Source: Verrucomicrobiia bacterium
GTDB taxonomy: Bacteria > Verrucomicrobiota > Verrucomicrobiia > Limisphaerales > DASXHY01
Reading direction: 5' to 3'
DNA: 64,000 bases
Assembly (NCBI GenBank): GCA_035629175.1
Contig: DASPIL010000058.1
Location: 62,001-126,000 of the forward strand
Part shown: one piece after another, positions 1 through 64,000 of the stretch
Numbering within the stretch: the first letter of the stretch is position 1
How the letters are laid out: every line of letters starts with the position of its first letter
Notes under the pieces: generated by a model
The model's database searches: none
Seen by the model: only the letters and a program-made list of their open reading frames with translations
Told to the model about the DNA's origin: nothing
Made by a program: the position numbers and the translations under genes

Positions 1-235
1 TTTTTCGCGCACAACATCCCGTTGCAAACAGTGTGGCACATGCCAGAAAGGCGAAAAGCAAACCACCGTTGATGCAAACGCGCGGCATGCCAGGTGTGAT
101 AGGCGCATTCCTGAAATGGTGGAATGCCTTCGCGTTCAAGCATCCAATCGAAGTGATAATCCTCATTGCGAACGCACCCTATGAAGCCCGATTTTGGGCG
201 TCAAGAATTTTGCCCGGCTACGAACCCGCGTCGCT
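1..235. other. Left-edge spacer, no supported gene
   Basis: I see no convincing gene here. A 72-codon plus-strand frame (33-251) has no family resemblance and runs into the 3' end of the oxidoreductase gene on the opposite strand, so it was not called. The stretch is probably the 3' flank of that gene. Confidence 0.4.
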
Positions 236-1579
236 TCAAATGAACTCGTAGTCGTACGGTTTTCGCATCGACCGGGCGAGCCGGCGGTTCGCATCCTCCG
301 CGTGTTGGCCCACGAACACTTCCTTCTCAGCATCCCACTGCAGCACCTTCTTTTCTGCCAGCCCGATCACGATCAAATGTCCAATCACGGCGGAACGATG
401 CCCTTCCTCGACGCTCGCAATGGGATCCTTTCGCGACCGGACGCATTCGAAGAAGTTCGACATGTGATCGCGGCTGCGTTCCAGTTGGATGGAGTCCTCA
501 GGCAAAGGCGTGCGGATTCGTTCCGGATCGTTTGCGGTGATTTCATCGCGATTGACCCAAAGCCAGCCGTCGCTGCCTTCAAACTTGATCCCGTTGCGTT
601 GGCCATCGGCCTTGATCACAGCGCCGTACGGACTGTCATCGGGCGTGGTGCGCACGATTTGCTTCACTTCATTTGGCCATAGCAGGGTGGCTTCGAAATC
701 GCTGGGCGCGGTGTAGCCGCCGGGAACGATTTCCGCCAGCGCGCGCGCTTCCACCGATGCCGGCCCTGGCGAGCCGAGTGCCCAGCGGACAATATCGTTG
801 TGATGCGCGCCCCAATCCGTGACGGGTCCGCCCGAATATTCAAACCACCAGCGGAAGTTTCCATGACAACGTTCCGCGACATATTCCGCGGCAGGAGCCT
901 GCCCCTGCCAGAGATCCCAATTGAGGCTTTCGGGCACCGGCCGTTTTTGGAATGGGCCGCCACGCAATCCGGAGGGAACAAACACACGGACCTGCTGGAG
1001 CTTCCCAATGCGCCCGTTCCGAATCAATTCACATGCCAGCCGAAAACGCGCGCTGCTCCGTTGCTGCGTGCCCGTTTGCAACACCACCTTATGCTTTCGC
1101 ACGGCGGCGATTGTCCGCTTGCCTTCATCGATCGTCAGTGTCAGCGGCTTCTCCGCATAGACATCCTTGCCCGCCTGGGCAGCGGCGATGTTGATGAGCG
1201 TGTGCCAGTGATCCGGCGCCGCCTGCACCACGACATCGACGATATCCTTCTCGAATAATTTTCGGAAATCTGCGAACGCGGCGGGGGTCTTTCCATCCCT
1301 GGCAAGTTCGCGTGCAGCTGAGTCTGCCCTCGATCGATCCACATCACAAACGGCGACGATCGTTCCGTGCCGGGCAGCGTTCCGCCCGTCTGCCATTCCC
1401 ATCCCTCCACAACCCACCAGGGCAATGCGGGGACGTTCATTCGGAGAAGACTCCGCCGACGTGACCTGGGCAAATGCGCGTTCAGCGTCGAGAAACCAGA
1501 GTGGAAGCCCCGCGGCGGCCGCGGTTTTCGCTGAGGTTGAAAGGAAGCTTCGGCGGGTCATCTGGCTGGACGATTTCAT
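236..1579 (-). CDS. Tat-exported Gfo/Idh/MocA family oxidoreductase
   Basis: This is an NAD(P)-dependent sugar or glycoside oxidoreductase of about 447 residues. The chosen ATG at 1579 gives MKSSSQMTRRSFLSTSAKTA, a twin-arginine signal (TRRSFL followed by an Ala-rich core). A longer frame from 1651 would put odd residues before the signal. The mature part has the Rossmann glycine motif GCGGMGMADG and the family EKP motif (YAEKPLTL). It also has DWGAHHNDIVRWAL, where Asp and His normally line the substrate pocket. Tat export suggests the protein folds with its cofactor in the cytoplasm and acts in the periplasm. It is divergent from the GH31 gene, with about 200 bp of shared upstream DNA, so both may respond to the same glycan. 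The substrate cannot be told from sequence. Confidence 0.9.
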   Translation of the reverse strand: MKSSSQMTRRSFLSTSAKTAAAAGLPLWFLDAERAFAQVTSAESSPNERPRIALVGCGGMGMADGRNAARHGTIVAVCDVDRSRADSAARELARDGKTPAAFADFRKLFEKDIVDVVVQAAPDHWHTLINIAAAQAGKDVYAEKPLTLTIDEGKRTIAAVRKHKVVLQTGTQQRSSARFRLACELIRNGRIGKLQQVRVFVPSGLRGGPFQKRPVPESLNWDLWQGQAPAAEYVAERCHGNFRWWFEYSGGPVTDWGAHHNDIVRWALGSPGPASVEARALAEIVPGGYTAPSDFEATLLWPNEVKQIVRTTPDDSPYGAVIKADGQRNGIKFEGSDGWLWVNRDEITANDPERIRTPLPEDSIQLERSRDHMSNFFECVRSRKDPIASVEEGHRSAVIGHLIVIGLAEKKVLQWDAEKEVFVGQHAEDANRRLARSMRKPYDYEFI

Positions 1580-1776
1580 ACAAGTTGAATTACACGCACA
1601 GCAGAGCAGAAGCTCACGCCAATGCCAGTCGTTAAAATTGATGAAGTTCATCGGCGCGCCATGCGTCTCCCTGTGACAAATGACAGGGGTCGTTTCGATA
1701 TGACCGTGTGGGGAATGATGATTGCCCGCGGAGCGGCTTCAACTACTGTGTCAGCATTCTCGTCAAGCGTGCACAC

Positions 1777-4038
1777 ATGAGAACTCACCTCTGCCGTCGC
1801 TGGATCTGCTTGAGCCTCCTTTCCTCCGTGCCCGCGATCGCGCCAGGCAATGCGGCGACAGAAATCCGCTTCGCCGGGCACCCTGGCGAACTGGTGATCA
1901 GCGAAGTCAGCGAACGAACGGCGCGAATTCAGTTCTTCCCGTTCGACCTCAATGGAAGGCCGCGGCAACCCGCGAAGTCCACTGTGTTAGTCCCATTCGA
2001 CGCGACGGAGAAACTGCGGCTGAAAGCGCTCGACGGAACGAAGACTGTCAATGTGGGAACAGTGCGCGTCAACGTGACAGCAGATCCCTTGACGATCGCG
2101 TTTCAACGCAATGGAAAACAGGTGCAGCGAATCGTGTTGGATGCCGCGTCCGCCACCAATGCAGCGGTTCACTTTCAAACCGCCGCGCCGGTGCTTGGCC
2201 TTGGTGAAGGTGCGCAACAGTTTGATCGCCGTGGCGCGCTTTATCCAATGGAGCCGAGCTGGGGCGGATGGAATCGCTCCGTATTGGGGTCGGTGGTTCC
2301 CTCGCCTTTCCTGATTGGCACTGAAGGCTGGGCGCTCTTCGCGCATCGTCCTGAAGGCCAGTTTGACCTGCGTGGCGACGTTGGAAAATTCGTGCCCCGC
2401 CAGGATTCCGACGGCGGCGCGGCCCTCGACATCTTTGTCGTCAGCGTCGAAGAGCCCGCGGCAGCACTTGCCGAATACATCCGTCTGACCGGGCGCCCCG
2501 TGATGCCTCCCAAATGGGCGCTTGGATACTTTCAATCGCATCGAACCCTCCCGGGTCCCGACGAACCGCTCCAAATCGCGCGCACGTTCCGCGAAAAGAA
2601 CCTGCCGTGCGATGCGCTAATTTATCTTGGCACCGGCTATTGCACGAACGGCTGGAACACCGGACACGGATCCCTGACGTTCAACAGCAACGCCTTTGCT
2701 GCGGACCACGTCCGCGCCCTGCACGACTTGAATTTCAAGGTGGTGTTGCACGTGAACCGCGCGCCGCGCAACCTGTTCGGCAATTCCATCAATGAAGCTT
2801 CGGATTCCCCGCTGCATATCCGGAATTACTGGCGGCGGCACAGCGCTCTCGCAAGCTTGGGCGTGGATGGCTGGTGGCCGGACGATGGCGACGAACTTCC
2901 GCTCGAAGCCAGGCTTACGCGGCATCGCTGCTATTACGAAGGTTCGCTGTCAGACGAGCCAAACGTGCGTCCCTGGAGCCTCCACCGGACGGGTTACGCC
3001 GGCGCGCAGCGCTACGGGGGATGGATCTGGTCGGGCGACATTGATTCCAAATGGGAAACGCTCGCCGCGCAAGTGTCTGTCGGATTGAACCACGGACTGA
3101 GCCTGACACCTTTCTGGGGCACGGACACGGGCGGCTTCTATCCTTCGCGCGAACTGACAGGTGAATTGTACATTCGCTGGTTCCAGTTCTCCGCGTTCTG
3201 CCCGTCATTCCGTTCGCATGGCCGCACGTGGCTTCTGCGCCTGCCGTGGGGCTGGAACACCGGAAGCTTCGGGCCGATTGAGCATGGCCCGGCCGAACGA
3301 ACCGACTTCACGGGCAACATCACACGTCCTCCGCAGCACCCCCCGCCCGGCGAACTGCGCAACGAATCCATCGAGCCGATCGCGCGCAAGTTCCTGGAAT
3401 TGCGCTATCGGCTCCTCCCGTACAATTACAGCGTCGCGCGCCAGGCGGTCGACCACGGGATGCCCATGATGCGGGCGTTGTGGTTGCATTATCCTGAAGA
3501 TCCCGAAGCGGTGAAGATCGGCAATGAGTATCTCTGGGGACGCGACCTTCTCGTGGCACCCGTGACAGAACCAGGCGCACAATCGCGGCGTATATACCTC
3601 CCCGCGGGCGCGTGGGTCGATTGGTGGACTGGCGAGAAGGTCGAAGGCAAACGTTGGATCGATCGGCCAGTCGACCTGGCCACGCTGCCGCTCTACGCCC
3701 GGGCAGGCGCAATCATTCCGCTGGATCCCGTGCGCCAGCACACGGGCCAGCATGCCACCGATCCCACCACGCTGCGCGTGCACCCCGGCGCGGACGGCAG
3801 TTTCGTGCTCTACGATGATGACGGCGAGAGTCTCGGATACCGTGATGATTCAGATCCGCGCGCTGTATGGATTTCCATGCGATGGAACGATGCGGAGCGC
3901 CGGCTCACGCTCGAGTCGGATCAAAGAATGAAACGAAGGCCGCCCGCCGCACGCCGGTTCACGGTTGAAATCGCAGGCCACGCCCGGTCGCTGCCGGTTG
4001 AATTCCGCGGCGAACGTGTTTCGCTCACATTGGACTAG
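1777..4038 (+). CDS. Secreted glycoside hydrolase family 31 enzyme
   Basis: This 753-residue alpha-glycosidase has an N-terminal signal peptide (MRTHLCRRWICLSLLSS), which decides the ATG at 1777 over the upstream one at 1708. An N-terminal beta-sandwich precedes the TIM barrel. The expected nucleophile region reads WWPDDGDEL (Asp369/Asp370), and the acid/base region reads WIWSGDIDSKW (Asp421). Downstream come the conserved TPFWGTDTGGF and FCPSFRSHG segments and a C-terminal beta domain. GH31 members cleave alpha-glucosides, alpha-xylosides or related bonds, and the WPDDGDE variant of the usual WxDMNE motif leaves the specificity open. Export suggests action on glycans outside the cytoplasm, perhaps together with the divergent oxidoreductase. 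Confidence 0.93.
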   Translation: MRTHLCRRWICLSLLSSVPAIAPGNAATEIRFAGHPGELVISEVSERTARIQFFPFDLNGRPRQPAKSTVLVPFDATEKLRLKALDGTKTVNVGTVRVNVTADPLTIAFQRNGKQVQRIVLDAASATNAAVHFQTAAPVLGLGEGAQQFDRRGALYPMEPSWGGWNRSVLGSVVPSPFLIGTEGWALFAHRPEGQFDLRGDVGKFVPRQDSDGGAALDIFVVSVEEPAAALAEYIRLTGRPVMPPKWALGYFQSHRTLPGPDEPLQIARTFREKNLPCDALIYLGTGYCTNGWNTGHGSLTFNSNAFAADHVRALHDLNFKVVLHVNRAPRNLFGNSINEASDSPLHIRNYWRRHSALASLGVDGWWPDDGDELPLEARLTRHRCYYEGSLSDEPNVRPWSLHRTGYAGAQRYGGWIWSGDIDSKWETLAAQVSVGLNHGLSLTPFWGTDTGGFYPSRELTGELYIRWFQFSAFCPSFRSHGRTWLLRLPWGWNTGSFGPIEHGPAERTDFTGNITRPPQHPPPGELRNESIEPIARKFLELRYRLLPYNYSVARQAVDHGMPMMRALWLHYPEDPEAVKIGNEYLWGRDLLVAPVTEPGAQSRRIYLPAGAWVDWWTGEKVEGKRWIDRPVDLATLPLYARAGAIIPLDPVRQHTGQHATDPTTLRVHPGADGSFVLYDDDGESLGYRDDSDPRAVWISMRWNDAERRLTLESDQRMKRRPPAARRFTVEIAGHARSLPVEFRGERVSLTLD

Positions 4039-4240
4039 CGTCGCCGCTCGCGCGATGTGGCGAATTTCGGATGACTTCAACGCGTTCGAAGATGGGCTCA
4101 CCGTTCTCGTAATCAATCCACATCCCGGTTTTATCGCGGTACGCCAGGCATTGCTGCGAACCACATCGAACGCGAATGGGAAGAACGAGGGGGCGGGAGA
4201 ATTTCACATCCTGCTGAACGCTCTTGCGAAGCGCTTTCAT
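4025..4240 (-). CDS. Small conserved-looking hypothetical protein
   Basis: This 71-residue frame lies 60 nt downstream of the aminotransferase gene on the same strand. Its stop overlaps the 3' end of the convergent GH31 gene by 14 nt. The middle (CLAYRDKTGMWIDYENGEPI, then ERVEVI) reads like a compact beta-rich domain with a Cys pair (RCGSQQC) and is not the low-complexity Arg/Pro text typical of shadow frames. It has no membrane segment or signal peptide. I do not recognise a named family and assign no function. It could still be a chance frame, since it is short. Confidence 0.5.
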   Translation of the reverse strand: MKALRKSVQQDVKFSRPLVLPIRVRCGSQQCLAYRDKTGMWIDYENGEPIFERVEVIRNSPHRASGDASPM

Positions 4241-4300
4241 TACCTTCCATATACTCGACCACGACGAAACGGGGCATGGGGCGTATGCCCGATGGACACT

Positions 4301-5524
4301 TCAACCCGCAGAATCCGAAAGCAGTGCATCGGCGAGGCGCTCGTATTGGGGCAAGGAGTTATACAGTTGCGCTGAAACACGGATCAGGCGCGAACCTGAA
4401 GTCCAAGGCATGATTGGAACCTCGATGCCGTGCTTCTCGAGCAAACGCATCTGCAGCGGATGCTCGTTTACAGGCAACACCGGTTCTTCGTGCGCGAACC
4501 TCGCTGGCAATGGGATGGATGCCAGGGAACCAATCATCTCTTGCGGACAGGGGGCTGCAACCTCGAGCGCGTTGCACAGGAGCTCGCGCGCCGCGAGCGC
4601 CAGCGCGCGGTTTCGCGCCCTGATTTCAACCCAACCCCCAGGCAAAAGCGAGCCCATGAACCGCAATGCCTCGGACACGCTGAGCGCCGCGGTCGGATCC
4701 CATGTGCCCATCCACGCAAACTCGACCTGGAAGCGCGATCGATCTTTGCGCAGGGAATTCGCGCCGTGGCTGATCGTGAGCGGGCGGATGGCGGCCTGGC
4801 GATGCGGCAGCACATGGAGAAACGCGGCACTGCGCGGAGCGCAGAGCCATTTGTGGCAATTCCCGGTGTAATACGTGGCCCCGAGTTCCTTCAGGTTCAA
4901 CAGAACCATTCCGGGTGCATGCGCGCCATCGATCAGTGTCTCAATCCCCCGCTCTGTCATTGCACGAACAATCCGTTCAACGGGCAGCACCATTCCGGTC
5001 TGGCTCGTGACATGATCAATCAACACCAGCCGTGTGCGCTCGGTGACCTTCTCCAGCAGCGCCGCGATAGGTTCGTCGCCTGCGGACAGCGGGAATGGAA
5101 TGTGAACAACGATCACATTTAGTTCGAAACGTTGCGCGACAAAATCCAGCGCGTTGCGGCACGCGTTGTATTCCTGCGTCGTCACGATTACCTCATCACC
5201 GCTTTTCCAATCCAACGACCGCAGGATGGTGTTCACGCCGGTCGTCGCGTTGGGAACAAAGACGAGGTTTGCTGGATCAGCTCCAACGAATTTTGCCAGC
5301 GTGTTGCGAGCGGCATCCAACATCGGTTCGAGGTCGCGCGCGAGGAATTGCAGCGGCTGGCGTTCGAGCCGTTGTCTCAGCCCTTGCTGGTATTCCAGGA
5401 CAACCCTGGGACAAGCTCCAAACGCACCGTGATTGAGATAGGTCACAGCGGGATCGAGAAGCCAGTTGCCAGGGTCGGCCGCTGGATGCTGCAGCAGAGC
5501 GGGTGTATCAAAGGTTTCCATCAT
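4301..5524 (-). CDS. PLP-dependent class V aminotransferase, CefD-like
   Basis: This is a fold-type I PLP enzyme of 407 residues resembling the isopenicillin-N-epimerase/cysteine-desulfurase-like group. Diagnostic parts are the N-terminal YLNHGAFGACP, the cofactor-pocket segment NATTGVNTILR, IDGAHAPGM (the Asp that contacts the PLP pyridine nitrogen) and TGNCHKWLCAPR, whose Lys should form the internal aldimine. The start at 5524 (MMETFDTP) is preferred to 5617 because the extra residues are not family-like. An ATG also lies one codon later at 5521. Members epimerise, desulfurate or transaminate amino-acid substrates. No beta-lactam genes are nearby, so the substrate is unknown. The small gene at 4025-4240 follows on the same strand. 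Confidence 0.85.
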   Translation of the reverse strand: MMETFDTPALLQHPAADPGNWLLDPAVTYLNHGAFGACPRVVLEYQQGLRQRLERQPLQFLARDLEPMLDAARNTLAKFVGADPANLVFVPNATTGVNTILRSLDWKSGDEVIVTTQEYNACRNALDFVAQRFELNVIVVHIPFPLSAGDEPIAALLEKVTERTRLVLIDHVTSQTGMVLPVERIVRAMTERGIETLIDGAHAPGMVLLNLKELGATYYTGNCHKWLCAPRSAAFLHVLPHRQAAIRPLTISHGANSLRKDRSRFQVEFAWMGTWDPTAALSVSEALRFMGSLLPGGWVEIRARNRALALAARELLCNALEVAAPCPQEMIGSLASIPLPARFAHEEPVLPVNEHPLQMRLLEKHGIEVPIMPWTSGSRLIRVSAQLYNSLPQYERLADALLSDSAG

Positions 5525-5914
5525 CTCGGTCGAACATCTTACGTAGTCCACCGATTGCAGCCAATGCTGATCAGGCCACGTGAAGATTGTTGGAGAGCAG
5601 CACCGGGCGACGTGCATGTCACCGTTGGCGCGCCCCTCTTTTCCGTCCTCCCTCTTTACCAGGAACGAATCCCAGCGAGCCGATGACCATCAGCGGGCCC
5701 GCAAAGGGAACCAGCCAAAGCAAAGTCATCAAACACCTGGTCGCGAGAAGAAAGGCTGACGGAGCGGCGGGCAAAGCAAAGCAAACCGCGCTGTATGTTC
5801 GGTCTCCGCTATCGCACTTACGACGTTCGTCGTATGGATGTTGCGGAAACCGTTCTGCCAACCTCACAGCCGAAATACACTGAAACTCAGACACTGTTAT
5901 CGAAGCACACGATT
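5525..5914. other. Divergent intergenic region
   Basis: About 390 bp separate the aminotransferase start from the PEP-CTERM gene start. A minus-strand frame (5619-5894) contains one hydrophobic stretch (LMTLLWLVPFAGPLMVIGS) but has a basic, unstructured remainder and no clear start, so it is not called. The region should hold promoters for both flanking genes. I could not place a convincing -35/-10 pair. Confidence 0.4.
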
Positions 5915-6622
5915 ATGAAAACTCCACTCAAGGTCCTGTTATGCGGAAGCTTTTGCGCCATCACTGCCAGTGCATGGGCCGGTGTTGCCTATTCCGTCGA
6001 TGGCAGCATGAACACCAGTTCCGCAGCGTGGTCTGGAACTCCGGCGATCGCTCTTGCGACACCGGGACAGGGCAACGTTTACGAAGGAGGGAACACTGGC
6101 GGCGGCGTTGTTGGGATCGCCTTCCTGACCACCAGCGCATTCAATCTCGGCGAAATCAAATTCGAGTCGCAAGGCATCCTCGGCAACAACTTCTCGCTTT
6201 CGCTGTATGATCTCGGAACGACGGTTTCAGAAACGAATCCCCGTTACACGATCGACAACACGAGCGTCGACCTCTTTTCAGCCGACCTGAATTTCTCCTA
6301 CACGACTGCGGGCGGCCAGATTACGACCCTCACCTTTACGGGCGCCGATCAGGTGTCCTTGCTTGCCGGCCACTGGTACAGCCTCGAAATATTGAACAAC
6401 GACCTTGCGAGCAACCTCCTTGTGGAACGCGCTTCGACTGCGTTGAGCGCGTTTATGTCCCTTGGAACGGGAGCCACTGGCGCCCGCAATAACGTGCCCG
6501 CGGGCGATCGCGATCCGGTCGCCGCAATCTACGCCGCTCCCATCCCGGAGCCTTCTTCGATCGCCCTGGTTGGCGCCGGCCTGATGAGCCTGTTCATGAT
6601 GCGCCGTTCGAAAAACGGATAG
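5915..6622 (+). CDS. PEP-CTERM sorting-domain protein
   Basis: This exported protein of 235 residues is predicted to be processed at its C terminus by an exosortase. The ATG at 5915 gives a signal peptide (MKTPLKVLLCGSFCAITASA with cleavage after WAG). The body is Ser/Thr/Gly-rich and beta-strand-like, with no catalytic motif. The C terminus has the tripartite signal: PIPEPSS, a hydrophobic helix (IALVGAGLMSLFMM) and a basic tail (RRSKNG). The body resembles the choice-of-anchor type proteins found in exosortase-bearing bacteria. No exosortase is in the window. A rho-independent terminator follows about 40 bp after the stop, so the gene is likely transcribed alone. Confidence 0.88.
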   Translation: MKTPLKVLLCGSFCAITASAWAGVAYSVDGSMNTSSAAWSGTPAIALATPGQGNVYEGGNTGGGVVGIAFLTTSAFNLGEIKFESQGILGNNFSLSLYDLGTTVSETNPRYTIDNTSVDLFSADLNFSYTTAGGQITTLTFTGADQVSLLAGHWYSLEILNNDLASNLLVERASTALSAFMSLGTGATGARNNVPAGDRDPVAAIYAAPIPEPSSIALVGAGLMSLFMMRRSKNG

Positions 6623-6662
6623 CAGGTTCAGAGCACCCGCCCGGGAATCCTCTTCGATCAGG

Positions 6663-6695
6663 ACCGCGTTCCGTGAATGGAACGCGGTTTTTTTA
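6663..6695 (+). terminator. Rho-independent terminator after PEP-CTERM gene
   Basis: A 9-bp GC-rich stem, CCGCGTTCC paired with GGAACGCGG around a GTGAAT loop, is followed directly by seven T residues. Confidence 0.9.
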
Positions 6696-6849
6696 CAGCG
6701 ACCGGGAATTCCCGCGCCATCTTACGCCTCCATCGAAGGTCCAGTGAACACGGAGGCGCACCCGGCAATCAACTTTGAAAAGCCACTCGGCGATTTGCGC
6801 GAAAAATCGAGAAGGCATTTCGAGCGGGGGCTGCTAGAGTGCAGAAGCA

Positions 6850-8424
6850 GTGCATCGGCTCATAACCCAGCTCTCGCTCAGAACGGCGCGTCAATCGATC
6901 GCGCTGGTTCTCTGGCTCGCAACAGCCACGGCCGGAGCAGCGACCTGGTTTGTTGCGCCGAACGGACTGGATGCCAGCAACGGTTCCAGCAATGCGCCTT
7001 TCCTGACGTTGATGCGCGCGCAGTCAGCCGCCAGCGCGGGTGACACCGTGTTTCTTCGCGGCGGGAATTATTTCCTGAACAACACCCACGTCACCGCCAC
7101 GAATGCGCCCTGGGCAATCGTCAACAGGATCAACAAGAACGGAATCAATTATCTCGGTTTTCCTGGCGAACGTCCCGTCTTCGATTTCTCGTCCGTGAAG
7201 CCGCCCGGGTGGCGAGTGACGGCGTTCCTCGTCACGGCAAGCGATTGCGTTTTCAAGGGCTTTGACGTTGTGGGCGCGCAGGTCACGATTCGGGCGGGGG
7301 AGGCGGGCAACACGCAATCAGAATGTTTCCGCGTCGCGGGGGGAAACCGAAATCGATTCGAACATTTGGCCATGCGCGACGGCATGGGCGTGGGTTGGTA
7401 TCTCACGTCAGGACAAAGTAATCTCGTGCTGAACTGCGACGCCTATAACAATCGCGGTCTCGACAGCCTTTCGATGGGGAACGTTGACGGATTTGGCGCG
7501 CATCCATCGGCAGCGTCCGGCAGCGGCAACGTGTTCAGCGGATGCCGCGCGTGGTTCAACAGCGACGATGGATTCGACCTGATTGGCGCGAGAGCGGCCG
7601 TGACGATCGACCGTTGCTGGGCGTTCTACAACGGGTACTTCACGAACTTCACGAGTTCGGGCGGGGACGGCCACGGATTCAAGGCGGGCGGCTATGGGCG
7701 GAATGGCAGCGCAATCCCAAGTCCGGTGCCGCGGCACGTCACGCAGTTCTGCCTGGCGGTGCGCAACCGCGTGAGCGGATTTTACGCCAATCATCATACG
7801 GGCGGCCTCAACTGGTTTCACAACACTGCATTCCGCAACAGCGTGAATTACAACATGCTGTCCACCCTGGCCGACAATGAAACAGATGTGCCCGGTTACG
7901 GTCACCTGATGAAAAACAACCTGGGATTCCGCGCCTCGACGGAAGTGGCGAATCTCGGCAGCAGCAACGATGTGTCGTTCAACTATTTCACCCTGCCCGT
8001 GACGATTGCCTCGAACGATTTTGCGAGCTTCGATGAATCGCTCCTGACGCAGCCGCGCCAGGCGAACGGCGTCTTGCCGAATACTGCGTTTGCAAACCTC
8101 CTGGGATCGAGCGACCTCGTCAATGCCGGGACGAATATTGGATTCGTTTTTGCGGGAGTTGCGCCCGATTTGGGGGCATTCGAACGCGGATTGGCAATGC
8201 CCCCGTTTCTTCGGATCAGCCGGCAGGATTCGCACGTGTTGCTCAGCGGCCAGGGCGGCTGGGGCGGCGGGCCTTATCATTTGATCGCATCCACAAACCT
8301 GCGGAATTCAGCCGCCGAATGGGCGCTGATTCACACGAATCGTTTTGATGCCGCCGGAACGTTCCTGCGCACCAACGCCGCAACGCCGCCAGACAACCGG
8401 TTTTTCCGCGTGCGCCTTCCCTGA
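6850..8424 (+). CDS. Secreted PL9-like pectate lyase (right-handed beta-helix)
   Basis: This 524-residue exported protein starts at a GTG (6850). Its signal segment contains IALVLWLATATAGAA, followed by TWFVAPNGLDASNGSSNAPF, the usual opening of pectate-lyase beta-helices. The helix carries NVDGFGAH, CRAWFNSDDGFDL and GDGHGFKAGG. In family PL9 the Asp residues of the second motif bind the catalytic calcium and the Lys of the third acts as base. The last 71 residues form a separate module ending NRFFRVRLP, shared with two other secreted proteins in this window. Its role would be cleavage of polygalacturonate by beta-elimination outside the cytoplasm, feeding hexuronates to enzymes such as UxaE (23.3 kb). 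slyX follows after 8 nt. Confidence 0.87.
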   Translation: MHRLITQLSLRTARQSIALVLWLATATAGAATWFVAPNGLDASNGSSNAPFLTLMRAQSAASAGDTVFLRGGNYFLNNTHVTATNAPWAIVNRINKNGINYLGFPGERPVFDFSSVKPPGWRVTAFLVTASDCVFKGFDVVGAQVTIRAGEAGNTQSECFRVAGGNRNRFEHLAMRDGMGVGWYLTSGQSNLVLNCDAYNNRGLDSLSMGNVDGFGAHPSAASGSGNVFSGCRAWFNSDDGFDLIGARAAVTIDRCWAFYNGYFTNFTSSGGDGHGFKAGGYGRNGSAIPSPVPRHVTQFCLAVRNRVSGFYANHHTGGLNWFHNTAFRNSVNYNMLSTLADNETDVPGYGHLMKNNLGFRASTEVANLGSSNDVSFNYFTLPVTIASNDFASFDESLLTQPRQANGVLPNTAFANLLGSSDLVNAGTNIGFVFAGVAPDLGAFERGLAMPPFLRISRQDSHVLLSGQGGWGGGPYHLIASTNLRNSAAEWALIHTNRFDAAGTFLRTNAATPPDNRFFRVRLP

Positions 8425-8432
8425 TATTACGA

Positions 8433-8645
8433 ATGAACCCGAACGAACCTGAAAGGCTGGAACGGCTTGAAACCCACGTCGCGCACCTGGAACATCAACT
8501 CGAGCAATTAAACCAAGTTGTGATTGACCACGGAAAAGTCATTGCGCGGTTGAAGAAGGAAGTGCAGCGACAGTCTGAGACGTTGCAGGTTCAGGAGCTC
8601 GAGCGGATCAAGGGAAACAACCAGAAGCCGCCGCACTATCAATAG
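8433..8645 (+). CDS. slyX: SlyX family protein
   Basis: This is a 70-residue acidic coiled-coil protein. Heptad-like spacing runs through ERLERLETHVAHLEHQLEQL, and the C terminus is the family hallmark PPHY (KPPHYQ). SlyX proteins are small and of uncertain function. They have been noted next to slyD in enterobacteria, but no slyD is present here. The gene starts 8 nt after the pectate lyase stop, so it may share that transcript. Confidence 0.85.
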   Translation: MNPNEPERLERLETHVAHLEHQLEQLNQVVIDHGKVIARLKKEVQRQSETLQVQELERIKGNNQKPPHYQ

Positions 8646-8738
8646 GGATCAGGCACTTTTCGGTTGAAGGAAGGCAAGTCCCGACTAGCCGCGGGCCGTC
8701 GAATGCGCTGTATTGGACGGCAACAACCAGTCATTCCA

Positions 8739-9185
8739 ATGAAGATTACAGAAGCACTGCTGGCCGAACACCTGGTGTTCCACAATCTGTTTGATCACAT
8801 CGAAAAAATCGCGCCACGGCTCAAGACGCTGGCCGAGGTGAAGGTGCTGGCGTCGTTGATGGAAACAATGCTGTCGGCGCATTCGCACACGGAGGACGAA
8901 CTCTTCATGAAGCCGCTCGAACCCTCGTTTGAGCAACTCGGCCATTGCGCGATCTTTCATCACGAACACGATCTCATCGAACAGAACCTCGCGCTTGTTC
9001 ACGAGTCGAAAAGCCTCAAGCACGCACGCCACCTCCTGCTCACCACGGTCGTCCTCTGCCGCAGCCACTTCGACAAGGAAGAACGCATTGTGTTCCCAAT
9101 GGCCGAACGCGTGTTGAAATCGAAGACGCTTCTTGAACTCGGCCAAAGCTGGATGAACCAACGGAACTGCGCCTTGCTCGCATAG
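8739..9185 (+). CDS. Hemerythrin-domain (HHE) protein
   Basis: This is a four-helix-bundle protein of 148 residues with the metal-ligand pattern of hemerythrin/HHE domains: EHLVFHNLFDHIE in helix 1, AHSHTEDELFMKPLE in helix 2, FHHEHDLIE in helix 3 and CRSHFDKEERIVFP in helix 4. These would hold a diiron site. ATG 8739 (MKITEALLAEH) is used because the 25 residues upstream are unlike the family. Bacterial relatives sense or store oxygen or respond to nitrosative and iron stress. Nothing in the context narrows this down. The gene converges on the M14 gene with a 27-nt gap. Confidence 0.88.
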   Translation: MKITEALLAEHLVFHNLFDHIEKIAPRLKTLAEVKVLASLMETMLSAHSHTEDELFMKPLEPSFEQLGHCAIFHHEHDLIEQNLALVHESKSLKHARHLLLTTVVLCRSHFDKEERIVFPMAERVLKSKTLLELGQSWMNQRNCALLA

Positions 9186-9212
9186 GAGCGAACGCACATC
9201 GCGGAGCGGAAT

Positions 9213-10037
9213 TCAAAAACCGCAGAAGGTGTTGAGCGCCGCATGAACAGCCGTGATCAGCGCCTGCTCCCTCACCTGCAACGCGAAATCTGAGGGCGCT
9301 TCGAGCGTGTAGCTCAGCCGCGTCTTGTGTCGAATCAGATAAAACGCCTCAGGCCAGTCGGGGCGCGAATCGGGATCGAGATTCGGGCGGATGATTCCCC
9401 TGCTTGCCGGACGTCCCTCAATCAACTCGTTTGGATCAATCGGACAAACGCGTTCCACAGCATCGATCATGGGTTCAGCGAGCGAACGCTGGCCCAGCGG
9501 GTTTTGTTCGTAGAGGTAAAAGCCGTTCGATTCCCAATCTTCATGCAGCAGAAGGCAGAGGTCGAAGGCGGGCTGCCTCTCCAGCCAGTTGATGTGCGCA
9601 ATGATTTCGTCAGCCGAGGGATTCAGGTAGGCGCGGTTCAAATCAAGGCCTCGCGCGTTTTCACGACAGTTCAGTGTGAACCCTACCGGATTCAGGCACG
9701 GGCAGAACCAGAGTTCCGCATTTTCGGGCCAGCGATCTTCCTGAAGCAACCGCAGCGCCGCCCTCGGACCCGCGGGTTCGTCTCCATGAATTCCCGCGCT
9801 GAGGTAAATGCGCCGCGTGGCTGGGCTGTCTGAGCGCGCCGGTCGATGCAGGCTCAATAATTCGAAACCGTCCGTGGTCGCAAACGACCCGCGTTCCCAT
9901 CCGTGCTTGTCGGCGGCGGAAATGATTTCTGCCAGCGTCTGGCGGACATCAATGACATCGCCGCAGTACCGATCAAGGTTCTTGCCGAGGCGCTGCCCGG
10001 GCCCCGCTACTTCGCCATCGCCGGTTCCGCTTCGCAT
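9213..10037 (-). CDS. M14-family zinc carboxypeptidase/deacylase-like protein
   Basis: This is a 274-residue putative zinc hydrolase. The metal site is visible as SAGIHGDEPAG (His and Glu ligands) and CLLLHEDWES (third ligand His). NCRENARGLDLNRAY supplies the substrate-binding Asn-Arg segment of the M14 fold, and YTLEAPS near the end holds the likely catalytic Glu. The compact length is closer to succinylglutamate-desuccinylase or murein-peptide-amidase relatives than to classical carboxypeptidases. The chosen ATG overlaps the 3' end of bioB by 31 nt. An alternative ATG at 10058 would overlap by 52 nt. Translational coupling to bioB is plausible but no functional link is known. Confidence 0.8.
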   Translation of the reverse strand: MRSGTGDGEVAGPGQRLGKNLDRYCGDVIDVRQTLAEIISAADKHGWERGSFATTDGFELLSLHRPARSDSPATRRIYLSAGIHGDEPAGPRAALRLLQEDRWPENAELWFCPCLNPVGFTLNCRENARGLDLNRAYLNPSADEIIAHINWLERQPAFDLCLLLHEDWESNGFYLYEQNPLGQRSLAEPMIDAVERVCPIDPNELIEGRPASRGIIRPNLDPDSRPDWPEAFYLIRHKTRLSYTLEAPSDFALQVREQALITAVHAALNTFCGF

Positions 10038-11104
10038 GAAGTTCCGTTGCACCCGCATTCGTGTTCCGCCTGGTCAGTGAAACCGTGCTTGTCCCAGCTC
10101 GGATCCAAACCCAGGTCGCGGATCATCTGCATGTCCTTCTCGACAGGCTGATTCAGGGTGGTCAGATAATTGCCGACCATCATCGCGCTCGCGCCCGCCA
10201 TGAAGATCATGCTTTGGGCTTCGCGCAGGTTCACCGTGCGTCCCCCGGCGATCATGATCTCGCGTCGCGGAAGGATGAACCGGAAGCACGCGATCGACTT
10301 TAGAATCTCCATCACAGAGAGCGGTTCGTTGTTCTCGAACGGCGTGCCTTTGATCGGGTTGAGAATGTTGATCGGCACCACGCTCGCGCCAATTTCCTTG
10401 ATCGAGAAAGCAAGATCGCATCGATCCTCACGCGTTTCGCCCATTCCGATGATCCCGCCCGAACAGATGCTGATCCCGGCGTTCTTAAGAAACTGGATTG
10501 TCTGCAGGCGATCGTCGTAAGTATGCGTGGTGCAGGTTTTCGGAAAGAACCGCCGGGAGCTTTCCAGATTATGACCGTAGCATTCCAATCCCGCTTCCTT
10601 CAGCCGATTCGCGACCTTCTGGTCCTTGATGATTCCGAGTGATGCGTCAGGGCGGGTCTTGCCGCCCGCCTTCAGTTCGCGAATCCGGTCGCACACCTCG
10701 TCGAGAAGGGGTCCCTCATTGAGCCCCTTCCAGGCAGCTACCAAACCAACGGCAGTGACGCTGTTGCGATTGGCTTCGTCGGCGGCCTCCTGGACAGGTT
10801 CGGGATCGATGAAGCCGTAGCGCGGCGAGCCGGTTTGGTAAAACGCGGATTGCGCGCAGAAACTGCAGTTCTCGGAACAGGCGCCGGCCTTGGCATTCAC
10901 GATGGAACAGAGATGAATCTTGTTTCCCTTGAATCGTTCACGGATGCGGTTGGCCCAGGAAATCAGGTCCAGGATGTCGGCTGAAGTCTCGAGATTGAAC
11001 AGCCACAACGCCTCTTCACGCGTGATAGATCCGCCGGAAAGCACCCGCTGACCCAGGAGCCCCAAACGTTCGTGGCTTGTGGCGTCAAATGAACTCGCAC
11101 TCAT
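10007..11104 (-). CDS. bioB: Biotin synthase
   Basis: This is a radical-SAM enzyme (about 365 residues) that inserts sulfur into dethiobiotin in the last step of biotin synthesis. The SAM cluster motif GACSENCSFCAQS is the CxxxCxxC triad typical of BioB. AWKGLNEG, YGHNLESS, TTHTYDDRL, CSGGIIGMGE and NILNPIKGTP are all BioB signatures. The Cys, Asn and Arg residues around these motifs contribute to the second cluster and substrate site. A Cys-rich tail (HECGCNGTSC) follows, which is unusual but harmless. Start 11104 (MSASSF) or 11116 (MLSTM) cannot be separated. No other bio genes are in the window. Confidence 0.96.
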   Translation of the reverse strand: MSASSFDATSHERLGLLGQRVLSGGSITREEALWLFNLETSADILDLISWANRIRERFKGNKIHLCSIVNAKAGACSENCSFCAQSAFYQTGSPRYGFIDPEPVQEAADEANRNSVTAVGLVAAWKGLNEGPLLDEVCDRIRELKAGGKTRPDASLGIIKDQKVANRLKEAGLECYGHNLESSRRFFPKTCTTHTYDDRLQTIQFLKNAGISICSGGIIGMGETREDRCDLAFSIKEIGASVVPINILNPIKGTPFENNEPLSVMEILKSIACFRFILPRREIMIAGGRTVNLREAQSMIFMAGASAMMVGNYLTTLNQPVEKDMQMIRDLGLDPSWDKHGFTDQAEHECGCNGTSCEAEPAMAK

Positions 11105-11156
11105 GGTTGACAGCATGATTCACGGAGGGTCGTTAGGCAAGGAACGATCGTAATGA

Positions 11157-11408
11157 TCAGGCGCCCGACTGGGTGTCATCGGAGGCGCGCTTTTCGTCTC
11201 CGAGGCGGCCGAGGACCGGAAGGACGATGTCGTATTGCTGTTCCTCAAACTTCAATACCAGCTGCACGTGAGAGATTTTATTGAGGACGCAGAAGTCGAT
11301 TGCGCCGGTTGAACTGAGGAAATCCATCGCATCAGCAGGATCCCTCGTCCAGGCCCCGACGTCTTTAAAGTAGAGGCCACTGTTTTTCTGCTGGATCAGA
11401 ATCCGCAT
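11157..11408 (-). CDS. Small hypothetical protein
   Basis: This 83-residue protein lies upstream of bioB on the same strand. The ATG at 11408 gives MRILIQQKNSGLYFKDVGAW, and the AAAAGTTATG context upstream includes a purine-rich AAGGAAAAG ribosome binding site. The sequence looks like a small mixed alpha/beta domain (VLNKISHVQLVLKFEEQQYD), with no signal peptide or catalytic motif, and a charged tail. I do not recognise a named family. The start and codon pattern look genuine. Confidence 0.65.
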   Translation of the reverse strand: MRILIQQKNSGLYFKDVGAWTRDPADAMDFLSSTGAIDFCVLNKISHVQLVLKFEEQQYDIVLPVLGRLGDEKRASDDTQSGA

Positions 11409-11649
11409 AACTTTTCCTTTTCCCCACGAACTCCGATTCAAACCGGCTTGAAGATTGGTCTCAGCCCGATAACGGTTTGACCTTAGCAGGTGGGCATCCG
11501 CTGGCAACACAATTGATGGAGGGGATGCACGGCGCGGGGGTTCCGCGGAAGATCGAGAACCGATCCGATTCGAAGCGCAGGTTTACGTACCTGCTGTGTC
11601 GCCACGCTTCCAAAACAGCAGGGCGCGGCTCGCGCAGGCAGCTGGCCGA
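11409..11649. other. Intergenic spacer with small palindrome
   Basis: No gene is seen. A short inverted repeat, GCAGGTTTACGTACCTGC, lies near 11578-11595. It has no T-run after it on either strand, so I do not call it a terminator. It may be part of a dispersed intergenic repeat. Confidence 0.35.
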
Positions 11650-12207
11650 TTAGAGATGCACTGCGCCGAGGATGTTCTGCCGGCGAACGGGACCATACAT
11701 CCGGCTGTCGAAACTGTTCTCCCGATTATCGCCAAGCACGAAGTACTGATCCTGTCCGCAGACAATCAATTGCTCGTGGAAGCCTGAATAGGTCAGGGTC
11801 GGCCGTCCGGCCCACACGTAGGGTTCCTTCAACTGCACCCCGTTTACGAAAACCTTCCCGTTCTTGAACAGGATGGAATCGCCCGGCATTCCAATGATGC
11901 GTTTCACGACGAACGCTCCATCGGTGGGATCCTTGATCACGACAATGTCGTTTTGTTTCGGCGCATGAAAGCGGTAGGTGAGGCGATCGAGGATTAACTG
12001 ATCGGCTGGACGCAGGGTGGGAACCATGCTGACACCGACGACCTGCACTGACTGAAAACAAAAGTGGCTGATGAAGAGATACGAGCCAGCGCTGAGAAGC
12101 ACGAGCATCAAGCATTGAAGCAACTGGCGGCTCAACGATGGCGCCGCGGGCTTGGTGCTCGGAGCGATACTCTCCGCTGGGGGGGTTGCCGATGTTTGAT
12201 TTTCCAT
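11650..12207 (-). CDS. lepB: Signal peptidase I
   Basis: This 185-residue type I leader peptidase is anchored by one N-terminal membrane segment (LLQCLMLVLLSAGSYLFISH). The catalytic Ser is in VGVSMVPTL (box B) and the catalytic Lys in FVVKRIIGMPGD (box D). The C-terminal box E reads FVLGDNRENSFDSRMYGPV. It removes signal peptides from secreted proteins on the outer face of the inner membrane. The start at 12207 (MENQTS) places a short Pro/Ser-rich cytoplasmic tail before the membrane segment. The length is near the lower end for Gram-negative members. Confidence 0.94.
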   Translation of the reverse strand: MENQTSATPPAESIAPSTKPAAPSLSRQLLQCLMLVLLSAGSYLFISHFCFQSVQVVGVSMVPTLRPADQLILDRLTYRFHAPKQNDIVVIKDPTDGAFVVKRIIGMPGDSILFKNGKVFVNGVQLKEPYVWAGRPTLTYSGFHEQLIVCGQDQYFVLGDNRENSFDSRMYGPVRRQNILGAVHL

Positions 12208-12396
12208 ACTCTCGCGGTCCTGATTGCAGCGACAGATTAAGAGGATGGCGCGCCTTCGCACAATTGGGGCGTTATACGCAAAATGAAGATGGGAGAACTA
12301 CGGAAACGGGCGCCGGGGTGAACGCTTCAACTTGCCGGGACTGCATTGGATGTGCTCCGCAACCACAAAGCGCCGGCACCTGCCGCAGGCCCGCTC

Positions 12397-12786
12397 CTAC
12401 GTGGTGCGATGGAGAAGCACCTGTGCGATTGCCTCGCGCAAATCGTCGAGCAGAAACGGTTTGCTGATCAGCCGATCGACTCCAGACAAGGGAACCCCGG
12501 AAGACTGAAGCATCTCGGCGTACGCAGTGATCATGATCACGGGCTGTTCAGGAAACTGGCTTTTGATCGTCGTCGCGAGCTCGTCGCCCTTCATCAAGGG
12601 CATGGCAAAGTCGGTGATTACCAAGTCGAATTTTTCCTTGCCCAATGAAGCCAGCGCTTCCTTGCCGCTGTTGGCCGTCTTCACCTCATGGCCATCAAAC
12701 GTCAGCATCATCTTGACGGCGTCGCAGACGAATGGTTCGTCATCGACCACCAAGATGCGTTTGGTTGGCATCACAGGTACAGCCAT
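12397..12786 (-). CDS. Stand-alone response regulator receiver protein
   Basis: This is a single CheY-like receiver domain of 129 residues. The acidic pocket is RILVVDDEP, the phospho-acceptor Asp sits in LVITDFAMPLMKGDE, the switch Thr in VIMITAYAE, and the conserved Lys in LISKPFLLDDL. There is no output domain, so it probably acts by protein contact or in a phosphorelay. The start at 12786 (MAVPVMPTKR) is preferred, with 12771 (MPTKR) possible. No histidine kinase is nearby. Confidence 0.9.
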   Translation of the reverse strand: MAVPVMPTKRILVVDDEPFVCDAVKMMLTFDGHEVKTANSGKEALASLGKEKFDLVITDFAMPLMKGDELATTIKSQFPEQPVIMITAYAEMLQSSGVPLSGVDRLISKPFLLDDLREAIAQVLLHRTT

Positions 12787-12950
12787 GGTGGGGGATACTA
12801 TCTCCACGCTTTTTCTGCGCCAGTCTTTTGTTGAATTTGCGTTCCAGCCGTTTACATCCCAGCTTAGCTCGGAAGAGGGGAAGTTTAAAATCAACCGGTT
12901 CGATCACACGCCCTTCAATTCCTTCCTCAATTCCACAATCCATGTAAGCG

Positions 12951-12978
12951 TTGACAATGCAACGAGGTCAGTTACCGT
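12951..12978 (+). promoter_or_regulatory. Candidate sigma-70 promoter for rpsT
   Basis: A perfect TTGACA (12951-12956) is followed after 16 bp by TACCGT (12973-12978), about 28 bp before the rpsT start. The -35 is strong and the -10 weak. Confidence 0.4.
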
Positions 12979-13005
12979 TTCGCGCTCAAATTTAAATTAC
13001 GATCT

Positions 13006-13272
13006 ATGCCGAATACCAAGTCAGCCGAACGCCGCATGCGGAGCAGCGCGCGGAAAAATCTGCAAAACCGCCGCGTCAAGTCACGCCTCCACACCCTGGA
13101 GAAGAACTACCTGGCCCTGGTAACCGCCGGCAAGAAAGAGGACGCTGCCAAGGCTTTGCGCAGCGTCGCTTCAGCTTTCGACAAGGCTGCGAAGACCGGC
13201 GTGGTGCACAAGGGCACCGCCGACCGCAAAAAGTCGCGCCTGTCCGTCCGCCTCAACGCAGCGGCCAAGTAA
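13006..13272 (+). CDS. rpsT: 30S ribosomal protein S20
   Basis: This 88-residue basic helical protein of the small ribosomal subunit binds 16S rRNA. The N terminus MPNTKSAERRMRSSARKNLQ and the C-terminal HKGTADRKKSRLSVRLNA are the usual S20 signatures, and the length matches. feoA begins only 46 bp downstream on the same strand with no T-tailed hairpin between, so read-through into the iron transport genes is possible. Confidence 0.97.
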   Translation: MPNTKSAERRMRSSARKNLQNRRVKSRLHTLEKNYLALVTAGKKEDAAKALRSVASAFDKAAKTGVVHKGTADRKKSRLSVRLNAAAK

Positions 13273-13318
13273 CGCCGTTCTTCCAGCCCGTCCGGGCCAA
13301 CTGGAGGCGGATTGATCC

Positions 13319-13564
13319 ATGGCCGAACTGCAACCGCTCACATCCTGCCCGCTCGGCGCGGCGGCAACCGTCGCCGAGATTCATGTTCCCTCCCCGGCTC
13401 GGGCGCGCCTGATGGAAATGGGCCTGCTCGTCGGCACCAAGATCGAATTGGTTCGCTTCGCACCTCTCGGAGATCCCGTCGAAATCAAGATTCGCGGCTA
13501 TAATCTTACCCTGCGAAAACACGAGGCGGACCAGATCCTGGTACGCCTTGCAGCCAGCGCGTAA
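13319..13564 (+). CDS. feoA: Ferrous iron transport protein A
   Basis: This 81-residue SH3-like protein assists FeoB in Fe(II) uptake at the cytoplasmic membrane. The pattern MELxPLTSCPLGAAATV, ARARLMEMGLLVGTKIEL and a final IKIRGYNLTLRKHEA is typical of FeoA. An AACTGGAGGCGG ribosome binding site precedes it. It is followed after 6 nt by feoB, so the two are almost certainly co-translated. Confidence 0.95.
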   Translation: MAELQPLTSCPLGAAATVAEIHVPSPARARLMEMGLLVGTKIELVRFAPLGDPVEIKIRGYNLTLRKHEADQILVRLAASA

Positions 13565-13570
13565 TTCGCA

Positions 13571-15865
13571 ATGAATTCCGCGGCAGCCAAGCACGACAGT
13601 GTTGAGTCCAAGAATCACACAGGGACTTATGTTGTACTGACGGGCAACCCCAACTGCGGCAAGACCACCCTTTTCAACGCGCTGACCGGCCTTCGAGCCA
13701 AGGTCGGCAATTACGCCGGCGTCACTGTTGAACGCAAGGAGGGCAAGCTGCTCGATGCGCCCGCACACGCGGATATCCGGGTTCTCGACCTGCCCGGCAC
13801 TTACAGCCTCAGCCCGCAGTCCCTCGACGAACAGGTTTCCCGCGACGTCCTGCTGGGTCGCCTGGACGAACTTCCCGCCCCGGCCGCCATTGTAGTAGTG
13901 GTCGACGCCTCAAACCTGCAGCGGAACCTTTATTACGCCACCCAGGTGATCGAACTGGGATATCCCACGGTGGTGGCGTTGAACATGATTGATGTGGCCG
14001 AAACCAACGGCCAGCGCATTGAAGCCAGCCAGCTTGCCCAGGCCTTGGGGACGCCGGTTGTTCCGGTTATTGCAAGCACCGGCCATGGAATTACGGCATT
14101 GCGCGAGACGATTCTGTCGGCTTTGGCGAAGAATGCAGCGAACGCATCGGGCACGACGGCGGATGTTCGTTTTTGCGCATTGCCCCGGGAGTTTGCGAAT
14201 GAGGTGGCGGAGATTTCCCGCGTGCTGTCCACGGCGTTTCCCGGGCGCCGCTCGCAAGCCCATGCCGAGGCGCTGCTGATCCTCAGCAATGAAAAGGCGC
14301 TCGCATCGAGCGCGAATCATTACCCGCCAGAAGTGTTGGATGCGGTTGAGGCGAGCCGCGGACGCCTCGAGAAGGCGGCAATCGATTGGAGAAGCCAGGC
14401 AATCGAAGGCCGGTATGCTGCTGTTTCGGAAATCCAGATGGCCGTCACAGCCGAACTTGCGCCGCCTGGAGAAACGTTCAGCGACAAGCTGGATCGCGTG
14501 CTCACGCACAAAGTGTGGGGCACGGTGATCTTCGTGGCGATCATGGCCGCGATGTTCCAGAGCATCTTCACGTTCGCCAGCATTCCGATGGATGCGCTGC
14601 AATCCGTCGTAGACTGGCTTGGAACCCGGGTTGGAGAACTGATCCCCGAGGGCGACTTGAACAGCCTGCTCGTGGACGGCGTGATTGCCGGCGTCGGCGC
14701 GGTGGTGGTGTTCCTGCCGCAGATTTTGCTGTTGTTCCTGTTCATCGGATTCCTGGAAGACACAGGTTATATGGCGAGGGCGGCGTTCCTGATGGATCGC
14801 CTGATGAGCAAGGTGGGACTGCACGGAAAGAGCTTCATACCCATGTTAAGTTCCTTCGCCTGTGCCATCCCGGGAATCATGGCGACACGCACGATCGAAT
14901 CCCAGAAGGACCGGTTGGTGACGATCCTTGTGGCGCCGCTGATGAGTTGTTCCGCGCGGCTGCCTGTCTATACGCTCCTGATCGGCGCGTGCATTCCGGA
15001 TCGCGTGGTGGCGAACCTCCGATACGATGTGAACGTCGGCTTCGGGAGCTTCAATCTGTTTGGATTCCTCGGAATGCAAGGGTTGACGATGCTTTCGATG
15101 TATCTCCTGGGAATCGTCGTTGCGCTCTTCATGGCCTGGATCTTCAAGAAGACGCTGCTCAAGGGTGAAACGCCCTTGCTCATCATGGAACTCCCGCCTT
15201 ACAAGCGTCCGCTGTTGCGAATCGTGCTGCGGCACATGTGGGATCGATCCAAGATTTTCCTTCGCCGCGCGGGAACGGTCATTCTCGGAATCAATATCAT
15301 TCTGTGGTTCCTTGCAACGTATCCGCGCGTGAACAGCCACGCCCTGAACATTCCGCGGGCGGCCGCCGAAGCGCCTGAACGCGGCTCTGAAATGCAGGTG
15401 CCGGACGTGTCTGGAACGATCCAGGGAGAAGTCGCCGGAGAACAGTTGCGCAACAGCTTTGCGGGTCGGATGGGCCGTGCGATTGAGCCGCTGATCGCGC
15501 CGCTCGGGTTTGACTGGAAGATCGGCATCGGCCTTGTCGCCTCGTTCGCTGCTCGCGAGGTGTTTGTCAGCACCATGTCCACGGTTTACAACGTGGCCGA
15601 CGCAGAAGGCGGTGAAACCAAGCTGGAGGAAACCCTGCGGCAGCAGAAGCGGCCCGATGGCACGCCGGTTTACACGACCTTGACCGCGGTGACGCTCATG
15701 GTCTTTTACGTGTTCGCACTGCAATGCGTCAGCACGGTCGCCGTTGTTCGCCGCGAAACCAACTCATGGAAGTGGCCTGTGTTCCAATGGATCTACATGG
15801 GGCTCCTGGCCTGGGGATTTGCTTTCGCGACGCTTCATCTCGGGCGGATGCTTGGGTTTGAATAA
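13571..15865 (+). CDS. feoB: Ferrous iron transport protein B
   Basis: This is a 764-residue Fe(II) transporter. The N-terminal G domain has G1 GNPNCGKTTLFNAL, G3 DLPGTYSL and G4 NMIDVAE, in the form typical of FeoB. It is followed by a GDI-like helical region and a polytopic membrane part with two Gate motifs. The conserved Cys segments read MLSSFACAIPGIMATRT and LVAPLMSCSARLPVY. GTP binding is thought to control ion flow. No feoC is visible, which is common outside gammaproteobacteria. The gene follows feoA directly. I found no clear Fur box in the short upstream gap. Confidence 0.97.
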   Translation: MNSAAAKHDSVESKNHTGTYVVLTGNPNCGKTTLFNALTGLRAKVGNYAGVTVERKEGKLLDAPAHADIRVLDLPGTYSLSPQSLDEQVSRDVLLGRLDELPAPAAIVVVVDASNLQRNLYYATQVIELGYPTVVALNMIDVAETNGQRIEASQLAQALGTPVVPVIASTGHGITALRETILSALAKNAANASGTTADVRFCALPREFANEVAEISRVLSTAFPGRRSQAHAEALLILSNEKALASSANHYPPEVLDAVEASRGRLEKAAIDWRSQAIEGRYAAVSEIQMAVTAELAPPGETFSDKLDRVLTHKVWGTVIFVAIMAAMFQSIFTFASIPMDALQSVVDWLGTRVGELIPEGDLNSLLVDGVIAGVGAVVVFLPQILLLFLFIGFLEDTGYMARAAFLMDRLMSKVGLHGKSFIPMLSSFACAIPGIMATRTIESQKDRLVTILVAPLMSCSARLPVYTLLIGACIPDRVVANLRYDVNVGFGSFNLFGFLGMQGLTMLSMYLLGIVVALFMAWIFKKTLLKGETPLLIMELPPYKRPLLRIVLRHMWDRSKIFLRRAGTVILGINIILWFLATYPRVNSHALNIPRAAAEAPERGSEMQVPDVSGTIQGEVAGEQLRNSFAGRMGRAIEPLIAPLGFDWKIGIGLVASFAAREVFVSTMSTVYNVADAEGGETKLEETLRQQKRPDGTPVYTTLTAVTLMVFYVFALQCVSTVAVVRRETNSWKWPVFQWIYMGLLAWGFAFATLHLGRMLGFE

Positions 15866-15950
15866 GATCGAGCCCGCCCGTTGTCCCCTCTCCTTCGTCC
15901 CCGCTTTCTTTATACAATTCCCGGCTCGGCGGTGTCTATGCAGTGAAAAC

Positions 15951-16502
15951 GTGAGCGAAGAAGCGCCAGAACATTGGAGTGCAGGACTTTACGAAGCGCG
16001 TGCCGCCGAACTGCTGCTGTATGGGCGCGCGCTCGGCTTGAGCCATGCCGAGGCCCAGGATGTTCTGCAGGAAACGTTTATTACGTTGCTTGAACGTCCA
16101 GTGGCGCCTTCCAAGCCTGGGCACTACGCCATTCGCACGTTCCGCAATCGCGTCCTCAATTACAGGCGCTCGATGTGGCGGCGCCTGGCGCGTGAACTGG
16201 AATCGCATCGATGGTTTGAGAAGCAGCCCGACCAAACCGCGGCGGCTGAGGCGGCAATGCGACACCTCCGTGAATTGCCTGTTGAGCAGCGTGAAGTCAT
16301 TGTGCTGAAGATCTGGCATCACTACACGTTTGAGGAAATCGGCGAATTGCTGGAAACGTCGCCCAACACGATCGCCGGCCGGTATCGATATGGACTTCAA
16401 AAAATGCGGAACTGTTTGAAGGAAGCGGACTATGAACGAGATGAACCCAGTGGAAACGCAATTGGCTTCCTGGAAGCCGCGGCGCCCGTCGCCAAACCTT
16501 AA
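15951..16502 (+). CDS. ECF-type sigma-70 factor
   Basis: This is a 183-residue two-domain sigma factor. Region 2 reads AEAQDVLQETFITLLE with a following YAIRTFRNRVLNYRRS, and region 4 reads LPVEQREVIVLKIWHHYTFEEIGELL, the helix-turn-helix that contacts the -35. The best start is a GTG at 15951. Upstream residues in the same frame are unlike a sigma factor. The 3' end overlaps the next gene by 71 nt. That gene encodes a small single-pass membrane protein, an arrangement typical of an ECF sigma with its cognate regulator. Confidence 0.9.
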   Translation: MSEEAPEHWSAGLYEARAAELLLYGRALGLSHAEAQDVLQETFITLLERPVAPSKPGHYAIRTFRNRVLNYRRSMWRRLARELESHRWFEKQPDQTAAAEAAMRHLRELPVEQREVIVLKIWHHYTFEEIGELLETSPNTIAGRYRYGLQKMRNCLKEADYERDEPSGNAIGFLEAAAPVAKP

Positions 16503-16797
16503 ACGCAGGATTTTTCGGCAGCGCAGCGCCAATCCATCGCCCCGGTTGGGCATGCTGCAATGGGCGGCGCCCGTTGCCGCGTGCTGCCTGCTCACATTCC
16601 TGGTGCTGCGTGAAGGAGTGGACCCCCTGGTCAGCTCTGCGCACCCGTTTGCGACGGATCAGCCATCGCGCGCAGCGTCGATTCCCCCTTACGACGTGGG
16701 GCATGTGAACGCTCCGTTTGGAAATAGATTTGATTGGACAAACGCGGGCGCTTTCACTTCTAGTGTTGGCTCATTTTTGCCAGGCCGGGCGAACTGA
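16432..16797 (+). CDS. Putative membrane regulator (possible anti-sigma factor)
   Basis: This 121-residue protein overlaps the sigma gene by 71 nt and begins with an ATG inside it. It has a short basic N-terminal part (WKPRRPSPNLKRRIFRQR), one membrane segment (MLQWAAPVAACCLLTFLVL) and a roughly 60-residue exterior tail. The layout is that of a small anti-sigma factor. However, the N-terminal zinc anti-sigma motif (HxxxCxxC) is absent and the cytosolic part is short, so the role is inferred from position only. Confidence 0.7.
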   Translation: MNEMNPVETQLASWKPRRPSPNLKRRIFRQRSANPSPRLGMLQWAAPVAACCLLTFLVLREGVDPLVSSAHPFATDQPSRAASIPPYDVGHVNAPFGNRFDWTNAGAFTSSVGSFLPGRAN

Positions 16798-16806
16798 TTT
16801 ACACGC

Positions 16807-19800
16807 ATGGAAAAACCTAAACTGACCTCCGACGCGGTGCCGACCGCCGCCACTACGCCGGGAGTTCCCGTCGTTCCCCCGAAGCTGCCACCCCTTTTCA
16901 GACGAATCGACTGGCTCACCTTTGGGCTCACCTTCCTGGTTGTCTTCGCTGGATATTTCCTGACGCTCGCCCCTGAAATGACGCTGGAAGATTCCGGCGA
17001 ACTCGCTGTCGCGTCGTACTACGCAGGCGTCCCCCATCCTCCCGGTTACCCGGTCTGGACGTTATACACGCATCTGTGGGCCATTCTACTTCCGATCGGA
17101 AATGTCGCCTGGCGGGTCGGGCTCGGCGTGGCGTTCTCGGGCGCCATTGCAGCAGGCCTGCTCGGCCTCGTTGTCTCGCGCGGCAGCAGCATGCTCATCG
17201 AAAGCATCGACGATCTCCGCACGATCAGGCGAAACATTGAAGGTGCGATCTGCCTTGTGACCGGCTTCGTTGCGGGCGCGCTCATCGGCTTCAACGGTTA
17301 CATGTGGAGCCAGTCGGTGATTGTGGAAGTGTACCCGCTCAGCGTGCTTTCGCTCATGGGCGTCATCGCGTGCCTGATGCGCTGGCTATACGCGCCTCAC
17401 CAGCATCGCTATCTCTATTATGCATTTTTCTGGTACGGCATCTGTGTCAACAACCACCAGTCCCTGCTCGTCATTGCAATGGGAATCCAGGTGCTCGTGT
17501 GGCTCGCGGAACCGAAGCTCGGACGGGAGATGTTCTTTTGGAACACGTTGATCTGGTTGCTCGGGTTGCTCGCGGGACCCTCAATGCTGGAAACCAACAC
17601 GATGGTGAAGCTGATCTACAACCTGATCGGGATCACCTCGGCGGCACTGTGGATCTGGCTGGTTGTGCGCACGCAGAAGAAATCCTCGGAGTTTATCCGG
17701 GACGGCCTGATGCTGGCCACGCTCGGATTCATCGCGCTCTTTTTCGGCGGGCTTACGAATTACATCCCGCGGGTTAATTCCAGCGGCACGTTGTTTCTCA
17801 TTGCGGTCGCAATCCTTGTCTCTGGCTTCTTCTTCGCCCGCTGTGCCCGGCAGACCGCGGCGCTGGGAAAACAGTGGTGGCATGTTCTTGCTTCGGGCCT
17901 GAGCTGGGCGGCCGGCATGGCATTCTACCTTTTCATGCCAATCTCGGGAGCAACGAATCCCCCGATGCAGTGGGGCTATCCGCGGACTTTGGACGGATTC
18001 ATCCACGCCTTCACACGCGGGCAATATGACAAGATCAATCCGACGGGTGGCGCGGGCGACACCCTGTTCGAACAGATCGGCAACTTCTTCGCCACGTATT
18101 CGCTTCAGCTCTGGCGTTTCTTTGAGGGTCTGAGCACCGAGTTCGGGTTTTTATACCTCCTGATCGCGCTCGTGGTCTTCCTGTTTTTCCGAAAGCTGAA
18201 GCGGCGTGAGCGGGTGTGGATTCTCGGCATGGTCGCGCTGTTCATCTGTGTGGGACCATTCCTGGTCTGGCTGCTCAACTTCTCCTCCGACCGTCAATCC
18301 CTTGAACTGAACCGGGTATTCCTGACGTCCGCCCATGTGTTTGTCGCGATGTTTGTAGGCTTCGGCCTCAGCCTGGCAGCGGCTTCCATGTCGGTTCATT
18401 ACAACTCATTGCGCAACGTATCGATCCTGGGCGGTTTGTGCGCGCTGGATTTCACAACCTTCACCCTCGCCCTGAACGCGCAGGAGGCGCTCAGCCCTGA
18501 TGCCGCGACGGCGTTTGGCTTCATCAAGATCCTCTGCTGGATGGCGGCGCTTACGTGCATTGTGATCCTGTGGTACAAGGGCCTCGAGCGGGATCGCCAG
18601 CTGTCGTTCGGCATACCGTTGTTCTTCATCCTTATTTCGCTGGTGTTCTCCTGTTGGACACTGGTCGGAAAACCGGCTGCAATGGCGAATATGCGGGAGG
18701 CGCTGGCTGCGATTCCTCAGGCCTTCAATCCGGATCAATATGGCCTTCCGATTTACGCTGCCCTGCTGCTGGTGGTCGCATGCCTGGTCTACCTCGCTGC
18801 TGTTTTCGCTTCGCGCACACGGGCGCCCATGGCGGTAACACTTGCCGTGCTGGCCCTGATGCCGAGTTACGCCGTGATGACGCATTGGTTCGAAAATGAG
18901 CAGCGCGGACACTGGTTCGGCTACTGGTTTGGCCATGACATGTTCACCCCGCCGTTCAAGGACAAATCGGGTCAGCTCAGTTACGACGCGAAGGAGCGAA
19001 CGGAAGCCGCGTCCGGTGCCAGCGGTAAACTCGTTTACCCCGAGATGGATCGGCACGCGATCCTGTTTGGCGGCACGGATCCCGGACGGTTTGCCCCGAC
19101 GTACATGATCTTTGCGGACAGCTTCATCCCGAATTCCTGCAAGCCCGAGGTGGATCCTGTCTTCGATCGTCGTGACGTCTATATCATCACGCAGAACGCG
19201 CTCGCTGACGGCACGTACCTGCAGTACATCCGCGCGCACTACTTCCGAAGCGACGAATATAAGTACGACACCTATTTCTTCCAGGAACTGCTGCGCGGAC
19301 CGGAAGAGCGCGACCGCGAAGGACGTTTCAATTATCAGACCAACCTGCTGGCCCGGCTCGCAGGCCGGGTCCTGGATGGGCCACTCAATGCCTGGGGCGC
19401 CCGCGTGGAGGCACGCCGTCGCAAGGAAGGTGTGTATCCGCCGAACGAGATCTACACGCCCACCCCTGAAGATTCACAACGCTGCTTCCAGCTTTACATC
19501 GAAGACGCCCAGCGCCGTCTGATGCATGACCAGCAATACCCCAACGAACCAAGGCAGGTTCGCCCGGGCGAAAACATCAATATCGTCGACAACCGCGTCC
19601 AGGTTTCAGGACAGGTCGCTGTCATGGCGATCAATGGCTTGCTCACAAAGGTCATCTTCGACAAAAACCCGACGAACGAGTTTTATGTGGAAGAAAGCTT
19701 CCCGCTGGATTGGATGTTCCCGCACCTGACGCCGTTCGGCATCATCATGAAGATCAACCGCCAGCCGATTCCCGAACTGACTGAGGAGATCATCGCGCGG

Positions 19801-20778
19801 GATCACCAATTCTGGAAGGACTACTCGACACGCCTGATCGGCGACTGGATTGATTACGACACGCCTGTCAAAGACATCGGCGCCTTTGCCGAGAAGGTCT
19901 ACATGAAGCGCAACTTTGCGGGCTTCAAGGGTGATCGCAAATTCGTTCGCGATGATCAGGCGCAGAAGGCGTTTTCGAAATTGCGAAGTTCGATCGGCGG
20001 CATCTATGCGTGGCGCCTCGGCTTTTCATCGGGCGCACCGACGCCCGTCCAGTACCTGCCAAAGAGCGACGCCGAACGCCAGCGGCTCGTCCGCGAGGCG
20101 GAGTTCTCCTTCAAGCAGGCTTTCGCATTTTGTCCTTACAGCCCCGAGGCGGTGTTCCGTTATGTGCAATTGCTCGCGAACCTCGGCCGCATGGAAGACG
20201 CGCTCGTCGTGGCTGAGACCTGCCAGAAGCTGGATCCCTACAACGGGCAGGTTGGCAACCTCGTCGAACAACTCCGCTCGTCCACAAGTCGCGCAGCCGC
20301 GCCGCCGCAGCCACAGATTGACTTCGCACAACTCGAACGCGATGTGAGCGCGAATCCGACGAACTTCGTCAAGGCATTCGAACTCGCACAGAAATACTGG
20401 AGCGTGCAACAGACGGATCGCGCAATGCAGTTGCTGGACGGCATCGTGGCCCATCCACAGGCCGATGCGGCGATGGTCTTTCAGGTCGCCCGGATTTACG
20501 CGGAGCTGAACGTCGTTCAGCGGCTTGAACCCGCGCTCCAGAGGCTGGTCGCCCTGGCGCCCAATGAGCCTGAAGCGTGGTACAATCTGGCGGCGACAAA
20601 GGCCGCTTTGAACAAGCGAACCGAGGCATTGGCCGACTTGAAGCGGGCGCTGGAACTCAGCGTCCAGCGCAGGCAACAAAATCCCGCTGCGAATGACCTG
20701 CAGGCGGAGGCGGAGAAGGACCCCCGGTTTCAAGGACTCAGAACCGATGCGGCATTTACCAACCTGTTCCGCCGGTAA
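16807..20778 (+). CDS. DUF2723 polytopic membrane protein with TPR C terminus
   Basis: This is a giant protein of 1,323 residues. The N-terminal DUF2723 signature is clear (LAPEMTLEDSGELAVASYYA, GVPHPPGYPVWT). The fold is related to GT-C glycosyltransferases, and the Asp-Ser after TLED is in the first outer loop, where the catalytic acid lies in that superfamily. Roughly a dozen membrane segments fill residues 35-700. A large soluble region follows at 700-1070. TPR-like repeats occupy about 1110-1300 (AFCPYSPEAVFRYVQLLANL, LAPNEPEAWYNLAATKAAL). A role in transferring sugars to proteins or envelope glycans is inferred. The gene follows the sigma pair by 9 nt and precedes ctpA. Confidence 0.88.
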   Translation: MEKPKLTSDAVPTAATTPGVPVVPPKLPPLFRRIDWLTFGLTFLVVFAGYFLTLAPEMTLEDSGELAVASYYAGVPHPPGYPVWTLYTHLWAILLPIGNVAWRVGLGVAFSGAIAAGLLGLVVSRGSSMLIESIDDLRTIRRNIEGAICLVTGFVAGALIGFNGYMWSQSVIVEVYPLSVLSLMGVIACLMRWLYAPHQHRYLYYAFFWYGICVNNHQSLLVIAMGIQVLVWLAEPKLGREMFFWNTLIWLLGLLAGPSMLETNTMVKLIYNLIGITSAALWIWLVVRTQKKSSEFIRDGLMLATLGFIALFFGGLTNYIPRVNSSGTLFLIAVAILVSGFFFARCARQTAALGKQWWHVLASGLSWAAGMAFYLFMPISGATNPPMQWGYPRTLDGFIHAFTRGQYDKINPTGGAGDTLFEQIGNFFATYSLQLWRFFEGLSTEFGFLYLLIALVVFLFFRKLKRRERVWILGMVALFICVGPFLVWLLNFSSDRQSLELNRVFLTSAHVFVAMFVGFGLSLAAASMSVHYNSLRNVSILGGLCALDFTTFTLALNAQEALSPDAATAFGFIKILCWMAALTCIVILWYKGLERDRQLSFGIPLFFILISLVFSCWTLVGKPAAMANMREALAAIPQAFNPDQYGLPIYAALLLVVACLVYLAAVFASRTRAPMAVTLAVLALMPSYAVMTHWFENEQRGHWFGYWFGHDMFTPPFKDKSGQLSYDAKERTEAASGASGKLVYPEMDRHAILFGGTDPGRFAPTYMIFADSFIPNSCKPEVDPVFDRRDVYIITQNALADGTYLQYIRAHYFRSDEYKYDTYFFQELLRGPEERDREGRFNYQTNLLARLAGRVLDGPLNAWGARVEARRRKEGVYPPNEIYTPTPEDSQRCFQLYIEDAQRRLMHDQQYPNEPRQVRPGENINIVDNRVQVSGQVAVMAINGLLTKVIFDKNPTNEFYVEESFPLDWMFPHLTPFGIIMKINRQPIPELTEEIIARDHQFWKDYSTRLIGDWIDYDTPVKDIGAFAEKVYMKRNFAGFKGDRKFVRDDQAQKAFSKLRSSIGGIYAWRLGFSSGAPTPVQYLPKSDAERQRLVREAEFSFKQAFAFCPYSPEAVFRYVQLLANLGRMEDALVVAETCQKLDPYNGQVGNLVEQLRSSTSRAAAPPQPQIDFAQLERDVSANPTNFVKAFELAQKYWSVQQTDRAMQLLDGIVAHPQADAAMVFQVARIYAELNVVQRLEPALQRLVALAPNEPEAWYNLAATKAALNKRTEALADLKRALELSVQRRQQNPAANDLQAEAEKDPRFQGLRTDAAFTNLFRR

Positions 20779-20829
20779 ACCGGCGTTTGCAAACGGTTGC
20801 CGCGGCCCGTATTGTTCCCGCAGTACTCT

Positions 20830-22158
20830 ATGAAACGGCGTTTCGTCTTCAGCATCGTCGCGGTCGTTCTCGCGGCAAACCTGTTCATCGGCGCACGGCT
20901 TTACATCAGCTCCGCCGAGGCGGCTCAAAAAGATTCGCCGTATCCCAACCTCAAGCTGTTCACCGAGGTGATGCAGAAAGTCCGCAAGGACTACGTGGAT
21001 GGCGAGGAGATCAGCTACCAGGAACTGGTGTATGGCGCGCTGCAGGGAATGATCGATCGGCTCGATCCGCACAGCGAATTCATGGAGCCTTCGAAATACA
21101 AGGAACTGCAGAGCGACACACAGGGGCAGTTTGGAGGCCTGGGAATTATCATTTCGATGAAGGATAATTTCATCACTGTGGTCGCACCTGTTGAGGACAC
21201 GCCCGGGTTCAAGGCCGGAATTTTGTCGGGCGATCGGATCACCCGGATCCAGGGCAGAACCACGGAGAACATGACACTCCAGGACGCGGTTAAATTCCTC
21301 CGCGGCGAACCCGGCACTGATGTCACAATCACTATTCAGCGGCCGTCCTCTGGCGAAACCAAGGACTACACCCTCAAGCGCGCCGTCATCAACGTCGACA
21401 TGGTCAAGGACATCAACGGGCGAAAGGAATTTCCGCTGGGCGACAACAAGATTGGCTATGTGCGCCTCGTTCAGTTCGGGGAGAAAACGAGCGAGGATCT
21501 CGCCGCTGCATTGGCGAAGCTGAAGGCGCAGGGCATGCAGGCCCTCATCCTTGATCTGCGGTGGAACCCCGGCGGGCTGCTCGACCAGGCAGTTGAAGTG
21601 TGTGAGAAGTTTCTGCCGCGCGGGCAGCTGGTCGTTTCGACGGAAGGCCGTTACACGAACCAGAAGTTCACCGCCAAGGGACGCGGCGATGAGCTTCCGC
21701 ATACGCCCATCGTCGTGCTCGTCAATATCGGCAGCGCCAGCGCATCGGAAATTGTGGCAGGCTGCCTGCAGGACTTGAACCGCGCGATCGTCCTGGGAGA
21801 GAAAACATTCGGCAAAGGTTCCGTTCAAAGCATCATCCCGCTCGATGACGGTTCGGCACTCCGCTTGACGACTGCCAAATATTACACCCCCAGTCACAAG
21901 GTCATTCATGAAGTGGGCATCACGCCCAACGTGATCGTCCCCGTTACTGAGGACGAGGAGCGCGACATCCTGCTGCGACGCACGCAGGGCGGCGTCGAAA
22001 GCCTGGACGGCGCGGATCGGGACCGGGTGCTGAATGCGCGCGACCCGCAGCTCGATCGTGCGATGGATCTTTTGAAAGGAATTTTGCTCTTTGGCGAACT
22101 CCGTCCTCAAAAAACCGGACCCTCAAAAATGGCTGCGGCCCAGGCGCGGGGGAATTAA
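20830..22158 (+). CDS. C-terminal processing peptidase, S41 family
   Basis: This is a periplasmic serine protease of 442 residues. A signal/anchor (MKRRFVFSIVAVVLAANLFI) is followed by a short N-terminal helical part, a PDZ domain (about residues 95-175, GGLGIIISMKDNFITVVAPV) and the S41 core. The catalytic Ser lies in GSASASEIVAG and the Lys in EKTFGKGSVQ. ALILDLRWNPGG is the conserved beta-strand before the active site. CtpA/Prc enzymes trim or degrade envelope proteins. ATG 20830 is chosen over 20797 because it starts the signal. tsaD follows 27 bp later. Confidence 0.95.
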   Translation: MKRRFVFSIVAVVLAANLFIGARLYISSAEAAQKDSPYPNLKLFTEVMQKVRKDYVDGEEISYQELVYGALQGMIDRLDPHSEFMEPSKYKELQSDTQGQFGGLGIIISMKDNFITVVAPVEDTPGFKAGILSGDRITRIQGRTTENMTLQDAVKFLRGEPGTDVTITIQRPSSGETKDYTLKRAVINVDMVKDINGRKEFPLGDNKIGYVRLVQFGEKTSEDLAAALAKLKAQGMQALILDLRWNPGGLLDQAVEVCEKFLPRGQLVVSTEGRYTNQKFTAKGRGDELPHTPIVVLVNIGSASASEIVAGCLQDLNRAIVLGEKTFGKGSVQSIIPLDDGSALRLTTAKYYTPSHKVIHEVGITPNVIVPVTEDEERDILLRRTQGGVESLDGADRDRVLNARDPQLDRAMDLLKGILLFGELRPQKTGPSKMAAAQARGN

Positions 22159-22185
22159 TCGCGGTCCTCTTTCCATCCTCAGTTC

Positions 22186-23211
22186 ATGCTTGTGCTGGCG
22201 TTCGAAACCTCGTGCGACGAGACGAGCGCCGCAGTGATCCGAAACGGCGGGGTCCTTTCCAGCGTGGTCTCTTCTCAAATCGGGCTTCATGCTGAATACG
22301 GCGGGGTGGTTCCCGAACTCGCCGCGCGTGAACATCTGCGGAATCTCATTCCCATCACAAATGCCGCGCTGGCAAAGGCTGGAGTTCGCGCGTCAGACTT
22401 GGATGGATTTGCCGCCACGCAAGGGCCAGGGTTGCCGAGCGCTTTGATGGTTGGATTTCGCGCGGCGCAAAGCATGGCGTTCGTCCTGCGCAAACCGTTC
22501 CTCGGGATCAATCACCACGAGGCGCACCTCTATTCACCCTGGATCGTCGGCGACCCTCCCGCGGCAGATTTCGGCTCCTTTGAACCGAACGTGTCGCTGA
22601 TCGTGAGCGGCGGGCACACCATGTTGATCCACGTTGTCAGCGAACTGCAGCATCGCCTTCTCGGTTCAACACTGGACGATGCCGCAGGGGAATGTTTCGA
22701 CAAGGTCGGCAAGCTCATGGGCCTCCCCTACCCTGCCGGGCCCGAGATCGATCGGCTCTCCGCGAATGGAAATCCGAATGCATTTGATTTTCCACGACCG
22801 TTGATTCACGACGCGAATGACGATTTCAGTTTCAGCGGATTAAAGACGTCGTTCCGCTATTTCATACGGGACAACCCTGACCTGCTCAACTCGCCGCAAA
22901 CCATTCGCGATCTGTGTGCGAGCGTTCAATCCGCCATCGTGGAAACGCTCGTCGCGAAAACGATGCGCGCGGCGAGGCGATTGAACGTGCGATGCGTCAC
23001 GGCCTCAGGCGGCGTCACGTGCAATCGCTCGCTGCGGGCGAGGCTGGCGTCCGCGACGCAGCGGGAGAACCTGCGATTGAGGCTGGCACCGGGCGGCTTG
23101 TGCACAGACAACGCGGCGATGATTGGAATTCTTGCTGAACGCAAGTGGTTGAAGGGCGCGCCTGCGCAACCCGGGGACGATGTGCTGCCGTCCTGGCAAT
23201 TGATTGCGTGA
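22186..23211 (+). CDS. tsaD: tRNA N6-adenosine threonylcarbamoyltransferase
   Basis: This 341-residue ASKHA-fold enzyme transfers threonylcarbamoyl to A37 of ANN-decoding tRNAs. The N-terminal LAFETSCDETSAAVI, the metal-binding NHHEAHLYSPW, VSGGHTMLI, DDAAGECFDKVGKLMGL and the C-terminal CTDNAAMIG are TsaD hallmarks. The length matches bacterial TsaD. The partner genes tsaB, tsaC and tsaE are not in the window. Confidence 0.97.
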   Translation: MLVLAFETSCDETSAAVIRNGGVLSSVVSSQIGLHAEYGGVVPELAAREHLRNLIPITNAALAKAGVRASDLDGFAATQGPGLPSALMVGFRAAQSMAFVLRKPFLGINHHEAHLYSPWIVGDPPAADFGSFEPNVSLIVSGGHTMLIHVVSELQHRLLGSTLDDAAGECFDKVGKLMGLPYPAGPEIDRLSANGNPNAFDFPRPLIHDANDDFSFSGLKTSFRYFIRDNPDLLNSPQTIRDLCASVQSAIVETLVAKTMRAARRLNVRCVTASGGVTCNRSLRARLASATQRENLRLRLAPGGLCTDNAAMIGILAERKWLKGAPAQPGDDVLPSWQLIA

Positions 23212-23300
23212 GTGCATAAATCGAAGACCTTTCTGCCTTAATCTCACGATTCTGGCGATTGACCCCTCTCCCAGCGCCATGCAGAATGCCGCCCGTCAAC

Positions 23301-24554
23301 ATGCTCACCATCGAGAAATATTCCATTGGGGTCGGAGATCGTTTTGCACAACAGGCGGAAGCCCAGTTGCGCGCGTGCTTGCTCGCCGCGGAAAAAGGAA
23401 TCGAGGTGATTCCCGTCTGGAACAAGTCGAACCGCGAGCACATGATTGTGGGCTCCGAACCATCCAGTGTCCGGGCGGCTGCGGATGCCGCGGTCCAGCA
23501 ACTCGGGTGGAAAAAGCCGCACCACGTTGATGCGGATCACATTCGCCTCGAGACCGTTGACCGTTTCGTCCCGCACTCGGATTTCTTCACGATTGACGTC
23601 GCTGACTCAATCGGAAAACCGGCACAGGCTGATGCCGTGAAAGCGTTTGCGGATCGCCACCCCGAACTGGCGGGTCGCGTCGACATACCCGGGGTTGAGG
23701 GCGGTATCAACGCCTCACGCGCTGAAGTCGAGCGCATCGCGAATAAATTTCTCTACGCAGTCCAGGAAGCCGCGGTCATTTACCGGCACATCGTGAAGGC
23801 GAAAGGGGAAGGCAAGTTCATCACCGAGGTTTCAATGGACGAAACCGATTCACCACAAACGCCCGTTGAGCTGCTCGTGATCCTCGTTGCGCTTGCGGAT
23901 GAAAAGGTGCCGGTTCAGACGGTCGCGCCCAAGTTCACAGGCAGGTTCAATAAAGGCGTCGACTACGTCGGGGACGTGGCTCAATTTGAAAAAGAGTTCA
24001 ACGACGATCTGTCCGTGATTCGTTTTGCGATCCAGAAGTACGGCCTGCCAGCCAGCCTGAAGCTGAGCGTGCATTCAGGCAGCGACAAGTTTTCGATCTA
24101 CGGACCCATTCACCGCGCCATCAAACGGCACAACGCCGGACTCCACCTGAAGACCGCGGGAACGACGTGGCTCGAGGAGATCATCGGGCTTGCCGAGGCG
24201 GGGGGGGAAGGACTGGCGCTCGCACGCAACATCTATGCGCAGGCCCTCGAACATATCGACGAACTCTGCGCCCCCTATGCGACGGTTATTGATATCGATC
24301 GCGCGAAGTTGCCGTCCCCGCAGGATATCGCGGGCTGGGACGCCGCGCGTTTCGCGGCATCCGTGCGGCATGACCAGAAATCGCCCCACTTCAATCCGCA
24401 CGTGCGCCAGCTGTTACACGTAGGATTCAAGGTGGCCGCGAAAAAGGGGGACACGTATTTGAACCTCGTGCGCCAGTGTTCCGAGACCATTTCCAGGAAC
24501 GTGACGGGCAACCTTTACGAGCGGCATCTCAAGCCCGTTTTCCTTGGACTGTAG
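23301..24554 (+). CDS. uxaE: Tagaturonate/fructuronate epimerase UxaE
   Basis: This is a TIM-barrel-type epimerase of 417 residues resembling the UxaE family, which interconverts D-tagaturonate and D-fructuronate in hexuronate catabolism. Recognisable segments are HHVDADHIRLETVDRF, FFTIDVADSIG, EVSMDETDSPQTPVELL, LKLSVHSGSDKFSIYGP and LHLKTAGTTWLEEI. The His, Asp and Glu residues in them probably hold the metal. The start ATG 23301 (MLTIEKYS) is preferred, with 23286 (MPPVN) possible. It links to the PL9 pectate lyase at 6.9 kb. No uxaC or uxuA is visible here. Confidence 0.88.
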   Translation: MLTIEKYSIGVGDRFAQQAEAQLRACLLAAEKGIEVIPVWNKSNREHMIVGSEPSSVRAAADAAVQQLGWKKPHHVDADHIRLETVDRFVPHSDFFTIDVADSIGKPAQADAVKAFADRHPELAGRVDIPGVEGGINASRAEVERIANKFLYAVQEAAVIYRHIVKAKGEGKFITEVSMDETDSPQTPVELLVILVALADEKVPVQTVAPKFTGRFNKGVDYVGDVAQFEKEFNDDLSVIRFAIQKYGLPASLKLSVHSGSDKFSIYGPIHRAIKRHNAGLHLKTAGTTWLEEIIGLAEAGGEGLALARNIYAQALEHIDELCAPYATVIDIDRAKLPSPQDIAGWDAARFAASVRHDQKSPHFNPHVRQLLHVGFKVAAKKGDTYLNLVRQCSETISRNVTGNLYERHLKPVFLGL

Positions 24555-24754
24555 TCACCGCACCTTCACCGCAAGCAGGGCGAAAAACGACTAAAAGGGC
24601 GGTCTTCGCCCGACGCATCCTTCGTTCCGGCACCGCGGAAAACTCGGATATATTTCTGGCCCGTACAGCCTAGGGTGTTTAACCCACTAGGAGTTTGGAG
24701 TCAGGACGCTACAGGTATTAACCACTCGTCCCAAAAACATCCAAGAACGACCAC

Positions 24755-27700
24755 ATGCGAAATCTTTCCAAATTTCTGCTAACGCTTTTAACATTGGCTG
24801 CGATGTCCGCGTCGGGCGCTGTCATCCACCGATATTCTTTCAACGATCCCGGCCCTTCAACAGTGCAGGATTCGGTCGGGACCGCGCATGGAACCCTTCG
24901 CGTGAAAGGCACTGGCACGGCGACGCTGGACGGCTCACAGGTGAATCTCGGCACTGACGGCACGCCCGAGAATGGCGGATATGTCGATCTTCCAAACGGC
25001 CTCGTCTCCGGGCTCACGAATATCACCATCGAAGGCTGGGTCACCTGGACCGCCGGCGGAACCTGGGCTCGCATCTTTGACTTCGGCACAAACAGCGTCG
25101 GGGAAGACACGACCGGGAGCCTCACAATGGGCGATGGAGGAAACTATCTCTTCCTGACACCACAGGCGGGCGGCACGCTCCTCCCGCGTTTCACGGCCAG
25201 CGACACATTGCCTGGCTTCAACAATGAAACGCCTGTCCTGAATTCGCCGACCATTTTTCCATCCGGGGTTGAAACCCATTTTGCCGTCACTTACGGTCCG
25301 TCCGGCGCCAGGCTGTTCATCGGCGGCCAGGAGGTTGCGAGCGGTGTGGTGACGATCCCTCTTTCCAGTATTCGCGACGTGAACGTCTGGCTCGGACGAG
25401 CCAACTGGAACGATCCTTTCCTGGGAGGCAGCTACAATGAATTCCGAATTCACAACAGCCTGCTGACACTTCAGGAGCTGAATGCCAGCGCATTCCTCGG
25501 CGGACCCGATACAATGAATTACAACCCCGGCGCGGTTACATCGGTCAGCCTGGTGTTGCAGAATTCCATGGTTGTCGGCGCCACGCAAAATGCAGTCATC
25601 AATGCCGGTTTTGCAAATCTCGGCGGGCTTCAGCTTTCGGGCGCGGACGTGACACTGACCTCGTCCGCCACCAATGTGATCAGGATCACGCCTGGCGGGC
25701 AGCTCGTTGCGCTCGCGCCTGGCACGGCAACGATTACGGCCGCGGTGGGTGGAATGAGCAACAGCGTTCCCGTAACTGTCGCCACAGGCGTCGCGACCCT
25801 GGAGCACCGTTACAGTTTCAATGAAACCGCAGGCGCGACCACCGTCACCGATTCAGTTGGCGGAATGCATGGCACGGTCTTCGCAGGTCCGACGGGAACG
25901 AACATCACGTTTGGCACGGGCCAGGCCGATTTCCCGGGGGCGAGCAGCTACACGTTTGCTCCCTACATCGACCTTCCCGATGGAATTATCTCCAGCAAGA
26001 CCAACGTTACCGTCGAGGTCTGGTTCACCTGGCGCGCTGCGGCCAACAACACGCGCATCTTTGACTTCGGAAGCAGCCTCAAGGGGACCGATCCGAACGT
26101 TGCCGGCAACGGATTGGAATATTTCTTCCTGACACCCCGCAGCGCCGCCAACCAGGGCGTGCGTGTCGCCGCGCGCTCCGATTCCAGTGCAGCTGAGAAT
26201 CCCAACCTGGTGGGGCCACAGTCAAGCCAGCCCCCGCTCAACCAGGAGGTTCACGTTGCGGTGGTGCTCGCACCCGAAAGCAACTTCTCCCGCATTTATT
26301 ACAATGGAATTCCCGTTGCGTCCGGTCAGGCCCCATGGGCACTCGCGCTTCTCGAAGACATCAACAACTGGATTGGCATCTCGCAATGGAACGATCCGAT
26401 CTTCAACGGTCGAATCAACGAGTTCCGCATTTACGAGGGGGTGATGAACGACGTGGATATCGCGATGAGCCGCAAGGCAGGCCCCAATGCGCTCGCTGTT
26501 TCACCTGGCAACCTGGTGTCGATCCAGGCGCAACCTGCGAATCTGCTGATTGGTAATCCCCTGGGCATGCAGGCAGTGCTCCTGGGAAATTATCAGAACG
26601 TGACAAATGTCGATATCACCGGCCTCTCCGGCGTCACGCTTCAGAGCGCAAACACGAACATCTTCACCGTAAACGCACTGGGGCTTCTCACGCCCCGAAC
26701 CTTTGGGACTGCCAACCTTGTCGCTTCCTACCAAGGCATGTCTTCCACCTCGACGGTTAGCGTCCTGTCACCTGTATCATTGCAACTGGACCTGACGAAC
26801 ACCCTCTATGCAGGCGGAATAGCGAGCAACGCAGTGCTGCGGGCGAACTTCGGCGGAAGCGTTACGAACATCAACGTCAATGCCTTCACGAATGTCACGT
26901 TCACCTCGGCAAACACAAACATTGCCACCATCACCGCGGCGGGCGCGGTCACGCCGATCAATGTCGGCACAACGACAATCATCAGCACCTATGCGGGATT
27001 CACGAACCAGTTCACGTTGAACGTCGTGCAACCTCCGGGTTCCTCACCCGCGACGCTCGTGCATCGCTACAGCTTCAACGGCACCGGCACTGAAATCACC
27101 GACCTGGTCGGGAATGTAAACGGCACCCTGATCAACACGACCCTGCCCGGGACCGGCTCCGCCACGTTCGCGAACACAGCCATTCCCAGCAATGATCCGA
27201 ACGTTCAATGGGTCGATTTCGGCCAAACACTGATCCCTGCGGGAGTGAGCAATGTGACGCTGGAAGCCTGGTTCACGCCTGGCTTTTACGCGCCCGTTGG
27301 CACCGACCAGGGCAACTGGGTGTTCAACCTCAACGATACCGTCGAAGGATCCGCGACGACGGGACAGTATCTCTTCTACAGCCCGTGGGGTGCAGGCGGA
27401 GGCGCAAACCGCCAGCAATACCGCTGGGCGCGAGCGGGCTTCAACAACGAAGTCGGCGTGAACGTCGGCGCCAATGGCAGCGGCCTGACCAACGGCCAGC
27501 ATCACGTGGCGGTGGTCATCGACGCCTTGAACCGCACCTTCTCGCTGTTCACCGACGGCGCGCTGCTGGGCCGTGTCAGCTACGATGCAACATTTGACCT
27601 GACGGCGCTCACAACTGCATGGCTCGCGCGTTCCAGCTACCCGGATGTGGGCTTCACGGGTTCGATCACCGAATTCCGCGTTTACAACGGCGCGCTGTTG

Positions 27701-27970
27701 CAATCTCAAATCGCGGCCAACATCGCAGCGGGTCCGGATACAATCGTCTCCCCCGGAGCTTCCTTGTCCATCAACCTTGTTGGAAACAGCGTCCAGATAC
27801 GCTGGCCCGTTAGCGGAAGCGCCGGCGCAGTGCTCCAGGGAACGACGGCGCTTGGAACCGGCGCCAATTGGACCACGAACGGCATCCCCGCTCCCACCGT
27901 TGTGAACGGGCAGAATCAGGTGACCATCCCGGCGAGCGAAACAAGCATGTTCTACCGCCTCGTGCGGTAA
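24755..27970 (+). CDS. Secreted triple-LamG protein with Ig-like domains
   Basis: This is an exported protein of 1,071 residues. A signal peptide (KFLLTLLTLAAMSASGA) is followed by three concanavalin-like LamG units, each opening with HRYSFN (about residues 24-255, 350-575 and 765-1000). Units 1 and 2 share ARIFDFG or TRIFDFG and WLGRANWND or WIGISQWND. BIG2-type Ig-like domains lie between them (about 265-345 and 580-755). Residues 1004-1071 form the C-terminal module also seen in two other large proteins here, ending MFYRLVR. LamG folds often bind carbohydrate. No catalytic motif is seen, so it is probably an adhesin or glycan-binding surface protein. A strong terminator follows. Confidence 0.88.
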   Translation: MRNLSKFLLTLLTLAAMSASGAVIHRYSFNDPGPSTVQDSVGTAHGTLRVKGTGTATLDGSQVNLGTDGTPENGGYVDLPNGLVSGLTNITIEGWVTWTAGGTWARIFDFGTNSVGEDTTGSLTMGDGGNYLFLTPQAGGTLLPRFTASDTLPGFNNETPVLNSPTIFPSGVETHFAVTYGPSGARLFIGGQEVASGVVTIPLSSIRDVNVWLGRANWNDPFLGGSYNEFRIHNSLLTLQELNASAFLGGPDTMNYNPGAVTSVSLVLQNSMVVGATQNAVINAGFANLGGLQLSGADVTLTSSATNVIRITPGGQLVALAPGTATITAAVGGMSNSVPVTVATGVATLEHRYSFNETAGATTVTDSVGGMHGTVFAGPTGTNITFGTGQADFPGASSYTFAPYIDLPDGIISSKTNVTVEVWFTWRAAANNTRIFDFGSSLKGTDPNVAGNGLEYFFLTPRSAANQGVRVAARSDSSAAENPNLVGPQSSQPPLNQEVHVAVVLAPESNFSRIYYNGIPVASGQAPWALALLEDINNWIGISQWNDPIFNGRINEFRIYEGVMNDVDIAMSRKAGPNALAVSPGNLVSIQAQPANLLIGNPLGMQAVLLGNYQNVTNVDITGLSGVTLQSANTNIFTVNALGLLTPRTFGTANLVASYQGMSSTSTVSVLSPVSLQLDLTNTLYAGGIASNAVLRANFGGSVTNINVNAFTNVTFTSANTNIATITAAGAVTPINVGTTTIISTYAGFTNQFTLNVVQPPGSSPATLVHRYSFNGTGTEITDLVGNVNGTLINTTLPGTGSATFANTAIPSNDPNVQWVDFGQTLIPAGVSNVTLEAWFTPGFYAPVGTDQGNWVFNLNDTVEGSATTGQYLFYSPWGAGGGANRQQYRWARAGFNNEVGVNVGANGSGLTNGQHHVAVVIDALNRTFSLFTDGALLGRVSYDATFDLTALTTAWLARSSYPDVGFTGSITEFRVYNGALLQSQIAANIAAGPDTIVSPGASLSINLVGNSVQIRWPVSGSAGAVLQGTTALGTGANWTTNGIPAPTVVNGQNQVTIPASETSMFYRLVR

Positions 27971-27995
27971 AGACCGAGCCTCCTTTTAACTCACG

Positions 27996-28026
27996 AGCGC
28001 GAAGGCGATCCTTCGCGCTTTTTTTT
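27996..28026 (+). terminator. Rho-independent terminator after LamG gene
   Basis: A 10-bp stem (AGCGCGAAGG with CCTTCGCGCT) with a CGAT loop is followed by seven T residues. Confidence 0.92.
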
Positions 28027-28092
28027 GCTCAGCACCCCATGGAAAATTTTATTGGTGCCATGCCGTCGCATGCCGTGTAAAACGTCGGCGCT

Positions 28093-28722
28093 ATGTTTTC
28101 GCTGCAACGATTGCTCGGAAAGGAAGACATGTTCTTCCGGCTTCTGGAAGCCAGTGCCCAGGAAGCGCGCAACAGCGTCCAGACGCTGATGAAACTGAGC
28201 ACCTCGCTGGATCAGCCAGCTTCCTTGGAGGAATTCGCCGTCGCCCGGCGCAAGGACAAGCAAATCACCCGAGAAATTACGGAAGCAGTTTACACGACGT
28301 TTGTGACCGCCCTCGAGCGCGAGGATATTGAGGCGCTGTCCAATGCGCTCTACAAGATTCCCAAGACGGTTGAAAAATTCGGGGAACGGGCGCTTCTGGC
28401 AGCACAACACGTTCGAGGTGTGGATTTCTCGCCGCAAATCGCGCTCCTCGACAAGGCCACCGTGACCGTCGTCGAAATGGTGAAGAGCCTCTCGCGCGGT
28501 GTGAACCTCGAAGAGATTCGCGCGCTCAACAGCAAGCTTCAGCAGATCGAAGGCGAAGCAGACGATACCATCATGGGCATTTTCAAGGATTTATTCAGCG
28601 GCCGCCACGATGCCGTCAAGGTCATCGTCCTCAAGGATCTTTATGAGCTTCTTGAAAAAGTGGTGGATCGCTGCCGCGACGCGGGGAACGTCATTTCTCA
28701 CATCGCGTTGAAGAATTCCTGA
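28093..28722 (+). CDS. DUF47 PhoU-like phosphate transport regulator
   Basis: This 209-residue all-helical protein belongs to the DUF47/PhoU-like family (YkaA type). It has MFSLQRLLGKEDMFFRLLEA at the start and TREITEAVYTTFVTALEREDI and EVVDRC-type helices that carry acidic metal-cluster residues. Such proteins are usually encoded directly before a PiT transporter and are thought to gate it. Here the transporter starts 7 nt downstream, which supports that role. A 10-bp direct repeat (CATGCCGTCG/CATGCCGTGT) lies 15-35 bp before the start. Confidence 0.93.
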   Translation: MFSLQRLLGKEDMFFRLLEASAQEARNSVQTLMKLSTSLDQPASLEEFAVARRKDKQITREITEAVYTTFVTALEREDIEALSNALYKIPKTVEKFGERALLAAQHVRGVDFSPQIALLDKATVTVVEMVKSLSRGVNLEEIRALNSKLQQIEGEADDTIMGIFKDLFSGRHDAVKVIVLKDLYELLEKVVDRCRDAGNVISHIALKNS

Positions 28723-28729
28723 CGCTGCC

Positions 28730-29830
28730 ATGACGCTCGTCCTTTCGGTCATCCTGGTAGCGCTGATCTTCGAATACATCAATGGCTTCCACGACACGGC
28801 GAACTCCATTGCCACTGTCGTTTCAACCAAGGTATTGACCCCGCGACAGGCCGTGGTTCTGGCCGCTTCGACCAACCTGCTGGGCGCCCTCTGGGGAACC
28901 GCCGTCGCGAAAACGATCTCTTCGGGATTGGTCGATTCAAAGATCGTGACACTTTCTTCCGCCGTGATCATCTGCGCCTTGATCGGCGGCATCGTGTGGA
29001 ACCTGATCACATGGTGGTTCGGCCTGCCATCCAGTTCCAGCCACGCGCTGATCGGCGGCTTGTGCGGCGCCGCCGTTGCCGCAGCCGACAATAACTGGGC
29101 CGCGCTGATCTGGTCCGAGCCTCACGCGGACCATTGGTGGATGGGCAAGGGCCTGCTCTGGAAGATCGTGATTCCCATGGTTCTGTCCCCGTTTGCAGGA
29201 TTCATAATTGGCTTCATTGTGATGGCAATCCTTTACGTCCTGCTGAGGAACTGGCGCCCCGTTACGGTTAACCGTACCTTCGGCAAACTCCAGTTGCTGA
29301 GTGCCGGTTACATGGGCTTCAGCCATGGCACGAACGATGCCCAAAAAACCATGGGAATCATCGCGCTCGCCCTCGTCAGCGCGACTGCAACGGGGAGCCT
29401 GGACAATGCGCCGGGCTGGCTGTCTTTCCTGTACACACCTCCGCCAGCGCCGGGAAAGACGGTGGAGATCGCCTTGTGGATCAAGGTCATCTGCGCGCTG
29501 ACAATGGCCGCAGGAACCGCCGCCGGCGGCTGGCGCATCATCAAGACGCTGGGTCATAAAATGGTGAAACTTCAACCAGTTCATGGCTTCGCCGCGGAAA
29601 CGACTGGGGCAACCGTCCTTGCAACCGCAGCACATTTCGGCATGCCGGTCTCCACCACCCATGCGATTACCGCGTCCATCATGGGGGTCGGTTCAGCCAA
29701 GGCCTTTAATGCTTTGAAACTGACGGTCGTGGAGCAAATCATGTGGGCCTGGGTGCTCACCATCCCCGCGAGCGCCTTCGTCGCCTACTCCCTCGTGACC
29801 GTCCTCAAGATGTTTGGATGGCATCAGTAG
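28730..29830 (+). CDS. Inorganic phosphate transporter, PiT family
   Basis: This 366-residue polytopic membrane carrier takes up phosphate, probably as a metal-phosphate complex, driven by ions. Both inverted PiT half-motifs are present: FEYINGFHDTANSIATVVST near the N terminus and MGFSHGTNDAQKTMGIIALA in the second half. The paired WWFGLPSSSSHALIGGL and FGMPVSTTHAITASIMGVG segments close each half. It is shorter than E. coli PitA because the central loop is small. It forms an operon with the DUF47 gene. Confidence 0.95.
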   Translation: MTLVLSVILVALIFEYINGFHDTANSIATVVSTKVLTPRQAVVLAASTNLLGALWGTAVAKTISSGLVDSKIVTLSSAVIICALIGGIVWNLITWWFGLPSSSSHALIGGLCGAAVAAADNNWAALIWSEPHADHWWMGKGLLWKIVIPMVLSPFAGFIIGFIVMAILYVLLRNWRPVTVNRTFGKLQLLSAGYMGFSHGTNDAQKTMGIIALALVSATATGSLDNAPGWLSFLYTPPPAPGKTVEIALWIKVICALTMAAGTAAGGWRIIKTLGHKMVKLQPVHGFAAETTGATVLATAAHFGMPVSTTHAITASIMGVGSAKAFNALKLTVVEQIMWAWVLTIPASAFVAYSLVTVLKMFGWHQ

Positions 29831-29855
29831 CCGTTCCGTCCTCCCGCATCCGATT

Positions 29856-30449
29856 ATGCCCGACTCGCAGCTAAACGTTCTCGCCGTCGCAGGAAGCCCC
29901 AGGACGCGATCCGTGACGCGAATCATCATCAATGAAATCGCGAAGGAACTGACGGCGAACGGATGTGCCGTCGATGTTCTCGACCTCCAGGCCGAACCAC
30001 TTCCGCTCTATAACCCGGACACTGCCTATGCCGCGCCAGGTTTCAAGGCCCTCCAGGCGCGGGTGCATCGGGCTGATCTGTTTATCCTCGGGTCCCCCGA
30101 TTACCACGGCAGCATCAGCAGCACGCTTAAGAATTTCCTCGACCATTTCTGGCATGAATTTGCGGGCAAGTTGATCGTGCCCGTCGTTGCCTCGCACGAG
30201 AAGGGCCTCACCGTCGTGGATCAACTCCGGACGGTCGCGCGGCAGTGCTACGCCTGGACGCTTCCTTACGCCGTGTCGTTCTCAGAACATGATTTGAAGG
30301 AAGGCAGGGTGGTCAGCGAAGTGTTCCAGAAACGATTGGAAATGATGCTGCGCGATGCGCGGGTGTACGGCCAGCTTCTGGCGCAGCAACGCCGCGCCGA
30401 TCTCGCAGGATCCGAAGCCGGGTTCCTGGCAAAACACCGCAAAACCTAG
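29856..30449 (+). CDS. NADPH-dependent FMN reductase family protein
   Basis: This is a flavodoxin-like reductase of 197 residues. The phosphate-binding loop for FMN is AVAGSPRTRSVT and the second flavin loop is LGSPDYHGSISSTLKNFLDH, both typical of the SsuE/ArsH/YieF superfamily. It should reduce flavin, quinones or metal ions with NAD(P)H in the cytoplasm. The ATG at 29856 is chosen because the upstream 14 codons overlap the PiT stop and are not family-like. The specific substrate is unknown. Confidence 0.9.
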   Translation: MPDSQLNVLAVAGSPRTRSVTRIIINEIAKELTANGCAVDVLDLQAEPLPLYNPDTAYAAPGFKALQARVHRADLFILGSPDYHGSISSTLKNFLDHFWHEFAGKLIVPVVASHEKGLTVVDQLRTVARQCYAWTLPYAVSFSEHDLKEGRVVSEVFQKRLEMMLRDARVYGQLLAQQRRADLAGSEAGFLAKHRKT

Positions 30450-30525
30450 AACAGTCCCGCTGAACTTTCGCAAAGCGACTGCCAGCGCTCGACACCTCGA
30501 TCAGCTTTTGGAAGACTTCGCGCCC

Positions 30526-31134
30526 GTGAAACAATCGATCGTCACTCTCGACATGGAAGGCGTCCTCACGCCGGAAATCTGGGTCGCCGTTGCGGAAAAG
30601 ACGGGCATCCCTGCACTGCGCCGCACCACGCGCGATGAACCGGATTACGACAAATTGATGCGGTATCGCATCGATATCCTCGACCAGCACGGCATCAAGT
30701 TGATCGACATCCAGAATGTCATCGGAACATTGAAACCGCTGCCCGGCGGAAAGGAATTTCTCGACGAACTGCGCACGCTCGTTCAAGTGATCATTCTCTC
30801 CGACACCTTCGAGCAGTTCGCACAGCCATTGATGCGGCAGCTTAACTGGCCCACGCTTTTCTGCCATCGATTGAACGTCGAGAACGGCCGTATCGCCGGT
30901 TACCAGCTGCGTCAGCCAAACCAGAAACAAAAATCGGTGGCGGCATTAAAATCGCTGAATTACCGCGTCATCTCAGCGGGAGATTCCTACAATGACACCG
31001 CGATGCTCGGTGAGGCCGACGTTGGATTTCTTATCCACGCGCCTGAAAACGTGAAATTGGAGTTTCCTCAATTCAAAGCCGTGGACTCCCATGCAGAGCT
31101 GCTGCGGCTGATTCAGGCGGAACTCAAGGGCTAG
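30526..31134 (+). CDS. thrH: ThrH-type phosphoserine phosphatase / homoserine phosphotransferase
   Basis: This is a HAD-superfamily enzyme of 202 residues. It starts at GTG 30526 (reading VKQSIVTLDMEGVLTPEIW). The nucleophile Asp is in TLDMEG, with Glu in place of the usual second Asp, as in ThrH. Motif II Ser is in IILSDTF and motif IV acids are in SAGDSYNDTAML. ThrH from Pseudomonas removes phosphate from phosphoserine and can pass it to homoserine. The role here is likely serine or threonine metabolism. It converges on the DUF971 gene. Confidence 0.9.
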   Translation: MKQSIVTLDMEGVLTPEIWVAVAEKTGIPALRRTTRDEPDYDKLMRYRIDILDQHGIKLIDIQNVIGTLKPLPGGKEFLDELRTLVQVIILSDTFEQFAQPLMRQLNWPTLFCHRLNVENGRIAGYQLRQPNQKQKSVAALKSLNYRVISAGDSYNDTAMLGEADVGFLIHAPENVKLEFPQFKAVDSHAELLRLIQAELKG

Positions 31135-31139
31135 GCGGA

Positions 31140-31439
31140 TTACGGGGCGCTGAGGCGTTTCAGGAGGTCGAAGGAAAAAATCCCGCTGTTGTGGCCATCC
31201 TTCCAGCGGGGCTGGATGCCGTAGCCGCCGACGACCTGCATCGAGGCGAGCTCGAATGCTGGAGGCGTCAGCACGCGATTCGGGCCTTTGTGCAGCTGGC
31301 CCATGATATCCACTTCGCCTTTGCAACCTGCGCAGGGACAACTACGACGCAGCTTCTCAAGCGGAACGAAGCTTTCTGTCTGATCAGACCACTTGATCGC
31401 CAATTCATTCCCGATCTGTTGGATATCGGCCGGTTGCAT
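31140..31439 (-). CDS. DUF971 domain protein
   Basis: This 99-residue protein consists only of the DUF971 fold, which is also the N-terminal domain of gamma-butyrobetaine hydroxylases. It contains LAIKWSDQTESFVPLEKLR, a Cys motif SCPCAGCKGE and YGIQPRWKDGHNSGIFSFD. Stand-alone members have been linked to Fe-S cluster work, but this is not established for all. It converges on thrH with a 5-bp gap and is probably monocistronic. Confidence 0.85.
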   Translation of the reverse strand: MQPADIQQIGNELAIKWSDQTESFVPLEKLRRSCPCAGCKGEVDIMGQLHKGPNRVLTPPAFELASMQVVGGYGIQPRWKDGHNSGIFSFDLLKRLSAP

Positions 31440-31572
31440 GGGCGCACGTTAATTGGGTATTCGAGCGGGCTCAATCTCCTAAACAACGGCCTTGCCCGAA
31501 TGGGCGCGATTTGCGGGGATCCGGGCGAAGCCTCTCCGCGGCAGGGTGGTAGAAATACTGACAAAAAAACTC

Positions 31573-31600
31573 TGGAACAATCCAGGTCAAGGCGCATCAT
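31573..31600 (+). promoter_or_regulatory. Candidate promoter of first CHRD gene
   Basis: TGGAAC (31573-31578) and CATCAT (31595-31600) are separated by 16 bp. The same two hexamers with the same spacing occur before the second CHRD copy although the 16 bp between them have diverged. This conserved spacing supports a promoter. Confidence 0.4.
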
Positions 31601-31689
31601 ACAACCAGTTAGAAGAGAAAAACCAAACCCGTAGTTGCATGGAAGTCGCGCGCGCGCTGCCGTGTGTACTGCAAAACAGAAAGAACGCC

Positions 31690-32271
31690 ATGAAGAAGCT
31701 TTTCCTTTCGCTCGGTATGGCATGCAGCCTGATCTCGGCACAGGCAGCCGTTTACGTATTCGACGCCGATCTGTCAGGCCTGACAGAAAGCCCGCCCAAT
31801 GCTTCGCCTGGAATTGGCTATGCACTGTTCCATTACGACGACACAGCAAACACGTTGCATGTGGATGTTTTGTTCGGCCGTTTGATGGGAACGACCACTG
31901 CCGCTCATATTCATGCGCCCACTGCGCTGCCATTCACCGGAACCGCGGGTGTCGCAACGACGGTCCCGAACTTTGCCGGATTTCCTACAGGCGTGAATGT
32001 CGGCTCGTATGAGACGCTGTTAGATCTGACCTCCGCAAGCAGCTACAACCCGGCGTTCATCACTGCAAACGGTGGAACAACAGCGGGTGCGCAAGCAGCG
32101 TTGGTCGCTGCGATGTTTGCCGGACGCTCCTATCTGAACATTCACACGACAGCGTTTCCGGGCGGAGAAATCCGCGGATTCCTTACGCTGGTTCCTGAGC
32201 CCAGCAGCTTTGCGCTTCTCGCGTTGGGCGGTGCCGCCCTGGCCGCCTTCCGCGCCAAACGCCGCGCCTGA
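31690..32271 (+). CDS. CHRD-domain PEP-CTERM protein, copy 1
   Basis: This exported protein of 193 residues starts with signal peptide MKKLFLSLGMACSLISAQAA. The rest is one CHRD domain (YVFDADLSGLTESPPNASPG, AAHIHAPTALPFTGTAG, GEIRGFLTLV). The C terminus is a PEP-CTERM signal: PEPSS, hydrophobic FALLALGGAALAAF, then basic RAKRRA. CHRD domains are found in chordin and in many bacterial surface proteins of unknown function. The neighbouring copy has exactly the same length. The 5' leader is about 85 nt and also resembles that of copy 2. Confidence 0.9.
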   Translation: MKKLFLSLGMACSLISAQAAVYVFDADLSGLTESPPNASPGIGYALFHYDDTANTLHVDVLFGRLMGTTTAAHIHAPTALPFTGTAGVATTVPNFAGFPTGVNVGSYETLLDLTSASSYNPAFITANGGTTAGAQAALVAAMFAGRSYLNIHTTAFPGGEIRGFLTLVPEPSSFALLALGGAALAAFRAKRRA

Positions 32272-32291
32272 TCGCTCATACTGTTTCGCAA

Positions 32292-32334
32292 ATCGCAGAG
32301 CCTTCGAAAGAAGCTCTGCGATTTTGCTTTTTTT
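32292..32334 (+). terminator. Terminator after CHRD copy 1
   Basis: ATCGCAGAG...CTCTGCGAT form a stem with one bulged C (extended by CTTC/GAAG) and the tail TTTTGCTTTTTTT. The same stem sequence ends copy 2. Confidence 0.85.
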
Positions 32335-32384
32335 CGAGGGAAACAGCCGGCCGCCGCGACGTAAAAGTACTGAACAGATTCTTC

Positions 32385-32412
32385 TGGAACAAATTACGCC
32401 CGGGAGCATCAT
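32385..32412 (+). promoter_or_regulatory. Candidate promoter of second CHRD gene
   Basis: TGGAAC (32385-32390) and CATCAT (32407-32412) are again 16 bp apart, matching the element upstream of copy 1. Confidence 0.4.
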
Positions 32413-32533
32413 ACGTTCAGTCAGAGAGAACCAAACCCGCAGTCACACGGAACACGCCGTTTTGCCCCTGTGCTGCTCAACCGCCGAACCGGCGAACATC
32501 GTTAATCGAACAGTCAGAAAAACCGGGAGCCCT

Positions 32534-33115
32534 ATGAAGAAGTTAATTCTTTCCCTTGGAATGGCGAGTTGCCTCGTCTCCGCTCAAGCGGCCGTTTACA
32601 TTTTCGACGCCACCCTCACAGGCGCGAACGAAAGCCCAGCCAACGCATCCCCTGCATTCGGGTATGCTGTGTTTCAATACGACGATGCAGCGCATTCGCT
32701 GACGGTCCAGGCACTGTTTGCAGGACTGATCGGCACGACCACTGCAGCTCACGTCCACGCACCCACCGCCCTGCCCTTTCAGGGAACGGCCAGCGTCGCA
32801 ACCACGGTTCCGAACTTTGCAGGGTTCCCGACCGGCGTCACCCTCGGTTTGTATAACAACACTCTCGATCTGACTGCTGCCTCCAGCTACAACCCCGCAT
32901 TCGTCACTGCCAACGGTGGGACGACCGCCGGCGCCGAAGCAGCACTGGTAGCCGCAATGTTCGCGGGCCGGTCCTATCTGAACATCCACACCACGCAGTT
33001 TCCTGGCGGTGAAATTCGCGGATTCCTCACACTCGTTCCCGAGCCGAGCTCCTTCGCATTGTTGACGCTCGGTGGTGCCGCATTGATGGGTGTTCGCGCC
33101 CGGCGCCGCGCCTGA
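32534..33115 (+). CDS. CHRD-domain PEP-CTERM protein, copy 2
   Basis: This tandem paralogue of the preceding gene is also 193 residues. It has signal peptide MKKLILSLGMASCLVSAQAA, CHRD segments FDATLTGANESPANASPAFG, AAHVHAPTALPFQGTAS and GEIRGFLTLV, and C-terminal PEPSS, hydrophobic FALLTLGGAALMGV and basic RARRRA. Most differences from copy 1 are in the first third. The region around SYNPAFVTANGGTTAG is nearly identical to copy 1, so purifying selection or gene conversion is likely. The separate promoter-like element and terminator suggest it is expressed on its own. Confidence 0.9.
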   Translation: MKKLILSLGMASCLVSAQAAVYIFDATLTGANESPANASPAFGYAVFQYDDAAHSLTVQALFAGLIGTTTAAHVHAPTALPFQGTASVATTVPNFAGFPTGVTLGLYNNTLDLTAASSYNPAFVTANGGTTAGAEAALVAAMFAGRSYLNIHTTQFPGGEIRGFLTLVPEPSSFALLTLGGAALMGVRARRRA

Positions 33116-33132
33116 TCCTTTTCCGGCCAATC

Positions 33133-33165
33133 ATCGCAGAGCTCTCCAGCTCTGCGATTTTTTTT
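33133..33165 (+). terminator. Terminator after CHRD copy 2
   Basis: A perfect 11-bp stem, ATCGCAGAGCT with AGCTCTGCGAT around a CTCC loop, is followed by seven more T residues. Confidence 0.92.
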
Positions 33166-33241
33166 GCCCTGGCACCTGCCTGCTTGCAGCCAGGCTCCAT
33201 TCCTCGCCGTGATTCACTAAAATTCCCCGCGCAACGACAAA

Positions 33242-34219
33242 CTAATCTTCAGCCTTGAACGAGCGCGAAATCAATTCCCTGACCGCCTGCCTCGGATCCT
33301 TGGCCTCGTAGAGAATCGAATGAACTTCATCAATGATCGGGGTCGGCACTCCTTTTTCCTTCGCCAATCGATGCGCGGACCGCGCCGTCGGATAGCCTTC
33401 CGCAAGTTTCGGATGCGATGCCTGAATGGCTGGCATCGTCTCTCCGCGTCCCAACCGTTCGCCCAGGTCCCTGTTCCGGCTCTGGCGTGAAAAGCAGGTC
33501 AGCATGAGATCGCCGAGTCCGCTCAGCCCGGCGAAGGTTTCCGGCTGTGCTCCGCACGCGACCCCAAGCCGGCGCATTTCCGAGAGCGCACGCGTAACAA
33601 GACCTGCCTTGGTGTTGTCGCCATAGCCCAGCCCATCGCTCACTCCCGCCGCGATTGCGATCACATTTTTCAGTGCGCCGCCATACTCCACACCCAACAC
33701 ATCCGTGGACCGATAAATCCTGAACTCAGGGCGATGAAACAGACCCTGCACTGTGCGTGCGGTGCCATCGCTTTCGCACGCGCAGACCACAGTTGTCGGA
33801 ATGCCCAATGCCACCTCGCGTGCAAAGGTTGGGCCGGACAAGGCGACCACGCGATCCGCGGGCGCATGCTCCCGCAGTATGCGGCTCATGGTTTCGCCGG
33901 TGTCGAATTCAATGCCCTTCGTCACGCTCACGAGCACGCCTGGATGGGATTTAAGCCGGCTCGCCACCTCACGAAATGCCTGCGAGGGAATTGCCAGGAT
34001 CAGACACTCGCGACCGGCGACTGCCTTCGCAAAATCCGATTCAACTTTCCAGTCCGTTGGCAGGGGGACTCCAGGCAGATACTTTTCATTGCTGCCCCGC
34101 AGTATGTCCTGCAGCCCTGCGGCCTTGATATCCCACAGCGTGACGGAGTTGCCGTTTTCGTGCAGAACTTTGGCAAGCGCAGTGCCCCACGCGCCCGCGC
34201 CAAGAACAGCGACCCTCAT
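33242..34219 (-). CDS. gpsA: Glycerol-3-phosphate dehydrogenase [NAD(P)+]
   Basis: This 325-residue enzyme makes sn-glycerol-3-phosphate from dihydroxyacetone phosphate for phospholipid synthesis. The N-terminal Rossmann loop is VLGAGAWGTALAKVLHENG. SVTKGIEFDTGE, ALSGPTFAREVALGIPTTVV and EYGGALKNVIAIAAGVSDGL (with the catalytic Lys) are GpsA hallmarks, as is GLGDLMLTCFS. The start overlaps the stop of plsY by 4 nt (ATGA). The two enzymes therefore supply and use the same intermediate from one transcript. Confidence 0.97.
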   Translation of the reverse strand: MRVAVLGAGAWGTALAKVLHENGNSVTLWDIKAAGLQDILRGSNEKYLPGVPLPTDWKVESDFAKAVAGRECLILAIPSQAFREVASRLKSHPGVLVSVTKGIEFDTGETMSRILREHAPADRVVALSGPTFAREVALGIPTTVVCACESDGTARTVQGLFHRPEFRIYRSTDVLGVEYGGALKNVIAIAAGVSDGLGYGDNTKAGLVTRALSEMRRLGVACGAQPETFAGLSGLGDLMLTCFSRQSRNRDLGERLGRGETMPAIQASHPKLAEGYPTARSAHRLAKEKGVPTPIIDEVHSILYEAKDPRQAVRELISRSFKAED

Positions 34220-34860
34220 CTCGCCCCTCCTGTCGCGGTGACTTTTCTTCCGATTTTGTTTTCAGTTCCGTTCATCAGCCGCTGAATATTGTTTCTGTGT
34301 TTGAAAATTGCCAGCGCGCCCAAAGCTGTGGTGACAACGCCCAGCAGCATGCTGTCCTGCGTCAACCAGACTGCCGTCGGCAAGGCAATTGCCGCCGCGA
34401 TGGAAGCGGCTGACACATATCGGGTGATCAGCGCAACAATGAGCCACGCCATCAGCGCAACCGATACCGCGATGGGAGCCAGTGCAAGATAAACTCCGGC
34501 CGTGGTGGCGATTCCCTTGCCTCCTTTAAACTTGAGCCAGCACGTGTAGTTGTGCCCCAGGACCGCGCAGATTCCAGCGGTGATGCGCAGCCAATTCAAA
34601 TCGACTGTGGCGACATCCAGCAAGGGAGCCAGGAGCGCGACCAACCACGATGCAGCCGCATAACCTTTGAGCGCATCAATGAGCAGGACAAATGTGCCCG
34701 CCGGTTTCCCCAGCACGCGAAACGCGTTCGTCGCCCCAATGTTCCCGCTGCCAACGCTGCGAATGTCGATGCCCCTCGCCTTCGCCACCAGGTATCCCGT
34801 CGGAATGGATCCGAGCAGATACGCGGCGACGGCGACGGCTGTATACGTCAGGACTGGCAC
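34216..34860 (-). CDS. plsY: Acyl-phosphate:glycerol-3-phosphate acyltransferase
   Basis: This integral membrane enzyme of about 214 residues acylates glycerol-3-phosphate with acyl-phosphate. The three PlsY motifs are present: YLLGSIPTGYLVAK, VGSGNIGATNAFRVLGK with a GxxG-type loop, and LGHNYTCWLKFKGGKGIATT. The start is uncertain. A GTG at 34860 gives a sensible membrane N terminus, while the upstream ATG at 34977 would run into the divergent oxidoreductase gene. It is followed by gpsA with a 4-nt overlap. Confidence 0.93.
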   Translation of the reverse strand: MPVLTYTAVAVAAYLLGSIPTGYLVAKARGIDIRSVGSGNIGATNAFRVLGKPAGTFVLLIDALKGYAAASWLVALLAPLLDVATVDLNWLRITAGICAVLGHNYTCWLKFKGGKGIATTAGVYLALAPIAVSVALMAWLIVALITRYVSAASIAAAIALPTAVWLTQDSMLLGVVTTALGALAIFKHRNNIQRLMNGTENKIGRKVTATGGAR

Positions 34861-34970
34861 GGGCGATACTGTATGAGCCTCGTGCGCGTCCTTTAAAGTC
34901 GAAAATTGATTCGTGATCGCCCGTGCTCGTTGGCATGATCTTCCGGCGCCACATTGGCGCGCAACGCAAC

Positions 34971-36002
34971 ATGTCACTCATCAAAGTCGCTGTCCTGGGA
35001 ACGGGTTCGCTCGGCAAGGAACACGCGCGCATCTATTCAGAACTGGCAGCAGCGGGATCAGTGGAGTTCACGGGGATCTTCGACGCAAATGCCGACACCG
35101 CCCGGCGCATCGCAGCGAAACATAACGTCCGGATGTTCAGTTCAGTTTCCGAAGCGGCGGCTGCCAGTGATGCCGTCAACATCGTTACGCCAACCACGAC
35201 ACATTTCGATCTCGGCCGGCAGTTGCTGGCTGCCGGAAAGCATGTGCTGGTGGAGAAGCCGATGACAGACGACACCGCACAAGCGGCGGAGCTGGTTCAG
35301 CTGGCGCAGGAACAGAATTGTGTCCTGCAAGTCGGTCACGTGGAACGATTCAATCCCGTCTTCAATTATCTTCAATCCGTCGCCACCGAACCGCGCTTCA
35401 TCGAGACCCACAGACTCTCCCCCTACCCCGCCCGCTCGACTGACATTGGCGTGGTTCTCGACCTCATGATTCACGACCTCGATGTTGTGCTGGCGTTCGT
35501 GCAGTCACCCGTGACGAATGTCGATGCAGTGGGAATTCCCGTTCTGAGCCGCTCGGAAGACATTGCAAATGCCCGGCTTCGCTTTGCCAACGGTTGCGTC
35601 GCCAACGTCACCGTGAGCCGCGTCAGCCCGGAGCGCATGCGAAAAATCCGGGTTTTCAGCGGCGGGGAAATCGCAAGTTACATTTCGCTCGATTATCGCG
35701 CGCAGGAGGGATTCATTTACCGCATCGCGCGTGACGGCGAGGAAGAAAGTTCCATCCTCAAAAAGCTGCTCGCGGCGAAGCTGGGCGTGGGCAAGGACTC
35801 TGCAATTGTAAGTGAATTTGGGGGCAAACGCATTGTGCGGGAGCCTGTCCCAATCACGAAGGAGGAGCCGTTGAAGCTCGAACTGCAGCACTTTGTCAAA
35901 TGCGTCCAGGAAAAGCAGACACCTCTTGTCAGCGGCGCGTCAGCCAAGCGAGCACTCGACCTCGCGTTCGAAATCACACGCCTAATCCAGCAACAGGCCT
36001 GA
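34971..36002 (+). CDS. Gfo/Idh/MocA oxidoreductase next to lpxB (GnnA-like?)
   Basis: This is a cytoplasmic NAD(P)-dependent oxidoreductase of 343 residues. It has the N-terminal Rossmann loop VLGTGSLGKEHARIY, the family EKP motif in VLVEKPMTDD, and LQVGHVERFNPVFN, followed by MIHDLDVVLAF. There is no export signal, unlike the Gfo/Idh gene at 0.2 kb. lpxB begins 6 nt downstream. Oxidoreductases with a GHxERFNP segment are often found in lipid A gene clusters. GnnA oxidises UDP-GlcNAc at C3 on the way to an amide-linked lipid A sugar. Whether this is GnnA is inference. The partner aminotransferase GnnB is not in view. Confidence 0.85.
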   Translation: MSLIKVAVLGTGSLGKEHARIYSELAAAGSVEFTGIFDANADTARRIAAKHNVRMFSSVSEAAAASDAVNIVTPTTTHFDLGRQLLAAGKHVLVEKPMTDDTAQAAELVQLAQEQNCVLQVGHVERFNPVFNYLQSVATEPRFIETHRLSPYPARSTDIGVVLDLMIHDLDVVLAFVQSPVTNVDAVGIPVLSRSEDIANARLRFANGCVANVTVSRVSPERMRKIRVFSGGEIASYISLDYRAQEGFIYRIARDGEEESSILKKLLAAKLGVGKDSAIVSEFGGKRIVREPVPITKEEPLKLELQHFVKCVQEKQTPLVSGASAKRALDLAFEITRLIQQQA

Positions 36003-36008
36003 CGCTGC

Positions 36009-37211
36009 ATGAAGCCGCTTCGCATCATGATCATTGCCGGGGAGGCAAGCGGCGATGCGCACGCAGCGAAGCTTGTGTCCGCTCTGCGCGACGAGCTGGC
36101 AGCGCGTCCTGATGTCTGCCCGGATCAACCTCAACCGCTGCGCACTGCGCTTGCACCCCGCTTCTTTGGCGCTGGCGGTGAGCGCATGCAGGCGGCAGGC
36201 GTCGAACTCGCACTTGATCTGACCCGCCACTCGGTGATCGGACTCTCCGATGTCCTGCGCAGCTATTTCAAATTTCGAAGGCTGTTTCGCCAGCTGCTCC
36301 GCCTGGCACTGGAACGGCAGCCAGACGTCATCATCGGCGTGGACTACGGCGGATTCAATTTGCGCTTTGGCCGGGCCATCCGCCGTCATGCGGGTTCAAC
36401 GGGATCATTCAATAACTGGCGTCCGAAATTAGTCCAGTTTGTCTCACCCCAGGTTTGGGCATCACGCGCGGGCCGGGCGTTTCAATTACAGCGCGACTAC
36501 GACCTGCTTCTCAGCATTTTTCCGTTCGAAAAATCCTGGTATGCCGCGCGCGTCCCGCGTCTGCGCGTGGAGTTCGTCGGCCATCCTCTTCTGGACCGCA
36601 CGCCGGATATCACGAATGCCACCGAACAACCTCCTGCTTCCAACCTCCTGCTGTTGCTTCCCGGCAGCCGCCAGGGCGAGGTGAAGCGGCATCTTCCCGT
36701 CATGCTGGCCGCGATGAAACAGATCAAGGCCGCCCGTCCCCAGATCGAAGTCCTGATCGTTCTACCAGACGCAGGTTTGGCCAGCCTTGCACGATCCGTT
36801 GGAAGTCCAGCCGATGTCCAAATTCAAATCGGCAACCTTCACGGTGCGCTGTCGCGGACAGCGGCGGCCATTGCTTCGACAGGAACCGTGACGATGGAAT
36901 GTGCACTGTTTGGCGTCCCGACGGTGACGCTCTACAAAACCTCGTGGAGCACGTACCAGGTTGGAAAACGAATCGTAACGGTGAAGTCACTCACGATGCC
37001 GAACCTGCTGGCAGGCAAAACAGTTTTCCCCGAATTCATCCAGGATGCAGCGACTCCAGCGAATATTGCCGGGGCAGCCCTCGATCTGCTTGGCAACGCC
37101 GAACGCCGCGGGTCGATTCAGCACGACTTGGCGAACATCGTCAACTCACTGGGCGGGCCCGGAGCCATGCAACGCGCAGCCCGCGCAATCGTGTCGCTCC
37201 TCGGGGATTGA
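36009..37211 (+). CDS. lpxB: Lipid-A-disaccharide synthase
   Basis: This 400-residue GT-B glycosyltransferase (family GT19) joins UDP-diacylglucosamine and lipid X. The N-terminal IIAGEASGDAHAAKLVSAL, FGAGGERMQAAGVE, VDYGGFNLRFGR, VSPQVWASRAGR, FVGHPLLDRTP, LLPGSRQGEVKRHLPVML and the C-terminal STGTVTMECALFGVPTVTLYKT are all LpxB landmarks. A short insert (about residues 120-135, RHAGSTGSFNNWRP) precedes the PQVWA motif. It implies lipopolysaccharide and hence an outer membrane. It follows the Gfo/Idh gene by 6 nt. Confidence 0.96.
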   Translation: MKPLRIMIIAGEASGDAHAAKLVSALRDELAARPDVCPDQPQPLRTALAPRFFGAGGERMQAAGVELALDLTRHSVIGLSDVLRSYFKFRRLFRQLLRLALERQPDVIIGVDYGGFNLRFGRAIRRHAGSTGSFNNWRPKLVQFVSPQVWASRAGRAFQLQRDYDLLLSIFPFEKSWYAARVPRLRVEFVGHPLLDRTPDITNATEQPPASNLLLLLPGSRQGEVKRHLPVMLAAMKQIKAARPQIEVLIVLPDAGLASLARSVGSPADVQIQIGNLHGALSRTAAAIASTGTVTMECALFGVPTVTLYKTSWSTYQVGKRIVTVKSLTMPNLLAGKTVFPEFIQDAATPANIAGAALDLLGNAERRGSIQHDLANIVNSLGGPGAMQRAARAIVSLLGD

Positions 37212-37231
37212 TTCAACGGCAGGTTTGCACT

Positions 37232-37876
37232 ATGCATCGCACCTTGAAAAAAGTCGGCCGCCCAGAGATTCCGCGCAAGACGATCTACCGCCTGTCGGTG
37301 TATCTGCGGTGCCTCGCGCGCCTCAAGGATAAGAATATCCAGACCGTTTCCAGTGAAGCCCTCGCCAAGGTTGCTGGAGTGAAATCAACGCAACTGCGGA
37401 AGGATCTCGCGTACTTCGGACAGTTCGGAACACGCGGGCTCGGCTATGACGTTGCGCAATTGTCGCAGATGATTTCCGATGAGCTGGGAACCACGCGGCT
37501 GCAGCCTGTAATCCTGGTTGGCGTCGGCAATCTGGGCCTGGCGCTGCTGTCGTACCGGGGATTTGAGAAGGAAGGGTTCGAGATCGTCGCGGCTTTCGAT
37601 GCCGATCCGCGGCGGCGCCGCGACACGCGTTATACGCAGCCGCTGCTGGACATGGAAGAAATGCCAGAGTTCATTCACCAGCACCACGTGCGAATGGCGA
37701 TCCTGGCCGTGCCAGCAGCAGTCGCTCAGGAAGTTGCAAACCAACTCGTTGAAGCAGGCGTGGTTGGCATCCTCAACTTCTCGCCGATTGTGCTTTCGGT
37801 TCCGGAGGAAGTCATGGTGAACAACGTGAATCTCGCCATTGAGCTGGAGAACCTGAGTTACTTCATCCAGGAATAA
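37232..37876 (+). CDS. rex: Redox-sensing transcriptional repressor Rex
   Basis: This is a 214-residue NADH/NAD+-responsive repressor. The N-terminal winged helix reads IPRKTIYRLSVYLRCLARL and VAGVKSTQLRKDLAYFGQFG. The Rossmann domain has LVGVGNLGLALLSYRGF. NFSPIVLSVPEEVMVNNVNL is the typical C-terminal part that swaps helices in the dimer. The ATG at 37232 lies 20 bp after lpxB. A longer in-frame frame from 36455 is a shadow. I did not find a TTGTGA-type Rex operator in the upstream gap, but I could not scan the whole window exhaustively. Confidence 0.96.
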   Translation: MHRTLKKVGRPEIPRKTIYRLSVYLRCLARLKDKNIQTVSSEALAKVAGVKSTQLRKDLAYFGQFGTRGLGYDVAQLSQMISDELGTTRLQPVILVGVGNLGLALLSYRGFEKEGFEIVAAFDADPRRRRDTRYTQPLLDMEEMPEFIHQHHVRMAILAVPAAVAQEVANQLVEAGVVGILNFSPIVLSVPEEVMVNNVNLAIELENLSYFIQE

Positions 37877-37878
37877 AA

Positions 37879-37904
37879 ACGCGGTGATCGCGCGATCACC
37901 GCGT
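37879..37904. terminator. Bidirectional terminator between rex and zinc-ribbon gene
   Basis: A perfect palindrome (ACGCGGTGAT, CGCG, ATCACCGCGT) lies between two converging genes. On the minus strand it is followed by TTTTTA, a good tail. On the plus strand the tail TCCTTC is weaker. Confidence 0.8.
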
Positions 37905-37933
37905 TCCTTCAAGCATCAGGATCCGCCGTCCGT

Positions 37934-38320
37934 TCAGCTTCCAGCCGCTGTTTCAGTCGGTTCGATGGCAGCTTTCTTCTTGCGCGGTTTCTTAGCGGGC
38001 TTGGCCGCGACGGGCGCTTCTTCCGTTTTGTCTGGCAGGTACAGATAACGCCCGCAACTGTCGCACAATTGAATATCCTCGTTGCGCATCAGGGTATTGA
38101 TGGTGCCGATCGGCAGGCGCATCTGGCAGCCGCCGCAGACCTGGTTTCGAATGACGGCCACGCCTTTCTTCCCGCGAGCGATGAGGCGGGAGTAGTGCCC
38201 GAGAATTGGTTCCGGAACCCCGGCGCGCAATTCGGTAATTTCCCTGGCTTCGGCCGCAGAGGGAGTGCGGTCGAATTCAAGAGTCTGAAGTTTCAACAAT
38301 TTCGAGATGATCGAGTTCAT
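37934..38320 (-). CDS. C4-type zinc-ribbon protein
   Basis: This 128-residue protein has a helical N-terminal part and a four-Cys zinc ribbon, VCGGCQMRLPIGTI...IQLCDSCGRYLYLP. It ends in a basic Lys/Ala/Pro tail (AKKPRKKKAAIEP). It resembles the C-terminal half of the CdsZ/zf-RING_7 family, in which a long coiled coil precedes the ribbon. Here the coiled coil is much shorter. Family members have been linked to nucleic acid or secretion partners. The function here is not known. Confidence 0.78.
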   Translation of the reverse strand: MNSIISKLLKLQTLEFDRTPSAAEAREITELRAGVPEPILGHYSRLIARGKKGVAVIRNQVCGGCQMRLPIGTINTLMRNEDIQLCDSCGRYLYLPDKTEEAPVAAKPAKKPRKKKAAIEPTETAAGS

Positions 38321-38350
38321 AAAAGTGCGGCAAAGGCGCCAACATTATCT

Positions 38351-40066
38351 TCAGGGATGCTCGTGTGCGAGATCCCGGTGGATTCCGGCCCCAGCATTCT
38401 TCTCGGCGAGAAGGTGAGCCGCACGGGCCAGTGAAGCGTCCATGTCGCCACAGACATTATCCATCCCCAGCCGATCCAACAAGCCGGAACGGGTCAGTGC
38501 AAATAAAGGTTGCGAGTGCGGACCGCACAAAATCAGCTCCTTCTTGTGCTTTCGAAGCTTCTCCAGCAGGTCTTCCAGAGCGTCCAGTCCCGTCGCATCC
38601 AGCGCCAGCACGTCCCGCATCCGGAGAATCAGGACGTCAGGCAGCTGCCCGGCACGGCGCAAAGAAGACTCCAGCTTGTCCGCGGCACCAAAGAAAAACG
38701 CGCCGAATACCCGGAAGACGACGACTCCCCGCGGAATGACCCTGCCCTCAGCGCTTTGCTGCGGGGAGTTTGCGAGCGTGATCTCTTCGTCGGCTGTGAC
38801 CTGGGAGGCATCTGAAAGGCGCTTCACGAGGAGCGCGGACGCCAGCACGAGCGAGGTGCCCACGGCAACCGGCAGGTCCGTCACCACCGTCAAAATAAAC
38901 GCGCACAGGAATACCGCCACATCGCTCCGAGGCCAGCGTCGGAGGCGTGCAAACTGATGCCATTCGCCCATCCGCAGGGCTACCACGACCAAAACCCCGC
39001 TCAAGGCAGCCAGCGGAATATGCCGTGCGAGCGGCGCGGCCAGCAGCAGCACTCCCAGCAGCACCAGGGCATGCACAATTCCAGCGATGGGCGAGCGTCC
39101 CCCATTTCGAACGTTCGTCGCCGTGCGGGCAATGACGCCCGTCACGGGCATGCCCCCGAAGAATCCCGACGCTATGTTCGCAATCCCTTGCGCCATGAGT
39201 TCCTGGTTTGAATCGTGGCGGTCGTCAATCATCCCATCGGCAACCACCGCGCACAGCAACGATTCAATGGCCCCGAGCACCGCAATTGTCATCGCAGCGG
39301 GAAGAAGCGCCCGCCATTCGTCAAAGGGAACCGACGGCCAATGCGGTCCCGGCAACTTCCGCGGCATGTCGCCAAACGCGGTCCCGAGCGTCTCGATCCC
39401 GAACCGTTCCGGCAGGTGAAACCAGGCCGCCGCCGCCGCCGCCGCGGCAATCACTACAATCGAGCCAGGCAACTTCCTGCCAAGGTTCCGGGGCCAGAAC
39501 CAAATCAAGAGTGTGCAGGAGAGAGCCACAATCAAAGTGGGCCAGTTTGGATGAAAGTTTCCAGCAAGCACGTGAAACTTCTCCAGGAAGTCGGCGGGCA
39601 TTTTAACCTGGAGCCCGAAGAAATCGCGGATCTGAGTGCTGAGAATGATGATGGCGATGCCGCTGGTGAAGCCTGTAACGACCGGGAATGGAATGTATTT
39701 GATCAACGTTCCGAGCCGAGCCGCGCCCAGGATAAACAGGATCACCCCGGCCATCATGGCGCAGACCACCAGGCCGCCAGGTCCGTGCGCCATCACGATC
39801 GGTGCCAGCAAAGGAACAAAGGCGCCGGCGGGACCGCCAATCTGAACCCGGGAACCCCCGAGAAGCGACACGAGGAGGCCGCCAATGATGGCGGTGAAGA
39901 TTCCGACCTCTGGTTTGAGTCCCGATGCTATCGCCAGGGCCATGGCGAGAGGGAGCGCAACAATTCCAACCGTGACACCCGCGGCAAGATCCGCGCTGAG
40001 TTGTGGTTTCGAGTAGCTTTTTAATGTGTCCGCCAGCTTCGGCCGGAACACAAACCAATCATTCAT
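38351..40066 (-). CDS. SulP family anion transporter with STAS domain
   Basis: This is a 571-residue inner-membrane carrier. The SulP core has ADLAAGVTVGIVALPLAMAL, FTAIIGGLLVSLLGGSRVQI with QIGGPAGAFVPLL, and FGGMPVTGVIARTATNVRNG, and about 12 membrane segments in total. A cytoplasmic STAS domain fills roughly residues 430-545 (VFRVFGAFFFGAADKLESSL, LRMRDVLALDATGLDALEDL). Family members move sulfate, bicarbonate or other anions by symport or exchange. The substrate is unknown and no carbonic anhydrase is adjacent. Confidence 0.94.
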   Translation of the reverse strand: MNDWFVFRPKLADTLKSYSKPQLSADLAAGVTVGIVALPLAMALAIASGLKPEVGIFTAIIGGLLVSLLGGSRVQIGGPAGAFVPLLAPIVMAHGPGGLVVCAMMAGVILFILGAARLGTLIKYIPFPVVTGFTSGIAIIILSTQIRDFFGLQVKMPADFLEKFHVLAGNFHPNWPTLIVALSCTLLIWFWPRNLGRKLPGSIVVIAAAAAAAAWFHLPERFGIETLGTAFGDMPRKLPGPHWPSVPFDEWRALLPAAMTIAVLGAIESLLCAVVADGMIDDRHDSNQELMAQGIANIASGFFGGMPVTGVIARTATNVRNGGRSPIAGIVHALVLLGVLLLAAPLARHIPLAALSGVLVVVALRMGEWHQFARLRRWPRSDVAVFLCAFILTVVTDLPVAVGTSLVLASALLVKRLSDASQVTADEEITLANSPQQSAEGRVIPRGVVVFRVFGAFFFGAADKLESSLRRAGQLPDVLILRMRDVLALDATGLDALEDLLEKLRKHKKELILCGPHSQPLFALTRSGLLDRLGMDNVCGDMDASLARAAHLLAEKNAGAGIHRDLAHEHP

Positions 40067-40179
40067 ACGTCGACATCGGCAAATTCGCCTCAGTCTGGTC
40101 GCATGGTGCAGCAAGTCCGCGGAATTTCAAATTCCGAAACGAACCGAAAATTGGCAAAGGCAAACCACCCGGCCCGAGA

Positions 40180-42369
40180 TCAACGCGTCATGTAATACTT
40201 CTTTGTGTATTCCTTGACCATGCGATCCGTGGTGAACTGCGGCACAAGCGTCGCCATGGCGCGGCGGATTCGTTGAATCCACTTCCGCGGCAAGCCCTGC
40301 TCGTCGCGCTCGTAAAACAGCGGCATGACCTGCTCCGTCAACGTCGTGTAGAGATTCGCGCTGTCCACCCGATCCTGCTCTTCAACGGACTCCGCGTGCG
40401 AATCGTCGCCGATCCCGAACCCGTTGGTGCCGTCATAACCTTCCCGCCACCATCCATCCAGGATGCTCATGTTGAGACAGCCGTGGCATCCCGCCTTCAT
40501 GCCGCTCGTGCCCGATGCTTCCAGCGGCCGCCGCGGATTGTTGAGCCATACGTCGCATCCCGAAACCATCTGGCGCGCCACATGGATGTCATAGTTTTCA
40601 ATGAAGACCAGGCTGCCTTTCAGATCGCTGTACTTGCTCAGGTGGATGATGTGCTGGATGTAGCGTTTCCCGTCGTCATCGCGCGGATGCGCCTTGCCTG
40701 CGAAGATGAACTGAACAGGCCGCGTGCGGTCACGGGTCAGGTGGACGATGTTTTCCATCTGCTGGAAGATCAGCGGCGCGCGCTTGTAGGTGGCAAATCG
40801 CCGCGCAAATCCGATGGTTAACGCATCGGGGTTCAGCAACTGATCGAACGTGATGTAATCGCCCTGGGTCAGGCGCTGTCCCTGGATCAAGAGCCGCCTG
40901 CGCGCGAATTCGATCAACTCACGGCGCAGCTTGTAGCGCAATGCCCAGATTTCCTCGTCGGAAATGAAGTTAGGATCGAGCATGCGCTGCCAGAACTCCG
41001 GTGAATTCAACTCGCCCGACCAGTGCGTGTTTGCCTGCCGCCAGATTTGTGTCGTATCCCCAGTCGCTGCAGCAGCTGGGTTGTTGATAAGCCGCTGACG
41101 CCAGAAACGGCGCACCGGGCCTTTCATCCAGCCGAGCAAATGGATGCCGTTGGTAATGTGCCCGATTGGAACCTGCTCGACGGTTTTGCCTGGATATAAA
41201 CACTGCCACATGTGGCGGCTCACCAAACCGTGAAGATCGCTGACGCCGTTCGCTGCCCGCGAAATCTTCAACGCCAGCACTGTCATGCAGAAAGGCTCCT
41301 CCTGGTTGGCAGGGTCCACCCGGCCCAGCGCCATGACTTCAGGAAATGGAATCCCAATCTGCGTCTGGTATCGCTGCATCGCATAGTTCATCAGGTCGGG
41401 GCTGAATCGATCGTGCCCTGCCTCAACCGGCGTATGCGTCGTGAAGAGGCATTCGCGCCGGGTTTCTTCAAGCGCAGCTGCCGCCGTCTTGCCGCCACGA
41501 ATCTTTTCACGGATCAGTTCCAAAGTCAGGAACGCGGCATGGCCTTCGTTCATGTGGAACGTTGAGGGCTGGTAACCAAGCTTCCGCAGAAGCCGGACTC
41601 CGCCGATGCCGAGCAACATCTCCTGCATGATGCGCGTGGTGCTGTCGCCCCCGTAAACACGCAATGTCAGGTCGCGGAAGTGCTGCTCGTTCTGCGGCAT
41701 GTTGGCGTCTAGCAACAACACCGGAGCGCGCCCCACGTTGACCCGCCACGCCCGAAAAAAGACGCGGTTCATTCCGATATCCAAATCGCAAACCACTGGC
41801 TCGCCCTTGGCGTCCACAACCGTCTCAACGGGCAGGTTCGCAGGATTCAAATGATTGTAGTATTCGGTCTGCCAGTTGTTGCCGTCGATCGTCTGCTGAA
41901 AATAGCCTTCGCGATAAAAGAGGCTGATGCCAACAAACCCGAGCCCAAGGTCACTGGCCGACTTGGTGTGATCGCCAGCGAGGACCCCAAGCCCGCCCGC
42001 AGCAATCGGCAGGGCTTCGTGAAAGCCAAATTCGGCGGAGAAGTAGGCCACGGGATTTTTGTTCAATGCAGGCGCTGTCTGATGAGCCCAGGCTGCTTTC
42101 TCGCCCATGTACTCTTCAAACGCATTCAGCACCGTTCGCACCCGTTCCGCAAACATGGGATCCTGCAGCCGCACGCGCAGCTCGTAGTCCGACACCTCGC
42201 GCAACACCGCCACGGCATTGTGATACAGGTTCTGCCAGCCCCGCGGAGACAGTTCCTGGAAGAGCTCCTGTGCTTCCTGGTTCCAGGTCCACCAAAGGTT
42301 GTGGGCCAACTTGTGCAAGCTGGCGATGATGTCGCCCAGCTCTTTGCTCGTTAGAGGCTTTTTCGGCAT
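40180..42369 (-). CDS. glgP: Alpha-glucan phosphorylase
   Basis: This PLP enzyme of 729 residues releases glucose-1-phosphate from alpha-1,4-glucans. It is of the shorter bacterial type with an N-terminal DUF3417 segment (LHKLAHNLWWTWNQEAQELF). The core has YFSAEFGFHEALPIAAGGLG, HMNEGHAAFLTLELIRE, FTTHTPVEAGHDRF and the PLP Lys region LEASGTSGMKAGCHGCLNMS. It should act on glycogen or imported maltodextrin in the cytoplasm. It is encoded alone, with about 110 bp to the SulP gene. The 3' flank holds a short palindrome without a T tail. Confidence 0.95.
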   Translation of the reverse strand: MPKKPLTSKELGDIIASLHKLAHNLWWTWNQEAQELFQELSPRGWQNLYHNAVAVLREVSDYELRVRLQDPMFAERVRTVLNAFEEYMGEKAAWAHQTAPALNKNPVAYFSAEFGFHEALPIAAGGLGVLAGDHTKSASDLGLGFVGISLFYREGYFQQTIDGNNWQTEYYNHLNPANLPVETVVDAKGEPVVCDLDIGMNRVFFRAWRVNVGRAPVLLLDANMPQNEQHFRDLTLRVYGGDSTTRIMQEMLLGIGGVRLLRKLGYQPSTFHMNEGHAAFLTLELIREKIRGGKTAAAALEETRRECLFTTHTPVEAGHDRFSPDLMNYAMQRYQTQIGIPFPEVMALGRVDPANQEEPFCMTVLALKISRAANGVSDLHGLVSRHMWQCLYPGKTVEQVPIGHITNGIHLLGWMKGPVRRFWRQRLINNPAAAATGDTTQIWRQANTHWSGELNSPEFWQRMLDPNFISDEEIWALRYKLRRELIEFARRRLLIQGQRLTQGDYITFDQLLNPDALTIGFARRFATYKRAPLIFQQMENIVHLTRDRTRPVQFIFAGKAHPRDDDGKRYIQHIIHLSKYSDLKGSLVFIENYDIHVARQMVSGCDVWLNNPRRPLEASGTSGMKAGCHGCLNMSILDGWWREGYDGTNGFGIGDDSHAESVEEQDRVDSANLYTTLTEQVMPLFYERDEQGLPRKWIQRIRRAMATLVPQFTTDRMVKEYTKKYYMTR

Positions 42370-42619
42370 AAAATGAAAATTATGGCGCCCCCTGATTGTT
42401 CGGCGGCGCGCGCTTCACACTATTTTTCCCGTATCGCCGGTGCAAGTTATGTTCCACGGAAAATCTGGCACATCGGGCAAAGTCCCCGGAAGAAACGTTC
42501 GCATTTCTCCTGGTACCCCAGGGAATGCCCAGGCTGCGAGGTGATCCATTTCAACCAACCTGCGAAAATTCCACCCGACGTTTTTTAGCGCCTGCAATCC
42601 GTTGCAGGCCCGCAAAAGG

Positions 42620-44233
42620 CTATGGAACCCGCAGGCGGAAGAATCGGGCGGGATCAGGACTGTTCGTCATGGAGTAAGTGCGAAACATTCCGTTGTCCAG
42701 GATGCCGCTCGTTAACGTCTGCCATGGAACCGCAGCGGATAGATTGGTTTTCGTTTGAAGCGCATAGCCCGCGGCAGAGCTCGGCCATCGAATCGAAATC
42801 ACATTGCCCGCCCGCGATGCCGAAAGCGCAGGACCCTCGTTCCCTCCTGTATCGTCCACGGAAATCACAACAGACGCATAATTGTTGACCGTGTTCACAT
42901 CCGCGACATCCGAAAACGCATTGGCCGCGTTCAGGTAGCTGCCGGGGACAAGCGCCTTGGCCTGAAGGGTCACTGAGGCGTTCGCGCCGCTCGCAATGGT
43001 TCCGAGCGATGCAACGATCGCGTGGTTCGTCACCAACAGCGTCCCCTGGCTCGGGAAAGCTGAAATAAAAGCCAGGCCGACAGGGAGCAGGTCGGAAACG
43101 ACCACGTTCGCAGCGGGGCTCGGCCCCGTGTTCATCACGATCACGGTCAGCGTGATGTTGTCGTTCACTGCAGGCGACGCTGGGTTGGCCTGCATCGTCA
43201 CAATGAGATCTGCGGCGGCGGCGCTCACGTTCGGTCGCACAAAAAACAAGTCCTGGTTCAAGTTCCTGTCGTTCATCACCAGATTGTCAGCGCTGCTGAT
43301 GAACGCGACCGTATTGCCATTGGCGCTGATCAAGGCATCCGAGGAACCGCGCGTTGCGCCGCGACCCATGTTGCCGCCGCCTTGTGCATCCATCCGAACG
43401 CTGATGAGCCGGGTCCGATTCTCAATGAGGTCCCGCATAAAGACATTCTCCACACCAGCAGGGCCCATGGAGAAATCGCCCGGAGCAAGGTCTGTCGCCA
43501 CGCTGTGGAACGTGATGTAACGGCCATCCGCACTGATGTCCGGAACCTCTGACGCTCCGTTTGCTGCCGCGGAGCCATGGCAATTCACACTGACCAATCG
43601 CGTGACGCCAGTGATCATGTCACGGACAAATACATCCGTCAGGGCATTGGTGTCGCCAGATACCAAATCGCCGGCCGTGCTTTGAAAAGCCACGAAGCGC
43701 CCATTGGGAGTGATCACAGGCGACCGCGAAAACCCATTCCCGCTGCCGGACCCGGCAAGCCTCCGGCTCACCAAAGTGGTTTGCCCCGTGAACAAATCCC
43801 GGACGAAGACGTCCCAGGTTCCATTTGTGTCACCCGCCACGAAGGCGTCGTCGGTCGTCTCGAAAACAACGTAGCGCCCGTTCAGGCTGAACTGCGCATT
43901 CTCGAAAGATCCGCCGCCCGCGCCACTGATCCGCGTCATCGTACCAGCGGAAAGATCGCGCGCGTAAACGTCGGTTCCCGTTCCATTCGGGTCGTTCGCT
44001 GCGACCAGGTTGGTCGCCTGGCTGTGGAAGATCACGTGCCATCCACCAGGGCTGATCAGCGGACGAAACGAATCGCCGCTGCCTCCGCCGGGTCCATCGA
44101 ACCGCCGGCTAATGAGCGTCGTTTCGCCCAATGTGCGATCGCGCAGGTAAATGTTCCTGTGGGTTCCCAGCACACCAGGAACAATCGCTGACGATTCGCT
44201 GTCGAATGCAATAAGCCTGCCGTCGGCGCTCAT
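42620..44233 (-). pseudogene. C-terminal part of frameshifted giant secreted protein
   Basis: This 537-codon frame opens with an ATG that overlaps the TGA of the larger upstream frame (ATGA). It begins in the middle of a propeller repeat (MSADGRLIAFDSES), has no signal peptide and continues the same PD40/TolB-like repeats (GRYVVFETTDDAFVAGDTNG and so on). It then has a DUF11 domain (about residues 345-460) and the shared C-terminal module ending RFFRLRVP. It therefore looks like the displaced 3' end of the gene starting at 49113. Adding one G in TTTTCGACATG would restore TTT TCG GAC ATG and an unbroken repeat. An assembly error is possible, as is independent translation by ATGA coupling. Confidence 0.75.
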
Positions 44234-47200
44234 GTCGAAAAGGCCGCCTCACCGGCTGCAAGGCCGTTGGTCTGCAATGAAACCAGATGGGCAATCCCGG
44301 TCAGCCTGTCACGAACGTAAACATCGCGCGTGGTGTTCGCATCCCCGGCTGCAAGATTCGTCGCGGTGCTGAAGAAAGCCACAAACCGCCCGTCATGGCT
44401 GATCACCGGGACGCCCGAATCGCCGCTCGCGGTTCCCGTTCCCGAACTATTGCCGCTGACCAGCGTCACGGAGCCACTTGTCACATCCCGAAGAAACACG
44501 TCGGTCAACTGGTTGAGGTCATTCGTCGCCTGTTCGTTCGCCTCCGTGCTGAATGCAATGTAGCGTCCGTCCCGGCTTAACACGGCTTCGAACGCGGAGC
44601 GGGACGGCGTGGACGACGCAATGGCGCTGACGATCGAAAGCGAATTCGACGACGCCGCGTAAACAAAAACATCCATCTCCATGTTGTTTCCGTCGCCAAA
44701 CGCCAGGTTGCCGGACTGCGATTGAAACGTCACGACCTGCCCGTTGCCGCTGATGAGCGGATCCATCGAGTAACGATTTCCACTGCGCAGATGGCCAGGC
44801 TCATGGCTGATGAATGTCGTGACGCCGGTTTGAAGATCGCGAACGTAAATCTGCGAGTAGGCAAAGGTCGTGGATGCTTGGTAACCCGGCACCAGGTCCG
44901 TCGCTTCGCTTTCAAACGCCGCATGGCGCCCATCCTCGCTGATCGCCGGATCAAACGAATCATCATTGCCGCTGAAGGACCCAATCGAATTGACGCTGAT
45001 GAGGAGGTTGGAACCGGTCACGCGGTCGTAACGGTAAGCATTCCAACGTCCCGAAAACCCACCCGAGGACACGATGTTCCCCGCCCGGCTGTCGAATCCA
45101 ATATAGCGGCCGTCGCGGGTCATGGAGGCAAATCGCGATTCCTGATTACCTGCCCCTGTTCCCGTGGCATTGCGCGAAACCAGTGTTGTCGTGCCCGTTT
45201 GAAGATCGCGAAGGAACACGTCGTCCGCATTGTTCGAATCGTTCGTAGTCAGGTTCGAAGCATCGCTTTGGAATGCGACATAACGTCCGTCCGCGCTCAG
45301 TGCCATCACGAGCGACGCCGCGTTGCCCAGCTGGTTCGTAATCCCCCGACTCACGAGCACGGTTGTTCCCGTTTCAAGATTGCGGGCGAAGACATCCCAG
45401 GTGTTGTTCGTGTCTCCCGGGGCGAGGTCGCCAGCCATGCTGTGGAACACCACCACCATTCCATTCGAGCTGACGAGCGGATGGGCCGAATTTCCGTTTG
45501 CCCCGACGCCGTTTGTGTTCACTGACACGAGCGTCGTTGTGTTGTTCGTCAGATTGCGCACGAAGATGTCGGGGAACCCGTTCCCATCGTTTCCCACCAG
45601 GTTCGTGGAGACGCTGGCAAACGCGATGAATCGCCCGTTCGCGCTCAGGACGGGATCCTCAGAAGTGCTGTTGCCGGGACCCGAACCCGAACTGTTGACG
45701 CTGATCAAGCTCGTCGTCCCCGCTTGCCGGTCGCGCATGAACACGTCGCCTGTTTTGTTGGTATCGCCAGCGACAAGGTTGGACGCAAAGCTTTGAAACA
45801 CGACAAAGCGGCCATCATCGGAAACGTCCGCGCCTTCAGAATTTCCGGTTCCCGCCGCGCCCCCGTCCGCACTGATGCTGACGAGGTGATTCGAACCGGT
45901 CTGTCGGTCATGCAGAAACAAGTCGCGGACATCATTTGTCTTCAAGTCCGAAAGATTCGGCGGATACGCCAGGAACGCCACGAATCTGCCGTCGGGTGTC
46001 ATGTCGGCCAGCGTGGATTCCTCGAGGAAGAAGCCTGAATTCTCGAAGCTCGCAGTGATGCGTCGCGGCACGCCATCCGCAACCCGATTAACCGTTGACA
46101 GCGCGCCAAAATCGTCGTCCGCAATCTCGATGTCGGTGCGCGATGGACTGATGGGAGAACCCTGGCCCAACAACGCGGCGCCGCCGGTTGGATTTGATAA
46201 AACCAGGCGGAACAGCTCATTGCACTCACCCTGCATGTCGTTTGTGATCGGAATGGCGATGGTCGATTGCGTCTGGCCGTTCGTAAAGGTGAGCGTCCCC
46301 GTTATCTGTGTGTAATCGCCGGGCGCTGCCGCCTCAAAGGGCGATGTCGAGTATTGCACCGTGACAACGCCATTGCTTCCGCTCTCGCGCGTCACCATCA
46401 CCACCGCCGGTCCTGCAGGCTCCCGAACATACAGGTTCGGCTTGAGTGACAAGATGCCTGGCCCCGGAGTCACGACTGTCGTAATGATCACGGTGTTGTT
46501 CAAGGTGTTGGTGTCGATCCCCAACAAACCGCCCCCGATGATAAAGCGAGATTGGTTCGTGCCCAGCTGCATTGGAATTGCTGAAACCGTCGCTTTCACG
46601 CCCTGCCCCGCGGGCAAGGTTCCAAGGCGCCATTGCACCGTTGCACGATCTCCCACGTGCGAATTGACGAACGTTCCCGGACCGGACGCAGTGGCATCCG
46701 CAAACCCGCGCCCCGACGAGTTCCAACCAGGATAGATGAAGGCGACAACATTTGATGCAGTGTCCCCTCCCAGGTTCGTCACGGTGGCCGTCAAGGTAAT
46801 GGGCTGGCCAGCGACCACCGGATCGGGCGAATCGTTTAAAGCCACCTGCAGGTTGAACATTCCCGCAACCGTGGATGCCTGGGCCGTATTATTAGCGGGC
46901 ACATGATCAACCTGGTCGGCAATTGCAACCACCTGGCTTGCGTTTTGTCCCGCCACGTGCAGGCTCGCCGTTACTGCGAGGGTCGCGCGCGTCCCCGCAT
47001 TCATTGAGCCGAGTTGAAACACCACGACGCCCCCGCTGTGCGATGCCGAACCTTGCGAGTTGGTCGCCGATACAAACACGGCGCCAGCCGGCAATGTGTT
47101 GGTGACGCGCACATTCGTCGCGTTGAAAGGGCCGCCGTTCGTGACGGTGATCAGGTAAGTCATCGGGAGCCCGAGCCGCACTGGATCCGGCGCGTCCTGC

Positions 47201-49113
47201 AGTGTCACCGCAAGCTCGACACTGGCGGGGGGCACGAGCGGCGCGCAGGCACTGAACTCAGACGTGTTTCCGAACTCGTCTGTGGCGGTTGCAGTCACTA
47301 CATCCCCTGCCGACACAACAGCCGGGAATGTGCACGTGAAGTTCGCGTTTCCAGCTGCGTCGGTCGTGATGTTGGTCGCACCGAAAAGCAACTTGCCCTC
47401 TCCGTATCCGTTCACCGGGTTGCAACCCGGGCTGCTGAAGAATTCCAGCCGATAGGTGCGACTCGGTTTACTGTTGAAGCTTCCTGCCACTGAGCCGGAG
47501 CCGGGTCCCGCAACGCCATAGCTCAACACGGGAAAATTCTGCCGGAAATTCGCGCCAGAGTCGGCGTCGGCAGCGTCATTCGCCGTCGCGCCAGCCGAAT
47601 CAACGTCGATTCCAAGCCCGGCATTCTCGAAGATTGAATTACCCAGGATGGAGTTGTTCGTGCCCGTGAGGACGGCCACGCCCGCAGAGGTGTTGAATGC
47701 GATGAGATTGCCAGCGCCAGGGGTTGCGCCACCCACCCGGTTGAAGCGCGCGTTGGAAGTAATGTTTATGCCGTGGCCATTATTGCGCACCTGAAGCGTT
47801 CCCGTGGCGTCAGTGCCAATCCGGTTTCCCTGGACAACGACATTTGTGGCAGCGGCGCCAGAAATATCGACGCCGTTATTCCCGTTGCCCGAAATAAGGT
47901 TCCCCGCGCCAGGCTCGATCCCACCGATCCACGTGTTGGCGACGAGGACGCTGATGCCGCGAGTGGCGTTTGCCACGGCCACCGAACCCCCGGCGTCTGT
48001 TCCGATGTAATTGCCCTGAATCACGGTGTTGGTTGCGGGACCTACCCATGTGGAAACCAGAATCCCGATTCCTCCGTTGCCCGAGATGACGTTTCGCGCA
48101 GCCGCCGTAGTTCCGCCAATCATCGTGTCACGAGCGCCGCTCACGTTCACTCCCTGTCCATTCGGCACGGCTGCGGTGCCATTGAGGCTCAGCCCGATGT
48201 AATTGCCCACGATCAGATTGGCCCGGGCGCCATCGTCCTGGAGCCGCACACCGTACGTGTTGTTTCCTGCAATGACATTCCGGGCGGCGGCGATGGTTCC
48301 TCCGATCCGATTGCTGGCGGAGTTGGCGATATCCACGCCCGCGTAAAAGTTTCCTGAATCAACCGTTCCACCCGGGTCGAGCCCTATAAGACAACCTTCA
48401 ACGACGTTCCACCCACCGCCGCTGATGGTGACGCCACTCCCACTGTTGCCGGAAAGAACATTGCGGGCGGATGGCGTCGTGCCGCCAATCCGGCAATAAA
48501 GGCTGCCGGAAATTTGCACCCCGGAATTCCAGTTCTCCCATTCCTCGTTGTTCGGACCGATTCCAATGACGCAGCCCTCAACGACGCCGTTTGTGGCCAC
48601 TGCGGAAATTGCGATGCCATCCCGGCGGAAGTTGAAGATGTTTAATCCGCGGATTGTGCAATTAGGCGCCTGCAGGCGAAGCCCGTCCGTGTTGGCACCG
48701 GCGTTGGTTCCATTGAGCGAAATTTTGACAGCCGCATTGAAGCCGTCAGGCAGGGAATTCATCACAGCCCCGGGCTGGCTGTAACCGTCGATCAGGACCG
48801 AATTAGTGATCGCAGGAAGGGCGGCGGATGGGGAGATGGTATGCGGCCCAGCGCCGGCGATGCTGAAGGAGATCGTGTCAAACGCGGCAGACGCGTTCGA
48901 ATCGAGCACGGCTTGCAGCAATGAACCCGGGCCAGATGCGTTGGTGTTCGTCACGGAGAACGTGGCGGCCTGCACGGTCGACGCCGAAAACACCACCACC
49001 AGCATCAGCTTGTGCAGCCGGGAGAGGCCGCCACCGCGGTGCTTTGTTCCGCGGGCGTTCACGACCGGGGAAATAACTGCCGGGAACTTGGGAGAGTTTG
49101 TTGCTGACTTCAT
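44230..49113 (-). CDS. Giant secreted beta-helix/DUF11/Calx-beta/propeller protein, truncated by frameshift
   Basis: This 1,627-residue frame starts with a basic N terminus and a signal (KLMLVVVFSASTVQAA). Domains in order are a right-handed beta-helix with many N-V-I-S-G-N repeats (about 50-540), an Ig-like stretch, two DUF11 domains (about 640-890), a Calx-beta domain (about 895-1005) and the first part of a PD40/TolB-like propeller (SADGRFVAFxS repeats, 1020-1627). The frame stops at 44230 inside a repeat. The missing propeller, a third DUF11 and the C-terminal module lie in the adjacent frame 42620-44233. The full product would be about 2,160 residues. A surface or matrix role is likely. 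No catalytic residues are recognised. Confidence 0.85.
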   Translation of the reverse strand: MKSATNSPKFPAVISPVVNARGTKHRGGGLSRLHKLMLVVVFSASTVQAATFSVTNTNASGPGSLLQAVLDSNASAAFDTISFSIAGAGPHTISPSAALPAITNSVLIDGYSQPGAVMNSLPDGFNAAVKISLNGTNAGANTDGLRLQAPNCTIRGLNIFNFRRDGIAISAVATNGVVEGCVIGIGPNNEEWENWNSGVQISGSLYCRIGGTTPSARNVLSGNSGSGVTISGGGWNVVEGCLIGLDPGGTVDSGNFYAGVDIANSASNRIGGTIAAARNVIAGNNTYGVRLQDDGARANLIVGNYIGLSLNGTAAVPNGQGVNVSGARDTMIGGTTAAARNVISGNGGIGILVSTWVGPATNTVIQGNYIGTDAGGSVAVANATRGISVLVANTWIGGIEPGAGNLISGNGNNGVDISGAAATNVVVQGNRIGTDATGTLQVRNNGHGINITSNARFNRVGGATPGAGNLIAFNTSAGVAVLTGTNNSILGNSIFENAGLGIDVDSAGATANDAADADSGANFRQNFPVLSYGVAGPGSGSVAGSFNSKPSRTYRLEFFSSPGCNPVNGYGEGKLLFGATNITTDAAGNANFTCTFPAVVSAGDVVTATATDEFGNTSEFSACAPLVPPASVELAVTLQDAPDPVRLGLPMTYLITVTNGGPFNATNVRVTNTLPAGAVFVSATNSQGSASHSGGVVVFQLGSMNAGTRATLAVTASLHVAGQNASQVVAIADQVDHVPANNTAQASTVAGMFNLQVALNDSPDPVVAGQPITLTATVTNLGGDTASNVVAFIYPGWNSSGRGFADATASGPGTFVNSHVGDRATVQWRLGTLPAGQGVKATVSAIPMQLGTNQSRFIIGGGLLGIDTNTLNNTVIITTVVTPGPGILSLKPNLYVREPAGPAVVMVTRESGSNGVVTVQYSTSPFEAAAPGDYTQITGTLTFTNGQTQSTIAIPITNDMQGECNELFRLVLSNPTGGAALLGQGSPISPSRTDIEIADDDFGALSTVNRVADGVPRRITASFENSGFFLEESTLADMTPDGRFVAFLAYPPNLSDLKTNDVRDLFLHDRQTGSNHLVSISADGGAAGTGNSEGADVSDDGRFVVFQSFASNLVAGDTNKTGDVFMRDRQAGTTSLISVNSSGSGPGNSTSEDPVLSANGRFIAFASVSTNLVGNDGNGFPDIFVRNLTNNTTTLVSVNTNGVGANGNSAHPLVSSNGMVVVFHSMAGDLAPGDTNNTWDVFARNLETGTTVLVSRGITNQLGNAASLVMALSADGRYVAFQSDASNLTTNDSNNADDVFLRDLQTGTTTLVSRNATGTGAGNQESRFASMTRDGRYIGFDSRAGNIVSSGGFSGRWNAYRYDRVTGSNLLISVNSIGSFSGNDDSFDPAISEDGRHAAFESEATDLVPGYQASTTFAYSQIYVRDLQTGVTTFISHEPGHLRSGNRYSMDPLISGNGQVVTFQSQSGNLAFGDGNNMEMDVFVYAASSNSLSIVSAIASSTPSRSAFEAVLSRDGRYIAFSTEANEQATNDLNQLTDVFLRDVTSGSVTLVSGNSSGTGTASGDSGVPVISHDGRFVAFFSTATNLAAGDANTTRDVYVRDRLTGIAHLVSLQTNGLAAGEAAFST

Positions 49114-49299
49114 GGAAATGCGAGCTGGGGTGCGGAGGGAAGCTCCGCGTGAGCAGATCGTGTGGAACGCAGCGATGCTGAAATCTTCGCGCGGTTATGT
49201 CAAGAAACCCTTTGTTGAAGCAATCTATCGCATCCCGCTTTCAAGGAGCCGATTTCTTGCGTGCGTTGCTGAACCCGTAAACGTATCTTCCGCTCCCTC

Positions 49300-50517
49300 A
49301 TGGCCATTGTTAAACCATTTGCGGCACTGCGTCCCAAGCCGGAACTTGCGGCTCAAATTTGCGAGTTGCCTTACGACGTGATGTCTTCTGAGGAAGCGCG
49401 CCAGCTCGCGGCGGGAAACCCATTGAGCTTCCTGCATGTCAGCAAACCGGAAATCGATCTGCCGCCCGGCACGGATCTGTACTCGAATGCCGTGTATGCG
49501 AAAGGAAAGGAAAATTTCTCGCGGCTCATTTCGGAAGGCGCTTTGCGCCAGGATCCAAAGCCCTGCTTCTATATTTACCGGCAGATCATGGGCAGGCACG
49601 CGCAACTCGGGATCGTCGCTGCTGCGAGTTGCGAAGAATACCTCAAGGGCGTGATCAAGAAACATGAGTTCACCCGTCCGGACAAAGAAGACGATCGGGT
49701 GCGCCACATCGAAACTTTGGAATCACAAACGGGCCCTGTATTCCTCACGTACAGGGCCGTGCCCTCGCTCGATGCTCTCATTTCCAGAATCGTCGCCACG
49801 GCCCCGGCAATCGATTTCACCGCGGCAGACGGGGTTCGACACACGTCCTGGACGATCGACGGCAGCGAGGATGTGAAGGTGATTGAATCGGAGTTTGCCA
49901 AACTTCCCGCGCTGTACATCGCGGACGGACATCATCGCAGCGCTGCCGCAGCGCGCGTTTATCAGAGTCGAAAGGGAGCTGGTCACAGCGGATCCTTCCT
50001 CGCCGTCATTTTCCCGCACAACCAGATGCAGATCCTGCCGTACAACCGCGTGCTCAAGGATTTGAACGGCCTTTCAGCGGAAGGATTGCTGGCGAAGCTC
50101 GATTCCATTTTCACCATCCATCCCAGCGCATCCCCTGCCCCGACCCATAAACATGAGGTCGCATTGTTTCTCACCGGCAAGTGGCACACGCTGCATTTCC
50201 GCCCGCATTTTGCTTCGGCATCGGATCCCATCGAAAAACTCGACGTGACCCTGCTTCAGAGATTCGTGCTGGATCCAATCTTCGGCATCAACGATCCAAG
50301 GACGAGCACGCGGATTAATTTTGTTGGCGGAATTCGTGGCACAGGCGAGTTGGAAAAACTCGTGAACAGCGGCGAGTACGCCTGCGCGTTCTCGATGTTT
50401 CCCACGAGCATTGAAGATCTTATGACCATCGCCGACGCAGGCGGCATCATGCCGCCGAAGAGCACATGGTTTGAACCGAAGCTCCGCGACGCCATGTTTT
50501 GTCACATGATTGCCTGA
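49300..50517 (+). CDS. DUF1015 family protein
   Basis: This is a 405-residue cytoplasmic protein of the DUF1015 family. It opens with MAIVKPFAALRPKPELAAQI and LPYDVMSSEEARQLA, and carries the conserved FYIYRQ, RTRPDKEDDR-like acidic stretch and LYIADGHHRSAAAARVY, the best-known motif of the family. The C-terminal half includes DPIFGINDPRTSTRINFVGG and a final GGIMPPKSTWFEPKLRDAM. Family members are widespread but their function is not firmly assigned. It is divergent from the giant secreted protein and stands alone. Confidence 0.88.
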   Translation: MAIVKPFAALRPKPELAAQICELPYDVMSSEEARQLAAGNPLSFLHVSKPEIDLPPGTDLYSNAVYAKGKENFSRLISEGALRQDPKPCFYIYRQIMGRHAQLGIVAAASCEEYLKGVIKKHEFTRPDKEDDRVRHIETLESQTGPVFLTYRAVPSLDALISRIVATAPAIDFTAADGVRHTSWTIDGSEDVKVIESEFAKLPALYIADGHHRSAAAARVYQSRKGAGHSGSFLAVIFPHNQMQILPYNRVLKDLNGLSAEGLLAKLDSIFTIHPSASPAPTHKHEVALFLTGKWHTLHFRPHFASASDPIEKLDVTLLQRFVLDPIFGINDPRTSTRINFVGGIRGTGELEKLVNSGEYACAFSMFPTSIEDLMTIADAGGIMPPKSTWFEPKLRDAMFCHMIA

Positions 50518-50726
50518 CGCCGCGAATCCTCCACGAGTGGTGCAACTCACGCCACACGTCTTCAAGTCGGCGCTCGGAAGCGCGGCGTTCACACCGCTTA
50601 ACGTCGGGAATGGGATGCGGGTATGCTATTGTAGTTCGACCAGTCCGCGAAGGTTTGCCGCGGAAATAGGCTGAAGCCCGCGGTCCAGAAAGCAGTCTTT
50701 CGTAGCATGAAGCGCTCGGGCTGGTT

Positions 50727-51164
50727 TCAGCCGAGGTGAGAAACATGCACCCCGCCCCAATGCTCGCTCAGATACTCTGCAACGAGCCGTCTGTGGCAGT
50801 GATGCGGTTTGTCTTCACTGCACAGAAGGCATCCCTCTGAAATAATCTCTTTCGGGATCGAGTGTTCGACGCGGCGTTGTTTAATCAGGCGAAGGAATTG
50901 AACCTCATAGGCTTCCCAGCCCCCTTTGCGCTTTCGGTAATCGTCGAGCATCTCCTGCGTGGGCGCCAATTCAGGCAGGTGGACGTAATCCATTCCACAG
51001 ATTTCTTTGACGAAGAACTTCAAGTCGTCACGCTTCGCAAATCCGGCCAGTTGGGAACTGTTGTTCAGTCGAACATCCACAATCCGCTTCGCGCCGGAAC
51101 GCCGCAGCGTGTCGAAAAACTCCTGAGCGGATTTCCTTGTGAACCCTATCGTGTAAAGCTTCAT
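50727..51164 (-). CDS. DUF488 family protein
   Basis: This 145-residue protein has the DUF488 pattern: MKLYTIGFTRKSAQEFFDTL, RIVDVRLNNSSQLAGFAKRD, VHLPELAPTQEMLDDYRKRK and the C-terminal LLCSEDKPHHCHRRLVAEYL with the conserved Cys-His cluster. The function of the family is unknown. Some relatives are linked to nucleic acid metabolism. The ATG at 51164 is preferred to 51191 because the family begins at MKLYTIGF. Confidence 0.9.
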   Translation of the reverse strand: MKLYTIGFTRKSAQEFFDTLRRSGAKRIVDVRLNNSSQLAGFAKRDDLKFFVKEICGMDYVHLPELAPTQEMLDDYRKRKGGWEAYEVQFLRLIKQRRVEHSIPKEIISEGCLLCSEDKPHHCHRRLVAEYLSEHWGGVHVSHLG

Positions 51165-51311
51165 GGCAAGTTCACCCGAAACATGGCGCATGCATCGTCA
51201 ACCAAACAAGCAGCAATGCCTTTCAATGGGAACCTCAAAAGGAAGCCATGGACGTAGGCGAAAAGGAGAGTTGCCTGCTGACACAGTGGCCGCAACGTTC
51301 TACCGTTTGTC

Positions 51312-52211
51312 ATGCCGGCCGAACGGCTGAAAAGAAGTCTGCGGGCAACCTTCACCGGTCTGGCCGCCAACACAGCACTCGCAGTGTCGAAGCTGCTTGC
51401 AGGAATTTTTGGCCATTCGCACGCGCTGATTGCCGACGCCGTGGAATCGTTTGCGGATATTTTCAGCTCGCTGGTGGTCTGGCGCGGCCTTGTCATCGCA
51501 GCGGAACCCGCCGACGAAGATCATCCCTACGGCCACGGCAAAGCAGAACCGATTGCGACCGCCGTTGTTTCCGCCATGCTGCTCGTCGCAGCACTTTGGA
51601 TTGTTGTTCAATCCATTCGCGAAATCGCCACCCCGCATTCCACACCCGCACCCTTCACCCTCGTGGTTCTGTTTGCGGTCATGCTGATCAAAGAAGGACT
51701 GTTCCGCTACGCACTTCGTGAATCTGCTTTCACGGAAAGCCAGGCTGTTGCCAGTGACGCCTGGCATCATCGCAGCGATGCGATTACATCCCTGGCAGCG
51801 GCCATCGGAATCGGAATCGCACTGGCGGGCGGGCAAGGTTACGAGGCCGCCGATGACTGGGCGGCGCTGGTGGCGGCGGGAGTCATTGCCGTGAATGGCG
51901 TCAGGCTGTTGCGCCCGGCGCTGAACGAATTGATGGACCGCACACCCGACCGCGACATGGTTCAGCGCATCCGGCACATTGCGAAATGTTGCACGGATGT
52001 CGTGGACGTGGAGAAATGTTTTGTCCGCAAAATGGGTTACCATTATTTCGTGGATATGCACGTCGAAGTCGACCCGCAGATGACAGTGATCCGCTCGCAC
52101 GAAATTGCGCATCAGGTGAAGGATCTCGTGCGCAGGGAAATCCCTGCAGTTTCAGACGTGCTTGTTCACATTGAACCCGCGCATGCACCCCGAACCCCGG
52201 CCGATTCGTGA
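51312..52211 (+). CDS. Cation diffusion facilitator (CDF) transporter
   Basis: This is an inner-membrane metal/proton antiporter of 299 residues. Metal-binding acids sit in HALIADAVESFADIFSS (helix 2) and in SDAWHHRSDAITSLAAAIG (helix 5), and the DHPYGHGKAEPIAT loop follows helix 2. The C-terminal cytoplasmic domain (VEKCFVRKMGYHYFVDMHVE) is the ferredoxin-like dimerisation fold. The exported metal, usually Zn, Fe or Mn, cannot be told from sequence. The stop overlaps the next gene (GTGA), so they are translationally coupled. Confidence 0.93.
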   Translation: MPAERLKRSLRATFTGLAANTALAVSKLLAGIFGHSHALIADAVESFADIFSSLVVWRGLVIAAEPADEDHPYGHGKAEPIATAVVSAMLLVAALWIVVQSIREIATPHSTPAPFTLVVLFAVMLIKEGLFRYALRESAFTESQAVASDAWHHRSDAITSLAAAIGIGIALAGGQGYEAADDWAALVAAGVIAVNGVRLLRPALNELMDRTPDRDMVQRIRHIAKCCTDVVDVEKCFVRKMGYHYFVDMHVEVDPQMTVIRSHEIAHQVKDLVRREIPAVSDVLVHIEPAHAPRTPADS

Positions 52212-53050
52212 TCGACGTGCCTGAATTCAAAGGCTGGGCGAAGCCGGGTCCCGCTGCCCCGGGTCGCGCCGCGGCTATGGCGCCTGAACCGCATGAAACC
52301 CTCGACGCCATCAGCGGCCACTTCCGCTTGTTTCAACTTCGCGAAGGCCACCGTTTCTCCACCGACGACATCCTGGTGGCGTGGTACGGCACGAGTTGGT
52401 GTCCCACCGCGCGCACCGCGCTTGACCTCGGCAGCGGCATTGGAACTGTGGGGATGATTTCGGCCTGGCGCCTCCCGGGAGCACGCTTCGTCAGTGTCGA
52501 AGCCCAGTCCGACAGCGTGGCACTCGCGCGCAAGTCCGCGCGTTATAACGGGCTGGAAAGCCGTTACGAAATTCGAGAAGGGGATTTCCGCGATCCCGGA
52601 GTAATTCGCGCCGACGAAAAATTCGATCTCATCACGGGCAGCCCGCCCTATTTTCCGCAAGAAGCCGGTGTCAAGAGCGAGCATTCGCAACGGCTCGCGT
52701 GCCGCTTCGAATTGCGTGGGACGATTGCAGACTATTGTGCGGCGGCATCGCGGCACCTTGCGCGCGGCGGCTGGTTCGCCTGTGTATTTCCGTTTGAACC
52801 TTCGCAAAGAGCGCGCGTCGCCGCAGGGGCGAAAGATGCGGGCCTTGCGATCGTCCGCCAGCGCCCGATCGTGTTCCGGGAAGGCGAACCGCCGCTGGTG
52901 GGTTTGTTTGGCATGATGCTCGCCAGCGACCTGCCGGACTGGTTTCGTGAACAAACCTGGACCGAACCGCCGTTGATCATCCGCACGGACAAAGGCGCGA
53001 TACACCCTGAATATTCTGCGATGAAACTCGCGATCGGCTTTCCACCCTGA
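52208..53050 (+). CDS. tRNA1(Val) adenine-N6-methyltransferase-like protein
   Basis: This is a class I SAM-dependent methyltransferase of 280 residues, similar to TrmN6/YfiC, which methylates A37 of tRNA1(Val). Motifs are REGHRFSTDDILVAWYG, the SAM loop LDLGSGIGTVGMI, VSVEAQSDSVALARKSARYN and the catalytic DLITGSPPYF. The last has Ser in place of the Asn of the usual NPPY, which may alter base recognition. It starts with a GTG overlapping the CDF stop, and the HDAC gene follows 7 nt later, so the three form one operon. Confidence 0.85.
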   Translation: MIDVPEFKGWAKPGPAAPGRAAAMAPEPHETLDAISGHFRLFQLREGHRFSTDDILVAWYGTSWCPTARTALDLGSGIGTVGMISAWRLPGARFVSVEAQSDSVALARKSARYNGLESRYEIREGDFRDPGVIRADEKFDLITGSPPYFPQEAGVKSEHSQRLACRFELRGTIADYCAAASRHLARGGWFACVFPFEPSQRARVAAGAKDAGLAIVRQRPIVFREGEPPLVGLFGMMLASDLPDWFREQTWTEPPLIIRTDKGAIHPEYSAMKLAIGFPP

Positions 53051-53057
53051 CCTCCAC

Positions 53058-53930
53058 ATGAGCGACCTGAAGATCATCACTGACGAACAGTGCACGAGTT
53101 ACACATCACCTGGACACCCCGAGAAACCTGTTCGCATCAGCCGCACGCAGGCGAAGTTGCGGGAGCAGACCGAACTGAACCTGGCGTGGGGGACGCCCGG
53201 TGTGGCTAGCGACGAATCCATCCTGCGCGCGCACGCCCCGGAGCTGTTAAAGCGCCTGGAGGAGCCTGTGGCATTTGATGAGGACACGCCGTTTCACCCC
53301 GGGATTTCAGGCCTGGCTCGCGCGTCCGTGGGTGCCGCACTGGAGGGTCTGCGTTGCGCGCGCAATGGCGAGATCGTTTTCAGCCTCATGCGTCCTCCCG
53401 GCCACCATGCCACACGCCGCAAAGCGATGGGCTTTTGTTATCTCAACAACGTCGCCATTGCGGCCCTGGAAGCGCTCGCCACGGGAACCCGCCGCGTTGC
53501 GGTCTTTGATTTCGACGTGCATCACGGAAACGGCACGGAGGATATCCTCGTCAACGAGGCGGGGGCTGCATTCTATTCCATTCATCAGCACCCAGCCTAC
53601 CCTGGAACAGGCGCGATGAACGTTGGCAACAACTGTTTCAACTATCCTTTGCCTGAACAAACCCCGCGCGCGCATTACCGGGAAGTCCTGGCTTCGGCAC
53701 TCGAGGAACTCGGCCGCTTCCAGCCGGAGCTCGTGGCGGTATCCGCTGGATTCGATGCGTATGCGCGTGATCCGCTGGCGCAGGAAACTTTGGAAGCCGA
53801 AGATTTCCACTGGCTCGGCGGTCAGCTGCGCGGGCTTGGCAAGCCGTTGCTCTGCCTGCTTGAAGGCGGCTACAGCCGTGATCTTCCCGGCCTCGTCTTC
53901 GCATTTCTCAAGGGGCTCGCGGGCAAATGA
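53058..53930 (+). CDS. Histone-deacetylase-family amidohydrolase
   Basis: This is a 290-residue zinc amidohydrolase of the HDAC/AcuC/acetylpolyamine amidohydrolase superfamily. The active-site segments are all present: LMRPPGHHATRRKAMGFCYL, FDFDVHHGNGTEDIL with zinc-binding Asp and His, VAVSAGFDAYARDPL and CLLEGGYSRDL. Substrates of bacterial members include acetylated polyamines, acetoin-pathway enzymes and other acetyl-lysine proteins. The target here is unknown. It is the last gene of the CDF-methyltransferase-HDAC run. Confidence 0.92.
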   Translation: MSDLKIITDEQCTSYTSPGHPEKPVRISRTQAKLREQTELNLAWGTPGVASDESILRAHAPELLKRLEEPVAFDEDTPFHPGISGLARASVGAALEGLRCARNGEIVFSLMRPPGHHATRRKAMGFCYLNNVAIAALEALATGTRRVAVFDFDVHHGNGTEDILVNEAGAAFYSIHQHPAYPGTGAMNVGNNCFNYPLPEQTPRAHYREVLASALEELGRFQPELVAVSAGFDAYARDPLAQETLEAEDFHWLGGQLRGLGKPLLCLLEGGYSRDLPGLVFAFLKGLAGK

Positions 53931-54039
53931 CGGCAGGTCGGGGATAACACCCTATTCTTCAGCGAGGGAGCACCGCCAACATGGGACGCCAATGGCGTCA
54001 GGAGCGCGTGCGCGTTCGGCCGCCAGCAAATTAACGCCT

Positions 54040-54564
54040 ATGAAAATCAACAGCATCAGCCTCGCGATTCTTGCCGCCAGCTGCATCAGCAGCGTCGCCC
54101 AGCCGAACTGGGTTTCCCGGTTTGAATATCAGGCTTCATCCGACGCCTTTCGCGCGGGGGAAACCCAGCTCGACATGTTTGGGCTGTACGCAACCAGCGA
54201 CCGCGACAACTTCAGCGAAGACACGTGGGGGCTCGGAATTGGCGGAAATTACTTCGTCACGGACCAATTGGGCTTCGGCCTGGATACTTACGTGGCCGAT
54301 GTCGACTGGCCAAAACACATCGAGGCGTCCGTCATCGGCCGGTATCCGCTTTACGAACGCTACCATCTTTCCATGGCGCCGTATGGTTTCGTCGGCATTG
54401 GAAGGCAATTCTTCGACAAGGGACAATGGACGGGCCACATCGGGGGTGGCGTTGAATACCGGTTGAATCATTCGACGGGAGTTTTCCTCGACCTGCGCGG
54501 CGTATTCGCCGACCAAAGCAAAGACTTCATGGTCTGGCGCTTCGGGGTTCGTTTGGTGTTCTGA
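54040..54564 (+). CDS. Putative outer-membrane beta-barrel protein
   Basis: This 174-residue exported protein starts with MKINSISLAILAASCISSVA (signal peptide, cleavage after SVA). The mature part is a run of amphipathic strands (GLGIGGNYFVTDQLGFGLDT, YGFVGIGRQFFDKGQWTGHI, GGVEYRLNHSTGVFLDLRG) and ends in a C-terminal aromatic strand FGVRLVF, as outer-membrane barrels do. It is small enough for an 8-stranded barrel. No specific family is recognised. The gene starts after an intergenic gap of about 110 bp. Confidence 0.75.
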   Translation: MKINSISLAILAASCISSVAQPNWVSRFEYQASSDAFRAGETQLDMFGLYATSDRDNFSEDTWGLGIGGNYFVTDQLGFGLDTYVADVDWPKHIEASVIGRYPLYERYHLSMAPYGFVGIGRQFFDKGQWTGHIGGGVEYRLNHSTGVFLDLRGVFADQSKDFMVWRFGVRLVF

Positions 54565-54604
54565 GAGGAGAAGAAAGGCTGCGACCCTGCGTTCGGATGA
54601 TCGA

Positions 54605-54691
54605 TGGTGCCGACGGAGGGGGTCGAACCCACACACTCGTAAGAGTACCAGATTTTGAGTCTAGCGCGTCTGCCAATTCCGCCACATCGGC
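54605..54691 (-). tRNA. tRNA-Leu (anticodon CAA)
   Basis: The minus strand folds as a type II tRNA. The acceptor stem is GCCGATG with CGTCGGC, discriminator A, and CCA is encoded at the 3' end. The anticodon stem CTAGA/TCTGG holds loop CTCAAAA (anticodon CAA, codon UUG). A long variable arm and the T arm GTGGGTTCGACCCCC follow. It is the only tRNA I see in the window. Confidence 0.95.
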
Positions 54692-55570
54692 TACCGTCAT
54701 CGATCCGCGTCCCTCACCGAATCCGCTTTTGAATCCGTCGGATTGGCGAAAAGACTGCACTACTATCGTCAAAACTTTTTTGGTCGCAATAAGAATCTGG
54801 CGCACGGTGGGCACGCCAAGGACGCGAGGAAGAGACGTGGAACCGATTTTACCTTTTAGCTTTTAGGGTTTCAGCATTTTTCTCCAGATCCGGTGTTCAT
54901 CCGCGATCGAAAAAAGACGTTTAACAAGAGCACGCAGGGGTAGCAGAGTAGCAGAGATGGCGGAAGGCAGCTTGTTCGCTTCCGATCCGTGTTCATCCGT
55001 GGTTAAGTTCCCCTCTTCAATTCGCGAAAATTTGCGTAAGCCCGTTTCACCTTTCCGGATCGGTGTGCCATCCGCGGTAAAAGCATCTTCTTCGAGCTTC
55101 GTGTTCATTGGCGTTCATTCGTGGTGCAAGCCGAAGTACCTCACGCGAAGGACTCGAAGACCGCGAAGGAAAGAAAGGTTGAACAGGAGGAAGCAGAGAT
55201 AACGGACAGGGGCGTGGGCGGTTGAACGTTAACCCGTGTTTCGTTGCTTGTGTCCCCTGGTCCCTTGGTTCCGTCCACCGTTCACCGCCTCAGTCCTCAG
55301 TCCTCAGTCCTCATCTGCATCCGTGTTCATCCGTGTCCATCCGTGGTTAGGTTCCTCTCTTCAATTCGCGAAAATTTGCGTAATTCGCGTGAATCCGTTT
55401 TCCCCCTTCGGATTTCGCGCGTTGCCGCGCCCCAGACCGGCAAACGCGTCTAATTGGTCGCAATCGACGGCAGGACATGTGCGCCAGTTCAGGTTTGAAT
55501 GAGTTTGCCGCATGCCGCTTTGATACAAGAAGCATTGAAATCCGGGCGCCTCTAGCCCATTTTCGGCCGC
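54692..55570. repeat. Gene-free spacer rich in degenerate direct repeats
   Basis: About 880 bp hold no supported gene. Two near-identical blocks lie about 320 bp apart, both containing the core TTCAATTCGCGAAAATTTGC (first copy near 55015-55040, second near 55350-55380), each preceded by a CATCCGTGGTTA segment. A 7-bp unit CAGTCCT is repeated three times at 55291-55311, followed by an ATCCGTG(T/G)TC-like 10-bp unit three times near 55319-55347. A block GCAGGGGTAGCAGAGTAGCAG and ACGCGAAGGACTCGAAGACC fit the same modular style. This looks like dispersed intergenic repeat material. Confidence 0.6.
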
Positions 55571-57127
55571 ATGTCTCAACCGGAAATCCTCGCCGAGGAC
55601 TGCGTCCCGCGTCTGGCGGATTCGCGCAAGCCAGCTGAACCGTGCTCGATCGTGATCTTCGGCGCCAGCGGCGACCTCACCGCCCGAAAGCTGATTCCTG
55701 CGCTCTATCACTTGTTCAAGGAACGGCAGATGCCTTCCTCGTTTCGCGTGGTGGGCGTTGCGCGGCGAGAAAAAACCGATGATTCATTCCGCGAGGAACT
55801 CCATGCCGCATTGGAGAAATTCTCCCGAACCCAACCCCTCGATGACAAGGCCTGGCGCGAATTCGCGAAAAATATTTTTTATTGCCAGGGCGATATGACC
55901 GACCCGGCGGTCTACACGAAGCTGGAGCAATTGCTAACCTCGTTCGGCCGCGCACCCCTCCGTGAAAATCTGCTGTTTTATCTCGCGACCTCGCCCAGCC
56001 AGTTCGGCATGGTCGTCGAACACCTGCACCACGCTGACCTGCTCCAAAAGAACGGAGCGGGCTGGCAGCGGATCGTCGTGGAAAAGCCGTTTGGCCATGA
56101 TCTGGAGTCCGCCCACGCGCTCAACAATGAACTGACGCGGTTCGCCCACGAGCAACAGGTTTTCCGCATCGATCACTATTTGGGGAAGGAAACGGTGCAG
56201 AACATTTTGATGTTCCGCTTTTCAAACTCGATTTTCGAACGCCTCTGGAACCGCGATTCGATCGATCACGTGCAGATCACGGTAAGCGAACAACTCGGCG
56301 TGGGCGGCCGCGGCGGATATTACGAAGAGGCCGGCGCATTGCGCGACATGGTCCAAAACCACCTGCTCCAGGTGCTCGCGCTCGTCACCATGGAACCGCC
56401 CGTCTCCCTCGAGGCGGAAGCGGTTAGGGACGAAAAAGTGAAACTGCTGAAGTCCATCCGCCCCGTCCAGGCCGAGGACATTTCCAGGCAGGTCGTCCGC
56501 GGCCAATACTTTGCGGGTGTTGTGGAGGGCGAAGCCCGGCCGGGATATCGGCAGGAACCCAAGGTAAAGTCAGATTCAAATGTCGAAACGTATGTCGCGC
56601 TGAAATTGTTCATCGACAACTGGCGCTGGTCCGGCGTGCCGTTTTATTTGCGCACAGGCAAGAACCTGCCCACCAGCGCGAGCGAGGTGCGAATCCAGTT
56701 TCGCCCGACTCCGAATGTTCTGTTCGCTGCCCAGTGCGGTGAAAGGCTGGATGAAAATGCGATCGCCCTGCGCCTCCAGCCGGATGAAGGCATTTACCTG
56801 CGCTTCAACGGAAAAGTCCCAGGCACATCGATGGGAGTCCGCCCCGTGCGCATGCATTTCAGCTACGACTCTGAATTCGGCGCCTACACGCCCGAAGCTT
56901 ATGAGCGCCTATTGCTCGAAGCGATGGTAGGCGACGCCACGCTGTTCATCCGCCGCGACGAGGTCGAAACCGCATGGCACATCGTGGATTCAATCCGCGC
57001 TGGTTGGGAGAACAAGGCGTTAACCAACCGTGAATTCTATGCCGCAGGAACGTGGGGGCCGGTTGCCGCGGACGATCTTCTCGCCCAAAGCGGGCACGCA
57101 TGGCACGAGCCGCAGGTTTTGAAATAA
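55571..57127 (+). CDS. zwf: Glucose-6-phosphate 1-dehydrogenase
   Basis: This 518-residue enzyme opens the oxidative pentose phosphate pathway by oxidising glucose-6-phosphate with NAD(P)+. The nucleotide-binding loop is IVIFGASGDLTARKLIPALY. The active-site region is FRIDHYLGKETVQNILMFRF (His, Lys), and VEKPFGHDLESA and YLRTGKNLPTSASEV are conserved. The length matches bacterial Zwf. pgl follows after 2 nt, so the two steps are co-expressed. gnd is not present here. Confidence 0.97.
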   Translation: MSQPEILAEDCVPRLADSRKPAEPCSIVIFGASGDLTARKLIPALYHLFKERQMPSSFRVVGVARREKTDDSFREELHAALEKFSRTQPLDDKAWREFAKNIFYCQGDMTDPAVYTKLEQLLTSFGRAPLRENLLFYLATSPSQFGMVVEHLHHADLLQKNGAGWQRIVVEKPFGHDLESAHALNNELTRFAHEQQVFRIDHYLGKETVQNILMFRFSNSIFERLWNRDSIDHVQITVSEQLGVGGRGGYYEEAGALRDMVQNHLLQVLALVTMEPPVSLEAEAVRDEKVKLLKSIRPVQAEDISRQVVRGQYFAGVVEGEARPGYRQEPKVKSDSNVETYVALKLFIDNWRWSGVPFYLRTGKNLPTSASEVRIQFRPTPNVLFAAQCGERLDENAIALRLQPDEGIYLRFNGKVPGTSMGVRPVRMHFSYDSEFGAYTPEAYERLLLEAMVGDATLFIRRDEVETAWHIVDSIRAGWENKALTNREFYAAGTWGPVAADDLLAQSGHAWHEPQVLK

Positions 57128-57129
57128 CC

Positions 57130-57867
57130 ATGAATAGCGGGCCTAAACCACGTTACGACCTCAAGCAGTATGCCAGCGCGGATGCGCTGGCCCACTCGGT
57201 GGCATCGGGTCTCATTGAGAAATTCGAAGCAGCGGAACGGGATCGGCAGCCCATGCATATCGCGCTTTCCGGCGGGCGAATTTCCAGGAACCTGTTTCAG
57301 GCGCTGACGCAACTGGCCGCAGCACGCGGGTTGTCCCTGAACACGATTCATTTCTTCTGGGCAGACGAACGCTGTTTGCCGCCCACTGATCCCGAAAGCA
57401 ACTTCTACACAGCCAACGAATTGCTGTTTCAGCCGCTGAACATCGCCACAGCGCAGATCCACCGGATCCGCGGAGAAGCCGCGCCCGCAGCCGCAGCCGA
57501 ACAGGCGGAACAGGAGATCAGGCGCGTGGTGGCCGCGGATCCCAACGGCCAGCCTGGCCTCGACCTGATCCTGCTGGGCCTCGGCGAGGACGGCCATGTT
57601 GCGTCATTATTTCCGGGGGAAAGCGAAGCTGCAGTGGCATCGCCCGCAGTTTACCGCGCGGTTCTCAATTCGCCGAAGCCTCCGCCGGCGCGCGTCACCT
57701 TGGGTTTTTGCGCAATCGCTGCCGCGAAAGAGGTTTGGATGCTCGCCTCCGGATCCGGCAAGGAACGCGCGCTCAGCGCAGCGCTGGCGGGGGAAGACAA
57801 TCCGTTCGGGCGGGTGCTGCGTGAGCGTCCATGTACGCAGATCTTCAGTGACATCCACGGTGGCTAG
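57130..57867 (+). CDS. pgl: 6-phosphogluconolactonase
   Basis: This 245-residue hydrolase (DevB/SOL family) converts 6-phosphogluconolactone to 6-phosphogluconate. Diagnostic parts are MHIALSGGRISRNLFQAL, IHFFWADERCLPPTDPESNF and LDLILLGLGEDGHVASLFPG, with the catalytic His in the last. The ATG at 57130 is used because it sits 2 nt after zwf and gives the family N terminus. It is followed by about 400 bp without a gene. Confidence 0.95.
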   Translation: MNSGPKPRYDLKQYASADALAHSVASGLIEKFEAAERDRQPMHIALSGGRISRNLFQALTQLAAARGLSLNTIHFFWADERCLPPTDPESNFYTANELLFQPLNIATAQIHRIRGEAAPAAAAEQAEQEIRRVVAADPNGQPGLDLILLGLGEDGHVASLFPGESEAAVASPAVYRAVLNSPKPPPARVTLGFCAIAAAKEVWMLASGSGKERALSAALAGEDNPFGRVLRERPCTQIFSDIHGG

Positions 57868-58029
57868 TTCCAGGAGCGATCGGGGATTTGCCTCTTGACG
57901 GGTTTTCAGATTGGTGCGACGGGTTTTCAGGCGCAAAGATCGCCACTGTTCTCTGAAAACCGGCATTGAATCAGATGAAAATAAATTTTGAACAAACTCG
58001 GGGTTGAGATGATCTATTATACTGTTGGG
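57868..58029. other. Spacer with repeated hairpin arms
   Basis: GGTTTTCAG occurs twice (near 57901 and 57922) as GACGGGTTTTCAG, and its complement CTGAAAACC lies at 57953-57961, so two alternative hairpins are possible. A TATTATACT box (58015-58023) lies just before the structured RNA candidate and may be its -10. I could not place a matching -35 at normal spacing. Confidence 0.4.
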
Positions 58030-58201
58030 TGAGTTTGGTTAAGGTTTCGCTGTTCGTTTAGGGTTAGTATAGAGGTTTTGCTTGTAATGCGGTTCGAGCA
58101 GCGAGCAATAGTTGGCCGCATTACCCTTCTGAGCGCCTTGGTGAAGGCGTATAAACCTCATCACCGTTTAGGGCCGGACCTTGTGTCCGGCCCTTTCATT
58201 T
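58030..58201 (+). ncRNA. Candidate structured ncRNA upstream of accA
   Basis: A gene-free stretch folds as a three-way junction. The outer stem is GAGGTTT (58072-58078) with AAACCTC (58153-58159). Hairpin A is GTAATGCGG (58084-58092) with CCGCATTAC (58116-58124) around a 23-nt loop. Hairpin B is CGCCTT GGTG AAGGCG (58134-58149). A terminator stem ends the unit at 58170-58201. CGTTTAGGG occurs at both flanks (58055 and 58165). An intrinsic terminator about 70 bp before accA suggests either an independent small RNA or a leader that controls accA. I do not match it to a known family (not tmRNA, RNase P or SRP RNA). Confidence 0.5.
58170..58201 (+). terminator. Terminator hairpin closing the RNA candidate
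   Basis: The 10-bp stem AGGGCCGGAC with GTCCGGCCCT around a 5-nt loop is followed by TTCATTT, a moderate U tract. Confidence 0.75.
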
Positions 58202-58271
58202 ACCACCGCAAAATCCGCATGGGAATTCACATTGCTTGAACCAGAGTGAGAGCCTAATCTTCGCCCCCGAA

Positions 58272-59297
58272 ATGAAACATCAACTCGACTTCGAAAAGCC
58301 GATTGTCGAACTGCAGAACAAGCTGGCTGAGTTGAAGAAGCATCCGGAAACTCATTCGCTGGGAATCAGCTTTGAGGACGAAATCCGGATGATCGAAAAG
58401 AAGATCGAAGACACACGGCGGCAGATCTTCACCAACCTTTCCGCCTGGCAGCGCGTCCAGCTCGCGCGGCATCCCAAGCGTCCCTTTACCCTCGATTATT
58501 TCAACACCACATTCACGGATTTTTCAGAATTGCATGGCGACCGCCTGTACGCTGAAGATCGCGCGATCGTCGGGGGCTTTGCCCGCCTCGGGGATCACCG
58601 CCTGATGGTCATTGGCACCCAAAAAGGCCGGGACACGAAGGAAAACATCAAACGGAACTTCGGATCAGCGCACCCGGAAGGCTACCGAAAGGCGCTGCGT
58701 CTCGTGAAAATGGCCAATAAGTTTGGCCTGCCCATCGTCGCATTAATCGATACCGCGGGCGCTTACCCCGGCATCGGGGCGGAGGAACGCCACATCGCCG
58801 AAGCCATCGCCGTCAACCTGCGCGAAATGATGCTCCTGGAAGTCCCCATCATTGCAGTCGTTATTGGCGAAGGCGGTTCGGGGGGAGCGCTTGGAATCGG
58901 CGTGGCCGATCGCGTCCTGATTCTCGAAAACGCCTATTACTCGGTGATCAGTCCCGAAGGATGCGCCGCAATTCTTTGGAAGGATCGATCCGCTTCCGCC
59001 AAGGCCGCCCAGGCCTTGCGGATCACAGCCAAAGACCTGCACGAACTGAAACTCGTCGATGCCGTTGTGCCCGAGCCGCTGGGCGGTGCGCATACCGACC
59101 CCGCGCAAACCGGCGAGAACCTGAAAGCGAACCTGCTTCAACACCTCGAAGAACTGCTGGCGTTGTCCTCATCGGAACGCCTGCGATTGCGATACGAGAA
59201 GTACCGCGCGTTCGGCCACTTTCAGGAAAAGGTCGCAACCCCGGCCGAACCGGTTCCTCCAGCAAAGGCGTCCTCGCGATCCGTCAAAGCCGCCTAA
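58272..59297 (+). CDS. accA: Acetyl-CoA carboxylase carboxyltransferase subunit alpha
   Basis: This 341-residue subunit forms, with AccD, the carboxyltransferase that makes malonyl-CoA, the committed step of fatty acid synthesis. The N terminus MKHQLDFEKPIVELQNKLAE decides the ATG at 58272. An in-frame TTG at 58236 is less likely. The crotonase-fold core has LHGDRLYAEDRAIVGGFARL, QKGRDTKENIKRNFG, IDTAGAYPGIGAEERHIAEA and VIGEGGSGGALGIGVADRVL. accD is not in the window. The upstream structured RNA candidate may influence its expression. Confidence 0.96.
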   Translation: MKHQLDFEKPIVELQNKLAELKKHPETHSLGISFEDEIRMIEKKIEDTRRQIFTNLSAWQRVQLARHPKRPFTLDYFNTTFTDFSELHGDRLYAEDRAIVGGFARLGDHRLMVIGTQKGRDTKENIKRNFGSAHPEGYRKALRLVKMANKFGLPIVALIDTAGAYPGIGAEERHIAEAIAVNLREMMLLEVPIIAVVIGEGGSGGALGIGVADRVLILENAYYSVISPEGCAAILWKDRSASAKAAQALRITAKDLHELKLVDAVVPEPLGGAHTDPAQTGENLKANLLQHLEELLALSSSERLRLRYEKYRAFGHFQEKVATPAEPVPPAKASSRSVKAA

Positions 59298-59303
59298 AAT
59301 TTC

Positions 59304-60302
59304 ATGCCGACTGATTCCCTGCTGTATCCATTCAAGTTCAATCCGATTTTCAAGGAACGCGTCTGGGGCGGGCGCAATCTCGCGACGTTGTATCGCAAGT
59401 CCCTCCCGTCTTCAGGCCCCATCGGTGAATCGTGGGAACTGAGTGATCGGCCAGGCGATGCCAGTGTTATTGCCAACGGCCCCCTCGCCGGAAAAAATCT
59501 CCGATGGCTGATGGAAAACTGCCAGAAGGAGCTGCTAGGCGATGTGCCGGCACAGAATGGGCTCTTCCCATTGCTGATCAAAATTCTCGATGCTGAGGAG
59601 AAATTGTCCCTGCAGGTGCATCCCCCTGCGAACAAGGCCGCGGAGCTCGGCGGCGATCCCAAAACGGAGATGTGGCACATCACGCATGCGGCGCCGGGTG
59701 CGGAATTGTACGTCGGCCTCAAACGCGGCGTCACACGGAAGGAATTCGAGCAGCGCATTCTCGATGGGACGGTCGCGGAGTGTTTTCATCGCGTCCCCGT
59801 CAAAGCAGGCGACACGATGTTTCTTCCCAGTGGCCGGGTTCATGCCATCGGGGCGGGCTTGGTGATCTTCGAAATTCAGCAGAACTCCGACACCACATAT
59901 CGGGTCTTTGACTGGAACCGCGTTGGCACTGACGGCAAGCCGCGCGAACTTCACGTGCCCCAGTCGCTCGCCAGCATTGATTTCACCGACTTCGAACCAG
60001 CCCTCGTTTCGAGTGACTTCGCATCCGCGGGACGATTCAAAATCCGGCCTCTGGCAAAACACCCGTTGTTCAGTGTCGATGCTTTTCGTGCCTTGTCGAA
60101 GGAGACAATCACGTTCAAACAGCCGCGCATGAAGATTCTGGCCGCGCTCGAAAATCGAGTTGTCGTCAGCGGAAGCAACGTCGACGTCCAACTTCAACCT
60201 GGCGAATTCTGCCTCGTTCCGGCCAGTGTGCCCGATGCGCAGGTGCATGCGGAAATCAACGCCAGCTTCCTCCTGATTGGGGCTGGGGAAACAACGCACT
60301 AG
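59304..60302 (+). CDS. manA: Type I mannose-6-phosphate isomerase
   Basis: This 332-residue zinc cupin-fold enzyme interconverts mannose-6-phosphate and fructose-6-phosphate. The zinc ligands lie in LSLQVHPPANKAAE (Gln, His), KTEMWHITHA (Glu) and LPSGRVHAIGAGLVIFEIQQ (His), with NSDTTYRVFDWNR downstream. The length and lack of a long C-terminal arm match the short bacterial type. It is 6 nt after accA and likely co-transcribed. The product feeds GDP-mannose for glycans or hexose catabolism. Confidence 0.92.
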   Translation: MPTDSLLYPFKFNPIFKERVWGGRNLATLYRKSLPSSGPIGESWELSDRPGDASVIANGPLAGKNLRWLMENCQKELLGDVPAQNGLFPLLIKILDAEEKLSLQVHPPANKAAELGGDPKTEMWHITHAAPGAELYVGLKRGVTRKEFEQRILDGTVAECFHRVPVKAGDTMFLPSGRVHAIGAGLVIFEIQQNSDTTYRVFDWNRVGTDGKPRELHVPQSLASIDFTDFEPALVSSDFASAGRFKIRPLAKHPLFSVDAFRALSKETITFKQPRMKILAALENRVVVSGSNVDVQLQPGEFCLVPASVPDAQVHAEINASFLLIGAGETTH

Positions 60303-60355
60303 AGCTCTCGCTTGTAACCTTGCGGGAGCTGTTTCATCTTGGGTGAGGCGTTCGC

Positions 60356-60790
60356 ATGTCACCAAACATTAAACGTTTTCTGCAGACCTGGGCCATCAAC
60401 ACACTGGCTGTGTTGGTCGCCGTGTCCATCCTCCCTGGAATTCGCTACGAGCGCATCGTTGATCTATTTGTAGCATCGCTGCTGCTCGGCGTTCTGAACG
60501 CGTTTGTCCGGCCGATCCTCCTCCTGATGGCGTTGCCTCTCCTGATCTTTTCACTCGGCTTGTTCATCTTCGTGATTAATGCGCTGCTCCTGTATTTCAT
60601 CGGCTCCATCCTCACGGGATTCCATGTGGACAGCTTCTGGTGGGCGTTTGGCGGCGCACTCGTCATCTCCACGGTCTCATTTTTCCTGAATCTCCTGACA
60701 GGCAATAAGCGGGGAAGAATCGAAACACAACGTCCGCCCAACCCACCCGATCCCGGACCACCGGGCAAGGGTCCAATCATTGACGTGTAA
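60356..60790 (+). CDS. Phage-holin-family (DUF360/YvlD-like) membrane protein
   Basis: This 144-residue protein has four predicted membrane segments (residues about 10-30, 35-58, 60-85, 95-115: NTLAVLVAVSILPGI, LFVASLLLGVLNAFVRPILL, LLIFSLGLFIFVINALLLYF, FWWAFGGALVISTVSFFLNL). It ends in a Pro-rich cytoplasmic tail. The family name comes from mycobacteriophage holins, but chromosomal copies such as this are common and not phage-linked. No phage genes are nearby. The function is unknown. Confidence 0.88.
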   Translation: MSPNIKRFLQTWAINTLAVLVAVSILPGIRYERIVDLFVASLLLGVLNAFVRPILLLMALPLLIFSLGLFIFVINALLLYFIGSILTGFHVDSFWWAFGGALVISTVSFFLNLLTGNKRGRIETQRPPNPPDPGPPGKGPIIDV

Positions 60791-60797
60791 TGGCTTT

Positions 60798-61406
60798 TTA
60801 CTGCACGCGCTGATACGCGGCATGGCGGGTGGGAATGCCCTGCGCATTGAAGTGTTTCTCAAAATCGGTGACGATCGCTTTCAGCTCTTCGGAGATGTCA
60901 CTGGCCTCAAAACGGGTGTCCGCCGCAAACACCCGCAACATCTGCTCGTGATAATCGGCGTCGTCGGTGCGCAGGTAAACCACCCCGCCGGTTTTCAAAG
61001 CGGCACGGGCAAGCGATGGAAAACGTTCGTTGATGAGCCGATGACGCCGGTGCTTCAACTTCGGCCAGGGATCAGGGAAATAGACGTGAATGGCGGCCGC
61101 AGCTTCCGGCGGCAGGAGGAACTCGAGGAAGTAGCTCGATTCAATTCGCACTCCGCGAAGATTCAGCAAACCCATCCGCGTTCCCTTGCGATGCAATTTT
61201 GTGATGCGGCCCAACAAGCGTTCGACCCCAACAAAATTGCGGTCGGGATGCTGTTTTGCGTAATTCAGCAGGAACGACCCGTCACCTGATCCGAGCTCGA
61301 CTTCGAGCGGCTGTGCCACGGGAAAGAGTTCGCCGAGGTCCAGCCGCCTGACAATGGACGGCAGGTCGTAAACGAGATTGGGCGTTTCAGGCGCGGTCGG
61401 ACGCAT
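60798..61406 (-). CDS. trmB: tRNA (guanine-N7-)-methyltransferase
   Basis: This 202-residue SAM enzyme methylates G46 of tRNAs. The SAM loop is VELGSGDGSFLLNYAKQHPD with NFVGVER. The TrmB signature IHVYFPDPWPKLKHRRHRLI carries the catalytic Asp-Pro-Trp-Pro-Lys. GGVVYLRTDDADYHEQMLRV follows. Start 61406 (MRPTAPET) or 61418 (MYVAM) is uncertain. It converges on the holin-like gene with a 7-bp gap. Confidence 0.94.
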   Translation of the reverse strand: MRPTAPETPNLVYDLPSIVRRLDLGELFPVAQPLEVELGSGDGSFLLNYAKQHPDRNFVGVERLLGRITKLHRKGTRMGLLNLRGVRIESSYFLEFLLPPEAAAAIHVYFPDPWPKLKHRRHRLINERFPSLARAALKTGGVVYLRTDDADYHEQMLRVFAADTRFEASDISEELKAIVTDFEKHFNAQGIPTRHAAYQRVQ

Positions 61407-61628
61407 GGCGACATACAAACGAAGCGCCTCCTCGAAACAAAGCGAATTTTGCGCTTGAGAAGGCGTGCCCGCCCAAAGTTCTTGAACGCCACCCGTTCAT
61501 CTCTGTATCAATATCGCGTTCTCCAATCCAACTCGACTCGCATGAAGACGAAACCTTTTGCAACGCCCTATTGTCCCGGCTTTGGATCCCATAATCGGAA
61601 ATTCGCAGCATCCATTGTCATTCATGTG

Positions 61629-64000
61629 ATGCGATGCTTTCTCGCACTGGCATTGTTTTCAACGCATGGACTCGCTGCCACTCCCGGGCCGGGAAGCGCC
61701 TTGCAGTTCGACGGAACCAATGGCGTGGTTTTGCTGCAAAATCCTGCGGCGCCTTTCCCCAACCCAGCCGGCGAATTCACCATCGAATTTTGGGCCAAAC
61801 CAACCGCACTGCGCGATGCAAGCGCAGCCGAGGGAAATTCCGGAACGGCCGGAACTTCGGGCCAGCGCTATGCCATCTTTCCAGATGACGGCGGCAACGC
61901 TTACGGCGCATCGCATGCCAGCGTCGGCGTGTCGGTGGGCATCAACGGTGTTGCTGTGTTCGCGCGCGGCACTGCCTACTTCCCGCCAATCCTTGCGCAT
62001 AATGTGTCCATCACGAACTGGACGCATATTGCAGTCGTCGTGCAAACGAATCGCCCTCGGCTTTACCTGAATGGCACCCTCGTGCGAACCGGGGTGACAT
62101 CCACAAAAGCGTTGCATCCCAGCGCAGGCCTGGGAGATCCGGGTTTCCATTACGGGCACTACCAGGGACAAGTCGACGAAATTCGAATCTGGAAGCTCGC
62201 CCGCACGGCATCCGAAATTCAAGCAGCGATGAACCTCCCGCTGCCCGAGAACCCGAATCTTGTGGTGCTCTATTACCGCCTGGATGAAGGCTCTGGCGAT
62301 GTGATTACAAACGCGACGCTGGAATCTTTCGACGGCCAGCGTTTTCCCTCCCCCGCTGGCTTTCCGGCGTGGGTGCCGTCGACCGCTCCTGTGGGAGTGC
62401 CGCTGCTGGCGACGATCCCTGCGACGCAGCTTCAGCCGGATCGCGCGCAGTTGAACGCTGTGGTTCAGCCGCATGGCCTTGCGACAACAGCATGGTTCGA
62501 ATGGGGCGGAACCACGAACTACGGCAACACCACGCCGCCTGCGGCCCTGGGCAGCAACTTCGTCAGCAGCTCGCTTGGCGTAACGATCTCCAACCTCGCC
62601 GTCGGCGCCACCTATCATTTCCGTGCGGTTGCGAGTAACAGCGTCGGAGTTGTCCGCGGAACCAATGCAACTTTCCAGACGCCCTTCTTTGGGCCCATTC
62701 ACTCTGGCCTGCCCCTCGTCGCCTTCGGATCGGGGATCTTTGCCGACATGGACACCAACGGCACCCTGGATGTCACCCTCGTCGGAGTAGGGAATACAGG
62801 CTTTTTCTCGGACGTCTGGTTGAACTCGGGCGGGACGTTGAACCGCCAGTTCCACGCGTTGGGCCAGGTGCAGAACGCGTTCGCGACTGTCGCTGACATC
62901 GACAACGACGGTCGCATGGATCTTTCCATCATGGGCTCTCCCATTTCTGGCGAACTTGCACGCCTCTATCGCAACACAGAAGGGGGAATGGTCGAAGTTG
63001 CTGCGGCCATTACCCAGGTGCGAAACGGCGGGATGGATTGGGGCGATTACGACAACGACGGTTTGAAGGACCTCGCGCTTTCAGGCTTCAGCAGCACTCC
63101 ACCCGGAGGATCGTTTCACACGACCATCTGGCGAAACACAGGTTCCACCGTCACCAACATCAATGCAGGCCTTCCAGGGTTAACCGTGAGCGCAGTGGCG
63201 TGGGGCGACTATGACAACGATGGGTTGCTGGATCTCGCAATCCAGGGCGGCACAGGCGGAGCTTCGATCGTTCAGATCTGGCGTAATAACGGCACGGGCT
63301 TCACCAACATCAACGCAGGCCTGACCGGAATGAACAGCGGGGATCTCTCGTGGGGCGATTATGACAACGACGGCCGGCTGGACTTGCTTGTTTCTGGATT
63401 CATCGCGTTAACATCGACAACCGAAGTCTGGCGCAACACGGGTGCAGGCTTCACCAACATCCAGGCGGCAATTACCGGCGCGGATAGCGGATCATTCTGG
63501 GGCGACTATAACAACGACGGGCGGCTCGATGTCGTTACGATGGGCACGAGTGGCGGCGGTGTGCGGAGCACACGCGTATGGCAGAACAACCCGGACGGGT
63601 TTGTCCAGGTTCCTGCGAATCTGCCGGCCGCAAACCAGGGAACGGTCGCGTGGGGCGACTATGATCGGGATGGGCGGCTGGACATCCTGCAAATTGGCTA
63701 TGACGGCTTTGCGATCTTCACGGACATTTGGCGGAACGGTTCGCCAGCAACCAACACCGCGCCGTCCGCGCCCGCTCATCTGACCGCGCAACCCACTTCA
63801 ACCGGCATTCAACTCGCGTGGTACCGGGCGTCTGACGCGCAAACGCCGTCGATCGGCCTCACACATAACATCCGCGTGGGCACAACTCCGGGCTCTGCCA
63901 ATGTGGTGGGACCCGAAGCGAACCTTTCAACGGGCCAGCGCTTTGTTGCACGCATGGGCAACGCGCAAATGCGAACCAATGCCTTCCTGAACCTGCCGCC
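61629..64000 (+). CDS. Secreted LamG / FG-GAP repeat protein (runs off the window)
   Basis: This open frame starts at ATG 61629 and is still open at 64000 (790 codons seen). The signal peptide is MRCFLALALFSTHGLAA. A LamG domain follows (about 20-220, ALQFDGTNGVV, FTIEFWAKPT, YYRLDEGSGD), then an Ig/Fn3-like stretch (about 240-345) and an FG-GAP/VCBS propeller with repeated WGDYDNDGLLDL-type loops. Seven Asp-rich Ca-binding loops occur between 62745 and 63690 (DMDTNGTLD, DIDNDGRMD, DYDNDGLKD and so on). A second Fn3-like domain begins near residue 715. A cell-surface or matrix role is likely. The 3' end is missing. Confidence 0.85.
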   Translation, partial: MRCFLALALFSTHGLAATPGPGSALQFDGTNGVVLLQNPAAPFPNPAGEFTIEFWAKPTALRDASAAEGNSGTAGTSGQRYAIFPDDGGNAYGASHASVGVSVGINGVAVFARGTAYFPPILAHNVSITNWTHIAVVVQTNRPRLYLNGTLVRTGVTSTKALHPSAGLGDPGFHYGHYQGQVDEIRIWKLARTASEIQAAMNLPLPENPNLVVLYYRLDEGSGDVITNATLESFDGQRFPSPAGFPAWVPSTAPVGVPLLATIPATQLQPDRAQLNAVVQPHGLATTAWFEWGGTTNYGNTTPPAALGSNFVSSSLGVTISNLAVGATYHFRAVASNSVGVVRGTNATFQTPFFGPIHSGLPLVAFGSGIFADMDTNGTLDVTLVGVGNTGFFSDVWLNSGGTLNRQFHALGQVQNAFATVADIDNDGRMDLSIMGSPISGELARLYRNTEGGMVEVAAAITQVRNGGMDWGDYDNDGLKDLALSGFSSTPPGGSFHTTIWRNTGSTVTNINAGLPGLTVSAVAWGDYDNDGLLDLAIQGGTGGASIVQIWRNNGTGFTNINAGLTGMNSGDLSWGDYDNDGRLDLLVSGFIALTSTTEVWRNTGAGFTNIQAAITGADSGSFWGDYNNDGRLDVVTMGTSGGGVRSTRVWQNNPDGFVQVPANLPAANQGTVAWGDYDRDGRLDILQIGYDGFAIFTDIWRNGSPATNTAPSAPAHLTAQPTSTGIQLAWYRASDAQTPSIGLTHNIRVGTTPGSANVVGPEANLSTGQRFVARMGNAQMRTNAFLNLP

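What the first reader, a model, noticed from the sequence alone, without database searches (positions are those of the whole stretch)
58030..58201. Structured RNA with three-way junction and terminator before accA
Three independent long stems (7, 9 and 6 bp) nest into a junction and are followed by an intrinsic terminator. The flanks carry the same CGTTTAGGG. An AT-rich TATTATACT lies just upstream. No coding frame explains it. The terminator 70 bp before accA is what an attenuating leader or a free small RNA would show, and fatty acid synthesis is a reasonable control point.
Basis: partly seen in the sequence, partly recalled or inferred. Interest (0 to 1): 0.65.

Follow-up and report, generated by a model that had tools for sequence, protein, structure and literature searches.

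The report
Stress-promoter small RNA with double pseudoknot
An uncatalogued, doubly knotted small RNA gene, found in about half of the bacterial order Limisphaerales and apparently switched on by a stress-type sigma factor, lies in front of the fatty-acid gene accA by gene order rather than controlling it.

Summary
The structure is real. Homologues occur in 145 of 293 sampled genomes of the order Limisphaerales (Verrucomicrobiota) and in none of 287 other genomes of the phylum. No Rfam family matches. Over 94 distinct sequences, 37 of 44 proposed base pairs show two-sided compensatory changes. Two pseudoknots were missed; they covary although the search model did not contain them.

It is a free-standing small RNA gene, not an accA leader. 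At 64 of 73 loci it has its own promoter, GAAC-N18/19-TC (0.7 expected by chance). This matches the published sigma-E (RpoE) promoter in sequence and spacing, and differs from tmRNA promoters of the same order. It ends in its own terminator. Downstream genes vary and are often convergent. Some genomes carry tandem copies, each with promoter and terminator, and one copy lies on a phage contig. accA has its own conserved promoter after the terminator, just before its ATG.

Inferred only: the RNA is a trans-acting regulator made under ECF-sensed stress. The sigma factor, targets and mode of action remain unknown. The second CGTTTAGGG copy is coincidence.

The parts
57986..57993 (+). -35 element TTTTGAAC of the RNA's ECF-type promoter
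   Evidence: GAAC-N18/19-TC at 64 of 73 loci, 0.73 expected, 1 on the other strand
58013..58017 (+). -10 element TCTAT, 19 nt after GAAC
   Evidence: same motif; spacing equals published RpoE promoters (PMC4336711)
58022..58200 (+). predicted small RNA, about 175-180 nt; 5' end inferred as 6-8 nt after the -10 element, 3' end in the T tract
   Evidence: promoter and terminator positions; low folding energy z -3.46
58048..58056 (+). pseudoknot 1, 5' strand CGCTGTTCG
   Evidence: 8 of 9 pairs with two-sided changes, not in the search model
58095..58103 (+). pseudoknot 1, 3' strand, inside the P3 loop
58072..58078 (+). P2, 5' strand
   Evidence: 6 of 7 pairs with two-sided changes
58153..58159 (+). 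P2, 3' strand
58084..58092 (+). P3, 5' strand
   Evidence: 8 of 9 pairs with two-sided changes
58116..58124 (+). P3, 3' strand
58126..58132 (+). junction P3/P4, CTTCTGA, nearly invariant and unpaired
   Evidence: 95-100% identity per position in 99 sequences
58133..58137 (+). P4, 5' strand
   Evidence: 3 of 5 pairs with two-sided changes
58146..58150 (+). P4, 3' strand
58140..58144 (+). pseudoknot 2, 5' strand GGTGA in the P4 loop
   Evidence: 3 of 5 pairs with two-sided changes over 94 sequences, 4 of 5 over 24
58161..58165 (+). pseudoknot 2, 3' strand TCACC after P2
58170..58201 (+). intrinsic terminator of the RNA
   Evidence: 10-bp hairpin with T-rich tail; 9 of 9 stem pairs covary
58232..58260 (+). 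separate promoter of accA, TTGCTT-N17-TAATCT, ending 11 nt before the ATG
   Evidence: TTG[AC]-N17-19-TA element at 42 of 51 accA loci, 1.45 expected

Best explanation
A free-standing gene for a noncoding RNA of about 175 nt in Limisphaerales. An ECF (RpoE/sigma-E-like) sigma factor transcribes it from GAAC-N19-TCTAT. The RNA folds into a three-way junction (P2, P3, P4) whose two flanking strands are knotted back into the hairpin loops: the 5' strand into the P3 loop, the 3' strand into the P4 loop. Transcription stops at its own intrinsic terminator, before the separate accA promoter. Shown from sequence: conservation, fold, promoter class by motif, terminator, independence from accA. Inferred: it is made under an envelope-type or other ECF-sensed stress and acts in trans, either by pairing with mRNAs like the sigma-E-dependent sRNAs or through its compact fold by binding a partner.
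For: Homologues in 145/293 genomes of the order. 37/44 pairs with two-sided changes, pseudoknots 11/14 although absent from the model. GAAC-N18/19-TC at 64/73 loci against 0.73 expected, identical in spacing to published RpoE promoters and absent from 30 tmRNA promoters of the order. Variable and convergent downstream genes. Tandem complete copies. accA has its own promoter.
Against: No transcript data. The sigma factor was not found: none of the ECF genes of the window genome has a convincing copy of the motif upstream, skp/ompH lacks it in 26 RNA-bearing genomes, and motif frequency in the window genome equals the reversed control. No target was identified, and the most conserved bases sit inside the knotted core rather than in an obvious exposed seed. 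accA follows at 51 of 74 loci, so some link to it cannot be excluded.
Confidence: 0.75

Rival explanations
1. Attenuating leader or riboswitch of accA: the fold senses a signal and decides between termination and readthrough into accA.
For: accA lies 39-63 nt after the model end at 32 of 51 accA loci, same strand; the RNA ends in a terminator.
Against: accA has its own promoter after the terminator, which stays next to the ATG when the RNA is far away (L084, L101). At many other loci the next gene is different or convergent. Tandem copies and a phage copy have no accA.
Confidence: 0.06
2. A fold-based RNA rather than an antisense sRNA: it binds a protein or small molecule, or is a ribozyme, and its ECF promoter only sets when it is made.
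For: Two covarying pseudoknots and invariant junction bases, more typical of aptamers or ribozymes than of pairing sRNAs (general knowledge); no Hfq in the window genome.
Against: Nothing identifies a ligand, protein or cleavage site; terminator directly after the core with no switch visible.
Confidence: 0.3
3. 3' UTR-derived RNA of pgl, processed from the g6pd-pgl mRNA.
For: pgl lies upstream on the same strand at many loci.
Against: Its own promoter is conserved, including where pgl is absent; distance to pgl varies widely.
Confidence: 0.03
4. Chance hairpins without function.
For: None beyond the moderate z-score of the first fold (-2.6).
Against: Conservation over the order and covariation.
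Confidence: 0.005

Closest known systems
Sigma-E-dependent sRNAs (MicA, RybB, MicL of enterobacteria; FoxI and FoxJ of Fusobacterium nucleatum, PMC11005410)
   Same: Short noncoding gene with a GAAC..TC promoter and its own terminator; FoxI and FoxJ also work in a genome without Hfq or ProQ.
   Different: No sequence relation in Rfam; doubly pseudoknotted core with conserved junctions; no target or seed shown; sigma factor not identified.
6S RNA (RF00013)
   Same: Free-standing structured bacterial RNA of similar length.
   Different: Different fold; the window genome has its own 6S RNA elsewhere at 61.4 bits, and no 6S hit here.
SorX / SorY (RF02784, RF02651)
   Same: Best sub-threshold Rfam matches at this place.
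   Different: 25.4 bits against a cut-off of 46.6, and 22.8 against 111; the match rests largely on the terminator hairpin.
Pseudoknotted riboswitches and self-cleaving ribozymes (general knowledge)
   Same: Compact multi-helix fold with pseudoknots and invariant unpaired bases.

Membership tests
ECF/sigma-E-dependent small regulatory RNA | promoter recognised by an ECF sigma factor | tested here: met
   By motif only: GAAC-N18/19-TC at 64/73 loci, spacing as in RpoE promoters, unlike tmRNA promoters. The sigma factor itself was not identified.
ECF/sigma-E-dependent small regulatory RNA | discrete noncoding transcription unit with its own terminator, not tied to one downstream gene | tested here: met
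   frame-breaking length changes between homologues.
ECF/sigma-E-dependent small regulatory RNA | base pairing with target mRNAs, often envelope proteins | not tested
   No target search or expression data; conserved bases lie in the structured core.
ECF/sigma-E-dependent small regulatory RNA | expression induced by stress | not testable with these tools
   Needs RNA data.
cis-acting leader / riboswitch of accA | constant position in the leader of the same gene | tested here: not met
   accA at 51 of 74 loci; other and convergent genes elsewhere.
cis-acting leader / riboswitch of accA | controlled gene transcribed through the element | tested here: not met
   Separate accA promoter at 42/51 loci.
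SorX (RF02784) and other Rfam families | score at or above the curated gathering threshold | tested here: not met
   No family at gathering threshold at 57860-58320.
6S RNA (RF00013) | match to the 6S model at this locus | tested here: not met
   6S lies on another contig of the genome; no 6S hit in the window.

The most novel reading that the evidence does not exclude
The RNA is the noncoding arm of an ECF stress response in a phylum with very few known sRNAs and works through its doubly knotted fold, by capturing a protein or small molecule or by catalysis, rather than by an antisense seed; tandem and phage-borne copies change its dose.
Probability: 0.28. Interest if true: 0.75.

Novelty: new variant of a known kind. 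Interest (0 to 1): 0.56.

Why it matters
It is an uncatalogued structured RNA family in Verrucomicrobiota; a 2022 survey lists only 8 sRNA families for the whole Planctomycetes-Verrucomicrobia-Chlamydiae group (PMC9029176). The fold is well determined from sequence alone, with two pseudoknots. The promoter ties it to an ECF sigma factor, so the idea that sigma-E-type responses carry a noncoding arm becomes testable in another phylum, in a genome without a detectable Hfq. The common neighbourhood would mislead annotation into calling it an accA leader.

Tried and rejected
CGTTTAGGG as a functional pair: second copy not conserved. Extra helix AGGGT/ACCCT (58060-58064 with 58123-58127): by eye, changes in L019, L022 and L024 are not compensated. 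Known RNA: Rfam gathering and permissive scans. Sigma factor: upstream regions of ECF genes of the window genome show only weak, chance-level sites. Other motif sites in that genome are no more frequent than the reversed pattern, 8 against 9; the best looking, antisense between rplB and rplW, is not conserved. Stricter motif in 284 genomes: 20 sites against 2 in the control, 7-8 of them this RNA, the rest mostly single cases. skp/ompH as a co-regulated gene: 0 of 26 RNA-bearing genomes. Phage and plasmid records: no match. Literature searches found no description of this RNA; the library lacks many subscription papers, so that is weak evidence of novelty. One pair-count call failed on string length and was repeated.

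Full report
What is there. The window lies in a genome of the order Limisphaerales (Verrucomicrobia subdivision 3), judged from the titles of GTDB contigs that hold close relatives of the element. The element lies between pgl (57130-57867) and accA (58272-59297; Pfam). The predicted transcript folds better than all but 1 of 200 dinucleotide shuffles. No Rfam family reaches its threshold at this place.

Conservation. A plain DNA search of 58 genomes of the order gave 24 clear matches, the window included. A covariance model of the nested stems and terminator (R1) found the RNA in 145 of 293 genomes of the order. It found it in none of 287 other genomes of the phylum; that search used Infernal's stricter filters, so distant relatives could have been lost. 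A pattern scan of 84,980 species genomes gave 78 stretches, 76 of them confirmed by the model, nearly all titled Verrucomicrobia, Limisphaerales or Pedosphaera. A few carry other names; L061 and L063 among them have Limisphaerales-like g6pd or accA beside the RNA, so mis-binning or mislabelling is likely.

Structure. On 24 sequences, 26 pairs have two-sided changes. On 94 distinct sequences 37 of 44 pairs do, with 99.0% of cells paired and 0 of 500 shuffles reaching any measure; slid versions pair at 37-51%. Besides P2, P3, P4 and the terminator there are two pseudoknots. CGCTGTTCG (58048-58056) pairs with CGAGCAGCG (58095-58103) in the P3 loop, and GGTGA (58140-58144) in the P4 loop pairs with TCACC (58161-58165). 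These pairs were not in the model that made the alignment, yet 11 of 14 show two-sided changes. Examples are GACGA/TCGTC in L006 and GCTGA/TCAGC in L255. The most conserved unpaired bases lie in the junctions: CTTCTGA (95-100% per position) and AGGGTT (92-100%). PK1 and P3 can form together as an H-type pseudoknot; that they are simultaneous rather than alternative states is inference.

Promoter. Upstream of the core, 64 of 73 loci have [TC]GAAC, 18 or 19 nt, then TC; 0.73 are expected by shuffling, and 1 locus has it on the other strand. Published RpoE promoters read GAACTT, 16/17 bp, TCCAAA, which is the same 18/19 nt between GAAC and TC (PMC4336711). tmRNA genes of the order instead show CTTGAC with a TA-type -10, and none of 30 has GAAC-N17-20-TC. 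So the promoter is not of the housekeeping type. Recognition by an ECF sigma factor is inferred from the motif. The 9 loci without the strict motif include copies away from accA; a related TTTAAC form is visible in L064 and L107.

Independence from accA. The order g6pd-pgl-RNA-accA-manA is commonest, and accA follows at 51 of 74 loci. Elsewhere the next gene differs and is often convergent: Mur ligase (L074), PTR2 transporter (L061), PEPCK (L118), response regulators (L086, L099), radical SAM (L081), cytochrome c (L110). Gene calls there are simple ORFs, supported by Pfam where cited; some loci are cut by contig ends. In G242 three copies and in G214 two copies stand in tandem about 250 bp apart, each with GAAC..TC and a terminator. 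accA itself has TTG[AC]-N17-19-TA ending about 10 nt before its ATG at 42 of 51 loci, 1.45 expected. This element keeps its place next to the ATG when the RNA is further away (L084, L101). In the window it is TTGCTT-N17-TAATCT at 58232-58260. A promoter squeezed between terminator and ATG explains the short RNA-accA distance without a regulatory link.

Mechanism. The likeliest reading is that an ECF sigma factor makes the RNA under the stress it senses, and the RNA acts in trans. Sigma-E-dependent sRNAs of Proteobacteria and Fusobacterium repress envelope proteins by pairing; Fusobacterium does so without Hfq (PMC11005410), and no Hfq was found in the window genome. The conserved knotted core makes action through the fold a serious alternative, which I could not separate. 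Searches for the sigma factor and for a shared regulon were negative or inconclusive.

Verdict. I call it a variant of the ECF-dependent sRNA kind because of its doubly pseudoknotted core; membership in the antisense class is untested.

Noticed in passing
L139:8091-8246 (IMGVR_UViG_3300014199_000367, 36.7 kb): A copy of the RNA (127.5 bits) lies on a viral contig, between phage primase/helicase and helicase-loader genes and an integrase; it lacks the GAAC..TC promoter motif.
   Followed up: partly
L240:2607-3257 and L241:2241-2636: Tandem arrays of three and two complete RNA genes, about 250 bp apart, each with promoter and terminator; G242 has six matches in all.
   Followed up: partly
L071:7314-7527 and L271: In this copy the junction and P4 5' strand is expanded by tandem repeats of CCCTTCTGAGCG.
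   Followed up: no
L262 (G005:C112:17723-17753, minus strand): In a genome without this RNA the same promoter motif precedes a different noncoding stretch of about 130 nt ending in a strong terminator: a possible second ECF-driven small RNA.
   Followed up: no
L279 (G221:C75:14975-15004): The motif precedes a Skp/OmpH-like gene, a classical sigma-E target, but the main skp genes of 26 RNA-bearing genomes lack it.
   Followed up: yes
window 58232-58272 and accA loci L062-L136: The conserved accA promoter ends about 10 nt before the ATG, which suggests a leaderless or nearly leaderless accA mRNA across the order.
   Followed up: partly
window 57897-57961: Two direct copies of GACGGGTTTTCAG 21 bp apart plus an inverted copy of their GGTTTTCAG(A), downstream of pgl and upstream of the RNA promoter; possibly a pgl terminator or repeat.
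   Followed up: no
L061, L063, L087, L088, L110, L120: MAG contigs titled Methylacidimicrobium, Omnitrophota, Patescibacteria, Akkermansia and Hyphomicrobiales carry this RNA; L061 and L063 have Limisphaerales-like neighbours, so mis-binning or mislabelling is likely.
   Followed up: partly
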